A DNA stretch of 64,000 nucleotides, from the NCBI RefSeq assembly GCF_000255115.2, contig NC_018068.1:1-64000 (forward strand). Reading direction: 5' to 3'. The translations under genes and the position numbers were made by a program. The stretch comes from Desulfosporosinus acidiphilus SJ4. GTDB lineage: Bacteria; Bacillota; Desulfitobacteriia; Desulfitobacteriales; Desulfitobacteriaceae. The notes under the pieces are model-generated. The model was not told where the DNA came from and did not search any database. It saw only the letters and a program-made list of their open reading frames with translations. Positions 1-64,000 of this stretch are shown one piece after another (positions within the stretch are counted from its first letter, which is position 1; the number at the start of each line of letters is the position of its first letter).

Positions 1-52
1 AGCAGAAATTTAAACCATAAAAACTTTCAGAGTAAAATTAAATAATTTATTT

Positions 53-77
53 AAAAAAAGGCCACAGAATTGCGGCC
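53..77 (-). terminator. rpmH rho-independent terminator
   Basis: Read on the minus strand, a GGCCGCA/TGTGGCC stem (one G-U pair, ATTC loop) directly follows the rpmH stop codon and is followed by seven T residues. Termination here would uncouple rpmH from anything further left. Positions 1-52 hold no recognisable gene. Confidence 0.8.
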
Positions 78-212
78 TTAGACTGACAACTTTTTGCGAC
101 CTTTTAAGCGACGGCGTTTTATAACATTTCGCCCAGTTGGCGTACTCATACGACTCAAAAAACCGTGAACTCGCTTATGACGGCGATTCTTCGGTTGATA
201 TGTTCTTTTCAA
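78..212 (-). CDS. rpmH: 50S ribosomal protein L34
   Basis: A 44-residue, very basic protein beginning [18 protein letters not shown] and ending [10 protein letters not shown], the standard length and signature of bacterial L34, a structural protein of the large ribosomal subunit. The start codon is TTG at 212-210; an AAAGGAGGTG ribosome binding site (221-230) lies 8 nt upstream, which fixes the start. It is transcribed away from dnaA, as in most Firmicutes, and marks the left side of the origin. The usual partner rnpA is not visible in the 52 bases left of its terminator and may lie outside the window. Confidence 0.95.
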
Positions 213-280
213 TTTAAAGACACCTCCTTTTTTAAACGAACAACCACGAAAAAACTTTAAAGCAACAGACTTACTAACAG

Positions 281-310
281 ATTATACTCTAATTTTTTTT
301 AATCTGTCAA
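281..310 (-). promoter_or_regulatory. sigma-A promoter of rpmH
   Basis: On the minus strand TTGACA (310-305), an 18-nt spacer and TATAAT (286-281) form two perfect hexamers 69 nt upstream of the rpmH start codon. Confidence 0.75.
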
Positions 311-329
311 GCAAGCATATCATGTAGGA

Positions 330-528
330 TGTGGATAACATAAGGACTAAAAATAGTTATCCACTGTGAATAATTTATATAAACACGAAATCTTCCTGTT
401 GATAACCCTTAAAAAACTTGGTATTATAGTTTCACACCATCTACTAACTCAACAGCAATCTTATTTTTATTATCCACAACTAGCAATTTGATCAAGTTAT
501 CCACAAATGTGTATAAGTTTGTGTATAA
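330..528. other. DnaA-box cluster upstream of dnaA (oriC part 1)
   Basis: Eight 9-mers match or nearly match the DnaA box TTATCCACA. Plus-strand copies are at 357-365 (TTATCCACT), 470-478 and 497-505 (both perfect). Minus-strand copies are at 330-338 (perfect), 365-373 (TTATTCACA), 397-405 (TTATCAACA), 508-516 and 520-528 (both TTATACACA). The stretch is AT-rich and otherwise non-coding. Together with the boxes after dnaA it forms a split origin of the Bacillus type. Some boxes overlap the dnaA promoter, which would give DnaA autoregulation. Confidence 0.85.
399..427 (+). promoter_or_regulatory. Probable sigma-A promoter of dnaA
   Basis: TTGATA (399-404), a 17-nt spacer and TATTAT (422-427). 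The -35 element overlaps a DnaA box at 397-405, so DnaA binding could repress its own gene. The position is 150 nt upstream of the dnaA start. Confidence 0.6.
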
Positions 529-579
529 CTTTTTTATTGTCATTTGCTTTACCATTTTTTAAACAAGGGAGGTCCATTC

Positions 580-1941
580 ATGCCACCACAACCAATCACA
601 CCGCATCTATTGTGGCAGGAAACACTCGAAAAACTGAAAAATGAACTTACCAGGCCCAGCTTTGAAACATGGCTAAGTTCAACTCAGCTAATTGAGATTG
701 ATGGGGATACTCTAGTGATTAGTGTTCCCAATGATTTCGCAAAAGATTGGTTGGAAAGTCGGTATGCGTCCCTAATAAGGTCCTCCGTTCAATCAATTAT
801 AGGTCATTCCGTAAGTTTAAGATTTACTATTCCAACACCGGAAGAGATTTTTCAAAAAGACCCTATTCTGAAATCCCCTATGTCAGAAAACGGCCCTAAA
901 CAGAATGAACCATTACCAAACTCTCTCAATGTAAAATATACCTTTGACACATTTGTTATTGGCAATAGTAACCGTTTTGCCCATGCTGCTGCACTTGCTG
1001 TTGCTGAATCTCCTGCTAAATCCTATAATCCATTATTTATTTATGGGGGCGTAGGTTTAGGTAAAACCCACCTAATGCATGCCATTGGTCACCATGTATT
1101 ACAGCGCTCACCAAATACAAGAGTTCTTTATGTATCCAGCGAAAAATTTACCAATGAACTTATCGATTCAATACGCGATGAAAATGCTATTGAATTCCGT
1201 AATCATTATAGAAATGTTGATATTCTCTTAATTGATGATATTCAATTCTTAGCGGGTAAAGAACGGACACAGGAAGAGTTTTTCCATACATTTAACGCTT
1301 TACATGAGGCCAATAAGCAAATCATTATTTCATCAGATCGTCCGCCGAAAGAAATACCAACCTTAGAGGATCGTTTACGTTCGAGATTTGAATGGGGCCT
1401 TATTACAGACATACAGGCACCTGATTTAGAAACAAGAATTGCTATCCTCAGAAAAAAAGCAAAAGTTGAAAACTTACAAGTTTCCAATGAAGTCATGGTT
1501 TATATCGCAGATAAGATACATACTAACATTCGTGAACTTGAAGGTGCTTTAATTAGAGTTATAGCGTTTGCCTCGTTAAGCTCTATGCCAATAACAGCTG
1601 AAGTTGCCATGGAAGCACTTAAAGATATCTTACCGACAAATACTTCGAAACCAATAACTATTGAAACGATTCAAAAAGCGGTTGCAGATTATTACCATCT
1701 ATCACCCAACGAATTTAAAGCAAAGAAACGAACTCGTGCTGTGGCTTTTCCAAGACAAATTGCTATGTATTTAGCGCGTCAATTAACAGACTCGTCGTTA
1801 CCAAAAATAGGTGACGAATTTGGCGGACGGGATCATACAACAGTAATGCATGCTCACGAAAAAATTACTCAAGCAATTCAAGTGGATCCTATTTTAGAGA
1901 AGAAAATTAACGAATTAATTCAACGCATCCAGAATGATTAG
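580..1941 (+). CDS. dnaA: Chromosomal replication initiator protein DnaA
   Basis: The AAA+ initiator binds DnaA boxes at oriC and melts the origin. The 453-aa product has the four-domain layout: N-terminal interaction domain (about 1-85), a short linker, the AAA+ core with Walker A GGVGLGKT (about residue 155) and Walker [10 protein letters not shown] (about 218), and the DNA-binding domain IV with the [11 protein letters not shown] signature (about 415). The ATG at 580 is chosen because GGGAGGT lies 6 nt upstream; an in-frame TTG at 544 lacks a good site. It is the first gene of the rightward replication block and is flanked by DnaA boxes on both sides, as in B. subtilis. Confidence 0.98.
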
Positions 1942-1956
1942 AGTAACGGTTTTAAA

Positions 1957-2150
1957 TGTGAATAACTTGTTTACATTATCTGAATAACCGAAGGAAATAT
2001 TAACTTTTGTGGACATGTGGACAAATAATACCCTCTTCTCCACTCTTTTTTCAACATGCTTAAACTATGACATACTGCTGGATATTCAACTTATCCACAT
2101 CTTGACAAGCTATACTACTATAACTACTAACTATTATCTTATTATTAATA
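1957..2150. other. DnaA boxes and AT-rich unwinding region (oriC part 2)
   Basis: The dnaA-dnaN spacer holds DnaA boxes at 1957-1965 (minus strand, TTATTCACA) and 2091-2099 (plus strand, perfect TTATCCACA). Immediately after the perfect box comes a short GC-containing stretch (2100-2110), then about 25 nt of repeated CTA trinucleotides (2110-2133), then an AT-only stretch to 2150. A box followed by such trinucleotides is the DnaA-box/DnaA-trio/unwinding-element layout of B. subtilis. A TTGACA at 2102-2107 could also be a -35 element for dnaN, with a weak TACTAA at 2125-2130. Confidence 0.7.
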
Positions 2151-2190
2151 ACTGTCGTTTAGAACCGTTAAAATCATAGGAGGATTCAAT

Positions 2191-3294
2191 ATGAAAATCT
2201 TCTGCTCAAAGGATTCCTTAATTTCTGGAGTAAATGCCGTGCAACGTGCAGTATCAAACAAAAATACGTTACCCGTTCTGTCAGGGATTCTAATAAGTGC
2301 TGAAAATCAGTGTTTACGTTTTTCAGCAACAGATTTGGAACTTGGAATACAATGTGAAATACCTGCCCAGATTGAAGAAGAGGGAAAAACAGTCGTACCG
2401 GCTAAATTATTTGCTGAAGTTGTTCGTAAACTTCCCGATACAATGATAACCATGAAAGAGGAAAATCAAGCAATTATTATATATTACTATCAATCAGAAA
2501 TTACACTGAGAGGATACGATCCTGAAGAATATCCCCTCCTTCCTGACCTGATTGACCCAGTATCTTATAGCATTCCTACCGCAATTTTTAAAAATATGAT
2601 CAGGCAGACGATATTTTCATGTGCTGTTGAAGAAAACAGGCCGGTATTTAATGGAACTCTTATGCAGATTGAAGGTTCTAACCTCCGACTTGTGGCAACA
2701 GACACTCATCGTTTAGCATATAGTATTTCCGAAGTAGATAATCCTGAAAATGCAAGTTTTAATGGAATTATTCCCGCTAAAACTTTATCTGAAATATATC
2801 GTTTATTGAAAGACGAAGATGAATCTATTGAAATTAGTTTTAATAAAACACAGGTTGTTTTCAGATTTGGCCTAATTTATCTTGTATCAAGATTAATAGA
2901 TGGTATGTTTCCTAACTATAAACAAGTTATTCCTCAAACTTGCGAAACAAAAATTAATCTTTCAGTAAGGAATTTTCTCGAATCTGTAGAAAGAGCTTCA
3001 CTATTATCTCATGAAAAAAGCGGTGCCAATATCATTAGAATTCAAGTTGAAAGTACACAATTAAAAATTGACCAAACGACAGAACTAGGTAAAATATCTG
3101 AGCAAATAGAAATTACAGCACAAGGAAAAGATGTTATGATCGCCTTTAATGCAAAATTTTTAATCGATGCTTTAAAGGTTATTGATACAGATCAAATTAT
3201 CTTCGAACTTTCAGGACCCTATAGTCCTGGAGTGATGCGTCCGTTAGACAATCCCAATTACCTTTATCTCGTCTTGCCGGTTAGAATATCATAA
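2191..3294 (+). CDS. dnaN: DNA polymerase III sliding clamp (beta subunit)
   Basis: The ring-shaped clamp tethers DNA polymerase III and many repair factors to DNA and binds YabA, which is encoded later in this window. The 367-aa product is full length and has three repeated clamp folds; it contains the conserved TDLELGIQ and ATDTHRLA segments and ends with the typical YLVLPVRIS tail. ATAGGAGGATT lies 8 nt before the ATG. It follows dnaA across the second half of the origin and precedes recF by 6 nt, so the two are probably co-transcribed. Confidence 0.98.
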   Translation: MKIFCSKDSLISGVNAVQRAVSNKNTLPVLSGILISAENQCLRFSATDLELGIQCEIPAQIEEEGKTVVPAKLFAEVVRKLPDTMITMKEENQAIIIYYYQSEITLRGYDPEEYPLLPDLIDPVSYSIPTAIFKNMIRQTIFSCAVEENRPVFNGTLMQIEGSNLRLVATDTHRLAYSISEVDNPENASFNGIIPAKTLSEIYRLLKDEDESIEISFNKTQVVFRFGLIYLVSRLIDGMFPNYKQVIPQTCETKINLSVRNFLESVERASLLSHEKSGANIIRIQVESTQLKIDQTTELGKISEQIEITAQGKDVMIAFNAKFLIDALKVIDTDQIIFELSGPYSPGVMRPLDNPNYLYLVLPVRIS

Positions 3295-3300
3295 TTAACT

Positions 3301-4398
3301 ATGAATATTATTAACTTTCATTTAAAAAATTTCCGTAATTATGATGATGAATCTGTAACATTTGTGCCAGGGATTAATATTTTAGTTGGAAATAACGGTC
3401 AGGGTAAGACAAATATTATCGAAGGGATTTATTATCTCTTAACCGGAAAGTCATATAGGGTACAAAGGGAACATGAACTTTTAAAATGGGATAAAGAAGA
3501 TTTTCATCTTTATGGTGATTTTATTGTCAATCACCATAAAATATTCTTAGAGAGTCACTTTCAAGACAGAAAGAAACGAGTGAAAATCAATCACGTTCCA
3601 TGTCAGCGTTTATCTGATTTTGTAGGAACTATTAACGTTATTTTTTTTTCACCGGATGATCTTATTATGGTAAAAGGCGGTCCTTCGGAACGGCGTCGAT
3701 TCTTAGATTTGCATATTGCTCAAATACGACCTGGTTATGTAAGGTTACTTAATGCCTATAATAAAGTAATTCAGCAAAAAAGTGCACTGCTTAAGTCATA
3801 CAATGAAAAATCTTTAAAATCCTCTCAACTGCAGCTTTGGAATATTCAAATTGTAGAGCTGGGGACAAAAATAATTCTTCACCGTGATGAGTTAACAAAA
3901 CGTATTCTTAAGGTTGCTGATGAAATTTATAAAAATATTACGTCAGAAAAGGAAAAACTCACCATTAGTTATTATGCTTTAGGTAAAAAGAATAGTCAGG
4001 ATGCAATCAAAGAATTTCCCGATTTATTAAATCAGAAAATGGACCAAGAAATTGATCGTCAAATGGTTCTTGTTGGTCCTCACCGTGATGATTTACAGAT
4101 ATTATTAGATGATAAGCCTGCACGCCTTTATGCTTCACAAGGTCAACAGCGTTCAATGGTTTTAAGTATGAAACTTAGTGAATTAGAGCTGATACACCAA
4201 GAAAAAGGGGAATATCCTCTTCTTTTATTAGATGACGTTTTGTCTGAACTTGATAGTTTTAGGAGAAACTATTTAATAAAGTTCATTGAGACTTCACATA
4301 TACAAACGTTGATAACCATGACAAGTGCTGAGAAACAACTTGAATCTGGTGCTCAGTTTTATGTAGACAAAGGGCATATAAGGAGGAGGGAAGGATAA
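3301..4398 (+). CDS. recF: DNA replication and repair protein RecF
   Basis: An SMC-like ATPase that loads RecA at gapped DNA with RecO and RecR (recR is near 18 kb). The 365-aa protein has Walker A GNNGQGKT (about residue 31), the ABC signature region around SQGQQRSM (about 280) and Walker B LLLLDDVLSELD (about 305). The ATG 6 nt after dnaN has no clear Shine-Dalgarno sequence, suggesting translational coupling to dnaN. The small S4-domain gene (yaaA/rlbA) that usually separates dnaN and recF in Bacilli is absent here. Confidence 0.97.
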   Translation: MNIINFHLKNFRNYDDESVTFVPGINILVGNNGQGKTNIIEGIYYLLTGKSYRVQREHELLKWDKEDFHLYGDFIVNHHKIFLESHFQDRKKRVKINHVPCQRLSDFVGTINVIFFSPDDLIMVKGGPSERRRFLDLHIAQIRPGYVRLLNAYNKVIQQKSALLKSYNEKSLKSSQLQLWNIQIVELGTKIILHRDELTKRILKVADEIYKNITSEKEKLTISYYALGKKNSQDAIKEFPDLLNQKMDQEIDRQMVLVGPHRDDLQILLDDKPARLYASQGQQRSMVLSMKLSELELIHQEKGEYPLLLLDDVLSELDSFRRNYLIKFIETSHIQTLITMTSAEKQLESGAQFYVDKGHIRRREG

Positions 4399-4650
4399 AT
4401 GTATTTACATCTTGGTGGTGATATCTTAATAAAAAAAGATATAGTTGTTGCAATTATAGATCTTGAAATTGCAGCTGAAGGCAAAGGCAACAATAAATTT
4501 TTAAATAATATAAAAGACAACGATAAACTTGTTTATATTTCCGAACCTGGAAAAGAGAAATCATTAATTATTACAACTGAAAACTACTTTTTGTCACCTA
4601 TCTCATCAACAACATTATTTAAGCGATCTTTTTCTGTTTTAGATGAGTGA
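4399..4650 (+). CDS. remB: RemB-like extracellular matrix regulator (DUF370)
   Basis: An 83-residue protein beginning MYLHLGGDILIKKDIVVAI, the DUF370/RemB (YaaB) pattern, with the conserved C-terminal YFLSPISSTTLFKR block. In B. subtilis remB sits between recF and gyrB and its paralogue RemA is a DNA-binding activator of matrix genes. The ATG directly abuts the recF stop codon (TAAATG), with AAGGAGGAGGG inside the end of recF. Family assignment is firm from sequence and place; a role in matrix control here is inference. Confidence 0.85.
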   Translation: MYLHLGGDILIKKDIVVAIIDLEIAAEGKGNNKFLNNIKDNDKLVYISEPGKEKSLIITTENYFLSPISSTTLFKRSFSVLDE

Positions 4651-4682
4651 TATTTTACAATAGATTATTTAAAACTATTGTG

Positions 4683-4724
4683 CCACTAAGTATCACTCTT
4701 TAAAGAGATAGTTAGTGGTATTTA
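4683..4724 (+). terminator. Inverted repeat, possible terminator after remB
   Basis: CCACTAA (4683-4689) pairs with TTAGTGG (4712-4718), enclosing a nested CTCTTTAAAGAG palindrome, followed by TATTTATTCTT. The tail is not a clean T-run, so termination is likely but weak. It separates the recF operon from the gyrB promoter. Confidence 0.5.
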
Positions 4725-4736
4725 TTCTTAACTAAA

Positions 4737-6736
<2,000 letters not shown>

Positions 6737-6750
6737 AGGAGTGCTCGTTC

Positions 6751-9219
6751 ATGTCGGATGAAATCCAAGGGGGAAAAGTTCTTCCTGTTGAAATTGCAGA
6801 TGAAATGCGAAAGTCCTTTATCGACTATTCTATGAGTGTAATAGTTAGCCGGGCTTTACCGGATGTACGGGACGGACTTAAACCGGTTCATCGCCGAATT
6901 TTATTTACGCTTCATGAATTAGGTATGACCCCAAATAAACCATACAGTAAATCTGCAAGGCTTGTCGGGGATTGTATGGCTAAATTTCATCCTCATGGAG
7001 ATAGTTCCATCTATGATGCAGTTGTACGTATGGATCAGGATTTTGCGAGTCGTTATCCTTTAATTGACGGACATGGAAACTTTGGCTCGATTGATGGCGA
7101 TTCTGCCGCTGCCATGCGTTATACAGAACTTCGGATGGCTAAGATTGCCACCTATATGCTGGCAGATATCGACAAAGATACCATTGATTTTATTCCAAAC
7201 TATGATGAAAAACAAGAAGAGCCCACTGTATTGCCAGCTAAATTCCCCAACCTATTAGTCAATGGTTCTTCGGGAATTGCTGTTGGGATGGCTACAAATA
7301 TCCCTCCTCATAATTTGAACGAAGTCATTGATGCTACGGTTGCGATGTTAGACAACCCTGAATTATCGAGTATTGATTTAATGAACTATGTTAAAGGCCC
7401 TGATTTTCCCACCGGTGGAACTATCATGGGTTATGATGGCATTAAATCCGCTTATTCAACGGGTAAAGGTTCTATTAAAATTCGGGCTAAAGCAACGATT
7501 GAAAGTATGGAAAAGTCCGGTAAGATGAGAATTGTTGTGACGGAAATTCCTTTCTTGGTTAATAAAGCAAGACTCATTGAAAAGATTGCAGAATTAGTAC
7601 GAGACAAACGACTTGACGGGATTACTGACCTGCGGGATGAAAGTGACCGTTCAGGGATGAGTATTGTTATTGAACTCAGACGAGATGTTAATCCTCAAAT
7701 TATTTTGAATCAGCTTTATAAGCATACTCAAATGGAAGACACCTTTGGGGTAAATTTGTTGGCACTTGTTAATAATCAACCAAGAGTCCTCACTCTTAAA
7801 GATATGATTCATTATTTCATTGAGCACCAAAAAGATGTTATTGTTCGCAGAACGAGATTTGAGCTCAATAAAGCCGAAGCAGAAGCCCATATTGTAGAAG
7901 GATTAAGAATTGCCCTTGATCATATTGATGAGGTTATTGAAACAATTAGGTCTTCAGCGGATGAGAGCGAAGCACGAAATAATTTATCAAGCCGTTTCGG
8001 ATTGAGTGAAAAACAAGCCCAGGCAATTGTGGATATGCGTTTAAAACGTTTAACGGGTTTAGAACGCGACAAATTAGAAAACCAGTACAACGAACTTATG
8101 ACAACGATATCCTACCTCAAGTCAGTTCTTGCCTCACCTAGTATGGTTATTGAGATTATTAAAAATGAGCTTAAGGAAATCCAAGATAAATTTGGAGATC
8201 CACGCAGAACGTCAATTACCGTTGATGTGAGTAAAATGAATATTGAGGATCTTATTGCTGAAGAAGAGGTTGTAGTAACTGTTACTCATTATGGTTATGT
8301 TAAGAGATTGCCTTTAAACACCTATAAGAGTCAAAATAGAGGCGGTAAAGGTGTTCACGGGATGGCTACCAAAGAAGAAGACTTTGTCGAACACCTCTTT
8401 ATTACTTCGACGCACCATTATATTCTCTTTTTCACGTCCCAAGGCAAAGTCTATCGTCTCAAAGCTCACGAAATTCCGGAAGCCAGCCGCACGGGCAAAG
8501 GAACGGCTGTGATTAATCTTTTAAGTTTAGGCCAAAATGAAATGATAACGGCTGTCATGGCAATCAAAGAGTTTAGTCCTGATTATTTTTTAATTACAGC
8601 CACGAAAAAAGGTATCATGAAGAAAACGGCGCTTCACGAATATGATTCCTCCCGGCGTGAAGGGTTGATTGCGCTGACCCTCGATGAAGGTGATGAACTG
8701 ATTGGGGTCAAGTTAACACAAGGATTAAACGATATTTTGTTGGCAACACGTCGAGGAATTGCCATTCGTTTTCCTGAAGAAGAAGTAAGATATATGGGTC
8801 GTACCGCGCGAGGAGTCAAAGGCATAAAACTTGAAGAAAATGATGAAGTTGTAGGTATGGACGTCATCGGAGATGAAGGCGAACTTTTAACGATGAGCGA
8901 AAATGGCTTTGCTAAACGCACTGACCTTAAGGAGTTTAGGGTACAAGGACGAGGCGGCAAAGGAATTATAGTGATGAAATTAAATGCTAAAACAGGTATG
9001 CTCATCGGAGTTAAAGTAGTGGAAGTGGAAGATGAACTAATGGTTATTACAAACAATGGTATTATGCTGCGTCTCCAGGTTTCGAGTATTTCTAATCAAG
9101 GGCGGACAGCCCATGGGGTTACGACGATGCGGACCGACGATGATGACAAAGTTGTTGCTATGGCGAAGGTCGCTATGAGAGAGGACGAAAATAACGAGGA
9201 ATCTGAACCAGAGGATTAA
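6751..9219 (+). CDS. gyrA: DNA gyrase subunit A
   Basis: The DNA-cleaving subunit of gyrase. The 822-aa protein begins with the usual basic N-terminus and has the catalytic tyrosine in AAMRYTELR at residue 124. The quinolone-determining region reads [15 protein letters not shown], the common susceptible-type sequence with serine at the position equivalent to E. coli Ser83. The C-terminal beta-pinwheel carries a GyrA box, QNRGGKG (about residue 528), which is needed for supercoiling rather than only relaxation. The start is supported by AAGGAG 9 nt upstream. Co-transcribed with gyrB. Confidence 0.97.
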
Positions 9220-9220
9220 A

Positions 9221-9249
9221 TTGACAAAATAAAATCTAGGTGTTACCAT
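9221..9249 (+). promoter_or_regulatory. sigma-A promoter of pdxST
   Basis: TTGACA (9221-9226), a 17-nt spacer and TACCAT (9244-9249), beginning one base after the gyrA stop codon. A TGTCGAA heptamer at 9282-9288, in the leader, matches the core of a Spo0A box. Confidence 0.7.
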
Positions 9250-9336
9250 GTCTGGAATTGGAAGTCAGAGGTCAGGAAAATTGTCGAAAACTGATAGATG
9301 ACTGGTCACTAACATAAATAATAGGAGGAATTAACG

Positions 9337-10221
9337 ATGGCAGAATTCGGATCATTAAAAGTAAAGACTGGGTTGGCAGAGATGTTAAAAGGCGGCGTCA
9401 TCATGGATGTGACGACTCCGGAACAAGCCAAGATTGCTGAAGAAGCTGGGGCATGCGCTGTCATGGCTTTAGAACGTGTTCCTTCCGATATTCGGGCAGA
9501 AGGTGGGGTTGCGCGAATGGCCGATCCTACGATTATTAAAAATATTATGGATGTTGTAACAATCCCAGTGATGGCTAAAGCAAGAATTGGGCATTTTGTT
9601 GAAGCACAAATTTTAGAATCATTGGGTGCTGATTATATCGATGAATCAGAAGTCTTAACTCCGGCGGACGATGCCTTTCATATTAATAAACATGATTTTA
9701 AAGTTCCCTTTGTTTGCGGCTGCCGTAATCTTGGTGAAGCATTACGCAGAATTGGTGAAGGAGCAGCCATGATCCGCACAAAAGGCGAGCCGGGAACCGG
9801 AAACGTTGTTGAAGCTGTACGTCATATGAGAACCGTTATGAGCGATATACGTGCTTTAACGGTTATGCCTAAGGAAGAATTAATGACCGCTGCTAAAAAT
9901 ATGGGTGCACCCTATGAATTAGTACTTTATGTTGCAGAACATGGAAAACTGCCCGTTGTTAACTTTGCAGCAGGTGGAATAGCTACCCCGGCAGATGCTG
10001 CTCTTATGATGCAGCTTGGGGTGGACGGTATTTTTGTTGGTTCAGGAATTTTTAAATCCGATAATCCTAAAGCGAGAGCCAAGGCAATTGTTTTGGCAAC
10101 GACCCATTATAATGATCCCAAAATCTTGGCTGAAGTCTCTAAGGATCTTGGACAACCCATGACAGGTATTGAAATTTCAACTTTGACAGATGCTCAGCGT
10201 ATGCAAGATCGGGGTTGGTAA
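9337..10221 (+). CDS. pdxS: Pyridoxal 5'-phosphate synthase, lyase subunit PdxS
   Basis: PdxS builds PLP from ribose 5-phosphate, glyceraldehyde 3-phosphate and ammonia in the DXP-independent vitamin B6 route. The 294-aa protein has the TIM-barrel signatures: [13 protein letters not shown] near the N-terminus, [13 protein letters not shown] with the catalytic lysine, and the phosphate loop [16 protein letters not shown] with [11 protein letters not shown]-like [17 protein letters not shown] precedes the ATG. The glutaminase subunit gene pdxT follows directly; the two products form a 12+12 complex. Confidence 0.98.
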
Positions 10222-10223
10222 CT

Positions 10224-10811
10224 ATGCAAAAACGCGTCGGCGTTTTAGCCTTGCAGGGGGCTTTTCGTGAGCACCGGCAGGTTTTGAATCAATTGGGCTG
10301 CGAAGCCGTTGAAGTACGTAAAAAAAACGACCTTGAAGGAATTCATGGTCTGATTATTCCCGGTGGCGAAAGCACAACGATCGGAAAACTATTACAAATT
10401 GATGAGTTGGGCGAAAGAATCAAGGAAATGGGTTCCAAAGATTTTCCGATCTTTGGAACTTGTGCCGGTATGATTTTACTCAGTAAAACTATTATAGACA
10501 GTGACCAGTATCGATTAAATTTAATGGATACAACAGTAGAACGCAATGCCTTTGGCAGACAAGTGGCTAGTTTTGAAACGGATCTTCAGGTGCCTGCTAT
10601 GGGCTCTCATCCTCTGCGCGCTGTCTTTATTAGAGCACCTTATCTTCGGGAAGTTGCTCCAAATGTAGGTATTCTTGCTGAATTTGATGGGAAAATTGTC
10701 TTTGCCCGGCAAGGAAATCTATTAGCGAGTGCCTTTCATCCTGAGCTTACCCCGGATCATAGGGTCCATCAATACTTTTTGGGTATGATTGATGAATATT
10801 GGGTAAAGTAA
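10224..10811 (+). CDS. pdxT: Pyridoxal 5'-phosphate synthase, glutaminase subunit PdxT
   Basis: Class-I glutamine amidotransferase that supplies ammonia to PdxS. The 195-aa protein shows the oxyanion motif [10 protein letters not shown], the nucleophile cysteine in [10 protein letters not shown] and the His-Glu pair in AFHPELTPD. The ATG at 10224 lies two bases after the pdxS stop; an in-frame TTG at 10215 would overlap pdxS and has no better ribosome site. The operon is pdxS-pdxT, with serS 28 nt further on and probably read-through transcribed. Confidence 0.97.
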
Positions 10812-10839
10812 AAGCGTTCTTGGTATGGGAGGGTTTAGT

Positions 10840-12105
10840 ATGTTAGATCTGAAGTATGTACGCAGCAACCCTGATCTGGTAAAAGAAGCCTTGCAAAAGC
10901 GTAATTCTTCTATTAGTTTGGACCGGTTTTTAGAGCAAGAAGAAGAAAGACGCCGTCTGCTTTTTGAAATCGAGTCGTTAAAGGCTCGGCGTAATGCAGT
11001 TTCTGAAGAAGTTGGACGCCTTAAGAAAAATGGAGAAGACGCTGAAGCACTTGTTTTGGAAATGCGTGAAGTTGGTCAAACCGTTAAAAATTTAGAACAA
11101 AAATCTGCGGAAATCGTTGAAGAGATGGAAAAGGTTCTCTTTGAAATTCCGAACATCCCTCATACTTCTGTTCCGGTAGGTTTAGACGAGAGCGCGAACG
11201 TTGAAGTTCGAACTTGGGGAACCCCGCGTTCCTTTGATTTTGAACCAAAGGCGCACTATGAGCTTGGAGAGAAATTAGATATCTTTGATTTCGCGAGAGC
11301 CGGAAAAGTAACCGGAGCGCGTTTTACCTTTTATAAAGGTTTAGGCGCACGCTTAGAACGTTCTCTTATCTCTTTTATGCTGGATCGGCATACGGCTAAG
11401 GGCTATATGGAGGTTTTGCCCCCTTATATGGTAAATCGCAGCTCTATGTTCGGAACAGGCCAGCTTCCAAAGTTTGAGGAAGATGCCTTTAAAGTGATGG
11501 GAACCGATTATTTTTTAATTCCTACGGCAGAAGTGCCTGTTACAAATCTCTACAGAGACGAAATATTAGACGGCAATTGTCTGACGATGAAGCATTGTGC
11601 TTATAGCGCTTGTTTTCGTTCAGAAGCAGGTTCAGCAGGACGTGATACTCGAGGATTAATCCGCCAACATCAGTTTAATAAGGTTGAGCTTGTGAAATTT
11701 ACTCTCCCGGAGAATTCTTATGAAGAATTAGAGTTACTAACGAAAGATGCAGAGAGTATTCTTCAGGAATTAGAACTTCCCTATCGGGTAATGGCATTAT
11801 CAACTGGAGATCTTGGTTTTTCTTCTGCTAAAACCTATGATTTGGAAGTATGGCTGCCTAGCTTTAATACATACCGTGAAATTTCATCCTGCAGCAATTT
11901 TGAAGATTTCCAAGCGCGTCGTGCTAATATTCGATTCCGAAGAGGACTGAAGGAAAAGCCTGAATTTGTTCATACTCTTAATGGCAGTGGTTTGGCGATA
12001 GGACGTACCGTTGCAGCGATTATGGAAAATTGTCAGGATTCCCAGGGCAGAATTCATATTCCCAAAGCCTTACAGCCTTATATGGGCGTTGAATATATTG
12101 GCTAA
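10840..12105 (+). CDS. serS: Seryl-tRNA synthetase
   Basis: Class II synthetase charging the tRNA-Ser genes found just downstream. The 421-aa protein has the N-terminal antiparallel coiled-coil tRNA-binding arm (about residues 30-100) and the catalytic core with motif 2 [21 protein letters not shown] and motif 3 near [17 protein letters not shown]. The ATG at 10840 ([12 protein letters not shown]) has GGGAGGG 6 nt upstream; an ATG 15 nt earlier would overlap this site. No T-box leader is visible in the 28-nt gap after pdxT. Confidence 0.97.
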
Positions 12106-12130
12106 CGCCTAAATTTCCAATATATTTTTG

Positions 12131-12159
12131 TTGCCTTTCCCATATATTTATGCTAACCT
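12131..12159 (+). promoter_or_regulatory. Possible promoter of tRNA-Ser(TGA)
   Basis: TTGCCT (12131-12136), a 17-nt spacer and TAACCT (12154-12159), 20 nt before the tRNA. The match is partial. Confidence 0.45.
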
Positions 12160-12179
12160 ATATGTTGTTCGTCTTACAT

Positions 12180-12269
12180 GGAGGGGTGTCCGAGCGGTTT
12201 AAGGAGCCGGTCTTGAAAACCGGTGACTTCGTGAGGGGTCCGTGGGTTCGAATCCCACCCCCTCCGCCA
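12180..12269 (+). tRNA. tRNA-Ser (anticodon TGA)
   Basis: A 90-nt cloverleaf with GGAGGGG/CCCCTCC acceptor stem, anticodon loop CTTGAAA (anticodon TGA), long variable arm typical of serine tRNAs, GGTTCGAATCC T-arm and encoded CCA. It lies 74 nt after serS. Confidence 0.96.
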
Positions 12270-12348
12270 GAGCGAAGATCGGTGTTCGAAGCTCGTTCTT
12301 CGACGTAAGTGAACGACAGTAGCAGAATTCGATTTAATTGTTTATTTT

Positions 12349-12425
12349 GCGCTCGTAGTTCAGCTGGATAGAGCGTCTGACTTCGAATCAGGATGTCGGG
12401 GGTTCGAATCCCTCCGAGCGCACCA
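12349..12425 (+). tRNA. tRNA-Arg (anticodon TCG)
   Basis: A 77-nt cloverleaf with GCGCTCG/CGAGCGC acceptor, TAGTTCAGC D-arm start, anticodon loop CTTCGAA (anticodon TCG, reading CGA), GGTTCGAATCC T-arm and encoded CCA. Confidence 0.94.
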
Positions 12426-12537
12426 TTAGTGATAATTGCAGTGCGATACTCGAAACTCGAATATCGCATATTTAATCGCTGAATGATCAGTTGAAGACGT
12501 CACCGAATGAACTATCAACGGAATCTGTTAAAACTGA

Positions 12538-12615
12538 GGCCTCGTAGCTCAGTGGATAGAGCGGGGGTTTCCTAAACCCTGTCTTGCGGAGGTTCGACTC
12601 CTCCCGGGGTCACCA
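12538..12615 (+). tRNA. tRNA-Arg (anticodon CCT)
   Basis: A 78-nt cloverleaf with GGCCTCG/CGGGGTC acceptor (two G-U pairs), TAGCTCAG D-arm, anticodon loop TTCCTAA (anticodon CCT, reading AGG), GGAGG/CCTCC T-stem and encoded CCA. It ends 13 nt before tadA. Confidence 0.92.
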
Positions 12616-12628
12616 TTTTGAGGTAATT

Positions 12629-13081
12629 ATGCTCCATCAAGATTGGATGCGTTTAGCGCTTATACAAGCTCAAATGGCCTATGAACAAGGTGAAGTACCC
12701 ATTGGTGCAGTAATTGTTCATAACGATACCGTTATTGCAGAAGCGCATAACGAAAAAGAACTTCGCAATGACCCAACTGCCCATGCTGAGATTTTAGCAA
12801 TCCAACGTGCCGCTGAAACGATGGGAACTTGGAGATTGACGGATGCATCTCTGTATGTAACGTTGGAACCTTGCCCCATGTGTGCCGGTGCAATTCTTCA
12901 AGCTCGCTTAAAGAACCTGGTATATGGCACCATGGACTTGAAAGGCGGGGCAACAGGTTCTGTCTTAAATGTAATGGACTTTAAGTTATGGAATCATAAA
13001 GTTGAGGTAGTTGCCGGAGTTTTAGAAGATGAGTGTTCCGATATCTTAAAACACTTTTTTAAGCGACTGCGTAACAACTAA
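12629..13081 (+). CDS. tadA: tRNA adenosine(34) deaminase TadA
   Basis: Zinc deaminase converting wobble A34 to inosine in tRNA-Arg(ACG). The 150-aa protein has the cytidine-deaminase-fold motif TAHAEI (zinc histidine and catalytic glutamate) and PCPMCAGAI (two zinc cysteines). The ATG at 12629 is chosen; longer in-frame readings would run into the tRNA-Arg gene. The ribosome site (GAGGT) is weak and close. It lies directly after two tRNA-Arg genes, although neither has the ACG anticodon it acts on. In B. subtilis tadA (yaaJ) sits in the same place, before dnaX. Confidence 0.96.
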   Translation: MLHQDWMRLALIQAQMAYEQGEVPIGAVIVHNDTVIAEAHNEKELRNDPTAHAEILAIQRAAETMGTWRLTDASLYVTLEPCPMCAGAILQARLKNLVYGTMDLKGGATGSVLNVMDFKLWNHKVEVVAGVLEDECSDILKHFFKRLRNN

Positions 13082-13183
13082 TTCTTTTCAGAGTGCGAAA
13101 ATGTTTAACTTCTAAGCATCAATGAAATTAAATGATTACTAATACATTGAGAATTCATGGCTGTTTAGAGTTATGCTTTATAT

Positions 13184-13274
13184 GGAGGAGTATCGAAGTG
13201 GTCATAACGAGAGCGACTCGAAATCGTTTGACGGTGTAAGCCGTCCGTGGGTTCGAATCCCACCTCCTCCGCCA
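13184..13274 (+). tRNA. tRNA-Ser (anticodon CGA)
   Basis: A 91-nt serine-type tRNA with GGAGGAG/CTCCTCC acceptor, anticodon loop CTCGAAA (anticodon CGA, reading UCG), long variable arm, GGTTCGAATCC T-arm and encoded CCA. Confidence 0.95.
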
Positions 13275-13293
13275 TATTTATTTTTAAAAGATT

Positions 13294-13324
13294 AGAGCCT
13301 TCACTCGTGTGAATGGTTCTTTTG
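13294..13324 (+). terminator. Terminator after tRNA-Ser(CGA)
   Basis: An imperfect stem AGAGCC-TTCAC / GTGAA-(T)GGTTCT with a TCGT loop, followed by TTTTGTTGTT, 20 nt after the tRNA. Confidence 0.6.
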
Positions 13325-13408
13325 TTGTTCCTTAAGAGAATTTTTAAATTTTTTCTGTGTAAGCTGAGCATAGAAATTTTATGAGGATGAAAATTATAAC
13401 CGTTAATT

Positions 13409-13436
13409 TTGAGTCTTCATTTTACTTTGCTATAAT
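13409..13436 (+). promoter_or_regulatory. Probable promoter of the DinB-fold gene
   Basis: A perfect TATAAT (13431-13436) with a weak TTGAGT (13409-13414) 16 nt upstream; the gene's GGAGGG ribosome site follows 6 nt later. Confidence 0.5.
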
Positions 13437-13456
13437 AAGAATGGAGGGTGATAACA

Positions 13457-13924
13457 ATGAGTGAATATTTATTTGATCAACTTAAAGTTGTTCGTAATAA
13501 CACTTTAAATGCTGTAAAAGGTCTCAGTGAAAATCAAGTAGATAAAATTCCGGCAGGATTCAATAACAATATCCGCTGGAACCTAGGTCACATTTACTTA
13601 GTACAGGAGAGATTTGCTTTTGGCTTTACAGAAATACCAATGCTGTTACCGGAAGGCTTTCTTGGATTATTCGGGAAAGATACAAAACCAAGTGATTGGA
13701 CAATCCAGCCCCCTTCCCTCAATGAGCTTATTAAGTTGTTAGAAGATCAAACAGATCGTATCCAGGAAGCATTTAAGGAAAGATTAGACGAGGTTCTTGC
13801 CGCCCCCTGGACGATGCCTAGCGGATTAACGTTAAAGACAGTCCGCGAATTTCTGACGTTTTCTATGTATCACGAAGGTATGCACGTACAGGCTATAAAA
13901 TTTCTGCATAGATTTGGATCCTAA
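13457..13924 (+). CDS. DinB-like four-helix protein (DinB_2 family)
   Basis: A 155-aa soluble protein. The pattern RWNLGHIYLVQERFAF in the first third and FSMYHEGMHVQAIKFLHR near the end gives the three-histidine set (two shown as HIY and H-E-G-M-H) of the DinB/YfiT metal-binding four-helix bundle. Members of this superfamily include thiol transferases and proteins of unknown role, so no reaction can be assigned. The ATG at 13457 has GGAGGG 8 nt upstream; a GTG at 13448 overlaps that site. It has its own promoter and terminator and appears to be a single-gene unit. Confidence 0.8.
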   Translation: MSEYLFDQLKVVRNNTLNAVKGLSENQVDKIPAGFNNNIRWNLGHIYLVQERFAFGFTEIPMLLPEGFLGLFGKDTKPSDWTIQPPSLNELIKLLEDQTDRIQEAFKERLDEVLAAPWTMPSGLTLKTVREFLTFSMYHEGMHVQAIKFLHRFGS

Positions 13925-13950
13925 CTAATGATTATTTAGAAAATGATCAA

Positions 13951-13979
13951 AAGGGCTTCGCTTAATGAAGTCCTTTTTT
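13951..13979 (+). terminator. Terminator of the DinB-fold gene
   Basis: AAGGGCTTC pairs with GAAGTCCTT (one G-U) around GCTTAAT-type loop, followed by six T residues. From 13980 to 14129 nothing is recognisable except a 9-nt direct repeat GCGAGTAAT. Confidence 0.85.
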
Positions 13980-14129
13980 ATATTTTCAGACCTCTATCCT
14001 TTTAAGGCGACCCCGCGAGTAATGCTGTTAGCGAGTAATAGACTTTCGTGCCGAAGTGAAATTATACTAATGCATAGAAAAATTTTATTAGGAAAATGGA
14101 GCTTGAGAAAAAAATAAAAATAAATATTT

Positions 14130-14159
14130 GTTTAAAATTTCACATTCTGGGGTAAATTA
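14130..14159 (+). promoter_or_regulatory. Sigma-F-like promoter of spoIIR
   Basis: GTTTA (14130-14134) matches the -35 consensus GYWTA. After 15 nt, GGGTAAATTA (14150-14159) matches GGNRANAHTW in all but one position. spoIIR is a forespore sigma-F gene in B. subtilis, so the match is in the expected place; the usual spacer is 16 nt. Confidence 0.5.
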
Positions 14160-14214
14160 TAAGTGAAAACTTCAATAAAATTTATTTGCCCAAGAAAGAG
14201 GGTTTTAAACAGAT

Positions 14215-15036
14215 ATGGATTGGGTTATTAAAAGTTTAAGATTAGGATTTGATATACCATTTAAGGATAGATTGACAAAAGTACTGAAAGTAATTATTAG
14301 CATTGCAATATTAGTTTCCGTGCTTGGAATTATGTTCTTTAGTCTTAGTATCAATAAGATATGGACAAAAAATCAAACAATCTATGAGAATAAAAGTGAT
14401 TCTGAGAAAATAGTTTATAATGAAGGAAAATTGGCTCAAAACCCACAACAACTAATACGATTTCATGTTCTCGCAAATTCGGACAGTGACCAAGACCAAG
14501 CACTGAAACGGGCTGTAAGAGATGCCATATTAAAAGAAGTGTCCCCAAAATTAGCAGTTTCTAAATCATTAAAAGAATCGCGCCAAATTATTGAGAGGGT
14601 TCGTCCTGAAATGGAGAGAATTGGTCGTTCGGTTGTCAAAGCTTGGGGTAAAGATTATTCAGTACATACGGAATACGGACATTTTAGTTTTCCTACAAAA
14701 TCTTATGGTACCTTAATATTACCGGCAGGTGATTATGAGGCCTTGAGGATCGTAATAGGAAAGGGTAAGGGCTCTAACTGGTGGTGCGTACTTTTTCCGC
14801 CTCTTTGCTTTATTGACATTGAGCATTCAACTGCTGTTCAGGTCGATGGAAAACCTGGGATACCTATAAGTAATGATACATCTCCATATTCGGATAAACA
14901 AAAAAACGAAAAAAATGTGAATGTACAAGGTAATAGATCCAATAACTCAGAAATGACTATAAAAAATAGTTCGGTCCACAATTCACTTAAAATTGATTTT
15001 TATTTTTGGGAGTTAGTAAAAAAACTATGGAGTTAA
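14215..15036 (+). CDS. spoIIR: Stage II sporulation protein R
   Basis: SpoIIR is made in the forespore, exported, and triggers SpoIIGA to process pro-sigma-E in the mother cell. The 273-aa protein has one N-terminal membrane segment (about residues 25-45) and then the SpoIIR domain with IRFHVLANSDSDQDQ, FPTKSYG, LPAGDYEALRIVIGKGKG and NWWCVLFPPLCFID, all family hallmarks. The C-terminal 60 residues are polar and asparagine-rich, longer than the B. subtilis protein. The ATG has only a distant purine-rich ribosome site (AAGAAAGAGGG), so translation may be weak. Upstream lies a sigma-F-like promoter. Confidence 0.93.
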   Translation: MDWVIKSLRLGFDIPFKDRLTKVLKVIISIAILVSVLGIMFFSLSINKIWTKNQTIYENKSDSEKIVYNEGKLAQNPQQLIRFHVLANSDSDQDQALKRAVRDAILKEVSPKLAVSKSLKESRQIIERVRPEMERIGRSVVKAWGKDYSVHTEYGHFSFPTKSYGTLILPAGDYEALRIVIGKGKGSNWWCVLFPPLCFIDIEHSTAVQVDGKPGIPISNDTSPYSDKQKNEKNVNVQGNRSNNSEMTIKNSSVHNSLKIDFYFWELVKKLWS

Positions 15037-15064
15037 AGAGCTCTTTCAGCGGGCTCTTTGCTCG
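15035..15064 (+). terminator. Weak hairpin after spoIIR
   Basis: AAAGAGC (15035-15041) pairs with GCTCTTT (15053-15059), but the following bases are not a T-run, so termination is uncertain. Confidence 0.35.
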
Positions 15065-15146
15065 TATTTCGGCTTTTCTGGCACTGGCAAACGTGGTCAT
15101 GTTTATCGGGTATATAATTATTACAGATATTTACAAAACTTAACCC

Positions 15147-15175
15147 TTGACTCGCTTGTCTAGATAAGATATAAT
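15147..15175 (+). promoter_or_regulatory. sigma-A promoter of tRNA-Ser(GGA)
   Basis: TTGACT (15147-15152), a 17-nt spacer and a perfect TATAAT (15170-15175), about 58 nt before the tRNA. Confidence 0.8.
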
Positions 15176-15232
15176 TCTTTTTGTTCACTAAATTTGTTGC
15201 AAATTAAATAGTTTGTAGAAATTTGAGAGCAC

Positions 15233-15324
15233 GGAGAGGTGGCTGAGTGGTCGAAGGCGCCCGCCTGGAAAGCGGGTACACTGGGCGACTGGTGTCGAGG
15301 GTTCAAATCCCTCTCTCTCCGCCA
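15233..15324 (+). tRNA. tRNA-Ser (anticodon GGA)
   Basis: A 92-nt serine-type tRNA with GGAGAGG/TCTCTCC acceptor, anticodon loop CTGGAAA (anticodon GGA), long variable arm, GGTTCAAATCC T-arm and encoded CCA. An imperfect AGCC..GGCT hairpin with TTTTTATTTT at 15336-15368 may end its transcript just before the SRP RNA promoter. Confidence 0.95.
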
Positions 15325-15380
15325 GATTTGACTTCAGCCAAAGCATTCGACTTGGGCTTTTTATTTTGTTATAATTGTTT

Positions 15381-15655
15381 TAGCCGTACTAGACGGGGAG
15401 GTAGCGGGTCCTTGTAACTTGCAGTCCGCTTTAGCAAGGTGGAACTCCTGCGAAAGGTCCTCACCTGTGAAGCTGTCTTTGGTAGATGGTAATGAGATTT
15501 TGGTCTTACGCAACAGAACACTCCGAACCGTGTCAGGTCTTGACGGAAGCAGCACTAAGGAGAGCGTTTTGTGTGCCGTAAGGTTGCCTGAATTGAGCTG
15601 TTCTACCAGGGTAACGTTCGGAGGTGGTGGTTCGATCAAAGGTGTACGGCTATTA
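15381..15655 (+). ncRNA. ffs: Signal recognition particle RNA, long (Bacillus-type) form
   Basis: The RNA scaffold of SRP, which binds Ffh. The diagnostic S-domain motif is present at about 15533-15562: GTGTCAGGTC, then ACGGAAGCAGCA. The 5' end TAGCCGTAC (15381-15389) pairs with GTACGGCTA (15644-15652) to close one long rod. The 5' half, with its GTCCGC and TGGAACTCCTGCGAAAGGTC segments, looks like an Alu-type domain, so this is the roughly 270-nt form rather than the short 4.5S form. A perfect TATAAT at 15370-15375 lies 6-7 nt upstream of the start. Its place just before dnaX matches B. subtilis scr. Confidence 0.9.
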
Positions 15656-15663
15656 TTAAGATA

Positions 15664-15688
15664 AAGGTGGTCGTGTACCATCTTTTTT
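15664..15688 (+). terminator. SRP RNA terminator
   Basis: AAGGTGGT pairs with ACCATCTT (one G-U) around CGTGT, followed by TTTTTT. Confidence 0.75.
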
Positions 15689-15689
15689 G

Positions 15690-15887
15690 TAATAGTCGGA
15701 AACTATAACCTCGGTTAATTGTTTTCGGAAGCTCAAGCGCAACTAAAGGCTTCTGCCTCACGAGCTCGGCATAAGCCGAGCTTTGTTTATACTATCATAA
15801 AGTATAACTTTTGGTTAAATACTGCAAGAAGAGCTAATTCGTGCGAAGACAATGTCTTCGAGCGCCAGCTAAGTTTTCTTTATACTA
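15690..15887. repeat. Dispersed intergenic repeat, copies A1 and A2 (divergent, tandem)
   Basis: Two degenerate tandem units start flush with the SRP RNA terminator T-run. A1 (15690-15795) contains TCGGTTAATTGTTTTCGGAAGC and an AGCTCGGC/GCCGAGCT hairpin. A2 (15792-15887) contains CTTTTGGTTAAATACTGC and ends GCGCCAGCTAAGTTTTC-TTTATACTA, as do the copies at 42.0-42.2 kb. No coding potential is evident. Confidence 0.65.
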
Positions 15888-15948
15888 TTTGGCTCAGCGC
15901 AATTTCCTTTAATTGTATTATAACGCTCGAATTATTGAGGGTGAAGTT

Positions 15949-17640
15949 ATGGCTTATTTGGCTCTCTACCGTGAATGGAGACCTAAAACATTTCAAAATA
16001 TAGTAGGACAAGAACATATTACGCGGACATTGATGAATGCACTTAAGCAAAACAAAATTGCTCATGCCTACTTATTTAGCGGGCCTAGAGGAACCGGCAA
16101 GACGACTGCAGCGAAAATTTTAGCTAAGGCCTTAAATTGTGAGCAGCGTATTGATGTTGAACCCTGCAATCAATGCTCTTCTTGTTTAAGTATTGACCAT
16201 GGTTCCGCAATTGAAGTATTTGAAATTGATGCCGCCTCTAATCGAGGGATTGACGAAATTCGAGATTTACGGGAAAATATTAAATTAAGCTCCATCGAAG
16301 GTAGATTTAAAGTTTATATTATTGATGAAGTGCATATGCTGACTACAGAAGCTTTTAACGCTTTGCTAAAAACTCTGGAAGAGCCGCCGCCACAGGTGGT
16401 TTTTATCTTGGCGACCACCGAGGTGCAAAAAATACCATTAACAATTCTTTCCCGCGTACAACGTTTTGAATTTCATCGTATTTCGGTAGAGAACATTTCC
16501 AGCCGGCTGACTCTTGTCTGCGAATCACTGGGACGTAATATTCTGCCTGGTGCGTTACAGGTGATTGCTCAAAAGTCTGAAGGTGGTCTACGGGATGCAC
16601 TTAGCATTTTAGATCAATGTCTTCTTCAAGATGACCCAATCGGTGTCAAGGAAGTTTACCAGGTCCTTGGTATGGTTGGTGAGACCTTTAGTTCGGAGTT
16701 GGTTGAAAGTTTAATGACCTTGGATTATGGAAAAAGCTTAGCGATCTTAACGGACGGGATACAGCAAGGCCGTGATCCGAGGCAAATTATCCGGGAACTT
16801 TTAGATTATCTTCGCCAAATGCTTTTGAATGTGACAACAGGAGCTGCTCCTTTGGTGGCTCCGGAAATTCAGGAACGTTTAGTTAAACAAAGTGAGCAGG
16901 TACCGATATCTCGCTTATTACATTGGATTTCACTTCTCATGCAAGGCGAAGGTCAATTGAAATACGCTTCAAATGCCCGTTTAGCCGCCGAACTTTTAAT
17001 AGTTCAGACGATACATGAGGGGCAAAACATTATAGGTGAACAAGGGGAAATTTTAAACCGCTTAACGTTATTAGAAAAAAATGTGCAAACACTATTGAGT
17101 GGTAAAAACGTCCATTTATTAAATGATATAAAATCTACCCACCCCGCTGAAGTTGATCATGCTGCTGAAATTGATCATGTTAATAATGATTCGTCTAAGA
17201 AAAAGAATGCTATTGATGTAAAGACTGAAACCACATCGACAGAGAAAAGAGTTTCAGCAGGATCGGAAATCTTGACGATTGAGAATTTACGCGAACGTTG
17301 GAATGATGTTTTAGATCAAGTAAGACGTCGTAAGAAATCTACTCAAGCTTTTTTGTTAGAAGGCAAACCTGTTCAACTTGAAGGGAATGTGCTAACCATT
17401 GCTTTTCGAGAAGGATGCTCCTTTCACAAAGATAAGGTTAATCAAATAGAAAACCGGCAGACCATTGAAGAATCATTGCAGCAGATTTTTGGGATGGACC
17501 TAAGTATAACCAATGTAATGGAAAATGAATTCAAAATAAAAGAGAGTTCTGAGCTGCCTGATAAGAAACAACAAGATCAAGATCTCATAGATAAAGCAAA
17601 GGATATGTTTGGTGAGGATCTTGTAATTATAAAAGACTAA
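15949..17640 (+). CDS. dnaX: DNA polymerase III subunits gamma and tau
   Basis: Clamp-loader ATPase that places DnaN on DNA. The 563-aa protein has Walker A GPRGTGKT (about residue 45), a four-cysteine zinc module (C..CNQCSSC), DEVHML Walker B and the sensor-1/SRC region ILSRVQRFEF, followed by a charged linker and a C-terminal tau-like domain. The ATG at 15949 (MAYLALYREWRPKTF) has GAGGGTG 5 nt upstream; an ATG 36 nt earlier adds a non-conserved tail. ebfC and recR follow closely, the standard dnaX-ebfC-recR operon. Confidence 0.97.
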   Translation: MAYLALYREWRPKTFQNIVGQEHITRTLMNALKQNKIAHAYLFSGPRGTGKTTAAKILAKALNCEQRIDVEPCNQCSSCLSIDHGSAIEVFEIDAASNRGIDEIRDLRENIKLSSIEGRFKVYIIDEVHMLTTEAFNALLKTLEEPPPQVVFILATTEVQKIPLTILSRVQRFEFHRISVENISSRLTLVCESLGRNILPGALQVIAQKSEGGLRDALSILDQCLLQDDPIGVKEVYQVLGMVGETFSSELVESLMTLDYGKSLAILTDGIQQGRDPRQIIRELLDYLRQMLLNVTTGAAPLVAPEIQERLVKQSEQVPISRLLHWISLLMQGEGQLKYASNARLAAELLIVQTIHEGQNIIGEQGEILNRLTLLEKNVQTLLSGKNVHLLNDIKSTHPAEVDHAAEIDHVNNDSSKKKNAIDVKTETTSTEKRVSAGSEILTIENLRERWNDVLDQVRRRKKSTQAFLLEGKPVQLEGNVLTIAFREGCSFHKDKVNQIENRQTIEESLQQIFGMDLSITNVMENEFKIKESSELPDKKQQDQDLIDKAKDMFGEDLVIIKD

Positions 17641-17687
17641 CGATTGCTAGTGCAATGCACAATATAATAAGATAGGATGTGTTTGAT

Positions 17688-18029
17688 ATGGCAGGGTTTA
17701 AAGGTATGGGTGGTATGGGTGGAAATATGAATCAAATGTTAAAACAAGCCCAAAAGCTTCAGGAAGACATGGCCAGAGCACAAGAGGAGCTTCAAAACAA
17801 GACTGTGGATGCCTCTTCCGGCGGTGGAATGGTTCAAGTGATTGTGAGTGGTAAAATGGAATTAACAGAATTGAAAATTAATCCCGAAGCCGTTGATCCG
17901 ACTGATGTCGAGATGCTGGAGGACCTTGTTAAGGCCGCAGTGAATGAGGGTTTAAGAAAAGCACAGGAAATGGCCAATAATGAAATGGGTAAATTAACCG
18001 GTGGTTTAAAGATCCCCGGCTTGTTCTAG
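17688..18029 (+). CDS. ebfC: Nucleoid-associated protein EbfC/YaaK
   Basis: YbaB/EbfC family DNA-binding protein, a small tweezer-shaped dimer. The 113-aa product begins with a glycine/methionine-rich segment, then NQMLKQAQKLQEDMARAQEEL and the conserved core VDASSGGGMVQVIVSGKMELTELKINPE. An in-frame GTG at 17679 is too close to the ribosome site AGGATG, so ATG 17688 is preferred. It lies between dnaX and recR, as in most bacteria. The function in cells is not fully settled. Confidence 0.95.
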   Translation: MAGFKGMGGMGGNMNQMLKQAQKLQEDMARAQEELQNKTVDASSGGGMVQVIVSGKMELTELKINPEAVDPTDVEMLEDLVKAAVNEGLRKAQEMANNEMGKLTGGLKIPGLF

Positions 18030-18036
18030 GTGAACT

Positions 18037-18633
18037 ATGGATTTTCTAAATTACCCTCAGCCTTTGGCAGATCTTATCAGTTGTCTTGCACGCCTTCCGG
18101 GAATTGGTCCAAAGACAGCGGGTCGATTGGCATTTTATCTTCTTCAGCAGCCCCGGATTTCCGAAGATTTGGCACAGGCTATTCACGCCGCGAATCATTC
18201 TATAAGAAAATGTTCGATTTGTTGTAACTTTACTGATCAAGATCCATGTGTACTCTGTCAGAACCCCCAAAGAGACTCCTCGGAACTTTGTGTTGTCGAA
18301 CATCCCAGGGACGTCGTATCCTTAGAAAAGACTAAAGAATTTAAAGGGCGGTATCATGTTTTACATGGTGTGCTCTCCCCAATGGAGGGTATAGGACCGG
18401 AGCAATTAACCATTAGCCTTCTTTTGAAGCGTTTAGAGGGCGTTAAGGAAGTGGTTATGGCTCTAAATCCCACGGTGGAAGGAGAAGCTACGGCCTTATA
18501 TTTAGCCCGTCTGTTAAAACCTTTAGGAATTAAAGTGACCCGGATTGCTCATGGATTACCCGTGGGCGGTGATCTGGAATATGCCGATGAAGTGACTATT
18601 GCTCGAGCGTTAGAAGGACGGCGTCAACTCTAA
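18037..18633 (+). CDS. recR: Recombination mediator RecR
   Basis: Works with RecF and RecO to load RecA on gapped DNA. The 198-aa protein has the helix-hairpin-helix [20 protein letters not shown], a four-cysteine zinc finger ([16 protein letters not shown]), the TOPRIM domain with CVVEHPRDV and the C-terminal Walker-B-like segment [16 protein letters not shown]. The start is 7 nt after ebfC with AGGTGA upstream. All family features are intact. Confidence 0.98.
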
Positions 18634-18725
18634 GTGAGTGAATTTTAAGAAAGAAATGGCTGGGTGTTCTTCTTTGTCTGGCTGGCGCATATTTATGGAC
18701 TAGCACCAGACAAGGGGGAAAATGT

Positions 18726-18980
18726 ATGACTCTGGTCTTTCTTGGACTTTTCATCTTACTGATAGGATTTACCATTCGTTCAGTTGTCGGAAAGCCAAAT
18801 ATTATCTTAAAAGTCATAATTCATAGTCTAGGCGGAATTGTTGGACTTTGGTTATTTAATTTTCTTTTAAGTATTCTAGGATTTTCAATACCAATTAATT
18901 TTTTTACAATAATAATTGTTGGTCTTTTAGGATTTCCAGGAGTATTAACCTTATCAATTCTCCAGTTATTAGGTATTTGA
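18726..18980 (+). CDS. bofA: Pro-sigma-K processing inhibitor BofA family
   Basis: BofA holds the SpoIVFB protease inactive in the outer forespore membrane until a forespore signal arrives. The 84-aa protein is almost entirely hydrophobic, with three likely membrane segments (about 2-18, 27-50 and 55-80) and the family motif HSLGGIVGLWLFN followed by IPINFFTIIIVGLLGFPGVL. It follows recR as in B. subtilis. AAGGGGGA lies 8-10 nt upstream of the ATG. Confidence 0.88.
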   Translation: MTLVFLGLFILLIGFTIRSVVGKPNIILKVIIHSLGGIVGLWLFNFLLSILGFSIPINFFTIIIVGLLGFPGVLTLSILQLLGI

Positions 18981-19013
18981 CTTAAAAAGTTAAACAATTT
19001 TTATTATTACTTC

Positions 19014-19043
19014 TTGACTCCCTCAACAATTCAGAGGTATACT
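19014..19043 (+). promoter_or_regulatory. sigma-A promoter of nifJ
   Basis: TTGACT (19014-19019), an 18-nt spacer and TATACT (19038-19043), giving a leader of about 195 nt. Confidence 0.65.
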
Positions 19044-19056
19044 TAAAATTACTAAA

Positions 19057-19114
19057 GGGGAACTATTCGACTTAAATGCGAAGTAGTTCCCTACGTCTGT
19101 TTTTCTGGACGTTT
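19057..19114 (+). promoter_or_regulatory. Two hairpins in the nifJ leader
   Basis: GGGAACTA-TTCG (about 19058-19069) pairs with CGAA-G-TAGTTCCC (about 19079-19091). A second hairpin ACGTC/GACGT with a T-rich loop follows at 19093-19113 and ends in TTTTA. They sit right after the predicted transcription start and look like a structured 5' leader or attenuator; no known riboswitch class is recognised. Confidence 0.45.
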
Positions 19115-19245
19115 TATGAAAATTCTATTTCTTCCTCAAACTCTAATATTTCATTTTATGAAGAATCTTTGAGAGAAATAGAAAAAGGAAGCCCGAAACC
19201 CTGGTAAAAATTAAATTTATCACATGATTAGGAGGAAACAAAAAA

Positions 19246-22200
19246 ATGGCTAAAATGAAAACCATGGATGGAAATGAAGCAGCGGCTCATGCATCGTATG
19301 CATTTACTGAAGTCGCTACCATCTTTCCCATTACTCCCTCTTCGACAATGGCCGAATTGGTCGATGAATGGGCTGCTCATGGAAGGAAAAACATTTATGG
19401 ACAAACTGTTAAAGTCGTGGAGATGCAATCCGAAGCAGGTGCTGCTGGTGCAGTGCACGGTTCACTCCAGGCTGGTGCATTAACCTCTACTTATACAGCT
19501 TCACAAGGCTTACTTTTGATGATTCCTAACATGTATAAGATTGCCGGTGAATTGCTTCCCTGTGTATTCCATGTAAGTGCCCGGGCTTTGGCAACTCACG
19601 CCCTTTCTATTTTTGGCGATCATCAGGACGTAATGTCTGTTCGTGCTACCGGTTTTGCCCAGCTTTCCTCACATAATGTCCAAGAAGCCTTAGACTTGGG
19701 TTATATTGCTCACTTAGCGACAGTTAAGGCAAGTGTACCCTTCGTACACTTCTTCGATGGTTTCCGTACTTCCCATGAAATTCAAAAGATTGAAATACCG
19801 GAGTATGAGGAAGTCGGTCAGTTATTAGATATGGATGCAGTTCAAGCATTCCGCGACAATGCCTTGAATCCGGAACATCCTGTTTTACGCGGAACAGCCC
19901 AAAACCCTGACGTATATTTCCAAGGTCGTGAAGCTTCTAATAAGTTTTATGATGCAGTTCCTGATATTGTAGAACATTACATGCAAGAGTATAAAAAGCT
20001 TACCGGCCGTGAATATCATCCATTCCAATATTATGGTGCCGAAGATGCTGAATATGTAATCGTTGCTATGGGTTCAATCTGTGACACCATTGAAGAAACC
20101 GTGGATTATCTCATGGCTAAAGGGGAAAAAGTTGGGGTTGTAAAAGTTCACCTCTTTAATCCTTTCTCCAGCAAGTACTTCTTTAATGTAATGCCTAAAA
20201 CTGTCAAGAAAATTGCAGTTCTTGAAAGAACGAAAGAACCTGGCGCTCTGGGTGAACCCCTCTATTTAGATGTCAAAGAAATATACTATAATCACGAACA
20301 AAAACCGGTCATTGTTGGCGGTCGTTATGGTTTAGGTTCTAAGGATACGACTCCTTCCCAAGTATTGGCCGTTTATAAAAACCTTAAAGCTGACGAACCA
20401 AAGAATGGATTTACGATTGGTATTATCGACGACGTAACCTTTAAATCTTTGCCTGAGGATGAGATTATTGATACTGCTCCGGAAGGAACCATTGCTTGTA
20501 AATTTTGGGGTCTTGGTGCAGATGGAACGGTTGGTGCCAATAAACAAGCTATTAAGATTATTGGTGACCATACCCAGCTCTATGCTCAGGCATATTTCCA
20601 ATATGACAGTAAGAAATCAGGAGGCATCACGGTTTCTCACGTACGCTTTGGGAAAAAACCCATTAAGTCTCCTTACTATGTAACAGGTGCTAACTATATT
20701 GCATGTCATAACCAAACTTATGTTTATCAATATGACCTCTTAAAAGGCTTAAAGAAAAAAGGCAATTTCGTTTTGAATTGCCAATGGACTCCTGAAGAAC
20801 TTGATGAGAAACTTCCGGCATCCATGAAACAAGCTCTTGCACGTAATGAAGTTAATTTCTATATCATTGATGCAGTTTCCATTGCCCGTAAAATAGGTCT
20901 CGGTTCACGGATCAATATGGTTATGCAGGCTGCCTTCTTCAAACTTGCCAATGTTATTCCCGTTGAAGAAGCGATCGATTATCTGAAAGCTTCTGTTGTT
21001 AAGACCTACGGTAAAAAAGGTCAAAACATTGTTGACATGAACAATGCAGCCATTGATCAAGGTGTATCGGCACTTGTTAAAGTGGAAATTCCGGCATCTT
21101 GGGCTAATGCTCAGGATAGTGAAGCCGCAGCTGCCGCTGATGAGCCGGATTTTGTTAAGAATATTCTCCGTCCAATGAACGCCTTAGAAGGAGATAATCT
21201 CCCGGTCAGTGCTTTTAACGGTCGAGAAGATGGAACTTTCCCGGTTGGTACCACTGCTTACGAAAAACGCGGGATTGGTGTTATGGTTCCTGAATGGCAA
21301 ATTAACAATTGTATTCAATGTAATCAATGTTCATATGTCTGCCCTCATGCAGCAATTCGTCCTTTCTTAATGAACGAAGAAGAAGCAAAGAATGCTCCGG
21401 AAACGTTTGCTGGTAAAAAAGCGATCGGTAAAGAGGCTGCTGGTTTACTATTCCGTGTTCAAGTAAGCACTTTGGATTGCACTGGATGCGGAAACTGTGC
21501 TGAGGTCTGCCCTGCCAAAGAAAAAGCATTAGTCATGAAGCCTGCTGCTGAGCAATTCGAACATCAAATAGCAAACTGGGAGTATGCCGTTACTTTAGAA
21601 AATAAAGCTAAACTCTTTGATGTTACAACGGTTAAGGGCAGCCAATTCGTTCAGCCTTTACTGGAGTTCAACGGTGCTTGCCCGGGTTGCGGAGAGACCG
21701 CCTATGTAAAACTCCTTACCCAACTTTTTGGTGATCGCATGATGATTTCTAATGCTACCGGCTGCAGTTCCATCTGGGGTGGAAGTGCTCCTGCCGTTCC
21801 GTATACCACCAATAACGAAGGCAAAGGACCTTCCTGGGCTAACTCTTTGTTTGAGGATAACGCCGAGTTCGGTTATGGAATGTACTTGGGTGTTCGTCAG
21901 CAACGTGAAAAATTAGTAGATTTAATGAACCAAGCTTTGGGAATGGAAATTAGTACTGAGCTAAAGGGTGCTTTCCAAGAATGGCTTGCAGGCTGGAACG
22001 ATGCTGATGCATCCAAAGCAGCAGCGGCTAAAATTCGGACTGCTCTTGAGGGCTATAGCGGAGACAACAAAGTTTTAGCTGAAATTCGTAGTAAGAAAGA
22101 CCATCTCGTTAAAAAATCTCAATGGATTATTGGCGGAGACGGTTGGGCCTATGATATTGGCTATGGCGGCTTAGACCATGTTCTGGCTTCCGGAGATGAT

Positions 22201-22773
22201 GTCAATATTCTCGTATTGGATACTGAGGTTTACTCCAATACCGGCGGCCAATCTTCAAAATCAACGCCTCGTGCCGCTGTCGCCAAATTTGCTGCTGCAG
22301 GTAAGAAGATCCGCAAGAAGGACTTGGGCATGATGGCCATGAGTTATGGCTACGTTTATGTTGCTCAAATCGCCCTGGGTGCTAATATGAGTCAAACCAT
22401 TAAAGTTATTAAAGAAGCAGAAGCTTACAAAGGACCTTCCTTAATCATTGCTTATGCTCCATGTATTAATCATGGCCTTAAAGCCGGCATGACCAAGAGT
22501 GTCCAAGAAGCTAAGAAAGCTGTGGATTCAGGGTACTGGCATCTCTATCGCTTTAACCCTGATTTAGCCGAAGAAGGAAAGAATCCATTCGCCTTGGAAT
22601 CTAAAGAACCAACCATACCGTTCCGCGACTTCATCATGGGTGAGGTACGTTATACGTCCTTATTGAATACCTTCCCTGAAACGGCTGAAGAACTCTTTGC
22701 CGGAGCAGAAAAGTATGCTAAAGTTCGTTACGAGTCTTATAAACGCTTAAATGAACAAAAATGGGGAGAATAA
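19246..22773 (+). CDS. nifJ: Pyruvate:ferredoxin (flavodoxin) oxidoreductase
   Basis: Converts pyruvate and CoA to acetyl-CoA and CO2, passing electrons to ferredoxin; the central pyruvate enzyme of anaerobes. The 1175-aa single-chain enzyme has all usual domains: N-terminal pyruvate-binding/TPP-pyrimidine domain (IFPITPSSTMAEL), gamma domain, two [4Fe-4S] motifs CIQCNQCSYVCP (about 689) and CTGCGNCAEVCP (about 745), a further CPGCGETAY cluster motif, and the TPP-diphosphate domain GGDGWAYDIGYGG (about 965). TAGGAGGAAAC precedes the ATG. It stands alone between its own promoter and terminator. Codon use looks biased toward highly expressed choices. Confidence 0.97.
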   Translation: MAKMKTMDGNEAAAHASYAFTEVATIFPITPSSTMAELVDEWAAHGRKNIYGQTVKVVEMQSEAGAAGAVHGSLQAGALTSTYTASQGLLLMIPNMYKIAGELLPCVFHVSARALATHALSIFGDHQDVMSVRATGFAQLSSHNVQEALDLGYIAHLATVKASVPFVHFFDGFRTSHEIQKIEIPEYEEVGQLLDMDAVQAFRDNALNPEHPVLRGTAQNPDVYFQGREASNKFYDAVPDIVEHYMQEYKKLTGREYHPFQYYGAEDAEYVIVAMGSICDTIEETVDYLMAKGEKVGVVKVHLFNPFSSKYFFNVMPKTVKKIAVLERTKEPGALGEPLYLDVKEIYYNHEQKPVIVGGRYGLGSKDTTPSQVLAVYKNLKADEPKNGFTIGIIDDVTFKSLPEDEIIDTAPEGTIACKFWGLGADGTVGANKQAIKIIGDHTQLYAQAYFQYDSKKSGGITVSHVRFGKKPIKSPYYVTGANYIACHNQTYVYQYDLLKGLKKKGNFVLNCQWTPEELDEKLPASMKQALARNEVNFYIIDAVSIARKIGLGSRINMVMQAAFFKLANVIPVEEAIDYLKASVVKTYGKKGQNIVDMNNAAIDQGVSALVKVEIPASWANAQDSEAAAAADEPDFVKNILRPMNALEGDNLPVSAFNGREDGTFPVGTTAYEKRGIGVMVPEWQINNCIQCNQCSYVCPHAAIRPFLMNEEEAKNAPETFAGKKAIGKEAAGLLFRVQVSTLDCTGCGNCAEVCPAKEKALVMKPAAEQFEHQIANWEYAVTLENKAKLFDVTTVKGSQFVQPLLEFNGACPGCGETAYVKLLTQLFGDRMMISNATGCSSIWGGSAPAVPYTTNNEGKGPSWANSLFEDNAEFGYGMYLGVRQQREKLVDLMNQALGMEISTELKGAFQEWLAGWNDADASKAAAAKIRTALEGYSGDNKVLAEIRSKKDHLVKKSQWIIGGDGWAYDIGYGGLDHVLASGDDVNILVLDTEVYSNTGGQSSKSTPRAAVAKFAAAGKKIRKKDLGMMAMSYGYVYVAQIALGANMSQTIKVIKEAEAYKGPSLIIAYAPCINHGLKAGMTKSVQEAKKAVDSGYWHLYRFNPDLAEEGKNPFALESKEPTIPFRDFIMGEVRYTSLLNTFPETAEELFAGAEKYAKVRYESYKRLNEQKWGE

Positions 22774-22812
22774 TCAAAATCCCAGTTTGTTCTAAATAGG
22801 ATTTATGAATTT

Positions 22813-22841
22813 GAGAGCAGAGTCATCTGCTCTCTTTTTTT
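22813..22841 (+). terminator. nifJ terminator
   Basis: A perfect 9-bp stem GAGAGCAGA/TCTGCTCTC with a GTCA loop, followed by seven T residues. Confidence 0.92.
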
Positions 22842-22842
22842 G

Positions 22843-22986
22843 TACTATCAGAAGGATAACCTTTGGTTGAATACTGCAAAAAGAATTAATTCGTGCGAAA
22901 ACAGTGTCTTCGTCTCCAGCATAAGTGAGACATAGCTGCCGCTTTCGCCGAAGGCTTAGAGCCAGCTATGTTTCCTTTATATTATT
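22843..22986. repeat. Dispersed intergenic repeat, copy B
   Basis: It begins TACTATCAGAAGGATAACC directly after the nifJ terminator T-run, continues CTTTGGTTGAATACTGC, and ends GAGCCAGCTATGTTTCC-TTTATATTA. It is related to the copies at 15.7 kb and 38.6-42.2 kb but carries an extra internal segment with AATTCGTGCGAA, also seen in A2. No gene is visible from 22774 to 23040. Confidence 0.65.
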
Positions 22987-23040
22987 AGGTATAAAAATGA
23001 GTATCTTTCTGGTGAACAAAATCGCTATTTTAGGAATAAA

Positions 23041-24015
23041 ATGAGCAAAAGGAAGAGGGAGGTGTTTAATACGAGCAGTATACCAATGGTTGGAGATTTC
23101 GTAAGGGAATCACTAGACTTACACTTATTTATGGCTCGAATCATGAAAGAACATGCAATATTTATGCAAATTGGGTTTTTGCCTAAAGACGTTACTTATG
23201 CCGCGCAGGCAGAGAATTTCAAATGCCAGTACGATGAACTTCTCAAGGAAGCTATAATGCTCAGTGATTGTACTGCATCAGAAAATGTTCTGCGATCTGG
23301 AGAATTAGTAACGGATAAAACCCTTGGAGCAGAACAGAAGACCCAAGAGCTGACTGGAATTTGCATTGAGTGCGGACTAACCATAGAGGAACTAAAGTTA
23401 AATCCTGATCCAGGAACAATTCCTCAAGAAATTGTTCCTAATATTCAAGCTCTCAATGAAAAGGCAAGGGTTTTAACTGTTTCCTTTGCGGAGTTTAAGG
23501 CCATGGTTTTAGACCAAGTGACAAAGTGCTGCTTATTTACAAATCTCTTGCCATCTCAGTATTATCACATCCACAAGGAGGCTGTCTTTTATTTAAAACT
23601 AATAAATCGTTTGCAAAACAATCAATTCGTAAACAACCGTGTTGAATTATATGAGCAGAAAGTATTCTGGGATGATATCATGGGAGAACATGCGGAGGTT
23701 ATAAGCCATCTTTTAGATCCAACGGAAAAGGAACTTGTCCATAAGGCACAAGATTTTGCGCGGCAGTTTAAACACTTAGGACAAAAATTGAAAGGTGGAG
23801 GGGTACGAGCGACACAGCTTGAAACGTTAAGAGAGGAGAACATCCAGGCAACACTTGGGATTGCTAATTTTAAAGCTGCCAGCACAGATCTGCTTTTGGG
23901 ATGTCAAATACAATCCATGCTTACCCCGCTTATAACCGATCATACTTTGCGCGAAGCTTATCATTACTTGAGAATTTTAAAAACCTTGAAACTCGTTTAT
24001 CTTGGACGTGGTTAA
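23041..24015 (+). CDS. DUF2935 domain protein
   Basis: A 324-aa soluble, mostly helical protein with two related halves. Each half begins with a histidine/glutamate helix of the DUF2935 type (ESLDLHLFMARIMKEHAIFMQIG; later FWDDIMGEHAEVISHLLDPTE). These residues suggest a ferritin-like or DinB-like four-helix metal site, but the function is unknown. The ATG at 23041 has AGGA 5 nt upstream. A stronger GAGGGAGG lies inside the frame at 23055-23062 without a normal start codon at the right distance, so the true start is not certain. It has its own terminator. Confidence 0.75.
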   Translation: MSKRKREVFNTSSIPMVGDFVRESLDLHLFMARIMKEHAIFMQIGFLPKDVTYAAQAENFKCQYDELLKEAIMLSDCTASENVLRSGELVTDKTLGAEQKTQELTGICIECGLTIEELKLNPDPGTIPQEIVPNIQALNEKARVLTVSFAEFKAMVLDQVTKCCLFTNLLPSQYYHIHKEAVFYLKLINRLQNNQFVNNRVELYEQKVFWDDIMGEHAEVISHLLDPTEKELVHKAQDFARQFKHLGQKLKGGGVRATQLETLREENIQATLGIANFKAASTDLLLGCQIQSMLTPLITDHTLREAYHYLRILKTLKLVYLGRG

Positions 24016-24053
24016 TTGCTTGGTCGAAATGGAAACTCTATAATTAAAAAGTT

Positions 24054-24099
24054 AAGCGAACTCTTAGAAACATTTTGCTGTTTCGGAGTTCGCTTTTTT
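24054..24099 (+). terminator. Terminator of the DUF2935 gene
   Basis: A perfect 10-bp outer stem AAGCGAACTC/GAGTTCGCTT with an inner AAAC/GTTT pairing, followed by TTTTT. Confidence 0.88.
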
Positions 24100-24194
24100 G
24101 CTCTGTCTCATTCCATTCCATTTCAATGTTGGCGGAAACTTGCGCATAATCACTTACTTACCGGAAAGAATAAGCGAATAAGGAGGAGAAACCG

Positions 24195-25769
24195 TTGCGC
24201 AGTTGGATGAAAATGCTTAAAGAACTTACTCTTCGTCCGCAGGTTAAGAAGGTTAGGAAGCCCCCAGCCTATTCCTTTGATAAAGAGCTAGATGAATCAA
24301 TATCTGGTCAAAAAGTACAGGAAATCTTATCTAAAAGCAGTGATGTCGTTTTTCGGGAGTTCTTTTTGCAAGGTAAGGAATCTATTCCCTGCATGGTAGC
24401 AGGAGTTGACGGGTTAGTCGATAAAAACTTGCTGGATCAATTTCTTTTAAAGCCTTTGATGGTAGAGTTGCCGGGGCATCGGGAACTAGCTCAGGTGACG
24501 TTGGAAAATGTAGTTGAAAGTACCATTAACTATCTTCTTCCTGGCCTCGAGGTTAAAAAAATATCAAAAATGGGTGAGGCAATTGATAGCATTTTATCGG
24601 GAGATGCTGTAATTTTTTTTGGAAACTCCAAAGAGGCAATTGTTATAGGGGCCAGAGGATGGGTAAATTCCGGAATCAATGAACCTGTCGCTGAGTCCGT
24701 GATTAAAGGCCCCCATGAGGGCTTTACGGAGACATTGAGAATTAATACGTCTCTTTTACGAAGGAAAATAAAACATCCCTCCTTACGTCTAATTTCTTTA
24801 AAGCTTGGGGTGCTAACCAATACGGATCTTGTGGTTACATATATTGATAAAGTAGCAAGCCCGGATATAGTCTCTGAAGTTATCAAGAGACTAAGCAGAA
24901 TTAAGATGGACGGGGTGCTGGAGAGCGGATATGTTGAAGAAATGATTGAGGATTTCCCCTATTCGCCTTTCCCCCAAATTGCTTATACAGAGCGGCCGGA
25001 TGTCTTGGCAGGTAAGCTTTTAGAAGGGAAAGTGGGCATTATGCTCGATGGTACTCCCATCGTTTTAGTGGTTCCCGCCACATTAACACAATTTTTAAAT
25101 GTCAATGAAGATTACTACCAACGTGCTATGACAGCAGTTCTCTTCCGCTCTGTCCGCTATATAGGGGCATTTGTTGCAGTTACGGCCCCAAGTGTCTACA
25201 TTGCGGTCACAACGTTTCATCAGGAAATCATTCCGACGGACCTTTTGATGAGTATTTCGGCGGGACGGCAAGGAGTTCCTTTCCCGGCACTTTTAGAAGC
25301 CTTACTAATGACAATAGTATTAGAGATTTTACAGGAGGCTGGACTTCGACTGCCCAAACCCATCGGACAGACTATTGGCATTGTCGGTGCCCTGATTATC
25401 GGAGATGCCGCGGTAAAAGCCAGTCTGGTGAGTCCGTTAATGGTTATAGTGATAGGACTGACAGCAGTATCAAGTTACGCTATCCCTTATTACGATCTAA
25501 GTCTCGCAGTACGGTTAACTCGCTTCCCGCTGATGATTTTGGCGGGGAGTCTTGGTTTTTTTGGTGTAGCCGTAGGTCTTTATGCAGGTTTAATTCATCT
25601 CCTCAGTCTTCGCTCCTTCGGAGTACCCTATATGAGCCCCATAGCCCCGTTACGCATTCGCTCCCTGCTCCAGGATACTTTTGTCCGGGCACCTTGGTGG
25701 GCAATGAAACGACGACCTCAACTTTTGGAGATTGAGAATCCCCGTTCAGGAGGGAAGGGTAAGGAGTAA
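24195..25769 (+). CDS. Spore germination receptor A subunit (GerA family)
   Basis: A-subunit of a Ger nutrient receptor in the spore inner membrane. The 524-aa protein has the soluble N-terminal half (about 30-290) and then a membrane half with about five to six helices, including the conserved PTDLLMSISAGRQGVPFPALLEALLM and GALIIGDAAVKASLVSP motifs of PF03323. The start is TTG at 24195 with AAGGAGGAG 7 nt upstream. It heads a three-gene gerA-gerB-gerC operon. Which germinant it senses cannot be told from sequence. Confidence 0.93.
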   Translation: MRSWMKMLKELTLRPQVKKVRKPPAYSFDKELDESISGQKVQEILSKSSDVVFREFFLQGKESIPCMVAGVDGLVDKNLLDQFLLKPLMVELPGHRELAQVTLENVVESTINYLLPGLEVKKISKMGEAIDSILSGDAVIFFGNSKEAIVIGARGWVNSGINEPVAESVIKGPHEGFTETLRINTSLLRRKIKHPSLRLISLKLGVLTNTDLVVTYIDKVASPDIVSEVIKRLSRIKMDGVLESGYVEEMIEDFPYSPFPQIAYTERPDVLAGKLLEGKVGIMLDGTPIVLVVPATLTQFLNVNEDYYQRAMTAVLFRSVRYIGAFVAVTAPSVYIAVTTFHQEIIPTDLLMSISAGRQGVPFPALLEALLMTIVLEILQEAGLRLPKPIGQTIGIVGALIIGDAAVKASLVSPLMVIVIGLTAVSSYAIPYYDLSLAVRLTRFPLMILAGSLGFFGVAVGLYAGLIHLLSLRSFGVPYMSPIAPLRIRSLLQDTFVRAPWWAMKRRPQLLEIENPRSGGKGKE

Positions 25770-25771
25770 TT

Positions 25772-26872
25772 ATGGAAAAAATCTCTCCTCATCAGTTCAT
25801 GACCTTAGGGGGAGCCGTACTCATGGGTACGACATTTCTCCCTGTTGCTTCGATCGTCAGCGGGGCCTGTGGGCGGGACGGGTGGCTGATTGTTTTGCCG
25901 GCATTTACCCTGGGGATACCTTATGGACTAATGGTACTTTCACTTCTGTCTCAATTTCCTAGTAAAAATTTGTTACAGGTTTCTGAGATGCTTTTGGGAA
26001 AATGGATAGGGAAAATAATGGGTGTCCTTTACATTTCAATTACGGTCTTTTTTGGCGGCTTGCTGCTTGGACAAGTTGGGGACATTTATGAACGTTCAAT
26101 AATGCCATTAACCCCTATAGGCATATTTTACTTGGGGGCAATAATTCTTATTTTCTACTTGAGTCAGGCGGGAATTGAAGTATTTGCGAGGTTCTCCGAG
26201 ATAATCTTTCCTTTGATTATTTTTGCTCTGCTATTGAATCTTGTTCTTTCTATTCCAAGAATTGAGCCAGAGGAACTTATGCCCATTCTCAGTAATGGAT
26301 TGTCGCCTCTTCTTGGGGGAGGAATTAAAGTCGTTCCTTTTGTCATGGAATATATCCTTTTTATTGCAGGAATTATGACATTTTTGCCTGCCGAAATCAA
26401 GGATATCCGTCAATTGAAAGTTGAAGTTTGGCGGACAGTGTTTTTAGTCGGTATCGCAGACATGCTGGTCACTTTCATGCAACTGCTTGTATTCGGACCT
26501 AACGAAACAACTCGTATCGTTTATGGTTTACTTGTATTGGGAAAGATGGTAGAAATCAGCCGCACCGTGGCAGGCGTTGAATCGCTATTCATGGAAGTTT
26601 GGCTCGGGGCATTGGTAATAAAAATTAGTGCATTTTTATTTACAGCTTCTTGGGGTCTTGAAGCCGTTTTTGGCTTAAAGGGTATCAAATGGAACCTTGC
26701 GATTTGTGCTGTTTTCATGGGGATTGCTTTCTATTTTTTGAGAGGCCCCTTATTAATTAAAGAAATTGGACTTGTTGATAATTATATTATTCTGCCGTTT
26801 ACAGCTGTTTGGATACCACTTCTTTGGGGAATTGCGCGCTGGAGGAAGAGAGAAGGTGTTCGCGGAAAATGA
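25772..26872 (+). CDS. Spore germination permease B subunit (GerB family)
   Basis: Integral membrane B-subunit, an APC-superfamily-like fold that binds the germinant in characterised receptors. The 366-aa protein has about ten hydrophobic segments and begins MEKISPHQFMTLGGAVLMG, the usual spore-permease N-terminus. It starts 2 nt after the A subunit stop with AAGGAG upstream, and its stop overlaps the start of the C subunit (ATGA). Confidence 0.93.
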   Translation: MEKISPHQFMTLGGAVLMGTTFLPVASIVSGACGRDGWLIVLPAFTLGIPYGLMVLSLLSQFPSKNLLQVSEMLLGKWIGKIMGVLYISITVFFGGLLLGQVGDIYERSIMPLTPIGIFYLGAIILIFYLSQAGIEVFARFSEIIFPLIIFALLLNLVLSIPRIEPEELMPILSNGLSPLLGGGIKVVPFVMEYILFIAGIMTFLPAEIKDIRQLKVEVWRTVFLVGIADMLVTFMQLLVFGPNETTRIVYGLLVLGKMVEISRTVAGVESLFMEVWLGALVIKISAFLFTASWGLEAVFGLKGIKWNLAICAVFMGIAFYFLRGPLLIKEIGLVDNYIILPFTAVWIPLLWGIARWRKREGVRGK

Positions 26873-28089
26873 ACGATACGAAAGTGAAAAAACGGTTCGT
26901 TGCTGTAATGTTGCTGGTCTGCCTTATATTTTTGCCGGGATGTTGGGGAAAGCGTGAAGTGGAGGAATTGGCGCCTCTTATTGGACTTGGGTTCGATCTG
27001 GGCAAGAAACCGGGAACATTTCTCATAACCATGCAATTAGCAAAACCAAACCAGGGCGGACAAGGGTCAGCTGCAAAGATTGAAGATCGAACTTTCAGTG
27101 TAGAAGTTGCCAGCGCCAGAGAAGCGACAGAAATGGTATATAAGCTCTCAAGCCGCATACCTTTCATGGGCTCTTTGAAGGTTATTGTAATTGGTGATAG
27201 CGCGGCTAAAGCAGGTTTTAACGATATCATAGATTTCGGACAACGATTTGCGGAATTCCGCCGGACGATGTATCTTGTCTTAACGAAAGGAAAAGCTCAA
27301 ACACTTCTAAATATGAAGTTGCGCGATGGAGAGCTGGCGGCAATGAGCATTAAGAATCATATGGAGCAAGGGAGCAGCCTTTCCACCTTTCCAACAGTTC
27401 GTTTGGGACATTATCTAACCATTCTAGGTACACAAAGTACTGCTCCAATTATTCCCGTAGTCGAAAGTATAAAGTCAGGAGAGGATGGAATTGAATATAA
27501 TGATGCAAAGGACGGAAAGGAGTTACTTATTCAAGGTGCCGGTGTTTTGCGGGGAGATAAACTCGTTGATTATCTTACGGATAAAGAAACAAAAGGCTAT
27601 ATGTGGCTTGAAAATAATGTTAATAATCGTTTGGTTAATACCATGGATAGCGAGGGAACTATCAGCTTTGGCGGGCAAGTCCTAAAATCTAATACGAGGT
27701 ATAAATTAACCAATAACAATGGAGTAATAGGACTCCAGTACATCATCACAACAAGTATTTCCGTTGATGAAGTTATGGGGTTAAAGAGACAGCTTTCCGA
27801 AGCGGAGTGGGTAGACCTTATGAATCAGGCCGAAGACCGCTATGCTAAGGTTATTCAAAAGGAATGTGATCTGGCCATTGAGAAAGAAAGAGAATTGGGT
27901 CTTGATTTTTTAGGGATCGGGCGTCATCTCGAAGAGAGAGATCCTTCATATTGGAAGACCTTAAAAGATCAATGGGAAGATAAGATTGCCGACTTTCCAA
28001 TTTCTTTAAATGTAAACGTGAGTGTTCATCATTCCGGAATGTCGAGCAGCAGTTCAACGGTTAAGTTAACAGAAGAAGGGAAACAATAG
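26869..28089 (+). CDS. Spore germination lipoprotein C subunit (Ger(x)C family)
   Basis: Lipid-anchored C-subunit of the germination receptor. The 406-aa protein has a signal peptide with lipobox FLPGC (cysteine about residue 25), then the typical WGKREVEELAPLIGLGFD start of the mature protein and the C-terminal domain with LDFLGIGRHLEERDPSYWKTL and FPISLNVNVSV. The ATG at 26869 overlaps the gerB stop codon and has GAAGGTG upstream. Lipidation would need Lgt, encoded elsewhere. Confidence 0.92.
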   Translation: MNDTKVKKRFVAVMLLVCLIFLPGCWGKREVEELAPLIGLGFDLGKKPGTFLITMQLAKPNQGGQGSAAKIEDRTFSVEVASAREATEMVYKLSSRIPFMGSLKVIVIGDSAAKAGFNDIIDFGQRFAEFRRTMYLVLTKGKAQTLLNMKLRDGELAAMSIKNHMEQGSSLSTFPTVRLGHYLTILGTQSTAPIIPVVESIKSGEDGIEYNDAKDGKELLIQGAGVLRGDKLVDYLTDKETKGYMWLENNVNNRLVNTMDSEGTISFGGQVLKSNTRYKLTNNNGVIGLQYIITTSISVDEVMGLKRQLSEAEWVDLMNQAEDRYAKVIQKECDLAIEKERELGLDFLGIGRHLEERDPSYWKTLKDQWEDKIADFPISLNVNVSVHHSGMSSSSSTVKLTEEGKQ

Positions 28090-28118
28090 GGGTAGAAGTA
28101 TTAGGGAGGAACATAATT

Positions 28119-28391
28119 ATGATGAAAACGTTTGATGATCAGACAAGGAGTAGAAATGAACATTCTGCGCAGCTTGAAACCCAGGGAAATGTTATAAATA
28201 GAGAGAATAGAGGGAAAGTCTACCCTGTTTGTTATCGTTGTGCTCAGGTCCCCCAAAATGGGCTCTATGACGGATTTAGAATACGTGGAATGTTTATATG
28301 CTCAGATTGTCAAAATGAGTTGTTGTCTGCTGAGCAAGACACACCGGAATATCAAGAATTCCTGTTTCTGATTCATAGCCTTTTGTTTTAA
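28119..28391 (+). CDS. csfB: Sigma-G inhibitor Gin (CsfB) family
   Basis: Gin is a small zinc protein that binds and blocks sigma-G (and sigma-E) during sporulation. The 90-aa product has a poorly conserved 35-residue N-terminal extension and then the Gin core: CYRCAQVP, GLYDGFRIRGMFICSDCQ and a short helix. The two CxxC pairs are intact. The gene lies after the ger operon and before the decarboxylase-fold gene; in B. subtilis csfB likewise lies shortly before yaaO. AGGGAGGA is 8 nt upstream of ATG 28119; a second ATG follows at once. Confidence 0.78.
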   Translation: MMKTFDDQTRSRNEHSAQLETQGNVINRENRGKVYPVCYRCAQVPQNGLYDGFRIRGMFICSDCQNELLSAEQDTPEYQEFLFLIHSLLF

Positions 28392-28476
28392 GTTATTTAC
28401 AAAAAGCATATTTATAAATTCTCGAAAATTAAGAAGTATTTTCGGCTTAGTGGATGATAAGAACGTTAGTCAAAAA

Positions 28477-28504
28477 ACCCGAGATAACCGTAGGATCTCG
28501 GGTT
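28477..28504 (-). terminator. Hairpin with T-run on the minus strand, no minus-strand gene
   Basis: AACCCGAGAT/ATCTCGGGTT is a perfect 10-bp stem. The T-run (TTTTTT) lies on the minus-strand side, so as a terminator it would act on leftward transcripts, yet there is no leftward gene to its right. It may instead be a leader structure of the next gene. Confidence 0.5.
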
Positions 28505-28601
28505 CTCCAATGTGGATGAAATATCCTTTAAGATATGATAAAATGATTTAATATGATAGTTCAATGTAAGTATGATAAGATTGCTTAATGGAGGTTCGTT
28601 G

Positions 28602-30038
28602 GTGGGTGAACTTGGAGAAGGATTGAGCCAATATGAGAGACAGGGGTTTTGCTCTTTCCATACTCCTGGCCATAAGGGGCAGCAGGAGTTTTTTAATGGC
28701 TTCGATTTCTGTGGGTTTGATTTGACAGAATTGCCGGGACTCGACATGCTGCATTCACCAAAAGGAATTATAGCTCAGGCGCAGCGACGCTCGGCCGAGA
28801 TCTTTGGGGCAGATGAAACGTTCTTTTTAGTGGGTGGGGGGACCGTTGGAAATCAAGCGATGTTTTTGACCCTCGCTGACACGGCAAATCGAGTAATTAT
28901 TGAAAGAAGTTCACATCGTTCAGTTATGTCGGCTTTGGTTTTAAGCGGATTAAGACCGGACTATATACGACCTATTATTCACCCGGAATTTAATCTTCCC
29001 TTGGGTTTGGACATAGGTCCTGGACAGCTTTCTTGGTCGGATGCGTCCGCTTGCCATGTTACTTATCCTAGCTATTATGGGACATGTATTGAGTTAGAAC
29101 ACTTGCTGACTGACAGAGCGAATTTAGCACCAGATATACCCGTATTGGTCGATCAAGCTCATGGTTCCCATTATTTGGGACCTTTGTTTCCCGCAAGTGC
29201 CATAAAACTTGGTGCTGATCTTGTCTTACATAGTACTCATAAGACGCTTAGCGCCTTAACCCAGTCAGCAATGCTTCACGTAAAAGGTTCCAGAGTATCA
29301 CGTTCTCGATTAAGGCAAAGTTTGGAACTCCTTCAATCTTCAAGTCCAAGCTATTTACTGTTGGCATCATTAGAACGAGCTGGGGAATATGCTTTGGATT
29401 TAAGTCGTTGGGAAACTATGCAGGAAGAAGTCAATAAGCTTCATCAAATTGTTGGCGAGAGATTTCGCATACTTTCGCAGAAGGATGCCGGGACATATGG
29501 CATAGACTGCGTAGATTGGTCTAAAATCTTGATTAATACGAGGCCTTTGGGAGTAACGGCTCCGCGCTGCGTTAAATTTTTACGTGAGGAATTTGGACTG
29601 GAACCGGAATTATGGGACGAGGAGAATATTCTCTTTATATTAGGAATCGGGAATACCCCCGAGGATATCAGGAGACTTACAAAGGGTCTGGAACAATTGG
29701 CCAACAACGCTCCCTCATTGTCATTAGGCTCTGAGGGTTTTGGCAGTAACGACGGATATGATGGGAGCAGCAGCTTATTTTTACCACCGCAGGTTCTTAC
29801 GCCTCGAGAGGCATTTTTAGGCAAAAAGCGGAAGATACCTCTGAAAGAGAGTTTAGGTTATATTGTCGGAGAAACAATCTCCCCATATCCGCCGGGAATT
29901 CCTATCGTTGTCATGGGAGAACAAATGACTCCTGAAGTTCTTGAGAGGCTCCATGTTGGAGAAGGACGCTGGCAAGGGTGGCAAGGCTATGAAAGTCAAA
30001 CGATTTGGATTGTCGAGGAGGAAAAAGGAATTTCATGA
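28602..30038 (+). CDS. Orn/Lys/Arg decarboxylase-fold PLP enzyme (YaaO-like)
   Basis: A fold-type I PLP enzyme of the short YaaO/SpeA-like group, related to arginine and lysine decarboxylases. The 478-aa protein starts SFHTPGHKG and has the PLP signature HSTHKTLSALTQSAMLH with the Schiff-base lysine (about residue 215), VDQAHGSHY, and the C-terminal decarboxylase domain with GETISPYPPGIPIVVMGEQ. Start GTG 28602 is chosen because GGAGG is 7 nt upstream; an ATG at 28572 precedes that site. Substrate is not decided by sequence. It overlaps holB by 4 nt (ATGA). In B. subtilis tmk lies between these two genes; here it is missing. Confidence 0.85.
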   Translation: MGELGEGLSQYERQGFCSFHTPGHKGQQEFFNGFDFCGFDLTELPGLDMLHSPKGIIAQAQRRSAEIFGADETFFLVGGGTVGNQAMFLTLADTANRVIIERSSHRSVMSALVLSGLRPDYIRPIIHPEFNLPLGLDIGPGQLSWSDASACHVTYPSYYGTCIELEHLLTDRANLAPDIPVLVDQAHGSHYLGPLFPASAIKLGADLVLHSTHKTLSALTQSAMLHVKGSRVSRSRLRQSLELLQSSSPSYLLLASLERAGEYALDLSRWETMQEEVNKLHQIVGERFRILSQKDAGTYGIDCVDWSKILINTRPLGVTAPRCVKFLREEFGLEPELWDEENILFILGIGNTPEDIRRLTKGLEQLANNAPSLSLGSEGFGSNDGYDGSSSLFLPPQVLTPREAFLGKKRKIPLKESLGYIVGETISPYPPGIPIVVMGEQMTPEVLERLHVGEGRWQGWQGYESQTIWIVEEEKGIS

Positions 30039-30913
30039 ATCCAGCGCAAGTACTTTTGGAGAAGGCTGCTCGAGAAGACCATTTGGCACATCTTTTGCTC
30101 TTTCATGGAGGAAGCGAGTTATATCGGCGGCAAGAGGCCCTTCGCATTGCTCAAATTTTAAATTGCAGTTCACCCAAACAGGAAAGTCCTTGTCAAATTT
30201 GTATGGCTTGTCATAAAATTCTTAGTTATAATCATCCGGATATACTTTGGCTGAAACCACTAAAAACAACCATCGGGATTGAACAAGTTCTCGCCTGGCA
30301 AGGAAAAGTTTACTTAAAGAATTATGAGGGTAACTATAAAGTTTCCATTATCGAGCAAGCCGACTCTTTGACATTGCCGGCGGCGAATGCCCTCTTAAAA
30401 GTAATTGAAGAACCGCCGGAACACTCCGTTATTATTCTTAGTGCCGGGAATGCCGAGGGAATCTTACCGACGATCCAAAGCCGGGCACAGTTGATTTATT
30501 TTCCAGATCTGCCTAACGATGAATGGATTAAGGAACTGGGAGATACGGATCAACAGGAGTCTAAATTAGCCCTAGAGTTAAGTGGAAAAAACCAAACGTT
30601 GGCTGCAGCAATATTGGAGCAAGGAGTTTTTTCTCTTCAGGAATGGGTCCATAAGTTCTTTAAAGTTGTAGAAGATAAAGACTTTTTAGCGTTATTTTCT
30701 CTTTTCCCTCTAGACAAAACTCAAGCAAATGTTTATTTACAGGCTTTAGCCGTGCAAATTCAAGAAGGAATCCGCAAAGGGACGAACCGGCCTTTTGAAC
30801 TCCTGGCAATCGGCAAAGCTAACGAAGCATTAAGGCAACAAGTAAATCCAAGGTTAGTTATAGAAGTATTAGCTTTAGAACTATTTCAACAAGGAGGGGT
30901 ACTCTGTGATTAA
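30035..30913 (+). CDS. holB: DNA polymerase III subunit delta prime
   Basis: Clamp-loader subunit that works with DnaX and HolA. The 292-aa protein has the four-cysteine zinc module (C, then CQICMAC) and the sensor and SRC-like regions (LPAANALLKVIEEPPEHSVIIL, IQSRAQLIYF). The P-loop position reads LLFHGGSELYRRQEA, with no GKT, so this subunit should not bind ATP, as in E. coli delta prime. ATG 30035 overlaps the previous stop (ATGA) and AAAAGGA precedes it. holB-ricT-yabA-rsmI overlap or nearly abut and form one operon. Confidence 0.93.
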   Translation: MNPAQVLLEKAAREDHLAHLLLFHGGSELYRRQEALRIAQILNCSSPKQESPCQICMACHKILSYNHPDILWLKPLKTTIGIEQVLAWQGKVYLKNYEGNYKVSIIEQADSLTLPAANALLKVIEEPPEHSVIILSAGNAEGILPTIQSRAQLIYFPDLPNDEWIKELGDTDQQESKLALELSGKNQTLAAAILEQGVFSLQEWVHKFFKVVEDKDFLALFSLFPLDKTQANVYLQALAVQIQEGIRKGTNRPFELLAIGKANEALRQQVNPRLVIEVLALELFQQGGVLCD

Positions 30914-31718
30914 GGTTGTTGGTGTTCGCTTTAAAAACGCGGGTAAAATATACTATTTCTCCCCGGGAGACCTAAAGCTTGAGGCCTCAGACCGAGTTAT
31001 TGTTGAAACGGCGAGAGGTATTGAGTTTGGCGAATTAGTGATCCCTCCGCGAGAAGTACCCGATGAAGAAGTGGTACTTCCTTTAAAGCAAGTTATTAGG
31101 AAGGCAACTCCTGCCGATGAGCAGTTTGTTGAACAAAATAGGGTCAAGGAAAAAGAAGCGTTTCAAATTTGCTTAAAGAAAATTTCCGACCACCAGTTGC
31201 CTATGAAATTGGTAGACGTTGAATATACTTTCGACGGAAATAAGATTATTTTTTCGTTTACGGCGGAGGGACGAGTTGACTTCCGGGAATTAGTTAAGGA
31301 TCTGGCGGCGATTTTCCGAACACGTATTGAATTAAGGCAAATTGGGGTAAGAGATGAAGCGAAGATGCTGGGAGGAGTCGGTTCTTGCGGACGTATACTT
31401 TGTTGTACATCGTTTTTGGGGGACTTTGAACCGGTATCTATTCGTATGGCGAAGGATCAGAAATTATCATTGAATCCAACGAAAATTTCAGGAATCTGTG
31501 GCAGGCTTATGTGTTGCCTTAAGTACGAAAATGGTTGTTATAGACCTGATGACAAGGAACTTTATCCTCAGGACTTAGATGATGCTAAGATGATTGAAAT
31601 TCTTGAGGAGCCAAACAATTTTGTTGAAAACGTTGTTACCAGTACGAGTAAAATGAATGGAAAACAGCGCTGCAATAGGAAAGGGGAAAAGTCCAAAGGA
31701 AAGAGTGAGAAGGTATGA
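30906..31718 (+). CDS. ricT: PSP1-domain protein RicT (YaaT)
   Basis: In B. subtilis YaaT/RicT forms a complex with RicA and RicF that carries Fe-S clusters, supports Spo0A phosphorylation and helps RNase Y process mRNA. The 270-aa protein has the PSP1 core ([14 protein letters not shown] to [20 protein letters not shown]) followed by [13 protein letters not shown] and [14 protein letters not shown], the conserved CxxC-type cysteine pairs. The start is GTG 30906, overlapping holB by 8 nt, with AAGGAGGGG 7 nt upstream. The last 30 residues are lysine-rich and not conserved. Confidence 0.94.
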
Positions 31719-32020
31719 GTCAGTTAACTCAAGCTCTTACAGAAGTAGAAGAAAAATTACGTTCCCTGCTGGAAGAAGTTAACCATTTAATTCCCTACGT
31801 AAAAGCCTTAGAAGAAGAGAATATAAAACTAAAACGGGAATGCACGCTTCCTGAAAAAGAGACGGAGCGAGTTATTGCGAATGCTGAACATATACAAGGT
31901 GTCGCTCATGACAACCTAGAGCGTCTCTATCGGGAGGGATTTCACGTCTGTCACCTTCACTTTGGTCAACCCTTGGAAGGAGATTGTTTGTTTTGTATGG
32001 GCTTTTTACGGAAAGACTAG
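31715..32020 (+). CDS. yabA: Replication initiation control protein YabA
   Basis: YabA binds both DnaA and DnaN and restrains re-initiation at oriC. The 101-aa protein has an N-terminal coiled-coil tetramerisation helix (about 1-50), a linker, and a C-terminal zinc-binding domain with CHLHFG and CLFCMGFL. It starts on an ATGA overlap with ricT. All its known partners (dnaA, dnaN) are in this window. Confidence 0.93.
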
Positions 32021-32053
32021 GATTAAAGGGATTTGAGACGGGAGTCATCAGAT

Positions 32054-32884
32054 ATGTTGGAAAAAGGTACGTTATATGTATGTGGTACTCCCATTGGTAA
32101 TTTGGGAGATATAACGTTGCGAGTCTTGGATACATTGAGGGAAGTAGATTTAATTGCTGCTGAAGATACGCGCCATTCGCGTAAACTTATGCAACACTTT
32201 CAAATTACTACTCCTTTAACCAGTTATCATGAACACAATGAGAGAAAAAAATCCTCGGAGTTAGTAGAACGCCTTAAAGCGGGTCAAGCGGTGGCCCTTA
32301 TCAGTGACGCCGGTTTACCTGGAATTTCTGACCCGGGAAGTGAAGTTATTCGATTATGCATAGAAGAAAATATACCTGTAGATGTTTTGCCGGGACCGAA
32401 TGCAGCTCTAACGGCCCTAATCTTATCGGGAATGCCGGCTGAACATTTTACGTTTTATGGTTTTTTACCTACGGCAGCGGGAGCAAGAAAACGCATTCTG
32501 GAGGACTTGGCAACTCGTCAAGAAACATTAATTCTTTATGAGGCTCCTCATCGATTGCTTAGCACGTTACAAGGACTGTGTGAAGTCTTTGGCAGTCGTG
32601 AAGCGGCAGTGGTTCGCGAGCTGACAAAAGTTCATCAGCAAGTTCACAAGAATAGTCTAATAAAGCTGAGAGAAGAATTCGAAGAGACTCCTCCCCGAGG
32701 GGAATGCTGCCTTGTAATAGCCCCTTTTATACCGGAAAAATTAGTGGGTGGTCCTCAAGACTGGATAGTTGAAGTTAATGCAGGTGTACAGCGGGGATTA
32801 AGCAAAAAAGATGCCATGAAAGAAGTCGCTAAGCGTTATGGAGTGAAAAAATCCGATGTATACCAGGCTTTAATCGAGGAATAA
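32054..32884 (+). CDS. rsmI: 16S rRNA 2'-O-ribose C1402 methyltransferase
   Basis: Methylates the ribose of C1402 in the decoding centre. The 276-aa protein is a tetrapyrrole-methylase-fold enzyme with GTLYVCGTPIGNLGDIT, AEDTRHSRKLM, ISDAGLPGISDPG and LPGPNAALTALILSG, all RsmI signatures. ATG 32054 is preferred (GGGAG about 9 nt upstream) over a TTG at 32033. It ends the holB operon and converges on abrB. Confidence 0.96.
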   Translation: MLEKGTLYVCGTPIGNLGDITLRVLDTLREVDLIAAEDTRHSRKLMQHFQITTPLTSYHEHNERKKSSELVERLKAGQAVALISDAGLPGISDPGSEVIRLCIEENIPVDVLPGPNAALTALILSGMPAEHFTFYGFLPTAAGARKRILEDLATRQETLILYEAPHRLLSTLQGLCEVFGSREAAVVRELTKVHQQVHKNSLIKLREEFEETPPRGECCLVIAPFIPEKLVGGPQDWIVEVNAGVQRGLSKKDAMKEVAKRYGVKKSDVYQALIEE

Positions 32885-32924
32885 AGAGGAAAGTATGCAA
32901 CAAAGTTATACTTTCTGAGAGTAT

Positions 32925-32949
32925 AAAAAGAAGGCCAATTGTGGCCTCC
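32925..32949 (-). terminator. abrB terminator
   Basis: Minus strand: AGGCCA/TGGCCT-type stem (32932-32947) around CAATT, followed by TTCTTTTTAT. An AAAGTAT/ATACTTT hairpin on the plus strand at 32890-32914 may help end rsmI transcripts. Confidence 0.7.
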
Positions 32950-33007
32950 TTGAAAACTAGTGAATATTCTTTTCGTAACTTCTAATCTATGTAAAACTAT
33001 ACCTGAT

Positions 33008-33289
33008 TTAGACAGCTTTTGAACCGGTATCCACATTGCCGAGGATAGCTTCACCCATCGCTACTGCGCATTCACGGCAAACATTTTTGCCATGGAAAAG
33101 CTGATTATCGCTGGCATTACCACAAAATACACAAGCAGGTTCATACTTTTTGAGTATGATTCTTTCTTGATCCACATAAATTTCCAGAGCGTCTTTTTCA
33201 TCAATTCCCAACGTGCGGCGAAGTTCAATAGGTAAAACAATACGGCCAAGCTCATCAACTTTTCTTACGATTCCAGTTGATTTCATCAT
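33008..33289 (-). CDS. abrB: Transition-state regulator AbrB
   Basis: Swapped-hairpin DNA-binding repressor that keeps stationary-phase and sporulation genes off during growth. The 93-aa protein opens with MKSTGIVRKVDELGRIVLPIELRRTLGI, the classic AbrB N-domain. Its C-terminal half has two cysteine pairs (CVFCGN and CREC), as in many clostridial AbrB proteins but not in B. subtilis. ATG 33289 has GGGAG 9 nt upstream; a GTG at 33295 is too close. A TGTCGAA Spo0A box lies 27 nt upstream. It is divergent from metG, in the same place as in B. subtilis. Confidence 0.95.
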   Translation of the reverse strand: MMKSTGIVRKVDELGRIVLPIELRRTLGIDEKDALEIYVDQERIILKKYEPACVFCGNASDNQLFHGKNVCRECAVAMGEAILGNVDTGSKAV

Positions 33290-33315
33290 CTTCACTCACT
33301 CCCTTTACTACAACA

Positions 33316-33322
33316 TTCGACA
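33316..33322 (-). promoter_or_regulatory. Spo0A box upstream of abrB
   Basis: TGTCGAA on the minus strand matches the core Spo0A-binding heptamer exactly. In B. subtilis phosphorylated Spo0A represses abrB from such boxes in its promoter region. Confidence 0.6.
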
Positions 33323-33443
33323 GAAAACTACAACCTTATGATACCAACGGTTCCAATTAAAGTCAACCACTTTTATTGCAATTTGAAATTAAATTTATTA
33401 AAGGAAAAGGAAATTACATATTAATTTTTTATTATGGATATAC

Positions 33444-33473
33444 TTGACAAATATGAACTTATATGTCGATATT
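33444..33473 (+). promoter_or_regulatory. Probable promoter of metG-tatD
   Basis: A perfect TTGACA (33444-33449) and a weak GATATT (33468-33473) with an 18-nt spacer, 25 nt before the metG start. No T-box is visible. Confidence 0.5.
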
Positions 33474-33497
33474 TAGAATATTGAGAGGAGATTTAAA

Positions 33498-35450
33498 GTG
33501 AACTATTATATTACGACCCCTATTTTTTATCCTAATTCTAGTCCGCATATTGGAACCGCCTATACAACGGTTGCAGCAGACACTTTGGCTCGTTATCATA
33601 GAATGTTGGGTGATGACGTTCATTTTCTCACAGGAACCGATGAGAATGCTCAAAAGATTGTACGTACGGCAGAGTCTCATCAACTTGATCCACAAACTTA
33701 TGTTGATGGTGTTGTAAAGCGCTTTAAAGAGTTATGGAAGGCCTTGGATATTTCCAACGATGATTTTATCCGTACCACGGAGCAACGTCACGAAAAAGTG
33801 GTCCAGCAAATTTTCAACCAATTGTATGAACAAGGTGATATTTACAAATCAGAGTATTCAGGTTGGTACTGCACTCCCTGTGAAACATTTTGGACAGAAA
33901 GCAAATTGGTAGATGGTAAATGTCCAAATCCTGATTGTTTGCGCAGTGTAGAATTATTAAAAGAAGAGAGCTATTTTTTCCGTTTGTCAAAATATCAAAA
34001 TGCTCTCCTTAACTATATCGGAGAACATCCGGAATTTATTCAACCCGTTTCCCGGCGTAACGAAATGATTCGTTTTATTGAAAGCGGCTTAGAAGACCTT
34101 TGTGTTTCCCGCACGACCTTCAAATGGGGAATTAAGGTGCCTTTTGACACAAAGCATGTGGTTTATGTTTGGCTTGATGCTTTAATTAATTATATTTCGG
34201 CTTTGGGCTATCCCGACGGAGAAAACTACAAAAAATATTGGCCTGCAAATGTTCAAATCATGGGCAAAGATATTGTTCGCTTTCATGCGGTAATATGGCC
34301 TATTATTTTAATGGCCCTTGATCTGCCTCTGCCAAATCTTGTCTACGGTCACGGTTGGTATTTGTCGAAAGATGGCGGAAAAATTTCAAAGTCTCGGGGA
34401 AATGTCCAAGATTCCTTCGAATTAATTAAACGATATGGTTCTGATGCTATCCGATATTTTTTGTTGCGCGAGATGCAAGTTGGGACTGATGGAACCTATT
34501 CTGAAGATAATTTAGTTGAACGGATTAATAGTGATTTAGCTAATGACTTTGGTAATTTCATCTCTCGAAGCTTGGCCATGGTTGTTAAATATAGGGGAGG
34601 AGTTGTTCCTCATCCAGGGCAAGATGGGCCTTTAGAGTTGGAGTTGAAAACTTTAAGTTCAGAGGTTAAGAAGAACGTTGACGAAAGCCTTTCGCGGTGT
34701 GATTTGGCAAGCGCCCTGGAACAAATTTGGCGTTTTATTGCTCGATGCAACAAATATGTTGACGAAACGGCCCCTTGGTCTTTAGCGAAACAAGAAGATC
34801 AGAAGGAGCGCCTTGATACCGTTCTCTATACTTTTGTAGAATGTATTCGAATTATGGCGATTTTGACCGCTCCCTTCATGCCTGGGATTACTTCTCGAAT
34901 TTGTTCACTTCTTAGCAGCGATGGACACCTTATTCGCTGGGGAGAAGCGGACCAATGGGGAATTATCAATGCGGGGACTCTTGTTCAAAAGGGTGAACAA
35001 CTCTTCCCAAGAATTGATGTTTCTCAATATACCGAAGAGGTGAAAGAATCTGCAGAGTCTGAATCTAAGCAAGAACCTGCTCCTAAGCAAGAGACGGTTG
35101 AAGCTTTAAAATTTGAGCCAATCAAAGAAGAAATAAGTATTGAAGAATTTGCGAAACTTGACTTAAGGGTTGGTAAAGTGCTGAGTGCTGAAAAAGTCGA
35201 AAAAACGGACAAACTCTTGAAGTTAGAAATTGAAATTTCCGGACAAGTACGTACCATCGTTTCCGGTATCGCTCAACATTATGCACCGGAGGACCTGATC
35301 AATAAATCTGTGGTTGTCGTTGCTAATCTTAAACCGGCCAAGCTAAGAGGTATAACCTCTCAGGGCATGATTTTAGCCGCATCACAAGGGGAAGTTTTGG
35401 AAGTGCTTATGCTCGACAAAGAGCTGCCTGGAGGAGCACGAGTGAAATGA
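33498..35450 (+). CDS. metG: Methionyl-tRNA synthetase
   Basis: Class I synthetase. The 650-aa protein has the HIGH-like motif SSPHIGTAY, a zinc knuckle with C..C and C..C (about residues 125-148), the KMSKS-equivalent GKISKSRGN (about 295), the anticodon-binding helical domain, a charged linker (about 515-540) and a C-terminal tRNA-binding EMAP/CsaA-like domain starting IEEFAKLDLRVGKV. The start is GTG 33498 with GAGAGGAG upstream. The stop overlaps tatD (ATGA). Confidence 0.97.
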   Translation: MNYYITTPIFYPNSSPHIGTAYTTVAADTLARYHRMLGDDVHFLTGTDENAQKIVRTAESHQLDPQTYVDGVVKRFKELWKALDISNDDFIRTTEQRHEKVVQQIFNQLYEQGDIYKSEYSGWYCTPCETFWTESKLVDGKCPNPDCLRSVELLKEESYFFRLSKYQNALLNYIGEHPEFIQPVSRRNEMIRFIESGLEDLCVSRTTFKWGIKVPFDTKHVVYVWLDALINYISALGYPDGENYKKYWPANVQIMGKDIVRFHAVIWPIILMALDLPLPNLVYGHGWYLSKDGGKISKSRGNVQDSFELIKRYGSDAIRYFLLREMQVGTDGTYSEDNLVERINSDLANDFGNFISRSLAMVVKYRGGVVPHPGQDGPLELELKTLSSEVKKNVDESLSRCDLASALEQIWRFIARCNKYVDETAPWSLAKQEDQKERLDTVLYTFVECIRIMAILTAPFMPGITSRICSLLSSDGHLIRWGEADQWGIINAGTLVQKGEQLFPRIDVSQYTEEVKESAESESKQEPAPKQETVEALKFEPIKEEISIEEFAKLDLRVGKVLSAEKVEKTDKLLKLEIEISGQVRTIVSGIAQHYAPEDLINKSVVVVANLKPAKLRGITSQGMILAASQGEVLEVLMLDKELPGGARVK

Positions 35451-36211
35451 TTTGGGATACGCATGCACATCTTGATGACGAATCCTATCAAGAAGACTTT
35501 CAGGATGTCTTAGAAAGAATAAAATCTTCGGGAATTTCTCGAGTAACGAATGTAGGCTATGACTTCTCTTCGTCAAAACGGTCAGTGCAACTTGCTCAGG
35601 ATTATGATTTTATCTATGCTGCTATCGGCATCCATCCCCACAATGCTGAAGAGGTTACCGAGGAAGTCATGGCTCAACTCCAAGCTTTGGCTCGAAAGCC
35701 AAAGGTTTTGGCTTGGGGAGAAATCGGCCTCGATTATTATCGAGATTTATCCCCACGGTCTACACAACAAAAGGTTTTCATTCAACAAATTGAGTTGGCT
35801 AATAACGCTGGTCTGCCGATTGTGATTCACAATCGTGATGCTCATCAGGATGTTATGGAGATTGTTAAGGCCCATCCGCCAAGATATGGCGGCGTCTTTC
35901 ACTGTTATTCCGGGTCCTGGGAAATGGCGAAGATTCTTTTAAAGATCGGATTCTATCTGTCATTTGCCGGACCGTTAACCTTCAAAAATGCCCGTCATAC
36001 CGTTGAAGTAGCAAGAAATGCTCCCCTTGACCGCATACTTGTTGAGACAGACTCTCCCTATTTATCTCCGGAACCGCGCAGAGGCAAGCGCAATGAACCT
36101 GCCTATGTAAGGGAAGTTGTCAGGAAACTTGCTGAAATTAAAGAGTTGAGTATGGAGGAAATGGCTCTCCAAACAATGCATAATGCCGAGACAATATTTA
36201 AGCTTGTATAA
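35447..36211 (+). CDS. tatD: TatD-family metal-dependent hydrolase
   Basis: TIM-barrel metallohydrolase of the TatD/YabD family, DNase activity being known for some members. The 254-aa protein has DTHAHLD at the N-terminus, AAIGIHPHN, GEIGLDYYRD, PIVIHNRDAH, FHCYSGS and LVETDSPYLSPEP, which supply the metal ligands. It overlaps the end of metG by 4 nt, as in B. subtilis metS-yabD. Confidence 0.95.
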   Translation: MIWDTHAHLDDESYQEDFQDVLERIKSSGISRVTNVGYDFSSSKRSVQLAQDYDFIYAAIGIHPHNAEEVTEEVMAQLQALARKPKVLAWGEIGLDYYRDLSPRSTQQKVFIQQIELANNAGLPIVIHNRDAHQDVMEIVKAHPPRYGGVFHCYSGSWEMAKILLKIGFYLSFAGPLTFKNARHTVEVARNAPLDRILVETDSPYLSPEPRRGKRNEPAYVREVVRKLAEIKELSMEEMALQTMHNAETIFKLV

Positions 36212-36241
36212 AAGGATCTTCACTCGAAGGTTCTTTTTTTT
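36212..36241 (+). terminator. metG-tatD terminator
   Basis: A 10-bp stem AAGGATCTTC/GAAGGTTCTT with two G-U pairs and an ACTC loop, followed by seven T residues. Confidence 0.85.
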
Positions 36242-36278
36242 ACGTTTGCTTCATACTTTCTGATTAAGGGGGGATAAA

Positions 36279-37295
36279 ATGTATTCGCTACCGATCACCA
36301 CGTATTCCGATTATTGGCGGGCAACCAAGACTTGGAGTTCGTATCTGGGCGGTATAGCAGTGTTTGCAGCCGGAACGCGGTATTCGGCACTTAAGGCTCC
36401 AGATATACCCCAGACTTTGCGCGTGCCTTATCAAGAAGTTAAGCAGCCACCACCTATTCAAAAATCAAACCTCGAGATAAGCCTTTTGGATTCACGTAAA
36501 AGATTATTAAGTGTAGGAAATGTCAGCCGGGGAGTGTCAACTTTAAGTGATGGTCGTTTGAGGGTTCCGACTTTGGAACATGACAGTCCGGAAGCAGAGA
36601 ATGAAGGTAAGTCCGATTCGTTGGTTTTAAGTTCCGAAATGTTAAAGCAGGACAAGGCTGAGAAGGCAGAAAATCTGGGAGCATTTAATGCAGAGGGGTC
36701 AGCAGGGGAGAAAGAAACTAATAACTCAGTTACGGGTTCCGGCAGTATGATGACAAGTGTTATTAAGGTTGTAGATAAAGAAATACCCTTCGAAACACAG
36801 GTTATCGAGTCAGATAAGGTTCTTCCTGGAATAAGCAAGATTCAAGAAGAGGGAGAAGCGGGAGTCTTAAGACAGGTTGTGAAAACATATAAGGTAGAAG
36901 GACAACCTCTTGATCAGCAAATACAATTTTCTTTTGAACTTAAAAAACCTAAGAAAAAAGTTGTAATTCAAAACTCAAAACCCGTCGTAGGAGAACACTT
37001 TGACATTGATAAATTAAATATTAGTAATACAATAACGGTGGAATCAACGGCCTATACCTACACCGGCAATAAAACTGCAACCGGAATTACGCCGAGACAG
37101 GGCATTATTGCTGTGGATCCAAGGGTTATTGCAATGGGAACAAAAGTATATGTGGAGGGATATGGTTATGCTATAGCTGCCGATACCGGCGGAGATATAA
37201 AGGGAAACAGAATTGACTTGTTTTTTACTAACCTCAGGCAATGTCTTGACTGGGGGCGTAAAACTGTGCGTATTCATATCCTTAAACCCATATAA
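36279..37295 (+). CDS. G5 and 3D domain cell-wall protein
   Basis: A 338-aa exported-type protein. Residues about 20-35 form a weak hydrophobic segment (signal or anchor). A long low-complexity region follows, then a G5-like domain (about 160-245, with VLRQVVKTYKVEGQPL) and a C-terminal 3D domain. The 3D domain contains STAYTYTGNKTATG, GIIAVDPRVIAMGTKVYVEGYG and AADTGGDIKGNRIDLF, with the three aspartates that define it, related to lytic transglycosylases of the MltA/resuscitation type. AAGGGGGG precedes the ATG. A second 3D protein follows, so this looks like a divergent paralogue. Confidence 0.82.
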   Translation: MYSLPITTYSDYWRATKTWSSYLGGIAVFAAGTRYSALKAPDIPQTLRVPYQEVKQPPPIQKSNLEISLLDSRKRLLSVGNVSRGVSTLSDGRLRVPTLEHDSPEAENEGKSDSLVLSSEMLKQDKAEKAENLGAFNAEGSAGEKETNNSVTGSGSMMTSVIKVVDKEIPFETQVIESDKVLPGISKIQEEGEAGVLRQVVKTYKVEGQPLDQQIQFSFELKKPKKKVVIQNSKPVVGEHFDIDKLNISNTITVESTAYTYTGNKTATGITPRQGIIAVDPRVIAMGTKVYVEGYGYAIAADTGGDIKGNRIDLFFTNLRQCLDWGRKTVRIHILKPI

Positions 37296-37309
37296 TGGAA
37301 AAAATGTTT

Positions 37310-37338
37310 TTGACAACCAACTTCTAATCCATTAAAAT
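37310..37338 (+). promoter_or_regulatory. sigma-A promoter of yabE
   Basis: TTGACA (37310-37315), a 17-nt spacer and TAAAAT (37333-37338). The ATG at 37337 lies within the -10, so the true gene start is the ATG at 37373. Confidence 0.75.
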
Positions 37339-37372
37339 GGGGTTGGTTAATGGTGGGTTTTGGAGGGATTCA

Positions 37373-38545
37373 ATGTTTCAGAACTCTCGGACTATGGTTT
37401 CCGCCTTAGTTCCTAAAATTCATTTCAGAAAACTTGCTCTTGGATTTGTTATTTTTTTCATAATAGCCTTTCCAATACTTGCATTGAATCTTAAGACGAT
37501 CAATGTCCAAGTTGATGGTAAAACGATATCTCTGACGACTGTTTTTAACACGGTTGGGCAAGCACTTACTTATTCCAACTTGGAAATTAATTCCGAAGAT
37601 TTGGTAATTCCTGCTCGGGATAAAAAGATTACAAAGGGAATGACTGTGCTTGTCACGAGAAGCATACCGGTTCGTCTTGCGGTGGATGAACAGACTCTTT
37701 CGGCGAGGACTACAGCCAAAACCGTTGGTAAGGCTATTGAGGATCTGTCAAATCGCTATGGACTTCAAATTAAAGATGTTGATGAGGTTAATTTACCTCG
37801 TTCCGAAGCTCTTAAAAGTCAAATGAGTATCGAGGTGCGAAGATCTGTACCCATTGTTCTGCAGGCGGATGGTAAGACAATTGATACTTATGTGGCACCG
37901 CGTACCGTTGCTGAGGTATTGAAGAAGTTTAATATCATATTGGGAGCTAAAGACAAGGTTTCTTTGGCTCTCAATCATATTTTAGCGGCAAATGAACAGG
38001 TTAAAGTCGTACGGGTGGCTGAACGTCTGGAAACCATAAAAAGTGAAATCCCTTATCAGACGGTGACTCAACCAGGGGATTATCCTGTTGGTTTACCTGA
38101 CAAGGTTATTAGTCGTGGTTCCAATGGGTTGCAAGAGCAAACGATGCGTTTAACTTTGGAAGATGGTAAAGAAGTCGATCGGCAAATTCTTGGACAGAAA
38201 ATTATTGTTGCCCCCACCAATGAATTGATTTCGCGTGGGGCGCAAACAACAGTATCGCGGGGAGGAGAAACGATTAATTTCCAGCGGGCTTATCTAATGA
38301 GAGCCACAGCTTATTGTATTCCCGGTGGTATTACAAAAACCGGGGCGCCGGTTCAATGGGGAGTCGTGGCAGTTGATCCAAACGTTATTCCTCTCGGTTC
38401 CAGAGTTTACGTGGACGGTTATGGGAGTGCCCGCGCTCTGGACACAGGAGGATTAATCCAAGGGAATCGAATTGATTTATATATGGATTCGGAGGCAGCG
38501 GCCTCATCCTGGGGCGTCCGGTATGTTTTAGTTTACATTCAGTGA
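37373..38545 (+). CDS. yabE: YabE-like cell-wall protein (DUF348, G5, 3D)
   Basis: A probable cell-wall-cleaving enzyme of the resuscitation-promoting type. The 390-aa protein has an N-terminal membrane segment (about 23-40), three DUF348/ubiquitin-like repeats (beginning INVQVDGKTISLTTVFNTVGQAL, then IPVRLAVDEQTLSARTT and VPIVLQADGKTIDTYVAP), a G5 domain (about 225-305) and a C-terminal 3D domain with RATAYCIPGG, GVVAVDPNVIPLGSRVYVDGYG and ALDTGGLIQGNRIDLYM. TGGAGGG lies 5 nt before ATG 37373. In B. subtilis yabE lies directly before rnmV; here about 6 kb of extra DNA intervenes. Confidence 0.92.
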   Translation: MFQNSRTMVSALVPKIHFRKLALGFVIFFIIAFPILALNLKTINVQVDGKTISLTTVFNTVGQALTYSNLEINSEDLVIPARDKKITKGMTVLVTRSIPVRLAVDEQTLSARTTAKTVGKAIEDLSNRYGLQIKDVDEVNLPRSEALKSQMSIEVRRSVPIVLQADGKTIDTYVAPRTVAEVLKKFNIILGAKDKVSLALNHILAANEQVKVVRVAERLETIKSEIPYQTVTQPGDYPVGLPDKVISRGSNGLQEQTMRLTLEDGKEVDRQILGQKIIVAPTNELISRGAQTTVSRGGETINFQRAYLMRATAYCIPGGITKTGAPVQWGVVAVDPNVIPLGSRVYVDGYGSARALDTGGLIQGNRIDLYMDSEAAASSWGVRYVLVYIQ

Positions 38546-38578
38546 TCCTGAGCAAGGATCTTAGCACAAATATTTTCG

Positions 38579-38609
38579 AAGAACTCGGCACAAGCCGAGT
38601 TCTTTTTTT
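38579..38609 (+). terminator. yabE terminator
   Basis: A perfect 11-bp stem AAGAACTCGGC/GCCGAGTTCTT with an ACAA loop and a seven-T run. The dispersed repeat starts at the last T. Confidence 0.93.
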
Positions 38610-38641
38610 ACTAGCCGGAAAGTAAAACCTTTGGTTAATTA
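38609..38641. repeat. Dispersed repeat copy C, left fragment
   Basis: TACTAGCCGGAAAG-TAAAACCTTTGGTTAATTA is identical over 31 of 31 bases to the left part of intact copy E (42089-42121). It is cut at TAATTA by the IS5-type element. Confidence 0.85.
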
Positions 38642-40276
38642 GGGATTACTGAATAACCTCGAAACCTGCATGGGAGTAGGAACTAAGGCCATTTTCGTGG
38701 TATAATAAAGCAAGATAAAGGATGAATATGGTCGAAAAACCTTGCAGATGGGGGACGAAAATGTACCGAAAACCTACAGGTCAAATTAGCTTACTCGAAG
38801 ACTTCAGATTTTTTGCAGGCGGCAAACTTGATGCGAATAACCGTTGGGTCAAGATGGCCGATTTGATTCCCTGGAACGTTGTTGAAGAGCGATATGCTTC
38901 TCATTTCCCAAAGCATACTGGAAATGTTGCGAAACCAGTTCGTGTCGCATTGGGTGCCCTCATCATCAAAGAAAAGTGTGGATTTTCCGACGAAGAAACC
39001 GTCCAACAAATCATGGAAAACCCCTATTTGCAATACTTCATCGGGCTGGAGGAATTTCAAACCACTCCACCGTTCGATTCATCGAGTATGGTCCATTTTC
39101 GGAAACGCCTCGACGCTAAGGTAATTGCTGAACTGAACGAAGCCTTATGTAAGGGAGAAACAAAGACGGAAACTGAAGATCATAAAGATCAAAACACTCC
39201 CCCACCAAGTTCAGGTTGTACAGACGACAATCGTCGTGAAGATCAAGCAAGCAGTGAGCAACCACCCCAACAAAACCACGGAAAACTCATTTTGGATGCC
39301 ACATGCACCCCGGCCGATGTGAAATATCCCACGGATTTTTCTCTACTAAATGACGCACGGGAAAAGTTAGAGGCCATGGTGGACACCTTGCATGAGAATC
39401 AAATAGGGAAAGAGCTCAAGCCAAGAACCTATCGACAAAAGGCACGTAAACTCTATCTGAAGTTAGAAAAGAATCGGAAACCCAGAAGTCGTGAAATCCG
39501 CAAGGCCATTCGGAAACAGCTGAGCTTCGTTACAAGAGACCTTCAGATCGTCTTGAAACTATCAGCCAAGTACCCAGAAGGACTCAGTAAACGGCAGCAA
39601 AAAGACTTAGAAACCATACAAACACTCTTTGAACAGCAAAAAACCATGTATGACAAACGAGTCCACACTATAGAAGAGCGTATCGTGAGCATTAGCCAAC
39701 CGCATGTTCGCCCGATTGTGAGGGGTAAAAAAACAGCAGCCACAGAATTTGGAGCGAAAGTTGCCATAAGTATCGTCAACGGATTTGCTTGGATCGAGAA
39801 GTTGAGTTGGGAAGCCTTTAATGAGGGCACCACCCTGATTGATTCGGTAGAAACCTATAAGGAGCGCCATGGAAACTATCCTGAATCCGTGATTGCCGAT
39901 AAAATATATCGGAACCGAGACAACCTGCAGTACTGCAAGTTACATGGCATTCGGCTTAACGGGCCCAAACTAGGTCGACCCTCGAAGGATAAAAAAGAGC
40001 ATTTAGAACAAAGGCGGCTAGAGAAACAAGAGGCAGGCCTAAGAAATGCAGTCGAGGCGAAATTCGGTGAAGGAAAACGTCGTTATGGACTAGGTCGAAT
40101 AATGGTACGTCTCAAAGAAACGAGTGAGACGGTCATTGGCTTACAGTTCATCATCATGAACCTGGGGAAGCGCCTCCGGGATCTTTTGTACCTTTTTTGG
40201 GAAACGCCTTTTTTCGAGTTGGGAGATTTTGTTTGTTGCCTAGAAACTAAAAATATGGGGACTGTTCAGTAATCCC
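38642..40276 (+). mobile_element. IS5/IS1182-type insertion sequence
   Basis: A 1635-bp element with terminal inverted repeats GGGATTACTGAA (38642-38653) and TTCAGTAATCCC (40265-40276). It is flanked by TAATTA on both sides (38636-38641 and 40277-40282). The intact repeat copy E has a single TAATTA at this place, so the flanks are a target duplication. Because TAATTA is a palindrome that extends the inverted repeats, the duplication may equally be 4 bp (AATT) or 2 bp. It carries one intact transposase gene. Confidence 0.9.
38761..40272 (+). CDS. IS5/IS1182-type DDE transposase
   Basis: A 503-aa transposase with an N-terminal DUF772-type domain (GQISLLEDFRFFAGGKLD, RVALGALIIKEKCGFSDEETV), a charged insertion, and a DDE catalytic core. 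The first aspartate is in KLILDATCTPADV, the second in VIADKIYRNRDN, and the glutamate in NAVEAKFGEGKRRYGLG. ATG 38761 (MYRKPTGQ) has GGGGG 6 nt upstream; ATGs at 38722 and 38728 are possible. An extended -10, TGGTATAAT, ends at 38706. The stop codon lies inside the right inverted repeat. The frame is intact, so the element may be active. Confidence 0.85.
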   Translation: MYRKPTGQISLLEDFRFFAGGKLDANNRWVKMADLIPWNVVEERYASHFPKHTGNVAKPVRVALGALIIKEKCGFSDEETVQQIMENPYLQYFIGLEEFQTTPPFDSSSMVHFRKRLDAKVIAELNEALCKGETKTETEDHKDQNTPPPSSGCTDDNRREDQASSEQPPQQNHGKLILDATCTPADVKYPTDFSLLNDAREKLEAMVDTLHENQIGKELKPRTYRQKARKLYLKLEKNRKPRSREIRKAIRKQLSFVTRDLQIVLKLSAKYPEGLSKRQQKDLETIQTLFEQQKTMYDKRVHTIEERIVSISQPHVRPIVRGKKTAATEFGAKVAISIVNGFAWIEKLSWEAFNEGTTLIDSVETYKERHGNYPESVIADKIYRNRDNLQYCKLHGIRLNGPKLGRPSKDKKEHLEQRRLEKQEAGLRNAVEAKFGEGKRRYGLGRIMVRLKETSETVIGLQFIIMNLGKRLRDLLYLFWETPFFELGDFVCCLETKNMGTVQ

Positions 40277-40299
40277 TAATTACTTTCGGAAGCATAAGT
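40277..40299. repeat. Dispersed repeat copy C, middle fragment
   Basis: TAATTACTTTCGGAAGCATAAGT separates the two insertion sequences and is the direct continuation of the fragment at 38609-38641; copy E has one extra C in CTTTCCGG. Confidence 0.85.
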
Positions 40300-40407
40300 T
40301 ATCATGAACGAGACGGCCCCAATTCGCAGCACACAGGTTATTTTTGGTAATGCTATACATGTTAATGATTACCAAAACAGAGCTGAAATGCGAAAGGAGC
40401 CGTTACT

Positions 40408-41514
40408 ATGAAGGATAACACAAAATACGTAGGTTTAGACGTATCCAAAGAAAAAATAGCAGTTGCAATTGCCGATGAGGGCAGAGAAGCCCCACGCTAC
40501 TGGGGTGTTTGCCAAAATAACTCTGAATCGATTAGAAAGTTAATGAAACAGTTAGGAACACCGGGACAACTCAAAGTTTGCTATGAAGCTGGCCCTACGG
40601 GGTATCCACTTTATAGATTATTGCTTAGTCTGGGCATCGAATGTAGCGTTGTAGCTCCTTCTTTGATTCCCACAAAACCTGGAGAACGTGTAAAAACCGA
40701 TCGTCGTGATGCTATTCGCTTATCTCAATTATTTCGTGCTGGAGAATTAACCCCCATTTATGTTCCTACTGAGGATGATGAAGCTTTGCGAGATTTAGTT
40801 CGTGCTCGAGAGGATTCAAAAGAGGATCAGCTTCGAGCAAGGCATCGATTAACGAAATTCTTATTGCGATATGACTTAAATCCTCCGGCAGGCATAAAAA
40901 AGTGGACAGCAGGTTATCGGGATTGGCTGGACGCTCTGAAGTTCAGCCGTGCTGCACAGAGTACAGTATTTCAAGAGTACCTTCACCATTTAGACGAGAT
41001 TGAACAGCGCATAAAACGGCTTGAAGCAGAAATTCATGACCAGGCGACAGATAGTGTTCATGCCCCGATGATTCAAGCGCTGCAAACCCTGCGAGGTGTG
41101 GCAGAGCTATCAGCGACCAGTTTAGTTGCTGAGATTGGATCGTTTACACGGTTTGGCAGTGCCCGACGAATAATGTCTTATACTGGGTTGGTTCCAAGCG
41201 AGCGCTCGACGGGAGAAACACGTCATCAGGGAAAGATGACCAAAACGGGAAATGCTCATGTACGACGTATATTGATTGAAGCCGCCTGGAGCTATCGTTA
41301 TACACCTGCGATAAAGGGGGAGATTCGTAAAAGGCAGCAAGGGAAACCGCCAGAGATCACAATGATTGCATGGAAGGCCCAAGACCGGTTACATCGGAAA
41401 TATAAACGATTAATGGGGCGAGGAAAACCAAGTGGGAAAGTAATTGCAGCCGTTGCAAGAGAATTAGCGGGTTTTGTTTGGGCGATAGCATGTGAGGTTG
41501 AAAAAGCATCCTAA
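40408..41514 (+). CDS. IS110-family (IS1111 group) DEDD recombinase
   Basis: A 368-aa recombinase with an N-terminal RuvC-like DEDD domain: YVGLDVSKEK (D), VCYEAGPTGYPLYR (E), and VKTDRRDAIRLSQL (D and D). The C-terminal Tnp20 domain has LQTLRGVAELSATSLVAEIG and RIMSYTGLVPSERSTGE, which includes the conserved serine region, followed by GNAHVRRILIEAAW. The ATG has AAAGGAG 8-9 nt upstream. Enzymes of this family use a bridge (seek) RNA to join donor and target; the candidate RNA gene lies downstream. Confidence 0.92.
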   Translation: MKDNTKYVGLDVSKEKIAVAIADEGREAPRYWGVCQNNSESIRKLMKQLGTPGQLKVCYEAGPTGYPLYRLLLSLGIECSVVAPSLIPTKPGERVKTDRRDAIRLSQLFRAGELTPIYVPTEDDEALRDLVRAREDSKEDQLRARHRLTKFLLRYDLNPPAGIKKWTAGYRDWLDALKFSRAAQSTVFQEYLHHLDEIEQRIKRLEAEIHDQATDSVHAPMIQALQTLRGVAELSATSLVAEIGSFTRFGSARRIMSYTGLVPSERSTGETRHQGKMTKTGNAHVRRILIEAAWSYRYTPAIKGEIRKRQQGKPPEITMIAWKAQDRLHRKYKRLMGRGKPSGKVIAAVARELAGFVWAIACEVEKAS

Positions 41515-41604
41515 ATTTGGTGAAGGATGATTATTAAAGAATTTGGATTATAAGAGGTGCGAATTAAAAGTAGGGCACGTAGGCAAAAGGAAAAGTCCGT
41601 AAAG

Positions 41605-41760
41605 GAGAATCCACGAGTTGCACTTGTTGCTAGGTTTGTTATACAAACTGAACGCACGCCATAAGTTCGTGGCAGCTCCCCAGACGAAGCGATAAAATGT
41701 GAAAATCCACGAATATCAGACTGCTCATCGTCGATGTAAATCGTTTGCCTTCGTGCCGTG
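41605..41760 (+). ncRNA. Candidate bridge/seek RNA of the IS1111-type element
   Basis: Two stem-loops share the same opening, AATCCACGA. Loop 1: CCACGA (41611-41616) pairs with TCGTGG (41667-41672), capped by GTTTGT/ACAAAC (41634-41648). Its left arm carries AGTTGCACTT (41616-41625), complementary to AAGTGCAACT of the target; its right arm carries CATAAGT (41660-41666), identical to the other half of the target. Loop 2: CACGA (41708-41712) pairs with TCGTG (41751-41755), capped by CGAT/ATCG; its left arm carries ATATCAG (41713-41719), identical to the element's right end. Ends of the transcript are not defined; a TATAAG at 41549-41554 is a possible -10. Confidence 0.65.
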
Positions 41761-41785
41761 TTTTTAAATCAGCAGAAAAGAATGT

Positions 41786-41860
41786 TGGGGCTTCGCCCCA
41801 AGAGTTTAACGCTTTAAATTCTCCTGCAATTTAAAAAGGAAGGGAACAATTTGTTCCCAA
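41786..41860 (+). other. Two further hairpins in the IS right end
   Basis: TTGGGGC/GCCCCAA with a TTC loop (about 41784-41800) and GGGAACAA/TTGTTCCC (about 41843-41860). They lie between the guide loops and the right end of the element and may end or stabilise the RNA; nothing else is recognisable up to 42018. Confidence 0.4.
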
Positions 41861-42032
41861 TTCCTCATTGCAGCAGAAACCAATCTAGCGCTCAGGTTGC
41901 TCTCCAGCATTGCCCTATCCTCTAAGATTGGCAAGAGCTACCTATAGTGTTACCAAAATGTGCCCAAAATAAGGTTTTACCAATAAAATTTTAAAAAAGA
42001 AGACGGGGCTAGTTGACAGTCTCGTTCATATC

Positions 42033-42092
42033 AGTGCAACTAGGCAGCCGCCTGCGCCGGAGGCTCAGCGCCAGCTAAGTTTTCTTTATACT
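42033..42092. repeat. Dispersed repeat copy C, right fragment
   Basis: AGTGCAACTAGGCAGCCGCC through GCGCCAGCTAAGTTTTC-TTTATACTA completes copy C after the IS110-type insertion and runs directly into copy E. Confidence 0.85.
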
Positions 42093-42194
42093 AGCCGGAA
42101 AGTAAAACCTTTGGTTAATTACTTTCCGGAAGCATAAGTGCAACTAACCTGCCGCCTGCGCCAGAGGCTTAGCGCCAGCTAAGTTTTCTTTATA
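42088..42194. repeat. Dispersed repeat copy E, intact
   Basis: An uninterrupted 107-nt unit starting TACTAGCCGG. It contains the palindrome CCGGAAAGTAA..TTACTTTCCGG, then GCATAAGTGCAACTAACC, and ends GCGCCAGCTAAGTTTTC-TTTATA. It is the empty-site reference for both insertions in copy C. It lies in tandem with copy C, the two sharing the TACTA junction. Confidence 0.8.
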
Positions 42195-42265
42195 TCCTTG
42201 AGAAGTTATAACTTTTGACTTAAGGTCATAGTCTTTAGGGTAACATAGGAAACGGGGGAATTTGA

Positions 42266-42973
42266 ATGCGTCTGCCTTTGGTGGTACTGGGAAAGAAGAC
42301 GGCAATTGGCTTTGTTATCGGTGTTATGAGTTTGTTAGTATTCTCTGTACTATGGCAGGGCTCTACAGTAGTGGTAAGTGATCTGCAAGAACATTACGTA
42401 GTAATGCTGGATCCCGGGCATGGGGGGTATGATCCCGGAGCCATTTCCGCTCAAGGAATTTATGAAAAATCAATTAACCTGCAAATTGCTCAAAAGGTAA
42501 AGGAGATGCTTCGTCCCAGTGGTATTGAAGTCTATCTGACAAGGGAGGACGATATCGATTATGCGCCTCCCGGAGTAAAAGGAAAAACCACAAAAAAGCA
42601 AATTGATCTTAACCATCGGATAGAAATGGCCAGTCAGGCTAAAGCCGATGTGTTTGTAAGCGTCCATGTCAATGCCACGCCTCAAGGACGGAATTCCGGA
42701 GCAGAAACATTCTACCATTTTAAGTCAAAATCAGGTAAAGAATTGGCCGAATTAATTCAACAAGAATTGATTAAAATACCAGGTATGAATCGAAGAATTG
42801 CCAAACCAGGTGATTTTTACGTCATTAATAACACAAGCATGCCGGCTGTCATCGTCGAAGTAGGGTATTTATCCAGCGCAAAAGAACAAAAGAAGCTTCA
42901 ACAATCTTGGTATCAAGAACAATTATCCCGAGCAATTGCTAAAGGAATTGCCTGCTATTTTAAAATGCCATAA
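42266..42973 (+). CDS. cwlD: N-acetylmuramoyl-L-alanine amidase CwlD
   Basis: Zinc amidase that with PdaA makes muramic-lactam in spore cortex, needed for germination. The 235-aa protein has an N-terminal membrane anchor (about 12-30) and an Amidase_3 domain with MLDPGHGGYDPGA (zinc His), EKSINLQIA (Glu), SVHVNA (His) and AVIVEVGYLSS (catalytic Glu). GGGGG precedes the ATG. It matches CwlD in length and in the single anchor; a vegetative amidase is less likely because no SH3 or SPOR repeats are present. Confidence 0.85.
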   Translation: MRLPLVVLGKKTAIGFVIGVMSLLVFSVLWQGSTVVVSDLQEHYVVMLDPGHGGYDPGAISAQGIYEKSINLQIAQKVKEMLRPSGIEVYLTREDDIDYAPPGVKGKTTKKQIDLNHRIEMASQAKADVFVSVHVNATPQGRNSGAETFYHFKSKSGKELAELIQQELIKIPGMNRRIAKPGDFYVINNTSMPAVIVEVGYLSSAKEQKKLQQSWYQEQLSRAIAKGIACYFKMP

Positions 42974-43082
42974 TTAATGAAAAGTGGATAAATATGACTC
43001 TTAGAAGTATCATACATAACGTTGTTTGAAGCGGGGAGAATAAAGTCAGTAACCGAATCTATTCAAAGGAGTGAAGCGCAGC

Positions 43083-44240
43083 ATGAAACGGTTTATGACT
43101 TTTATGATGAGCTGTACCCTAACTTTGGGACTTGCTTTAACTGGATGCTCAAATGTACCGGCTCCAAATCCGCCTTCAAATCAAAAACAAACCTCGGAAA
43201 GTACACAACCTCCAAAAGCTGAAGCTGGGGCAACTAGAGATTCTGTCTTAGGATCAGAAAAACGTGTTGTCATGGGATTTTACACTGATCCTGAGGGACC
43301 GACTCCCGGATCAAAAGCATCAATGACAAAAAACGGTAAAATGCTCGATGAAGTAGCCTTTTTTTGGTATTCCTTTGATGGTTCGGGTAAAGTAATTCCT
43401 GCAGGGAAAATCGACATGAGTGCCCAAAAGACAGCGAAAAAGAATGGCTCAAAGGTCTATGCCTTGGTTCATAATATGAACTTGAGCGGAAGTGTTGGGT
43501 TTGATGCAAATTTAGCCCATCGCGTTCTTTCTAACCCAGGGGCACGTTCCAATTTGGTGCAAAATCTTGTCAATTTAACAATGAAAGACAATTGGGATGG
43601 TATTTCCATAGATATTGAGAAGACACCTCCCGGAGATCGCAACAATTTTTCAGCATTTGTTGCGGAATTAGGTAAAGCTTTAAAAGCCAAAGATAAAGTT
43701 CTCAATATCTCAATACCTGCGAAATTCGTAGATTATCCTTCTGATTTGTGGTCAGGTGCTTATGATTATGCTGCAATTGGTAAGGCAGCCGACCAAGTTG
43801 TGCTCATGACTTACGATGAACATGGTATGGGAACAACGCAAGGGCCTATCGCTTCTCAAGGATGGGTAAACCGTGTTATCACCTATGCGGTTGGCAAGAT
43901 ACCCAGTGATAAAATCGTAATGGGACTTCCGGTGTACGCTTACGATTGGGGTTCCAACAAGCCTTTAATGCCGGACTATTTGTCTTATGATCAAGCTGTA
44001 GGCAGGGCCAAACAGCACGGTGTTAAAATTTTGACCGATCCCAGCGCTCAAGTACCACAGTTTACCTATACGGCAAATGGCGTTCGTCACGAAGTATTCT
44101 TTGAAAACGCGGCGAGTTTAAAAACGAAGATGAGTTATACTGTAAAACACAAACTGCATGGGGTAGCTATTTGGCGTCTTGGCATGGAAGACCCATCAAT
44201 CTGGAGTTCTGTGATGAACACTTTCGGAACCAATAAATAA
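43083..44240 (+). CDS. Glycoside hydrolase family 18 lipoprotein (spore cortex/cell-wall type)
   Basis: A 385-aa predicted lipoprotein: signal peptide MKRFMTFMMSCTLTLGLALTGC-type with lipobox LTGC, a proline/serine-rich linker (about 25-60), then a GH18 TIM barrel. The catalytic strand reads WDGISIDIEKTP, matching the DGxxxDxE pattern of YaaH/SleL-type glucosaminidases, followed by LMTYDEHG and the last strand GVAIWRLGMED. There is no LysM domain. ATG 43083 has AAAGGAG about 11 nt upstream. It follows cwlD, suggesting a role in cortex or wall peptidoglycan. Confidence 0.82.
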   Translation: MKRFMTFMMSCTLTLGLALTGCSNVPAPNPPSNQKQTSESTQPPKAEAGATRDSVLGSEKRVVMGFYTDPEGPTPGSKASMTKNGKMLDEVAFFWYSFDGSGKVIPAGKIDMSAQKTAKKNGSKVYALVHNMNLSGSVGFDANLAHRVLSNPGARSNLVQNLVNLTMKDNWDGISIDIEKTPPGDRNNFSAFVAELGKALKAKDKVLNISIPAKFVDYPSDLWSGAYDYAAIGKAADQVVLMTYDEHGMGTTQGPIASQGWVNRVITYAVGKIPSDKIVMGLPVYAYDWGSNKPLMPDYLSYDQAVGRAKQHGVKILTDPSAQVPQFTYTANGVRHEVFFENAASLKTKMSYTVKHKLHGVAIWRLGMEDPSIWSSVMNTFGTNK

Positions 44241-44304
44241 TAGACCTAAGGTTTTTTAATATAAGGTTTATAATTGATCAATGTATTTCAGATATCCTAT
44301 TAAG

Positions 44305-44338
44305 AGAACGAAAAGTATAGCTTTCGTTCCCTTTTTTT
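44305..44338 (+). terminator. Terminator of the cwlD/GH18 region
   Basis: GAACGAAA/TTTCGTTC stem with an 8-nt loop, followed by CCC and seven T residues. Bases 44339-44456 hold nothing recognisable. Confidence 0.85.
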
Positions 44339-44456
44339 CGTACAAAGAAATGTTTTAATACTATTTTGTGCTCCAAAAGGTTCATGAATGTTTAGACTAT
44401 AAGTGCTGCTAATCTTCCCGCGTTCACCATTTTTTCTCCCCTCAGAAACTAATAAT

Positions 44457-44485
44457 TTGAGTCTTTTCCTAATCTCAGGTAAGAT
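44457..44485 (+). promoter_or_regulatory. sigma-A promoter of rnmV-rsmA
   Basis: TTGAGT (44457-44462), a 17-nt spacer and TAAGAT (44480-44485), 27 nt before the rnmV start. Confidence 0.6.
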
Positions 44486-44512
44486 ATAGGGGTTGGAAAC
44501 GGAGGAAGATTA

Positions 44513-45064
44513 ATGATAAAGGAATTAATAGTTGTTGAAGGGAAAAATGATGCCCATGCGGTTCGTCAGGCTCTGGGAGACGTTGATATTCTGTGGACCG
44601 AGGGATTTGGACTTAGCAAAAAGAAACTGGATTATATAGCAGAAATGGCCGCTCGTCAAGGAGTCATAGTTTTTACGGACCCTGATACGGTAGGAGAGCA
44701 GATTAGAAATCGTATAAGTAAATACGTTCCTCAGGCTAAACACACTTATTTGACCAGAAAAGCTGCAACGAGACAAGGAGACGTTGGAGTTGAGAATGCA
44801 GACCCCGAAGAAATTCGCCGTGCCTTTGCCCATATACAACAGGAACAAGGAGAACTTTCTAAAACGTTTACAATGGAGGATTTATGGTCAGTTGGCCTTG
44901 TTGGCTCAAGCGGGGCTGGTGATTTTCGATTAGCTCTAGGAAAACGATTGGGGATTGGGGACAGCAATGCGAAACAATTTCTCCATCGTTTAAACCGCTT
45001 TGGGATCTCTCGAGAGTTGTTTTTTCAAGCAGTTGAGGAGGTTAAGCATGGAGAATGCCGCTGA
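44513..45064 (+). CDS. rnmV: Ribonuclease M5
   Basis: Cuts 5S rRNA precursor to its mature ends, with ribosomal protein L18 as helper. The 183-aa protein is a TOPRIM enzyme with LIVVEGKNDAHAVRQAL (glutamate motif) and VIVFTDPDTVGEQIRNRI (DxD motif), followed by the C-terminal RNA-binding part. ACGGAGGA precedes the ATG. It overlaps rsmA by 17 nt, the standard rnmV-ksgA pair. Confidence 0.96.
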   Translation: MIKELIVVEGKNDAHAVRQALGDVDILWTEGFGLSKKKLDYIAEMAARQGVIVFTDPDTVGEQIRNRISKYVPQAKHTYLTRKAATRQGDVGVENADPEEIRRAFAHIQQEQGELSKTFTMEDLWSVGLVGSSGAGDFRLALGKRLGIGDSNAKQFLHRLNRFGISRELFFQAVEEVKHGECR

Positions 45065-45875
45065 ATATATTAGACGTCTTGTAAGAGGTGGGGCACGCGC
45101 TCATAAATCTTTAGGCCAAGTTTTTTTAATCAGTGATCGGGTGATTGAAGGGATTGTTACGGCAAGTACGCTGAATCCGGACATTCCCCTAGTGGAAATT
45201 GGGCCTGGCTTGGGAGTGTTAACTCGGGTTTTGGCATCAAATATGGAAAAAATGTGGGCGGTAGAATTAGACAGTCATAAAATTGACACGTTAAAGAAAG
45301 AATTGCAGGGATTTTCTATTGATTTTATTCATCAAGATGCTCTTGAACTTAATTTAAGAGAACTATGGGGAGACAGAAAAGGATACTTAGTTGGAAATCT
45401 GCCTTATTACATAACAAGTCCCCTTATTATGCACTTTTTAGATCAAGAAGACGTTTTGAGCGGAATGACGATTATGGTGCAGAAAGAAGTAGCTGACAGG
45501 ATTGCTGCCCGTCCGGGAAGCAAGGCCTATGGGGTTTTGTCGGTAGCGGTCCAAATATCTGCTCAGGTTACAAAAGTGATGGATGTTATGCCCAGTGATT
45601 TTTGGCCGCAGCCAAAAGTAACTTCATCTGTGCTTCGTTTAGATCTTCGTTCCTATCCAGGGTTTGATGCAGATAAAAAGAGTTTTTTTCGTGTTGTCAA
45701 AGCCGCTTTCAGTCAGCGCCGCAAAACGTTGGGGAATTCCTTAACGGCGGGGTTAGGGTTAGAAAAAGGAGTCATTTTAAAACGAATGAGTGAGGCGGGA
45801 ATTTCTGATGGGCGGCGTGCCGAATCCTTAAGCATCGAAGAATTTCAAGTTTTGACAAAGGTATTTTTCCCTTAA
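45048..45875 (+). CDS. rsmA: 16S rRNA A1518/A1519 dimethyltransferase (KsgA)
   Basis: Dimethylates two adjacent adenines in helix 45 of 16S rRNA. The 275-aa protein has AHKSLGQVFLISD at the N-terminus, SAM motif I VEIGPGLGVLTRVL, the catalytic NLPYYI and the C-terminal PQPKVTSSVLRL. ATG 45048 has GAGGAGGT upstream and lies inside the end of rnmV; a start 48 nt earlier would extend further into it. A strong terminator follows. Confidence 0.97.
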   Translation: MENAAEYIRRLVRGGARAHKSLGQVFLISDRVIEGIVTASTLNPDIPLVEIGPGLGVLTRVLASNMEKMWAVELDSHKIDTLKKELQGFSIDFIHQDALELNLRELWGDRKGYLVGNLPYYITSPLIMHFLDQEDVLSGMTIMVQKEVADRIAARPGSKAYGVLSVAVQISAQVTKVMDVMPSDFWPQPKVTSSVLRLDLRSYPGFDADKKSFFRVVKAAFSQRRKTLGNSLTAGLGLEKGVILKRMSEAGISDGRRAESLSIEEFQVLTKVFFP

Positions 45876-45924
45876 TCGATTGTTTAATGGATTCATCAGA
45901 CAGCTTTTATAAGGTTATATCTAT

Positions 45925-45959
45925 GAAGCCCCAACATAGCGGGGCTTCATCTTTTTTTA
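45925..45959 (+). terminator. rnmV-rsmA terminator
   Basis: A perfect 8-bp GAAGCCCC/GGGGCTTC stem, then AT and CTTTTTTT. Confidence 0.9.
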
Positions 45960-46075
45960 CTCTGGTTTTTGCCCGGATATTTCCGAAGTCTAAGTGATCT
46001 TAGTCAAGCATAAAATTGGAGGAATTTCCGAACTCTATGAAAGCGATTTTAATTGGGATTGGAGGGGTGATTAAG

Positions 46076-46669
46076 TTGAGTAAGGAAAATAACCAACGAT
46101 TAATGAGGTGGTCAAATATTATTGCGACACTTGCAACAACTGTGTTAGCAGTAACCGCTTTAATAACTGTTTATTTGACGGTTGCGGCTTGGAAAGTGCA
46201 GCAGGAAACAACGCGTCCATACTTTGTTCTTAAAGAATCACCCCAAGTGGTTATGGGAAATGAACTGAGTTTAGAGTTAAAATTTAATAATGTTGGAGTT
46301 CATCCAGCGGTAAATTTATCGAGTGAAACCATCGTTTTTGATGGAAATTTATCGGGAGAGCCTGTTCACCACGATGAATCAGCAATTGTCAATGAAATTC
46401 CCAAAGATGCCTTATCAAGTCTGCTAATGACACTTCCCAACAATAAGGCAGATTACCAGCAATGTGATATCACGCCTCACTATGTCGTCGTGGACTTACA
46501 GTACGGTGATCCAATTTTAAATAAATCCTACAACCAAACAATTTATATGAAATGGAATGGAATTGAGAAAGGCAAGATTCAACCGACTGTCCATGTTAAT
46601 GTGAGTGAAAAGGCGAAGATTTTACAGTATTTTAAAACTCATGGGATTGACATTAAGGGTAGGAGTTAG
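46076..46669 (+). CDS. Single-pass membrane protein of unknown function
   Basis: I do not recognise this family. With TTG 46076 as start (GGAGGGG 8 nt upstream) the product is 197 aa; an ATG at 46037 would add 13 residues but has a badly spaced site. One membrane helix lies near the N-terminus (about 17-40, IIATLATTVLAVTALITVYL). The rest is a soluble, probably extracellular domain of beta-strand character with the segments RPYFVLKESPQVVMGN and ELKFNNVGVHPAVNL, which resemble an immunoglobulin-like or fibronectin-like sandwich. It stands alone between the rsmA terminator and a convergent glycosyltransferase gene. Confidence 0.65.
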   Translation: MSKENNQRLMRWSNIIATLATTVLAVTALITVYLTVAAWKVQQETTRPYFVLKESPQVVMGNELSLELKFNNVGVHPAVNLSSETIVFDGNLSGEPVHHDESAIVNEIPKDALSSLLMTLPNNKADYQQCDITPHYVVVDLQYGDPILNKSYNQTIYMKWNGIEKGKIQPTVHVNVSEKAKILQYFKTHGIDIKGRS

Positions 46670-46684
46670 CAAAGGAATTTTAGC

Positions 46685-47563
46685 TTAACCATTTACATCA
46701 TCAGACTTTGTAAAATTGCAAGCCAGGGTAGGGTTTCTGGGCAGAATAACATGCTGCTCGTAAAAAATATCCCGGGATTTTAACGCTTGTTCCCAAGTTT
46801 GAAGCAGGTCGAAGCGTCTTTCCGGATGATAACCAAGCAATTTATGTTTACCGAGAGACCGGCTTACAGGGAGATTTTGACTTAAATTAATTCCCATAAG
46901 GCAATCTCCGATAATGGTTTCGGCGATCAACCGGGCATGTTTCCGGTGTTTTCTGGGGGAATGCAGTCTTTGATGGGGAATCGATGTGGCTACTTTTATG
47001 ACAAGATCTAATTTTTTCGCCCAAAACAAGGAAAGCGGGGGAATTGCAATTGCTTCGATGGGGATGTTAGATAATGCCTTTTTCGAAAGGGCATGGGGTC
47101 CGTGGGTTGGAGTGGCAAGACCAAGGCTTTTAAACAGATCTAGTTCGCGATTAAGCTTTGCCCGGAATTTCAGGACAAGATTTGCAAGCTTCTGACGACT
47201 CGTTATATAGGGGTAACAATTTGTTAATGCAACATCTACTCCTGAGTCTACTGTGGTGATAAGAGAAAGCAGGTTTTGATAAATATCACCGGACATATCG
47301 CCATCGACAAAAAGGACTCCATCAACGTCTAAAGAGCGGGCGTAAAGTGCACCTGCCGCTCGGGGGATGTCAATGCCTAAAGGATCTGTAAAATATAGCA
47401 TATGGATACGTTGATCAGGAATAGAACGAGCAAGTTCCAGGGTTTGATCTGTGCACCCGTTGAGAACCATAATAATATAATCAACGGGAAGGCGCAAAAT
47501 CGTCGTTAAAACTGCCAAAATGCTCTTCTCCTCATTTTTTGCAGGTACGATAGCTGCAAACAT
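46685..47563 (-). CDS. Glycosyltransferase family 2 protein
   Basis: A 292-aa GT-A fold enzyme beginning MFAAIVPAKNEEKSILAVL, the GT2 N-terminal nucleotide-binding motif. It continues with VLNGCTDQTLELA and the DXD-equivalent VDGDMSG. There are no membrane helices. ATG 47563 has AAAGGAGG 10 nt upstream on the minus strand; a longer reading would overlap yabG. It is one of few minus-strand genes here and is divergent from yabG. The donor and acceptor are unknown; a spore-surface or envelope role is a guess from position only. Confidence 0.8.
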   Translation of the reverse strand: MFAAIVPAKNEEKSILAVLTTILRLPVDYIIMVLNGCTDQTLELARSIPDQRIHMLYFTDPLGIDIPRAAGALYARSLDVDGVLFVDGDMSGDIYQNLLSLITTVDSGVDVALTNCYPYITSRQKLANLVLKFRAKLNRELDLFKSLGLATPTHGPHALSKKALSNIPIEAIAIPPLSLFWAKKLDLVIKVATSIPHQRLHSPRKHRKHARLIAETIIGDCLMGINLSQNLPVSRSLGKHKLLGYHPERRFDLLQTWEQALKSRDIFYEQHVILPRNPTLACNFTKSDDVNG

Positions 47564-47654
47564 CCTTGCTCCTCCTTTGGGGTTTACTATCATTAGTATA
47601 TGTCGTTTAGAGGTGTGCGACATAAGATATAGCGAAAGGGAAGGAGGTAAGTTC

Positions 47655-48491
47655 ATGTATCATGCCGGAGATATTGTAGCAAGAATCTCACATCAACAGG
47701 ACATTTATTTTTATATCGTGAAAGTAACTGATGAAAATCAAGGCGAGCGTATGGCAATAATTAAAGGACTTAATTTAAGGCTGCTGGCCGACGCTCCGTT
47801 GTCAGATCTTGTGACCAAGAGTCCAACTGAAGTTATGAACTATGAACGAGAAGATAATAAAATGATCTATAAAAAGTTACACAAGCTTACGAGCCAGAGG
47901 AAGTCTGAGCACGATGATGCAAAGGAATATTTTGAAATTCCGGGTCGAGTTCTCCAACTGGATGGGGATCAAGACTATTTAAATCAATGTATCAGAACCT
48001 ATCGACAAATGGGAATAGAAGCTAAGGGAATTTGTAAAAGTGAGATTGAGCAGCCAAAAGTTATTCGTAAGGTTCTGGAAGAAAATCCAACAGACATTTT
48101 AGTATTGACAGGTCATGACGGGTTTCTTCGGGGAAAGAAGGACTTTCATAGCTTGGACAGTTATCGAAGTTCACGGTATTTTGTGGAATCAGTCTTTGAG
48201 GCCCGACGATTTCAGCCTAACCGGGATGGACTGGTAATTTTTGCCGGGGCTTGTCAATCCAACTATGAGGCTATTCTGGAAGCAGGAGCGAATTTTGCCT
48301 CATCTCCGAAACGTATGCTTATTCATGCCTTTGATCCGGTGTTTATTGTGGAGCGAATCGCTTTTACGCCAATGGACCAAATTGTCTCAGTAAAAGATAT
48401 TTTAATGCATACGATTACAGGGACAGATGGGGTCGGCGGGATAGAGACACGAGGCCAAATGAGGCGAGGTTACCCGAGGAGCCCTTATTAA
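47655..48491 (+). CDS. yabG: Sporulation-specific protease YabG
   Basis: Cysteine protease that processes spore coat proteins and prepro-SleC in clostridia. The 278-aa protein has the PF05582 pattern: MYHAGDIVARISHQQDIYF, a central GRVLQLDGDQDYL, ILVLTGHDGF, FAGACQSNYEAI (likely catalytic His and Cys) and TPMDQIVSVKDILMHTITGTDGVGG. AAGGAGGT lies 7 nt before ATG 47655. CATAAGATA at 47621-47629 fits the sigma-K -10 pattern CATANNNTA, but no clear -35 AC was placed. It is normally expressed late in the mother cell. Confidence 0.92.
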   Translation: MYHAGDIVARISHQQDIYFYIVKVTDENQGERMAIIKGLNLRLLADAPLSDLVTKSPTEVMNYEREDNKMIYKKLHKLTSQRKSEHDDAKEYFEIPGRVLQLDGDQDYLNQCIRTYRQMGIEAKGICKSEIEQPKVIRKVLEENPTDILVLTGHDGFLRGKKDFHSLDSYRSSRYFVESVFEARRFQPNRDGLVIFAGACQSNYEAILEAGANFASSPKRMLIHAFDPVFIVERIAFTPMDQIVSVKDILMHTITGTDGVGGIETRGQMRRGYPRSPY

Positions 48492-48514
48492 ATGTGTCAG
48501 AGGCAGGAGTGTCA

Positions 48515-48605
48515 GGGGGACGGTCCTTGTTGATCATTTTTTGTCAGGTGAGTGCCAAAGCGTCGAAGGGACGGTCCCTCTTTGAGTGTTAAAAGGACCG
48601 TCCCC
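48515..48605. repeat. GGGACGGTCC palindromic repeat cluster
   Basis: Three copies of a GC-rich core in 91 bp: GGGGACGGTCCTT (48516-48528), GGGACGGTCCC (48568-48578, itself a perfect palindrome) and AAGGACCGTCCCC (48593-48605, the inverted form of the first). The outer pair can form a long hairpin. It lies between convergent yabG and the L,D-transpeptidase gene and could act as a two-way terminator or a REP-like element. Confidence 0.75.
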
Positions 48606-48613
48606 ATTGACTG

Positions 48614-48949
48614 CTATGATTGTATTTTGACGGGTGTACCGATTTCGACATATTGGTAGAGGAGTTCGGCGTCGTGGTTATGCATACGGATACAGCCTAG
48701 AGATACAGCCTGACCAATGCTGGCAGGATTGTTCGTGCCGTGAATTCCATAACTCGGTAGAGAAAGCCCCATCCAACGGCTGCCGAAAACACCTCCGGGA
48801 TACATTGCTTTTGTGGCGATGTAGTAAAAACCATGGGGTGTGGGAGTTGAACTTTTGCCCACAGCAATGGGAAAACGATTGATTCGAATGTTGTCTTCGA
48901 AGAGTTCCAGCTGACGGCGGGCGGTGTGAATGACTATAGAACTGGGCAT
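48614..48949 (-). CDS. L,D-transpeptidase (YkuD domain)
   Basis: A 111-aa protein consisting of a bare YkuD catalytic domain with no signal peptide, membrane helix or LysM. The active-site signature is complete: IHGTNNPASIGQAVSLGCIRM, with catalytic Cys in GCIR and the His upstream. Such enzymes form 3-3 crosslinks in peptidoglycan; the lack of an export signal resembles B. subtilis spore-associated YkuD. AAAGGAGG lies 10 nt upstream of ATG 48949. It is convergent with yabG and divergent from cphB. Confidence 0.88.
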   Translation of the reverse strand: MPSSIVIHTARRQLELFEDNIRINRFPIAVGKSSTPTPHGFYYIATKAMYPGGVFGSRWMGLSLPSYGIHGTNNPASIGQAVSLGCIRMHNHDAELLYQYVEIGTPVKIQS

Positions 48950-49070
48950 GGCTTTAACCTCCTTTCTTTCGCTTAAAGGGTATATCTCATGGTATGTAAG
49001 GGATTCTTGAATGTTCGTTGCATAAATAAACCCACTTTAGGCGGAAAATAAAAGGACTGGAGGGATACAT

Positions 49071-49871
49071 TTGGCTGAACATGTGGAAGGAAGGCTGTTA
49101 ATTATTGGTGGTGCCGAAGATAAAAAAGGGGATTGCATCATTCTAAAGCGTTTTGTACAAGAAGCTGGTGGAAAGGAGAGCAGAATAACGGTTTTAACAG
49201 CTGCGACTGAACTCCCTCGTCAAGTGGGAAACGAGTATCATTCCTTGTTTCTTGAATTAGGGGCGCAGGAGGTTCAGGTACTTGACGTTTCTGATCGCTT
49301 ACAGGCTAATAGGAGAGAGATTGGAAAGGAGTTTGAAAACTCGACGGGAGTTTTTTTTACGGGTGGAGATCAATTAAGAATAACCGGCTTGTTAGGCGGG
49401 ACTACCTTAGGGCGAACACTTCAACAATTGTACGAACGTGGGGTCATTATTGCAGGTACCAGTGCAGGGGCTTCTGTAATGTCAGACACAATGATTGTGG
49501 GCGGCGAAGCGGGAACTGCAAAAAAAGACTCGTTAACAATGGCTCCAGGGCTCGGCTTTTTGCGTTCTGTAGTAATTGATCAGCATTTCGCCCAAAGGGG
49601 CCGGATAGGGAGGCTTTTATCGGCTATTTCTCATAATCCGTATGTTCTGGGAGTTGGCATCGATGAGGATACAGCGATTTTAGTACAAGCCGATGCCAGT
49701 TTTTTAGTGGTGGGCAGTAATACTGTAACAGTAGTGGATGCATCCTCTTCGACTACGACGAATGTTTCAGAAACTACCCAAGGGCAGTCCCTGGTATTAA
49801 GTCCCGTTTTGATGCATGTTCTATCAGATGGTTATGGTTTTGATTTAAAACGAAGGGAATCTTTACTTTAG
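49071..49871 (+). CDS. cphB: Cyanophycinase
   Basis: Serine-type exopeptidase that releases beta-Asp-Arg dipeptides from cyanophycin. The 266-aa protein begins GRLLIIGGAEDKKGD and has FFTGGDQLRI, the nucleophile elbow IIAGTSAGASVMSD and ISHNPYVLGVGIDEDTA, as in CphB and the related peptidase E group (S51). The start is TTG 49071 with GGAGGG 6 nt upstream. The cphA gene follows after 81 nt, so synthesis and breakdown of the polymer are encoded together. Confidence 0.93.
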   Translation: MAEHVEGRLLIIGGAEDKKGDCIILKRFVQEAGGKESRITVLTAATELPRQVGNEYHSLFLELGAQEVQVLDVSDRLQANRREIGKEFENSTGVFFTGGDQLRITGLLGGTTLGRTLQQLYERGVIIAGTSAGASVMSDTMIVGGEAGTAKKDSLTMAPGLGFLRSVVIDQHFAQRGRIGRLLSAISHNPYVLGVGIDEDTAILVQADASFLVVGSNTVTVVDASSSTTTNVSETTQGQSLVLSPVLMHVLSDGYGFDLKRRESLL

Positions 49872-49952
49872 AAGGTTTAAGGAATACCAAACGTAAAAAA
49901 GGTTAAAACTATCGTAGTATGATCCATGTTATGAAGGGAGAACAACAACATA

Positions 49953-52601
49953 ATGGAGATAAGAGAAATCCAAGCGATCGAAGGGGCAAATGTATATTGT
50001 CATAGGCCGATTATTCGAGCGATTGTGGATCTCCAAGAATGGACGGAACGATTCAGCAATACATTAGGCGATTTTTCGTCCCGTCTCATCCAAACCTTGC
50101 CATCCTTAAGTGAGCATTATTGTTCCAGGGGTAAGCCAGGCGGTTTTTTAGAACGCTTGCAAGAAGGAACATTGATTGGTCACGTCATTGAACATGTGAC
50201 AATTGAACTGTTGACACAAGCAGGACAAATCGTTAAATATGGCAAAACGATGGCTATCCTTGAAGAACCGGGTTGTTATGAAATTATTTTTAACTATGAG
50301 TCTAAGGAGGGAGCTATAGAAGCCTTTCGCCAAGGCTTTGCCTTAGTGAAAACCCTCTTAGAAAAGGGAACCTATAATGTAGCAGGGGCGATCTGTAAAA
50401 TTCAAAGCGTGATGGAGGACCATAAACTTGGAGTCTCAACGCAAATGATCGTAAATGCTTGCCTTGAGCGAGGGATTCCCGTATGTCGTTTAAATGGCGG
50501 CAGTTTGCTCCAATTGGGTTACGGCCGCAACCAACGGCGGATTCAAGCCACTGTCACTGGTGAAACTTCAAGCATAGGAGTAGATATCGCCTGTGATAAA
50601 GAACTAACTAAGAAGATCCTCAGTGAAGGAGGAATTCCGGTTCCTTGGGGTTATATCGTAAACACGGAAGAAGAAGCTGTACAAGCTTTCCTCGAAATGA
50701 ATGCTCCAGTGGTAATTAAGCCATTACGGGGCAATCAAGGGAAAGGAGTTACCTTACAGTTATCAAGCATTAGTGAAGTAAAATCTGCGTTTAAGGTCGC
50801 TCAAACTTATGGGGAATGGGTAGTCATCGAAGAATATATTTCGGGTCAGCATTATCGCTTGCTGGTCGTTGGGGATCGTTTGATAGCTGCATCCCAAAGA
50901 ATACCGGCTCATGTGGTAGGTGACGGAGTATCAACCATTGCTGAGTTAGTAGATAAGATAAACTGTGATCCGGAGCGTGGAGATGATCATGAAAAAGCCT
51001 TAACGAAAATCAAGATAGATCCCGTGGTACTATTAACTCTTTCCCAAAAACATATGACCATATCCTCCATTCCGCCTTTAGGAGAGACGGTGTATCTGCG
51101 GGATAGTGCTAATCTCAGCACCGGAGGCATAGCCTTGGATGTGACGGACCGGGTTCATCCCGATAATAAAGAGTTAGTGGTATATGCAGCAAAATTAATT
51201 GGGCTGGATGTAGCAGGAGTGGACTTGGTCATAGAAAATATTGAAGAATCCTATCGGAAGAAAAACGGACAAATTATCGAAGTTAATGCCGCACCGGGTA
51301 TACGAATGCATCATTTCCCAAGTATCGGCAAAGCCCGGGACGTGGGAAAGGCTATTCTTGAGCAAATTATGCCTTCCGGAAACGGAAGGATTCCCATAAT
51401 AGCCGTTACTGGAACAAATGGCAAAACGACTACAACGCGTATGATCAGCAAAATGCTGATTGATCAGCAGCTTAAAGTAGGAATGACCTCAACAGACGGC
51501 ATTTATTTCAATCAAAAGTTGTGGATAAAAGGGGACATGACAGGACCGGAAAGCGCCAAAATTGTCCTGAGGCATCCTGACATTCAGGCAGCAGTTTTAG
51601 AGACTGCCCGGGGAGGAATCCTAAGGGCCGGTTTAGGATATGACTATGCAGATATAGCAGTCATAACGAACGTGACAACAGACCATCTGGGTCAATATGG
51701 AATTGAAACCATTGAAGATATTGCACATGTCAAGAGTTTAATTGCGGAGGTGGTCAAGCCTCACAGCTATGTGATTTTGAACGCTGATGACCCCCAAGTT
51801 GTTGCTATGGCGAAACGTACCTCGGGACGAGTCATTTTATTCAGCACAGAGAAAGATAATTTACATGTTCGGAAGCATTTGGGGTTAGGTGGTACGGCTG
51901 TTTTCGTCTTACGCAATATGATTGTACTATGTCAAGGTTCGCAAAGCTCCAGAATCTGTTCAGTGAAACAGCTTCCGGTAACCTGGGGTGGCAGGGCCAA
52001 ACATAACATCCAAAACGCTTTAGCGGCTGTTGCAGCCGGATGGGCATTGGGATTAACCGCCTCAGCTATAAGAAATTCTCTGAAAGAATTTTCTTCAGAT
52101 ACTAATTATAATCGTGGTCGTTTAAATCTCTATGAGTTGAATGGTGTGCGAGTGGTCGTAGATTACGGCCATAATGCTGCAGGAATTCAAGAAGTGATTA
52201 ATACCTTGAGACAGTCAAACTGCAGTTCCCTGGTAGGTTGTATCACGGTTCCGGGGGATCGCCCTGACGAGTTGGTACGTGAAGTTGGCAGAGTAGCTGC
52301 CCTAGGTTTTAATCGGCTTGTGATTCGGGAAGATAAAGATTTACGTGGAAGAAAACCGGGAGAAATTGCTCAGCTTCTTTATGACGAAGCTGTCCGTTGC
52401 GGAATAGATAAAAATAAGATCATGGTTGTTCTTCCGGAGATTGAAGCATTTCGCCAAGGCTTAGATGCTTGTAAGCCCGGAGAAACTTTTGTCATGTTCT
52501 TCGAACATCTTGAACCCATAGAAGAGGAAATTCAACGGAGGTTGAAACTGCAAGCAGAACGCAAAGACCTTACACACCACGAATTGGCAGTGGGTGGCTG
52601 A
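49953..52601 (+). CDS. cphA: Cyanophycin synthetase
   Basis: Makes the nitrogen store cyanophycin (poly-Asp with Arg side chains) from Asp, Arg and ATP. The 882-aa protein has an N-terminal domain (about 1-160), an ATP-grasp domain (VVIKPLRGNQGKGVTLQ, VDLVIEN..IEVNAAPGIRMHHFP) and a Mur-ligase-like domain with P-loop VTGTNGKTTTTRM (about 485-498) and VVDYGHNAAG. This is the CphA1 domain layout, full length. GAAGGGAG precedes the ATG. Confidence 0.96.
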   Translation: MEIREIQAIEGANVYCHRPIIRAIVDLQEWTERFSNTLGDFSSRLIQTLPSLSEHYCSRGKPGGFLERLQEGTLIGHVIEHVTIELLTQAGQIVKYGKTMAILEEPGCYEIIFNYESKEGAIEAFRQGFALVKTLLEKGTYNVAGAICKIQSVMEDHKLGVSTQMIVNACLERGIPVCRLNGGSLLQLGYGRNQRRIQATVTGETSSIGVDIACDKELTKKILSEGGIPVPWGYIVNTEEEAVQAFLEMNAPVVIKPLRGNQGKGVTLQLSSISEVKSAFKVAQTYGEWVVIEEYISGQHYRLLVVGDRLIAASQRIPAHVVGDGVSTIAELVDKINCDPERGDDHEKALTKIKIDPVVLLTLSQKHMTISSIPPLGETVYLRDSANLSTGGIALDVTDRVHPDNKELVVYAAKLIGLDVAGVDLVIENIEESYRKKNGQIIEVNAAPGIRMHHFPSIGKARDVGKAILEQIMPSGNGRIPIIAVTGTNGKTTTTRMISKMLIDQQLKVGMTSTDGIYFNQKLWIKGDMTGPESAKIVLRHPDIQAAVLETARGGILRAGLGYDYADIAVITNVTTDHLGQYGIETIEDIAHVKSLIAEVVKPHSYVILNADDPQVVAMAKRTSGRVILFSTEKDNLHVRKHLGLGGTAVFVLRNMIVLCQGSQSSRICSVKQLPVTWGGRAKHNIQNALAAVAAGWALGLTASAIRNSLKEFSSDTNYNRGRLNLYELNGVRVVVDYGHNAAGIQEVINTLRQSNCSSLVGCITVPGDRPDELVREVGRVAALGFNRLVIREDKDLRGRKPGEIAQLLYDEAVRCGIDKNKIMVVLPEIEAFRQGLDACKPGETFVMFFEHLEPIEEEIQRRLKLQAERKDLTHHELAVGG

Positions 52602-52634
52602 TATTTAGAAAGATACAGTAAGACATTAACTCAC

Positions 52635-52664
52635 GAAGCGAGGGATATTCTTCGCTTCTTTTCT
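52635..52664 (+). terminator. cphBA terminator
   Basis: GAAGCGA/TCGCTTC stem with a 10-nt loop, followed by TTTTCT. Confidence 0.75.
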
Positions 52665-52787
52665 ATTGCCCGAAAGGGATGGCCGAGTGTTTCTTAATTT
52701 AATTTTCTTGAAGAGTGCTGGAATCCTACGTAAATATATGTATAATAAAAGGAAATGCATCCCTAATGTTCGGAGATGGTGAGACAA

Positions 52788-53654
52788 ATGAAACAATCCT
52801 TCGTTACAACGTTCGCTCATGCAAAGATAAATTTGGCCTTAGCGGTATTAGGAATCAGGGATGACGGATATCATGAACTTCAAAGTGTGATGCAGTCTAT
52901 TGACTTACATGACGTAGTGAGGGTACGGCGTGCCGGTGAGAAAGTGACCTGCCACTGCGGAGAGTTAAGCGGCAGCGGGAATATTGCCCACATAGCGGCT
53001 GAGTTGTTTTTGCAAGAACTTGGCTTGTCAGAAGGAGTAGAAATTCACATTGAGAAGCATATCCCAATTCAGGCCGGATTGGCAGGCGGGAGCAGCGATG
53101 CTGCGGCTACCCTTCGCTTATTAAATAAGCTGTTTGATAATCCCTTAACAAAAAAAACGTTGTTAGAACTCGCTGGGAAGTGTGGCGCTGATGTGGCATT
53201 TTGCCTTGGAGGCGGAACTATGTGGGCTGCGGGGCGTGGGGAAGAACTTGATTTTTTACCGAAAGCCCCTTGCTTGGACTTGGTCTTAGTTAAGCCGAGA
53301 GCAGGAGTCAATACACGGGAAGCTTATCAAAGGTTCGACAGGGATGGAAGGAGCGGGTTTCTCGTAAGAGCGGATTGGGAAAACGCTTTAAGGGAATCTT
53401 CGCCGCAGCAGATAGCGGCCCTGCTATATAATGATTTAGAGATTGCCTCGATTCCTCTGGTTCCGGAAATATCTGATCTTAAGCAGCAACTGTTGGCCGA
53501 GAAGTGCTATGGGGCTCTAATGTCAGGCAGCGGTTCCTGTGTCTTTGGGATTGCCCAAAGTGGTGAACATGCACGGCAAGTTGCTGAAAAACTGAAAAAT
53601 AGAGGTCATAAAAACGTTTGGGTGACTAAAACAGCTGATCATGAATCAATGTAA
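52788..53654 (+). CDS. ispE: 4-diphosphocytidyl-2-C-methyl-D-erythritol kinase
   Basis: GHMP kinase of the MEP isoprenoid pathway. The 288-aa protein has AHAKINLALAVLGIRDDGYHEL at the N-terminus, the ATP loop PIQAGLAGGSSDAAATL, and MSGSGSCVFGI near the C-terminus. ATG 52788 (MKQSFVT) is preferred; an ATG 12 nt earlier lies too close to its GGAG. A perfect TATAAT at 52741-52746 may be the -10 of its promoter, but no good -35 is visible. Confidence 0.95.
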   Translation: MKQSFVTTFAHAKINLALAVLGIRDDGYHELQSVMQSIDLHDVVRVRRAGEKVTCHCGELSGSGNIAHIAAELFLQELGLSEGVEIHIEKHIPIQAGLAGGSSDAAATLRLLNKLFDNPLTKKTLLELAGKCGADVAFCLGGGTMWAAGRGEELDFLPKAPCLDLVLVKPRAGVNTREAYQRFDRDGRSGFLVRADWENALRESSPQQIAALLYNDLEIASIPLVPEISDLKQQLLAEKCYGALMSGSGSCVFGIAQSGEHARQVAEKLKNRGHKNVWVTKTADHESM

Positions 53655-53673
53655 TATGAAAGGGGATATATGA

Positions 53674-54369
53674 ATGGAAAAACGATTATTACCGGTAGTG
53701 CTTGATGGTTATAAGCCTTTGCGGGAAATTGTTTTTGAGTCTATGCGCGAGGCAATCCTCAATGGAGTACTTGAGCCGGGAGAGCGATTAATGGAAATTC
53801 AACTGGCTGAGGAAATGGGCGTAAGCAGAACTCCTGTGCGTGAAGCCATTCGCAAGTTGGAACTTGAAAATTTCGTTGTGATGATTCCGCGCAAAGGGGC
53901 CTATGTGGCAGGAGTTTCCCTAAAAGATGTGGCGGATGTTTTCGAGATTCGTTCCGCCCTGGAGGGCTTGGCCGCAGGCTTGGCTGCAGAGCGGGTGACG
54001 GATGAAGAATTGGAACAAATGGAGCAGGTCTTATTTTACCGGGCAAATGAAGGCGAGATGAATTTGGAACAAATTGTTCAATCAGATACAGATTTTCATG
54101 CGCTTGTTTATAAGGCAAGCCGTAACGAACGCTTAATTCAGATTTTAGCGAATCTGCGAGAACAAATTCAGCGTTTCCGAGCCACATCATTAGCAGTTCC
54201 CGGACGGAACAAAGATGCTATTGAAGAACATCGTATGATTGTAGAAGCATTACGAAATCATAACAGTGAGGAAGCACAATCATTGGCGATGGCTCATATT
54301 GTGACTGCTGAGAATGTTATGTTTGAGACCATGAGAGCGAAGAATGATCCTGGTAAGGCGGAACAATAA
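53674..54369 (+). CDS. GntR-family (FadR/FCD type) transcriptional regulator
   Basis: A 231-aa regulator with an N-terminal winged helix (LREIVFESMREAILNGVLEPGERL and VSRTPVREAIRKLELE) and a C-terminal FCD effector domain with the metal-binding pattern (FEIRSALEGLAAGLAAER, SDTDFHALVYKAS, EEHRMIVEAL). The ligand is not known. It lies between ispE and purR and is 2 nt from purR, so they are likely co-transcribed; this gene is an insertion relative to the B. subtilis ispE-purR order. Confidence 0.92.
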   Translation: MEKRLLPVVLDGYKPLREIVFESMREAILNGVLEPGERLMEIQLAEEMGVSRTPVREAIRKLELENFVVMIPRKGAYVAGVSLKDVADVFEIRSALEGLAAGLAAERVTDEELEQMEQVLFYRANEGEMNLEQIVQSDTDFHALVYKASRNERLIQILANLREQIQRFRATSLAVPGRNKDAIEEHRMIVEALRNHNSEEAQSLAMAHIVTAENVMFETMRAKNDPGKAEQ

Positions 54370-54371
54370 TC

Positions 54372-55202
54372 GTGGAAAAGATGAAACGAGCGGAACGCAT
54401 GGTGGCCATCACCCAATTGTTAATGTCTAACCCCAATGTTCTGACTCCCCTGACCTTATTTGCAGAACGATTTGGTACGGCGAAGTCTACGATCAGTGAG
54501 GATTTAATGGCTGTCAAAGGGAGTTTTCAGCTTTCCGGGCAGGGCCGTCTGGAAACTGTCTCCGGTGCAGCAGGTGGAGTTCGTTATATTCCTGAAATTT
54601 CCTCCGCAGAAGCGGCTCTCTTTCTAAGCAAGCTGGCACAACGACTTAGCGAAAAAGAACGAATTTTGGCGGGTGGGTTTCTTTATATGACCGATCTTCT
54701 TTATGATCCTGCAGTTCTCCGCCCGCTCGGACTTATTTTTGCAAGTTCTTTCAGAGAGAAGGGACCTGAAGTTGTCGTTACCATTGAAACGAAGGGAATT
54801 CCCTTGGCATTGGTAACAGCAGAAGCCCTCGGCTTACCCATGGTCGTCATCCGTACGGGAAATAAAGTGACCGAGGGATCATCGGTAAGTATTAATTACG
54901 TTTCCGGGTCTTCCCGGCGCATACAGATGATGTCTTTGTCACGCCGGGCCTTAGATCCCAGACGTAAAGTGCTTGTCATTGATGATTTTATGAAAGCAGG
55001 AGGAACAGCCTTAGGGATTAAAAATCTGATGAAAGAGTTCGAAGCAGATGTTGTAGGCATTGGTGTGTTGGTAGAAACCCAAATTACATCGGAGCCAAAA
55101 CTTGTTGAAGGTTATTTATCTCTTTTGAAACTGCGGGAACTCGATCTTAATAGCGGAAAGTCAATTATTGTACCGGAGGAACTGCTTTTCAATGGGTTGT
55201 AA
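54372..55202 (+). CDS. purR: Purine operon repressor PurR
   Basis: Gram-positive PurR, a winged-helix repressor fused to a phosphoribosyltransferase-like domain that senses PRPP. The 276-aa protein starts with the winged helix (RAERMVAITQLLMSNPN, FGTAKSTISEDL) and has the PRPP loop VLVIDDFMKAGGTALG (about residue 205). The start is GTG 54372, 2 nt after the GntR gene; ATG 54381 is an alternative. PRPP synthetase (prs) is encoded 2 kb downstream. Confidence 0.94.
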   Translation: MEKMKRAERMVAITQLLMSNPNVLTPLTLFAERFGTAKSTISEDLMAVKGSFQLSGQGRLETVSGAAGGVRYIPEISSAEAALFLSKLAQRLSEKERILAGGFLYMTDLLYDPAVLRPLGLIFASSFREKGPEVVVTIETKGIPLALVTAEALGLPMVVIRTGNKVTEGSSVSINYVSGSSRRIQMMSLSRRALDPRRKVLVIDDFMKAGGTALGIKNLMKEFEADVVGIGVLVETQITSEPKLVEGYLSLLKLRELDLNSGKSIIVPEELLFNGL

Positions 55203-55233
55203 GGTAATTATTCAAAATTTTCCCGATTTATAG

Positions 55234-55260
55234 GCAGGATTTTTTTACCATACAGAGAAT
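55234..55260 (+). promoter_or_regulatory. sigma-H promoter of spoVG
   Basis: GCAGGATTT (55234-55242) fits the sigma-H -35 RNAGGAWWW at every position. After an 11-nt spacer, AGAGAAT (55254-55260) fits the -10 RNNGAAT at every position. It lies 48 nt before the spoVG start. spoVG is the classical sigma-H-dependent gene. Confidence 0.85.
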
Positions 55261-55308
55261 ATCATTATGGACAGACCTGGAAAGCAAAGGGAAGGGTGGT
55301 GATTCATA

Positions 55309-55563
55309 ATGAATATTACTGATGTGCGGGTTCGAAAGATTAACACGGAAGGTAAGATGAAGGCAGTGGTTTCCGTGACTTTTGATAATGCCTTTGTTGT
55401 GCATGATGTCAAAGTCGTCGAGGGGATGAATGGTATTTTTGTTGCGATGCCCAGCCGTAAAACACCTGAGGGAGAATTTCGTGATATCGCTCACCCAATT
55501 TCCGCTGCAGCACGGGAAGTCATTCAAACTGCTGTTTTAAAAGCGTATCAAGAAGCGATGTAA
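55309..55563 (+). CDS. spoVG: Septation/RNA-binding regulator SpoVG
   Basis: Small nucleic-acid-binding regulator that affects septation, sporulation and, in other Firmicutes, virulence and wall genes. The 84-aa protein begins [19 protein letters not shown] and has the conserved core [17 protein letters not shown] and [35 protein letters not shown] precedes the ATG. It has its own sigma-H promoter and terminator. Confidence 0.97.
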
Positions 55564-55578
55564 ATTATTTAGAGATTG

Positions 55579-55610
55579 GAAGGAGACCTTTGGGGGTCTT
55601 CTTTTTTTTT
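55579..55610 (+). terminator. spoVG terminator
   Basis: GAAGGAGACC/GGGTCTTC stem with a bulge, followed by nine T residues. Confidence 0.85.
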
Positions 55611-55742
55611 GTTTCCGTTCAGGGGCTGGTTTTCTTTTGATATATGTTGTTCTAAAAAAGGATTTTAGGCTTATTTGACGAATAAAGAACTTTTGGAATG
55701 TAAAAATCACTACAGGTTAAACTAAACTGGAGGCGAATAGAA

Positions 55743-57116
55743 ATGCCTAATTTGGTAGCGGTGATCATGGCTGCTGGAAAAGGGACAAGAATGCATTCAA
55801 AATTGCCTAAGGTCATGCATTCTTTAGCAGGGAAACCGCTCATTGAACATGTCTTGGACGTGGCCAACCAAGTTGGGGTTGAACGACCGTTCGTAATTGT
55901 CGGACATGGCCGTGAAATTGTTGCGGCCAGAGTTCAAGAACGTGCAGAGACAGTAGTTCAAACTGAACAAAAGGGAACAGGGCATGCTATCATGCAGGCG
56001 ATGCCTTATCTGGAGGACGCTCAGACAGTCCTTGTTCTCAGCGGAGATCAACCGTTACTTAAACCCGAATCACTACAAACTCTGATAAAATTGCATCAAG
56101 ACCGAGGAGCCTGTGCTACAGTTTTAACGGCTTATCTGGAGCAGCCGTTTGGCTACGGGAGAGTTCTTAAACATGGCGATCAACTTGTAAGGATTGTTGA
56201 GGAAAAAGACGCAGCACCTGATGAACGCCTAATTAAGGAAATCAACACCGGTACCTATTGTTTCAGAGCATCAGCCCTTAAGGAAGCATTAGCGAAAATT
56301 ACTCCTCAGAATGCCCAGGGGGAATATTACCTGACGGAAGTTTTTGATATCTTTTTAAAGCAGGGAGAAACAATACTGACGTATTGCACAGAAGATTCTC
56401 ACGAAGCCCTGGGGATTAATAGTCGGAGTCAGTTGGCAGAAGCGGAAAGGGTTTTTCGTGAGCGGATTCTCGAGCATTGGATGGCAGAGGGAGTCACGGT
56501 TGTCGATCCTGCTTCAACGTTTATAGATGCTGAAGTAAGGCTTGCTCAAGATGTCACCATCTTACCCTTCACGCGGCTTATGGGAAAAACTTATGTCGGT
56601 GAGGATGCCGTCATCGGACCTCAGACAAGTCTGGAAAACTGTAGAGTGGGATGTGGATCTGAAGTAACTTATACAGTTGCTAAAGATTCGAATATTGGCG
56701 ATCGCTGTCATATTGGGCCCTTTGCATATCTGCGGCCGGGGACAAGTCTGGAGTCAGATGTTAAAGTAGGCGATTTTGTAGAAATCAAAAACAGCAAAAT
56801 TGCAGCAGGGGCAAAGGTTCCTCACTTGAGTTATATAGGGGACGCACAGGTCGGAAAGGCTGCAAATATTGGCGCGGGTACCATCACCTGTAATTATGAC
56901 GGCAGCAGTAAACATCCCACGATAATTGGCGACCATTCATTTATTGGCAGCAACACCAATTTAGTGGCACCTGTTGAAGTGGGAGATTACGCCGTTACGG
57001 GAGCAGGTTCAACAATCACTAAAGATGTTCCTGCAAAAGCCTTAGCAGTGGAACGGAGCCAACAAATTATTAAAGAACATTGGCATCTGGAGAAGAGAAA
57101 TAGGGGGCAAAAATAG
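55743..57116 (+). CDS. glmU: Bifunctional UDP-GlcNAc pyrophosphorylase / GlcN-1-P acetyltransferase
   Basis: Makes UDP-N-acetylglucosamine for peptidoglycan. The 457-aa protein has the uridyltransferase motif [18 protein letters not shown], then [15 protein letters not shown] and GDQPLL, and a C-terminal left-handed beta-helix acetyltransferase with hexapeptide repeats and the active-site [22 protein letters not shown] precedes the ATG. It pairs with prs 2 nt downstream. Confidence 0.97.
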
Positions 57117-57118
57117 TC

Positions 57119-58060
57119 ATGGCAGCAAAAGAATTTAAGATTTTCTGTGGAAATGCCAATCGGCCGTTAGCGCAGGAAATCGTGGATTATTTGGGAGTCC
57201 CGCTTGGTGAAGCAAAAATTAAACGTTTCCAAGATGGAGAAATCTCTATAGTCATTGATGAAAGTGTCCGGGGATCGGATATCTATGTGGTTCAGCCGAC
57301 CTGCTATCCAACCAATGACAACATTATGGAATTGCTTATTATGATTGATGCGATGCGCCGGGCTTCAGCCCGCCGAATTACTGCAGTCATGCCTTATTAC
57401 GGCTATGCTCGCCAGGAACGCAAGTCAAGGGCTCGGGACCCAATCACCGCTAAATTGATGGCTAATCTGATAACCACTGCAGGTGCTGACCGTGTTGTAA
57501 CGATGGATTTACACGCCCCTGCTATTCAGGGCTTTTTCGATATTCCTCTGGATCACTTACCAGGTGTGCCGATCCTGGCAGAGTATTTCCGAGAAAAGGG
57601 TCTTGGCAATCTCTGCGTCGTTTCTCCGGATTTAGGCGGGGTTACCAGGGCACGAAATCTTGCCGAACGTATCGGCGCTTCCCTTGCCATTATTGATAAG
57701 AGGCGGCCGGAACCCAATGTTTCTGAAATCATGAATGTCATTGGTGAATTAAAGGGAAAAACAGTGATCATGATTGATGACATCATTGACACTGCCGGGA
57801 CTATAACTCAGGGGGCTCAGGCGCTCCTTGATCGGGGTGCCAAAGCAGTCTATGCCTGCTGTACCCATGCCGTTTTATCAGGACCTGCCATTGAGCGTCT
57901 TGAGAACTCAGTGCTGCAGGAAGTTGTAGTTACCAATACAATTCCTCTTGATAAAGAGAAAACAATTCCCCGCATTAAGGTGCTTTCTGTAGCGCCGCTA
58001 TTAGGGGAGGCAATTGTTCGTATTCACGAAGATCTCTCAGTGAGTAAACTTTTTAGTTAA
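57119..58060 (+). CDS. prs: Ribose-phosphate pyrophosphokinase
   Basis: Makes PRPP for nucleotide, histidine and tryptophan synthesis. The 313-aa protein has [16 protein letters not shown], the flexible loop [34 protein letters not shown] and the PRPP-binding [19 protein letters not shown] lies 11 nt before the ATG. The operon is glmU-prs, as in B. subtilis; the ctc/rplY gene that usually follows is absent, and a PRC-barrel gene on the other strand takes its place. Confidence 0.97.
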
Positions 58061-58071
58061 AGAAAAAGAGA

Positions 58072-58099
58072 AACCCCTGGGGCATTCACCCCAGGGGTT
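58072..58099. terminator. Two-way terminator between prs and the PRC-barrel gene
   Basis: AACCCCTGGGG/CCCCAGGGGTT, a perfect 11-bp stem with a CATTCA loop. It has CTTT on the plus side and TTTCTCTTTTTCTTT on the minus side. The PRC-barrel stop codon lies within the loop. Confidence 0.85.
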
Positions 58100-58814
58100 C
58101 TTTAGATTGAGGGTCTTCCGGCAGAATTTGATTGGCTGGCGGATCGTCATCAAGTTCCATCACGGTGACAGGTGGTTTTTCTTCCTGAGTCTCTAAATTA
58201 TTGGTGTCGCGCTTTTGCTTTTTAAAGTAATTGCTCAGAGTATGAGTCGTTTCCGAAGCAAGATGAGAGGTTGAATGCAGAAGATTTTTAAAGGACTCAC
58301 TAAGCCCCTTATCGGCCACCGACAAGTAATTTTCGCTTCCCTGTTGAGTTACGATGACATCATGCCCAAGGGTTGTGATATATTCGGCGGACAGCCAAGC
58401 CTTGCCGCTCAGGAACCCGTCGAGTTTTCCTGCTGAGATTTCCACTTGGGTTATTTTCCCTGTGGTCGGGTCAATATAATATTCATCAGCTGTCCCGAGG
58501 GTTTTCCCGGATTCTGTAATTATTTTTGTGCCAATAATTGTTAGTTTTTCTTTAACTAACTCTAAGAGTTCAGGAAGGTTGGACGTTTTTTCCACATGAG
58601 TTTCTTTATCAATGGTGATGGCGTCATCGCCGACGCTAACGACTTTAGTATAGGGTATAACGCGTTGATCTTTGAAAAATCCTTTGGGGTCTACAATGAT
58701 CGCAGCAAGAGACTTTGTACCGGCATCGAGGATTAAACTTTTTACATAACCTATTTGCTGCCCTTCTTTTAGGGAGATAATGGGTAAGGATAAAAATTTC
58801 CGACTTGGTTTCAA
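58086..58814 (-). CDS. PRC-barrel domain protein
   Basis: A 242-aa protein with two PRC-barrel domains in tandem: about 8-75 (KEGQQIGYVKSLILDAGTKSLAAIIVDP) and about 90-155 (TIIGTKIITESGKTLGTADEYYIDPTTGKITQVEI). A charged, helical C-terminal tail rich in Asp/Glu/Pro follows. The TTG at 58814 has GGGGG 8 nt upstream; a GTG at 58823 lies nearer that site. Related proteins (YlmC/YmxH, YrrD type) are linked to sporulation but unexplained. The gene points against replication. Confidence 0.82.
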   Translation of the reverse strand: MKPSRKFLSLPIISLKEGQQIGYVKSLILDAGTKSLAAIIVDPKGFFKDQRVIPYTKVVSVGDDAITIDKETHVEKTSNLPELLELVKEKLTIIGTKIITESGKTLGTADEYYIDPTTGKITQVEISAGKLDGFLSGKAWLSAEYITTLGHDVIVTQQGSENYLSVADKGLSESFKNLLHSTSHLASETTHTLSNYFKKQKRDTNNLETQEEKPPVTVMELDDDPPANQILPEDPQSKEPLG

Positions 58815-58907
58815 TAAGTTCACCCCCTTATGGTGAAAATTATTTGTTGCTTATCCATAATGAATGTATTCAGCTAAGAGGATGAATATGCTTGGGAGGG
58901 TATTATT

Positions 58908-59465
58908 ATGAAGGTTATTGTCGGCTTGGGCAATCCTGGTCCCCAATATGCAGAGACACGCCATAATATTGGATTTCTGTTTATCGACGGTTTGGCCGAA
59001 GCTTTAGGACTCCAATTTCGAACGAAATTTCAAGGTTTATGGACTGAAGGGTCTGTACAAGGTGAGCGCTTGTTACTTTTAAAGCCTCACACTTTTATGA
59101 ATTTAAGCGGACGTTCGGTCAGGGAACTTGTTAATTTCTATAAAATCGCCCCTGAAGATATTCTAATTGTTCATGACGATATGGATTTGCCTTTAGGCAA
59201 ACTGCGCCTGCGTGATCATGGAAGTGCCGGAGGACACAATGGAATTAAGTCTATCATGGCGGAATTAGGCACAGAAACTTTCTGGAGGCTAAAATTAGGG
59301 GTTGGCCGGCCGCCGAAAGAGTGGGATCCCGCACGCTATGTTCTTTCTCCCTTCGGAGAAACTGAACTCCCTGCCATTGAAGACTTATTAGAGCGGGCCG
59401 AAAAGGCGGCAGGTCTTTGGCTTAAAGGAGATGTCGGCAGAGCTATGAATATATACCATCGCTAA
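58908..59465 (+). CDS. pth: Peptidyl-tRNA hydrolase
   Basis: Releases tRNA from stalled peptidyl-tRNA. The 185-aa protein has [22 protein letters not shown] with the catalytic His, [30 protein letters not shown] and [19 protein letters not shown] lies 8 nt before the ATG. It lies between prs and mfd, as spoVC does in B. subtilis. Confidence 0.97.
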
Positions 59466-59477
59466 ATCGCCGAATGA

Positions 59478-59507
59478 GTATAACCTTTCGCATTAGGGGT
59501 AATTCTA
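59478..59507 (+). promoter_or_regulatory. Sigma-F-like promoter of fin
   Basis: GTATA (59478-59482) fits GYWTA fully. After 15 nt, GGTAATTCTA (59498-59507) fits GGNRANAHTW in all but one position. The spacer equals that of the spoIIR site. Confidence 0.5.
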
Positions 59508-59529
59508 GTGCTAGGGAGGTGATTACGGG

Positions 59530-59706
59530 ATGAGAGTGGTAAAAGTATGTCATACCTGCGAAAGAATTCTGGGCGAGATAGAGCTCGATGACTTGACCAG
59601 TGCAGAATCCGATTCTATAATGGATATCGTTGGAAACATCTCATATACCCTTTGCCCGAGTTGTCTGAATGAAATGGAAACGGAGTCAAGGAATGTTTTT
59701 CATTAG
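59530..59706 (+). CDS. fin: Anti-sigma-F factor Fin
   Basis: Fin (YabK, DUF2757) shuts down sigma-F to allow the switch to sigma-G in the forespore. The 58-aa protein starts MRVVKVCHTCERILGEIE and has a second pair in YTLCPSCLNEME, giving the CxxC...CxxC zinc site of the family. GGGAGGTGAT precedes ATG 59530. The gene lies exactly between pth and mfd, its conserved place. The upstream sigma-F-like site fits the known feedback logic. Confidence 0.85.
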   Translation: MRVVKVCHTCERILGEIELDDLTSAESDSIMDIVGNISYTLCPSCLNEMETESRNVFH

Positions 59707-59857
59707 GGAGATTTAAGAAAAAAGCAGGGCAGAAATAAATTACGTTAGGATAAGAAAGGGCAGGTCTATAGAACCATGTCCTTTAGTCAGTTTAGAGGAG
59801 TAGGCAAGTGGGGGTCCATGACGGACGTTCATCTTTTTTTGCCGCCCGAAAGGACGA

Positions 59858-62800
59858 ATGTTTTTGAAAATAATTCATGATTACCTTCGCCAGGGATTAG
59901 ATATTTCCAAGATCGAGGAGTCCCTTGGGTCTGGGGAATGGCCTCAAATGATCTATGACTTAACCGGTAGTCAGAAGGCGGCTATGATCGCCCAGCTAAT
60001 ACAGAAAAAACCGGGATTAGTTCTGACTTATTCTGAAGAACAGGCTCAAAAGTGGGCAGCGGATTTAAAGACTTGGTGTCCTCAAAAATCCATTCTGCAC
60101 CTTCCGGCTACGGAATGGCTTCCTTTTGAAGTCCTGGGAAAAAGCAAGGAAACAACGGCAGAGAGAATTCGTGTTTTTAATCGCTTAGCCATTGAACGAA
60201 ATTGTACGGTTGTAGCCTCTGTTCTGGCCATAGAGAGGCGCGTGTTTCCTCTCCAGCGCTGGAGGGATTATTCACTGACCTTAGAAACAGGGAAAGGATA
60301 TGCTTTAAACGATATTCTTTTAACCTTGATAGGCGGAGGATATGAACGAGTTGATACTGTGGAAGGGAAAGGTCAATTTGCTTTGCGAGGGGGAATCTTG
60401 GATATTGCTCCTCTCGCCGGAGAGGCTCTGCGCATAGAGTTTTTTGATGAAGAAGTTGATTCGATCCGAACCTTTAATCTAGAAACTCAGAAATCGATTT
60501 CGTCTCAGGATAAGGCCTTGATTTCTCCCGCTATGGAGTTTGTGGTGACCACAGAGGAACTTGAAGAACTGCGCTTTACAATTCGAGCAGAAGCCCGCAA
60601 AGCAGCGGGGCGTCTGCAGCGAGCAGGCAGGACGGAAGCTGCAGAGCGGTTGCATAACAAGGTACTTTTTCTTGAAGAACGATTACAGCAAGGCATTCTT
60701 GATGAAAATATTTATCCCTTTCTGAGTTTGGTTAATACTCCACTCGTACCCTTTTTCTCATATCTAGAAGATAATTACTATATCATTCTTGATGAGCCGC
60801 TGCGTTTAAAAGAGCAGCTTGAATTTCAGGCTAATGAACGATTGATGGAATTTACTCAGCAATTGGAACAGGGCGAAGGTTTTGTTCATCCTGAAACGTT
60901 GTTTATCAGATATGAGGATTTGTTGAGGCCCGGTCAGAAACAGCCCTTAATTGGACTATCCACGCTAATAAGGCAGACTCCGGGACTAACTCCAAAACGG
61001 GTATTCAACCTAAATGCCCGGTCCCTAACGGGCTTTATGGGAAAGACAAGTAAGTTAGTGGATGAAATCGAACATTTTAAAGATGCAGGGAATGTGGTGG
61101 CTCTCTTTGTTGGAGATGAGGAACATACAGAGCGTTTGCTCCAAGGTCTCAAGGACCGGGGAGTAGCTGCCGGCCGCAGAAAACTTGGGGATACCATTGA
61201 AGACGGACATGTCTATGTTTATCCTTACTCTCTGGATCAAGGTTTTGAACTGCCCCTGGGTAAACTCGTAGTACTTACCGAGACCGAAATATATAAACGT
61301 GAGAGTAAGGTGGCTGGGAAGAAACCAAGTCCTGCCCCTGCCAAGAATGTTTATGTTTCGGATCTTAAGCCGGGAGACTATGTTGTGCATGTTCACCATG
61401 GGATTGGACAATTTACGGGAATTGAGCGTTTAGAGGTTGCAGGGATAGAAAAGGACTATTTTGGAATTCGCTATGCCGGAGAGGATCGGCTTTATGTACC
61501 TTTAGACCAACTCCATCTTTTGCAAAAGTATTTGGGAAATGCTGCAGAGACTATGCCCAAACTATATAAACTCGGGGGAACTGAGTGGCACAAAGTCAAA
61601 AGCAAGACGCGCTCTGCGGTTAAAGAAATGGCCTTTGATCTCTTAAAACTCTATGCCCAGAGAGAAGCTACTCAGGGATATGCTTTTGCTCCGGACAACG
61701 TTTGGCAAGTGGAATTTGAAGAGAAATTCCCCTATGTAGAAACGGACGATCAACTCCAGTGTATTGCCGATGTCAAACGGGACATGATGCTTCCTCGTCC
61801 TATGGACCGGCTGCTCTGCGGAGACGTTGGCTATGGTAAAACTGAAGTTGCTCTCAGGGCTGTATTTAAAGCGGTTATGGACGGTAAACAAGTTGCCTTC
61901 TTAGTTCCGACCACCATTTTAGCTCAACAGCATTTCAACACTCTTCGAGAACGATTTACAGGTTATCCTATTACTATTGATGTGCTAAGCCGATTTCGTT
62001 CCTCTAAAGAACAGAAAGAGATCATTCAGGGCTTGAAAGAAGGCCGGATTGATGTCATTGTTGGAACCCATCGTATTTTAGCCGATGCCGTTAAATTTAA
62101 GGATTTAGGCCTCTTAATCATTGATGAAGAGCAGCGTTTTGGGGTTGCTCATAAAGAGAAGCTAAAAACAATCAAAGGAAACGTGGATGTTCTGACCTTA
62201 TCAGCGACACCAATTCCTAGAACCCTTCATATGTCGCTAGTGGGTGTCAGAGATATGAGTGTGATAGAAACTCCGCCTGAAGGCAGGTACCCTGTACAGA
62301 CCTATGTTACCGAATTTCGTCCTGATGTGGTACGGGATGCTATACGGCGGGAAATTCAACGGGGTGGGCAGGTATTCTTTGTTCATAACCGAGTTGAGGA
62401 TATGGACAAAGTCACTGATTTTTTAAGCCAATTAGTTCCGGAAGCCCGCTTCGGTGTGGCCCATGGTCAAATGCGTGAAACCATGCTTGAACGTGTCATG
62501 CTGGATTTTTTAGAGCAGCAAACGGATGTTTTAGTTTCCACGACTATTATTGAAACGGGTCTGGACATGCCTAATGTCAATACGCTGATTATTGATGAGG
62601 CCGACCGTATGGGGTTGTCCCAGCTTTATCAGCTTCGGGGCAGAGTGGGGAGGTCAAATCGCAAGGCTTATGCCTATCTTCTGTATAAACCGCAAAAAGT
62701 TCTCACAGAGGTAGCGGAAAAACGATTAGCTGCCATCCGTGAATTTACGGAATTCGGAGCGGGATTTAAAATCGCCATGCGTGATTTGGAAATTCGCGGC

Positions 62801-63391
62801 GCAGGGAACTTAATTGGTGCCCAACAACATGGCCATTTAGCGGCCGTTGGCTTCGAGCTTTACAGTCAGATGCTGAAAGAAGCGGTTCTGGAATTGCGCG
62901 GGGAAAAGGTGGAAGAGGCCGCAGAGCCAAGCATTGAACTTCAAGTAGATGCCTTCCTGCCGGACGCCTATGTTTCTGATAAGCAGACTAAGGCTTCCTT
63001 GTATCAACGTTTAGCCAAGGTGGCAAATGAGGCGGAACTCGAGGAAATGGTTGACGAGCTGGTAGATCGCTTTGGAACTCCTCCTCGCGAAGTTGAACAT
63101 TTAATTCAAATTATTAGGATCAAACTTTTGGCAGGAGTACTTCGCATCGAACAAATTCAGCAAACGAAACAAAATGTCAGCCTGCGCTTTGGAGCAGATC
63201 TAGGGATGTCCGGCGAACGTTTAATGGCTATTGCCTCAGCTTCTCCGCTACCCTTGTCCTTTAACTCGTTACCTAATGGAAATCTTGAATGTAAGGTTCG
63301 CGTTCGTACTCTCGATCAAGAAGAGGTGATTGGAGCGGTGCGGCGTGTGCTTGTTATTTTTAGCAATATTGCTTCACGGGAAACTCCTTGA
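59858..63391 (+). CDS. mfd: Transcription-repair coupling factor Mfd
   Basis: DNA translocase that removes stalled RNA polymerase and recruits UvrA. The 1177-aa protein is full length: UvrB-homology domain at the N-terminus, RNA-polymerase-binding domain (GDYVVHVHHGIGQFTGIERL), RecG-like helicase domains with Walker A CGDVGYGKTEVA (about 655), IIDEEQRFGV (about 753) and LSATPIPRTL, and a C-terminal D7 domain. The ATG at 59858 has a close AAAGGA. Bases 59707-59857 hold no recognisable gene. Confidence 0.97.
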   Translation: MFLKIIHDYLRQGLDISKIEESLGSGEWPQMIYDLTGSQKAAMIAQLIQKKPGLVLTYSEEQAQKWAADLKTWCPQKSILHLPATEWLPFEVLGKSKETTAERIRVFNRLAIERNCTVVASVLAIERRVFPLQRWRDYSLTLETGKGYALNDILLTLIGGGYERVDTVEGKGQFALRGGILDIAPLAGEALRIEFFDEEVDSIRTFNLETQKSISSQDKALISPAMEFVVTTEELEELRFTIRAEARKAAGRLQRAGRTEAAERLHNKVLFLEERLQQGILDENIYPFLSLVNTPLVPFFSYLEDNYYIILDEPLRLKEQLEFQANERLMEFTQQLEQGEGFVHPETLFIRYEDLLRPGQKQPLIGLSTLIRQTPGLTPKRVFNLNARSLTGFMGKTSKLVDEIEHFKDAGNVVALFVGDEEHTERLLQGLKDRGVAAGRRKLGDTIEDGHVYVYPYSLDQGFELPLGKLVVLTETEIYKRESKVAGKKPSPAPAKNVYVSDLKPGDYVVHVHHGIGQFTGIERLEVAGIEKDYFGIRYAGEDRLYVPLDQLHLLQKYLGNAAETMPKLYKLGGTEWHKVKSKTRSAVKEMAFDLLKLYAQREATQGYAFAPDNVWQVEFEEKFPYVETDDQLQCIADVKRDMMLPRPMDRLLCGDVGYGKTEVALRAVFKAVMDGKQVAFLVPTTILAQQHFNTLRERFTGYPITIDVLSRFRSSKEQKEIIQGLKEGRIDVIVGTHRILADAVKFKDLGLLIIDEEQRFGVAHKEKLKTIKGNVDVLTLSATPIPRTLHMSLVGVRDMSVIETPPEGRYPVQTYVTEFRPDVVRDAIRREIQRGGQVFFVHNRVEDMDKVTDFLSQLVPEARFGVAHGQMRETMLERVMLDFLEQQTDVLVSTTIIETGLDMPNVNTLIIDEADRMGLSQLYQLRGRVGRSNRKAYAYLLYKPQKVLTEVAEKRLAAIREFTEFGAGFKIAMRDLEIRGAGNLIGAQQHGHLAAVGFELYSQMLKEAVLELRGEKVEEAAEPSIELQVDAFLPDAYVSDKQTKASLYQRLAKVANEAELEEMVDELVDRFGTPPREVEHLIQIIRIKLLAGVLRIEQIQQTKQNVSLRFGADLGMSGERLMAIASASPLPLSFNSLPNGNLECKVRVRTLDQEEVIGAVRRVLVIFSNIASRETP

Positions 63392-63427
63392 TATACTGGA
63401 CTAAGTGAATTGAAAGGGTGTGTCGGA

Positions 63428-64000
63428 ATGAAAAAGTCCCGGCTCGGGATACTAGTTGGCGTTATAATGTTGGTGTTGATAACTGCAGGCTGCTCTTCAT
63501 CGGCAGATGGTAAATGGGTGGCCCAAGTTAATGGGGACCCAATTCTCATCAAGGATTATGATGCTCGTGTGGCAGATGTACAAAAAACCTATGAGAGTCA
63601 AGGTATGAAGTTTGACACGGATCAAGGGAAACAAGCCTTAACACAAATTAAAAGTCAAGTTCTTGATCGTATGATTGAAGGACAGCTTTTGGCCCAAGAG
63701 GTCAAGAAACTTAAGCTGAATACGGCAGATGCTTCGATTAAGAGCCAGGAAGATGCGATTAAAAAGAATATGGGTACAGATGCTCAATTTCAGTCTATGT
63801 TAAGCCAACAAGGCATGTCTCAAACAGAGTTGACAAATTTTTTAACGGTTTATACTAAGATAACTTCGGATGTCAAACAGCCGACTGACAGCGAGGTACA
63901 AACGTATTATGACAAAAACAAAGCGAATTACGGTCAACCCGAAAGTGTTACTGCCCATCACATTTTACTTAAGACAGAAGCCGATGCCAAAGCGATTATC
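63428..64000 (+). CDS. PrsA/SurA-like peptidyl-prolyl isomerase lipoprotein (partial, cut by window end)
   Basis: The first 191 residues of an exported foldase. A signal peptide with lipobox ITAGC (cysteine about residue 22) is followed by a SurA_N/PrsA-type helical domain (VAQVNGDPILIKDYDARV, LDRMIEGQLLAQE, LSQQGMSQTELTNFLT). The rotamase domain begins at ESVTAHHILLKTEADA just before the window ends. AAAGGGTG precedes the ATG. In other Firmicutes a prsA-like gene also follows mfd. Confidence 0.9.
   Translation, partial: MKKSRLGILVGVIMLVLITAGCSSSADGKWVAQVNGDPILIKDYDARVADVQKTYESQGMKFDTDQGKQALTQIKSQVLDRMIEGQLLAQEVKKLKLNTADASIKSQEDAIKKNMGTDAQFQSMLSQQGMSQTELTNFLTVYTKITSDVKQPTDSEVQTYYDKNKANYGQPESVTAHHILLKTEADAKAII

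Follow-up and report, generated by a model that had tools for sequence, protein, structure and literature searches.

What are genes for the synthesis and breakdown of cyanophycin doing beside the gene of a sporulation protease? The question is raised by the first 64,000 nucleotides of contig NC_018068.1 of Desulfosporosinus acidiphilus SJ4 (GCF_000255115.2; positions 1-64,000, forward strand), the whole of which we call the window. An earlier note had placed an L,D-transpeptidase, cphB and cphA (48614-52601) between yabG and ispE, and profile matches confirmed these coordinates and identities (Table 1). For yabG the true start is uncertain, the family match beginning at 47664. At the corresponding place B. 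subtilis presumably has veg and sspF, and we take rnmV, ksgA, gntR, purR, glmU and prs to be correctly named from their sequences and places.

Table 1. Genes and predicted promoter sites of the window, with profile scores or promoter boxes.
Feature	Positions	Strand	Profile match or boxes
yabG, sporulation protease	47520..48491	+	TIGR02855 330.5 bits (cut-off 270.4); PF05582 382.8 bits
YkuD-type L,D-transpeptidase, 111 aa, catalytic domain only	48614..48949	-	PF03734 81.7 bits (cut-off 23.4)
Putative sigma-E type (mother-cell) promoter of the transpeptidase gene	48989..49016	-	GAACATT-N13-CATACCAT
Predicted sigma-F type promoter of cphB	49020..49050	+	GCATA-N16-GCGGAAAATA
cphB, cyanophycinase (peptidase family S51)	49071..49871	+	TIGR02069 308.4 bits (cut-off 126.6)
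Predicted second forespore-type (sigma-F/G) promoter, of cphA	49882..49911	+	GAATA-N15-GTTAAAACTA
cphA, cyanophycin synthetase of CphA1 type	49953..52601	+	TIGR02068 1177.9 bits (cut-off 850)
ispE, directly after cphA in a conserved unit	52776..53654	+	TIGR00154 218.3 bits (cut-off 138.7)
Forespore-type site upstream of spoIIR (ORF 14215), internal control	14130..14159	+	
Forespore-type site upstream of a GerA-family germination operon (ORF 24195), internal control	24144..24172	+	
Forespore-type site upstream of a fin-like 58-aa ORF (59530), between pth and mfd	59478..59507	+	

Enzymes encoded between yabG and ispE

The cphA product matches TIGR02068 over residues 2-862, with domains PF18921, PF08443, PF08245 and PF02875 (N, ATP-grasp and Mur-ligase-like), and has 7lg5 and 7wac as solved relatives. 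Its N domain contains the motif Cx19HxxEH (Cys57, His77, Glu80, His81), found in 72 of 73 sequences, the exception being truncated; according to the accessible text of PMC9262961, this motif is absent from CphA2. Invariant in all 73 sequences are the M-domain P-loop with Lys491 (GTNGKTTT) and the pair Asp577-His578, which is equivalent to Asp585-His586 of Synechocystis CphA1. In the G domain, at a position counted by hand, Gln262 replaces His267 of Synechocystis CphA1 in 72/73 sequences. A Desulfitobacterium hafniense enzyme made polymer, to go by the title of Ziegler 2002 as cited in PMC5532821, and we therefore provisionally do not take this histidine as defining for CphA1. From its sequence, CphA is a cyanophycin synthetase of the CphA1 type, with a polymer of arginine and aspartate as the predicted product. 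In CphB, for which 7uqv is the best solved relative, Ser131 (in GTSAGA), His172 and Glu199, which we take to be the catalytic residues, are invariant in 71/71 sequences.

The transpeptidase gene is divergent from cphB. Its product had been described as unexported, and indeed no signal-peptide-like start was seen by eye in its N-terminus, MPSSIVIHTARRQLELFEDN. The closest solved relative is B. subtilis YkuD, 1y7m (phmmer 8e-28, YkuD residues 55-162), and the catalytic histidine and SxGCxRM motif of YkuD are present (IHGTN...SLGCIRM, read as HGTN...SLGCIRMHN in the transpeptidase sequence). B. subtilis YkuD carries a LysM domain at its N-terminus; the two proteins have the catalytic domain in common, but the N-terminal part of YkuD is missing here, the alignment beginning at YkuD residue 55 and PF03734 being the sole domain in 111 aa. 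The promoter of this gene may be of the sigma-E type, although the signal is suggestive only: its boxes are kept, with a varying spacer, in nine aligned rows (the window and eight loci), and the mean SigE score upstream of all 28 loci, a large share of which are from Desulfosporosinus, was 16.44 as against 12.48 in shuffled sequence, while with one locus per genus (14 genera) it was weak (SigE z 1.9, SigK z 2.8).

Forespore-type promoters of cphB, cphA and iadA

We collected the 100 nt upstream of cphB from 46 genera in 28 families, one genome per genus, within the host's phylum without Bacillota_A or Bacilli. An unsupervised motif search of this set yielded.G.aTA-N15-Gg.aA...ta, which agrees with the sigma-F forespore consensus given for B. 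subtilis in the accessible part of PMC3416734 (sigma-F, GTATA / GGNAANAMTR; sigma-G, GNATA / CAWAMTA). Consensus scans against dinucleotide shuffles, using patterns (here and for the transpeptidase and iadA genes) that are close to but not identical with the table of PMC3416734, gave z values of 11.7 for SigF, 11.2 for SigG, 1.9 for SigE, 1.3 for SigK and 0.2 for SigA; as controls, SigK scored at yabG (z 8.3) and SigA at glmU (z 6.0) and ispE (z 4.4). Matrices trained on half of the families beat shuffles on the other half (z 6.6, 6.2, 2.5 and 7.4), with the motif not relearned in one of the four splits.

A two-box matrix placed a cphB site of at least 9 bits in 35 of the 46 genera. Ten of the other 11 have a cphA site, so that a site at cphB or cphA is present in 45/46, and the two are complementary (Fisher p 9e-5). 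In the 11 genera lacking a cphB site by this common scorer, cphB may therefore be controlled otherwise. The cphB-derived matrix also scores the regions upstream of gpr (z 5.0, 40 genomes), with just 4.2 for gpr of the window's own genome. glmU also gave a mild signal (z 3.5 and 2.6), and for ispE and purR the unsupervised search likewise turned up strong upstream motifs, though of a different nature (ribosome-site-like or coding). By eye or in a Desulfosporosinus alignment, which was misregistered where the leader is longer, a clear cphB promoter was not found.

In the window itself, sites of the sigma-F/sigma-G type were found for both genes, at 49020 and 49882. The predicted cphB promoter ends 20 nt ahead of the TTG start, and its site reaches at least 9 bits in 10 of 12 Desulfosporosinus loci, L015 (5.4) and L016 (7.2) being weak. 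The cphA site or a close variant occurs in 13/13 scanned loci of Desulfosporosinus and its family. The region upstream of cphA scored z 7.3 with the cphB-derived matrix and only 3.2 (SigF) and 3.7 (SigG) in consensus scans, and the unsupervised search there yielded what appears to be the 3' coding end of cphB and no promoter motif; the evidence for the predicted cphA promoter is therefore its score with the cphB-derived matrix, together with its conservation among the Desulfosporosinus loci.

Ranked by the matrix among 48 window genes, the fin-like ORF, gerA, cphB, spoIIR and cphA occupied places 1 to 5. We take the fin-like ORF, from its position only, to lie where B. subtilis has fin; it entered the list after the scan had indicated it, and without it gerA, cphB, spoIIR and cphA were the first four of 47. 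ORFs that were antisense or otherwise doubtful had been removed from the list by hand, and the upstream limit of 150 nt was chosen after a first scan; with limits of 200-250 nt, serS (whose site falls inside the preceding gene) and a PFOR gene enter, and all five genes still rank sixth or seventh at the lowest. Five of the ten places in the window with at least 13.0 bits are not recognisable as forespore promoters, so the matrix alone is not specific.

The last degradation step belongs to isoaspartyl dipeptidase, whose gene, iadA, is unlinked to cphBA in Desulfosporosinus. Across genomes, iadA is present in 33 of 61 with cphA and 11 of 138 lacking it. A sigma-G type site precedes it in 22 of the 24 Desulfosporosinus loci where it was parsed (L127 had no parsed gene, and L141 and L144 no good site in the scanned stretch); the -10 box of iadA in the window's own genome, CATTCTA, has one mismatch to the CAWAMTA of PMC3416734. 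Across the phylum the site is not general: 27 regions, taken from 25 genomes with cphA, gave PWM z 2.3 and SigG z 0.7. That test covered 25 of the 33 cphA-positive genomes with iadA and all 11 cphA-negative ones, leaving out the window genome and a congener, which were in the genus test, and six same-genus repeats. The accessible text of PMC10206079 describes the isoaspartyl dipeptidases of Firmicutes with CphA1 as generally undiscovered, and iadA with its sigma-G type site is a candidate for the final degradation step in Desulfosporosinus.

From the promoters we infer that cphB and cphA are transcribed in the forespore, and we consider it probable that cphBA are forespore genes whose product, cyanophycin, would be made in the forespore and consumed at germination. 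In Desulfosporosinus, the sigma-F type promoter upstream of cphB would transcribe the cphB-cphA pair, cphA would be transcribed additionally from its own sigma-F/G type promoter, and the unlinked iadA from a sigma-G type promoter. CphA would make the Arg-Asp polymer within the forespore; the two breakdown enzymes, CphB and IadA, would be enclosed alongside it and act mainly once the core rehydrates, and arginine and aspartate would be released for the germinating cell, as GPR frees amino acids from SASPs. It counts against this forespore model that synthesis and breakdown would be co-expressed in one cell, so that a control step would be needed.

Gene order, distribution and competing explanations

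The earlier note had argued from the neighbourhood of yabG. The order yabG, transpeptidase, cphB, cphA, ispE is the same in 12 Desulfosporosinus loci as far as their contigs reach (one, L017, starts within the transpeptidase gene). As for neighbour conservation, which that note had named as a check, ispE lies within 600 bp of cphA in 52/59 loci, whereas a distance of 3 kb or less between yabG and cphA was seen in 6 genomes only, all in the host's order (Desulfitobacteriales). At a looser limit, 31 of the 46 genomes having both genes carry yabG within 25 kb upstream of cphA and in the same orientation. The region upstream of yabG carries a sigma-K type mother-cell signal (z 8.3, 16 genera), and the C. 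difficile YabG-like gene is under sigma-K according to the accessible part of PMC3789822; yabG and cphBA, with promoters of different types, are therefore predicted to be expressed in different cells. We accordingly rejected adjacency to yabG as an argument, both for its limitation to one order and for the sigma-K type signal. A simple replacement of veg by cphBA was likewise rejected, since a Veg-like cluster (one member tested, PF06257) occurs upstream of cphB in 22 compared loci. SipL/SPOCS-like proteins are encoded upstream of cphB in 21 loci; a SipL search of the window's own genome gave zero matches, but so did its controls.

Among the genomes sampled, cphA was found in 61 of 173 with spoIVA and in 0/26 without it (Fisher p 5e-5, kinship ignored); it is missing from 112 of the 173 and is therefore dispensable there. 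The proposal that the polymer is used in sporulation or germination thus gains support from the forespore-type promoters and the spoIVA association, although the yabG neighbourhood was a poor argument for it.

The forespore-type promoters would suit equally well a structural role, in which sporulation cyanophycin is a matrix or scaffold for spore size and assembly and not a nutrient store, an idea put forward for C. perfringens (by Liu et al. 2016, according to the accessible text of PMC5532821 and PMC6174930). We regard this as rather unlikely, since the breakdown genes (cphB and, in Desulfosporosinus, iadA) share the same kind of promoter, which better suits a consumed store, and the polymer would be located in the core, not the coat. 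Less likely again is that growing cells use the polymer as a general store of nitrogen, the way cyanobacteria do, with the forespore promoters contributing no more than a late burst of expression. Many bacteria do hold cyanophycin as a nitrogen reserve (PMC9262961, PMC10206079), and for C. ljungdahlii granules in growing cells and a link of breakdown to arginine use have been reported (PMC13241827, PMC5640608), as far as the available portions of these sources go; however, the sigma-A signal was not found upstream of cphB, and cphA is confined to the spoIVA-positive genomes of the sample.

Alternatively, cphBA may stay next to ispE and close to yabG simply because rearrangements are rare in this region, its location being frozen and uninformative on function. 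The order of ispE, gntR, purR, spoVG and glmU is also kept in many of the cph loci, and the distances among CphA proteins correlate with those among IspE proteins (Mantel r 0.74), as expected from vertical descent. This holds for the location, but it leaves unexplained why cphB, cphA and iadA, which lies far off, should all have promoters of the forespore type, and as an account of the whole we think it very improbable.

A wider form of the forespore model is quite possible, although we hold it with less confidence than the model itself. Spores of this large group would carry cyanophycin in the core under a dedicated forespore programme (sigma-F cphBA and, in Desulfosporosinus, sigma-G iadA) for use at germination. 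This would be a second, ancient store of amino acids alongside SASP/GPR, passed down vertically together with cphB-cphA-ispE and lost many times.

Relationship to known systems

To our knowledge, and in the literature surveyed, a single mutant study underlies the role ascribed to cyanophycin in spores; the work on C. perfringens (Liu et al. 2016, J Bacteriol 198:1773) reportedly comprised spore proteomics and a mutant. That cyanophycin may be of use to spores has already been published, for C. perfringens, segmented filamentous bacteria (SFB) and C. ljungdahlii. In C. perfringens, cyanophycin is linked to spore assembly (Liu et al. 2016, via the accessible text of PMC5532821, PMC13241827 and PMC6174930). 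Both that organism and the window's host are spore formers with CphA and CphB, whereas they belong to different classes, and the evidence here is a conserved forespore-type promoter, known from sequence. No such cph promoter was met in the accessible literature. With such a promoter at cphB or cphA in 45 of the 46 genera, what had been a loose association becomes a definite prediction: in which cell type and under which sigma factor the genes are expressed, and what happens to the polymer when the spore germinates.

In SFB, cphAB-ispE lies upstream of a ger operon, and cyanophycin was proposed as an amino-acid source for germinating spores (PMC9482736, whose accessible account does not include a promoter analysis). 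The cph-ispE unit and the proposal of a germination amino-acid source are common to both; in the window, however, yabG forms the upstream flank, and some 21 kb separate cphB from the gerA operon upstream of it. With cyanobacterial cphA/cphB, which serve a nitrogen reserve and whose CphA1 structures include 7lg5, the window shares both enzymes, the primer-making motif Cx19HxxEH and the M-domain residues, and differs in its predicted forespore control and in Gln262 at the place of Synechocystis His267.

The closest parallel in predicted logic is the SASP/GPR system, the amino-acid store of spores in which SASPs, DNA-binding proteins made on ribosomes, are degraded by the GPR protease to free amino acids. 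In both, store and hydrolase would come from the forespore and hydrolysis would take place at germination, and the matrix derived from cphB also picks up the gpr upstream regions when these are taken together. Unlike SASPs, cyanophycin is made without ribosomes; it would thus work like SASP/GPR without being a member of that system.

Organization and distribution of the cyanophycin locus

The window covers the initial 64 kb of the main contig (4.93 Mb) of a three-contig, 4.99-Mb genome. Family searches confirmed the identities of yabG, the L,D-transpeptidase gene, cphB (cyanophycinase), cphA (cyanophycin synthetase), ispE and spoVG, and with them the yabG-to-ispE arrangement described in an earlier note. 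The gene order is rnmV, ksgA, two others, yabG, the divergent transpeptidase gene, cphB, cphA, ispE, gntR, purR, spoVG, glmU and prs, where the names rnmV, ksgA, gntR, purR, glmU and prs are presumed. The glycosyltransferase gene that overlaps the yabG reading frame in its long form has relatives close to yabG, encoded on the other strand, in 21 loci, of which two represent one contig.

Features of the window discussed in the text
Feature	Position	Strand	Remark
Family-2 glycosyltransferase gene	46685-47656	-	Overlaps long form of yabG ORF
yabG	47520-48491	+	
L,D-transpeptidase gene	48614-48949	-	B. subtilis YkuD catalytic domain minus N-terminal part
Predicted cphB promoter	49020-49050		Sigma-F type
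cphB	49071-49871	+	
Predicted second cphA promoter	49882-49911		Sigma-F/G type
cphA	49953-52601	+	
Gln262 codon of cphA	50736-50738		
ispE	52776-53654	+	
58-aa ORF between pth and mfd	59530-59706	+	CxxC...CPxC; best forespore-type site in window

The encoded synthetase belongs to the CphA1 type. It carries the primer-making motif Cx19HxxEH, a P-loop and the M-domain Asp-His pair, following the definitions in PMC9262961. Gln262 corresponds to His267 in the G domain of Synechocystis CphA1, and 72 of 73 aligned phylum sequences (two from one contig) have glutamine here. CphA proteins of 12 relatives, all Desulfosporosinus, are 71-87% identical to it, and those of six further loci found alongside 30-46%. 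One congener also carries a second, partial CphA-like protein (G003:C16:96634-97845), which matches profile positions 456-861 with 529.8 bits in an open frame of 753 aa.

We examined 199 genomes spread evenly over the phylum, with counts uncorrected for kinship. At the thresholds used, cphA was found in 61, cphB in 65 and yabG in 109, and cphB accompanied cphA in all 61 cphA genomes. Among 59 fetched cphA loci, cphB lies directly 5' of cphA on the same strand in 58 (gaps between matches 31-261 bp), the exception being a short contig (L082). Similarly, ispE follows cphA within 600 bp in 52 loci and, by tblastn, in one more (L060); it lies 1.5 kb away in L074 and is missing from the fetched stretch in five. 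Tight linkage of the conserved cphB-cphA-ispE unit to yabG is confined to the window's order: yabG is within 3 kb of cphA only in the order's six cphA genomes. In 31 of the 46 genomes having both genes it precedes cphA on the same strand at a distance of at most 25 kb, and in the others it is on a different contig (11) or farther off (4). In other families, the region upstream of cphB holds clusters of Veg-like (22 loci), SipL/SPOCS-LysM (21) and CAP proteins (12), each identified by Pfam through one member. CphA and IspE protein distances correlate across 43 genera (Mantel r 0.74, where 500 permutations gave 0.27 at most), as vertical inheritance of the cph-ispE unit would predict. The neighbourhood is old.

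Matches to spoIVA were found in 173 of the 199 genomes; cphA occurs in 61 of these versus 0 of the 26 unmatched (Fisher p 5e-5, uncorrected for phylogeny). Its absence from 112 spoIVA genomes suggests that cphA is dispensable for sporulation.

Predicted forespore-type promoters at cphB and cphA

Upstream regions were scanned with sigma-factor consensus patterns. Over 71 loci, sigma-F scores at cphB (best per locus) averaged 14.04; shuffled sequence gave 10.20 and the opposite strand 10.80. In a scan limited to one genome per genus (46 genera, 100 nt, dinucleotide shuffles), cphB gave z values of 11.7 for SigF and 11.2 for SigG, and of 1.9, 1.3 and 0.2 for SigE, SigK and SigA. The same scan returned SigK at yabG (8.3) and SigA at glmU (6.0) and ispE (4.4). 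SigF was low at ispE (0.6), purR (-0.5), yabG (1.1), the transpeptidase gene (-0.1) and spoVG (-3.5), and raised at glmU (3.5) and cphA (3.2). A pattern-free search at cphB recovered.G.aTA-N15-Gg.aA...ta (second base T, C or A), which fits the B. subtilis sigma-F consensus printed in PMC3416734; 39 of 46 genera scored at least 9 bits, in-sample. This approach yielded a sigma-K-like -10 box, CATA..aTa, at yabG and other motifs at ispE and purR, with equally high likelihood ratios at ispE. When the 28 families were split into halves, one for training and one for testing, z was 6.6, 6.2, 2.5 and 7.4; the cphB motif was not relearned in the third split. Within Desulfosporosinus, 10 of 12 loci carry a cphB site of at least 9 bits (weak in L015, 5.4, and L016, 7.2); in L011 and L017 it lies 143 and 126 nt ahead of the gene start.

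The site may instead precede cphA. With a common two-box scorer (spacer 14-16, threshold 9 bits), 35 of 46 genera have a cphB site and 10 of the remaining 11 a cphA site, only one (g3, locus L066) lacking both; eight have both. This complementarity (Fisher p 9e-5) leaves one place or the other occupied in 27 of 28 families, and the cphB-cphA gaps as a set give z 7.3. All 13 Desulfosporosinus and family loci scanned carry a cphA site GAATA-N14/15-G..AAACTA. Where a genus has a site at cphA alone, cphB may be under some other control.

As internal controls, we applied a cphB-derived matrix whose training set excluded the window and included its congener L046. Upstream regions of gpr from 40 genomes gave z 5.0, with 33% reaching at least 9 bits versus 7% of shuffles; that of the window genome itself scored just 4.2. 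Values were below 1 at ispE, purR, spoVG, yabG and ksgA, and 2.6 at glmU. Beside its sigma-A signal, the region upstream of glmU (28 genera) bears a mild one of forespore type, with z 3.5 in the consensus scan and 2.6 with the matrix, and glmU may have a sporulation promoter. Among 48 window genes, the five best sites within 150 nt belong to the 58-aa ORF (14.6), a GerA-family germination operon (14.4), cphB (13.1), spoIIR (13.0) and cphA (13.0), followed by 10.9 for the sixth. Widening the limit to 200 or 250 nt admits serS (13.0) and a PFOR gene (13.2). When both strands of the entire window are scanned, ten places score at least 13.0 bits: these five genes, and five places unrecognisable as forespore promoters. 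B. subtilis forespore genes include spoIIR, ger operons and fin; the 58-aa ORF, which had no significant match in Pfam or NCBIfam, presumably sits at the place of fin.

By tblastn, the transpeptidase gene adjoins cphB divergently in 13 of the 59 fetched loci, which belong to seven families (L027, L030, L033, L036-L038, L040, L042, L045-L047, L049 and L053), and additionally in the other Desulfosporosinus. A sigma-E-like site lies upstream of it in Desulfosporosinus, so that the transpeptidase may be a mother-cell gene sharing its intergenic region with a forespore operon; at one genome per genus the signal is weak. The recurrence of this arrangement suggests a common control region for a mother-cell gene and a forespore gene.

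A sigma-G type site at iadA

The window genome has one isoaspartyl dipeptidase gene, iadA (TIGR01975, 486.6 bits), distant from the cph locus. GAATA-N17-CATTCTA, right before its ribosome-binding site, fully matches the sigma-G pattern used and differs by one mismatch from the printed CAWAMTA. Of 29 genomes of the genus, 24 hold iadA, in 25 loci altogether, one without a parsed gene; 22 of the 24 parsed loci have a sigma-G type site scoring at least 15.9, 12 of them full matches, with conserved boxes and varying spacers. By eye, one such iadA (L126, G000:C3:3209187-3210335, minus strand) is divergent from a SpoVB-type-flippase-like gene. The site is not general across the phylum: 27 regions from 25 cphA-positive genomes gave z 2.3 (PWM) and 0.7 (SigG), compared with 1.3 and 0.0 for 12 regions from 11 cphA-negative genomes. 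The gene itself occurs in 33 of 61 cphA-positive versus 11 of 138 cphA-negative genomes. This frequency differs from that in PMC10206079, where cyanophycinase is reported in all 179 CphA1-bearing Firmicutes genomes and IadA or IaaA in only 10.1%.

Proposed role and relation to known systems

Most likely, a sigma-F type transcript would supply CphA for polymer synthesis in the forespore, with extra cphA expression from the gene's own promoter; once the core rehydrates, CphB and IadA would degrade the polymer. The promoters and the enzymes can be read from the sequence; they point to forespore transcription, and polymer in spores with breakdown at germination is predicted. The earlier proposal of a nitrogen store for sporulation or germination is partly supported, on the better ground of the conserved promoters rather than of the adjacency to yabG on which it was argued.

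The general idea is not new. Cyanophycin is reported to be implicated in C. perfringens spore assembly (Liu et al. 2016, via PMC5532821, PMC13241827 and PMC6174930), use by germinating spores is proposed for SFB, where cphAB and ispE lie upstream of a ger operon (PMC9482736), and C. ljungdahlii cphB is among up-regulated sporulation-related genes (PMC13241827), its cyanophycin being regarded as a store of growing cells in PMC5640608. Forespore control of cyanophycin genes was not recognised in the literature searched, outside which most subscription papers lie; within it, what seems new is the predicted forespore-type promoter conserved at cphBA and, in Desulfosporosinus, at iadA. The cyanophycin system would resemble SASP/GPR in working, not in descent.
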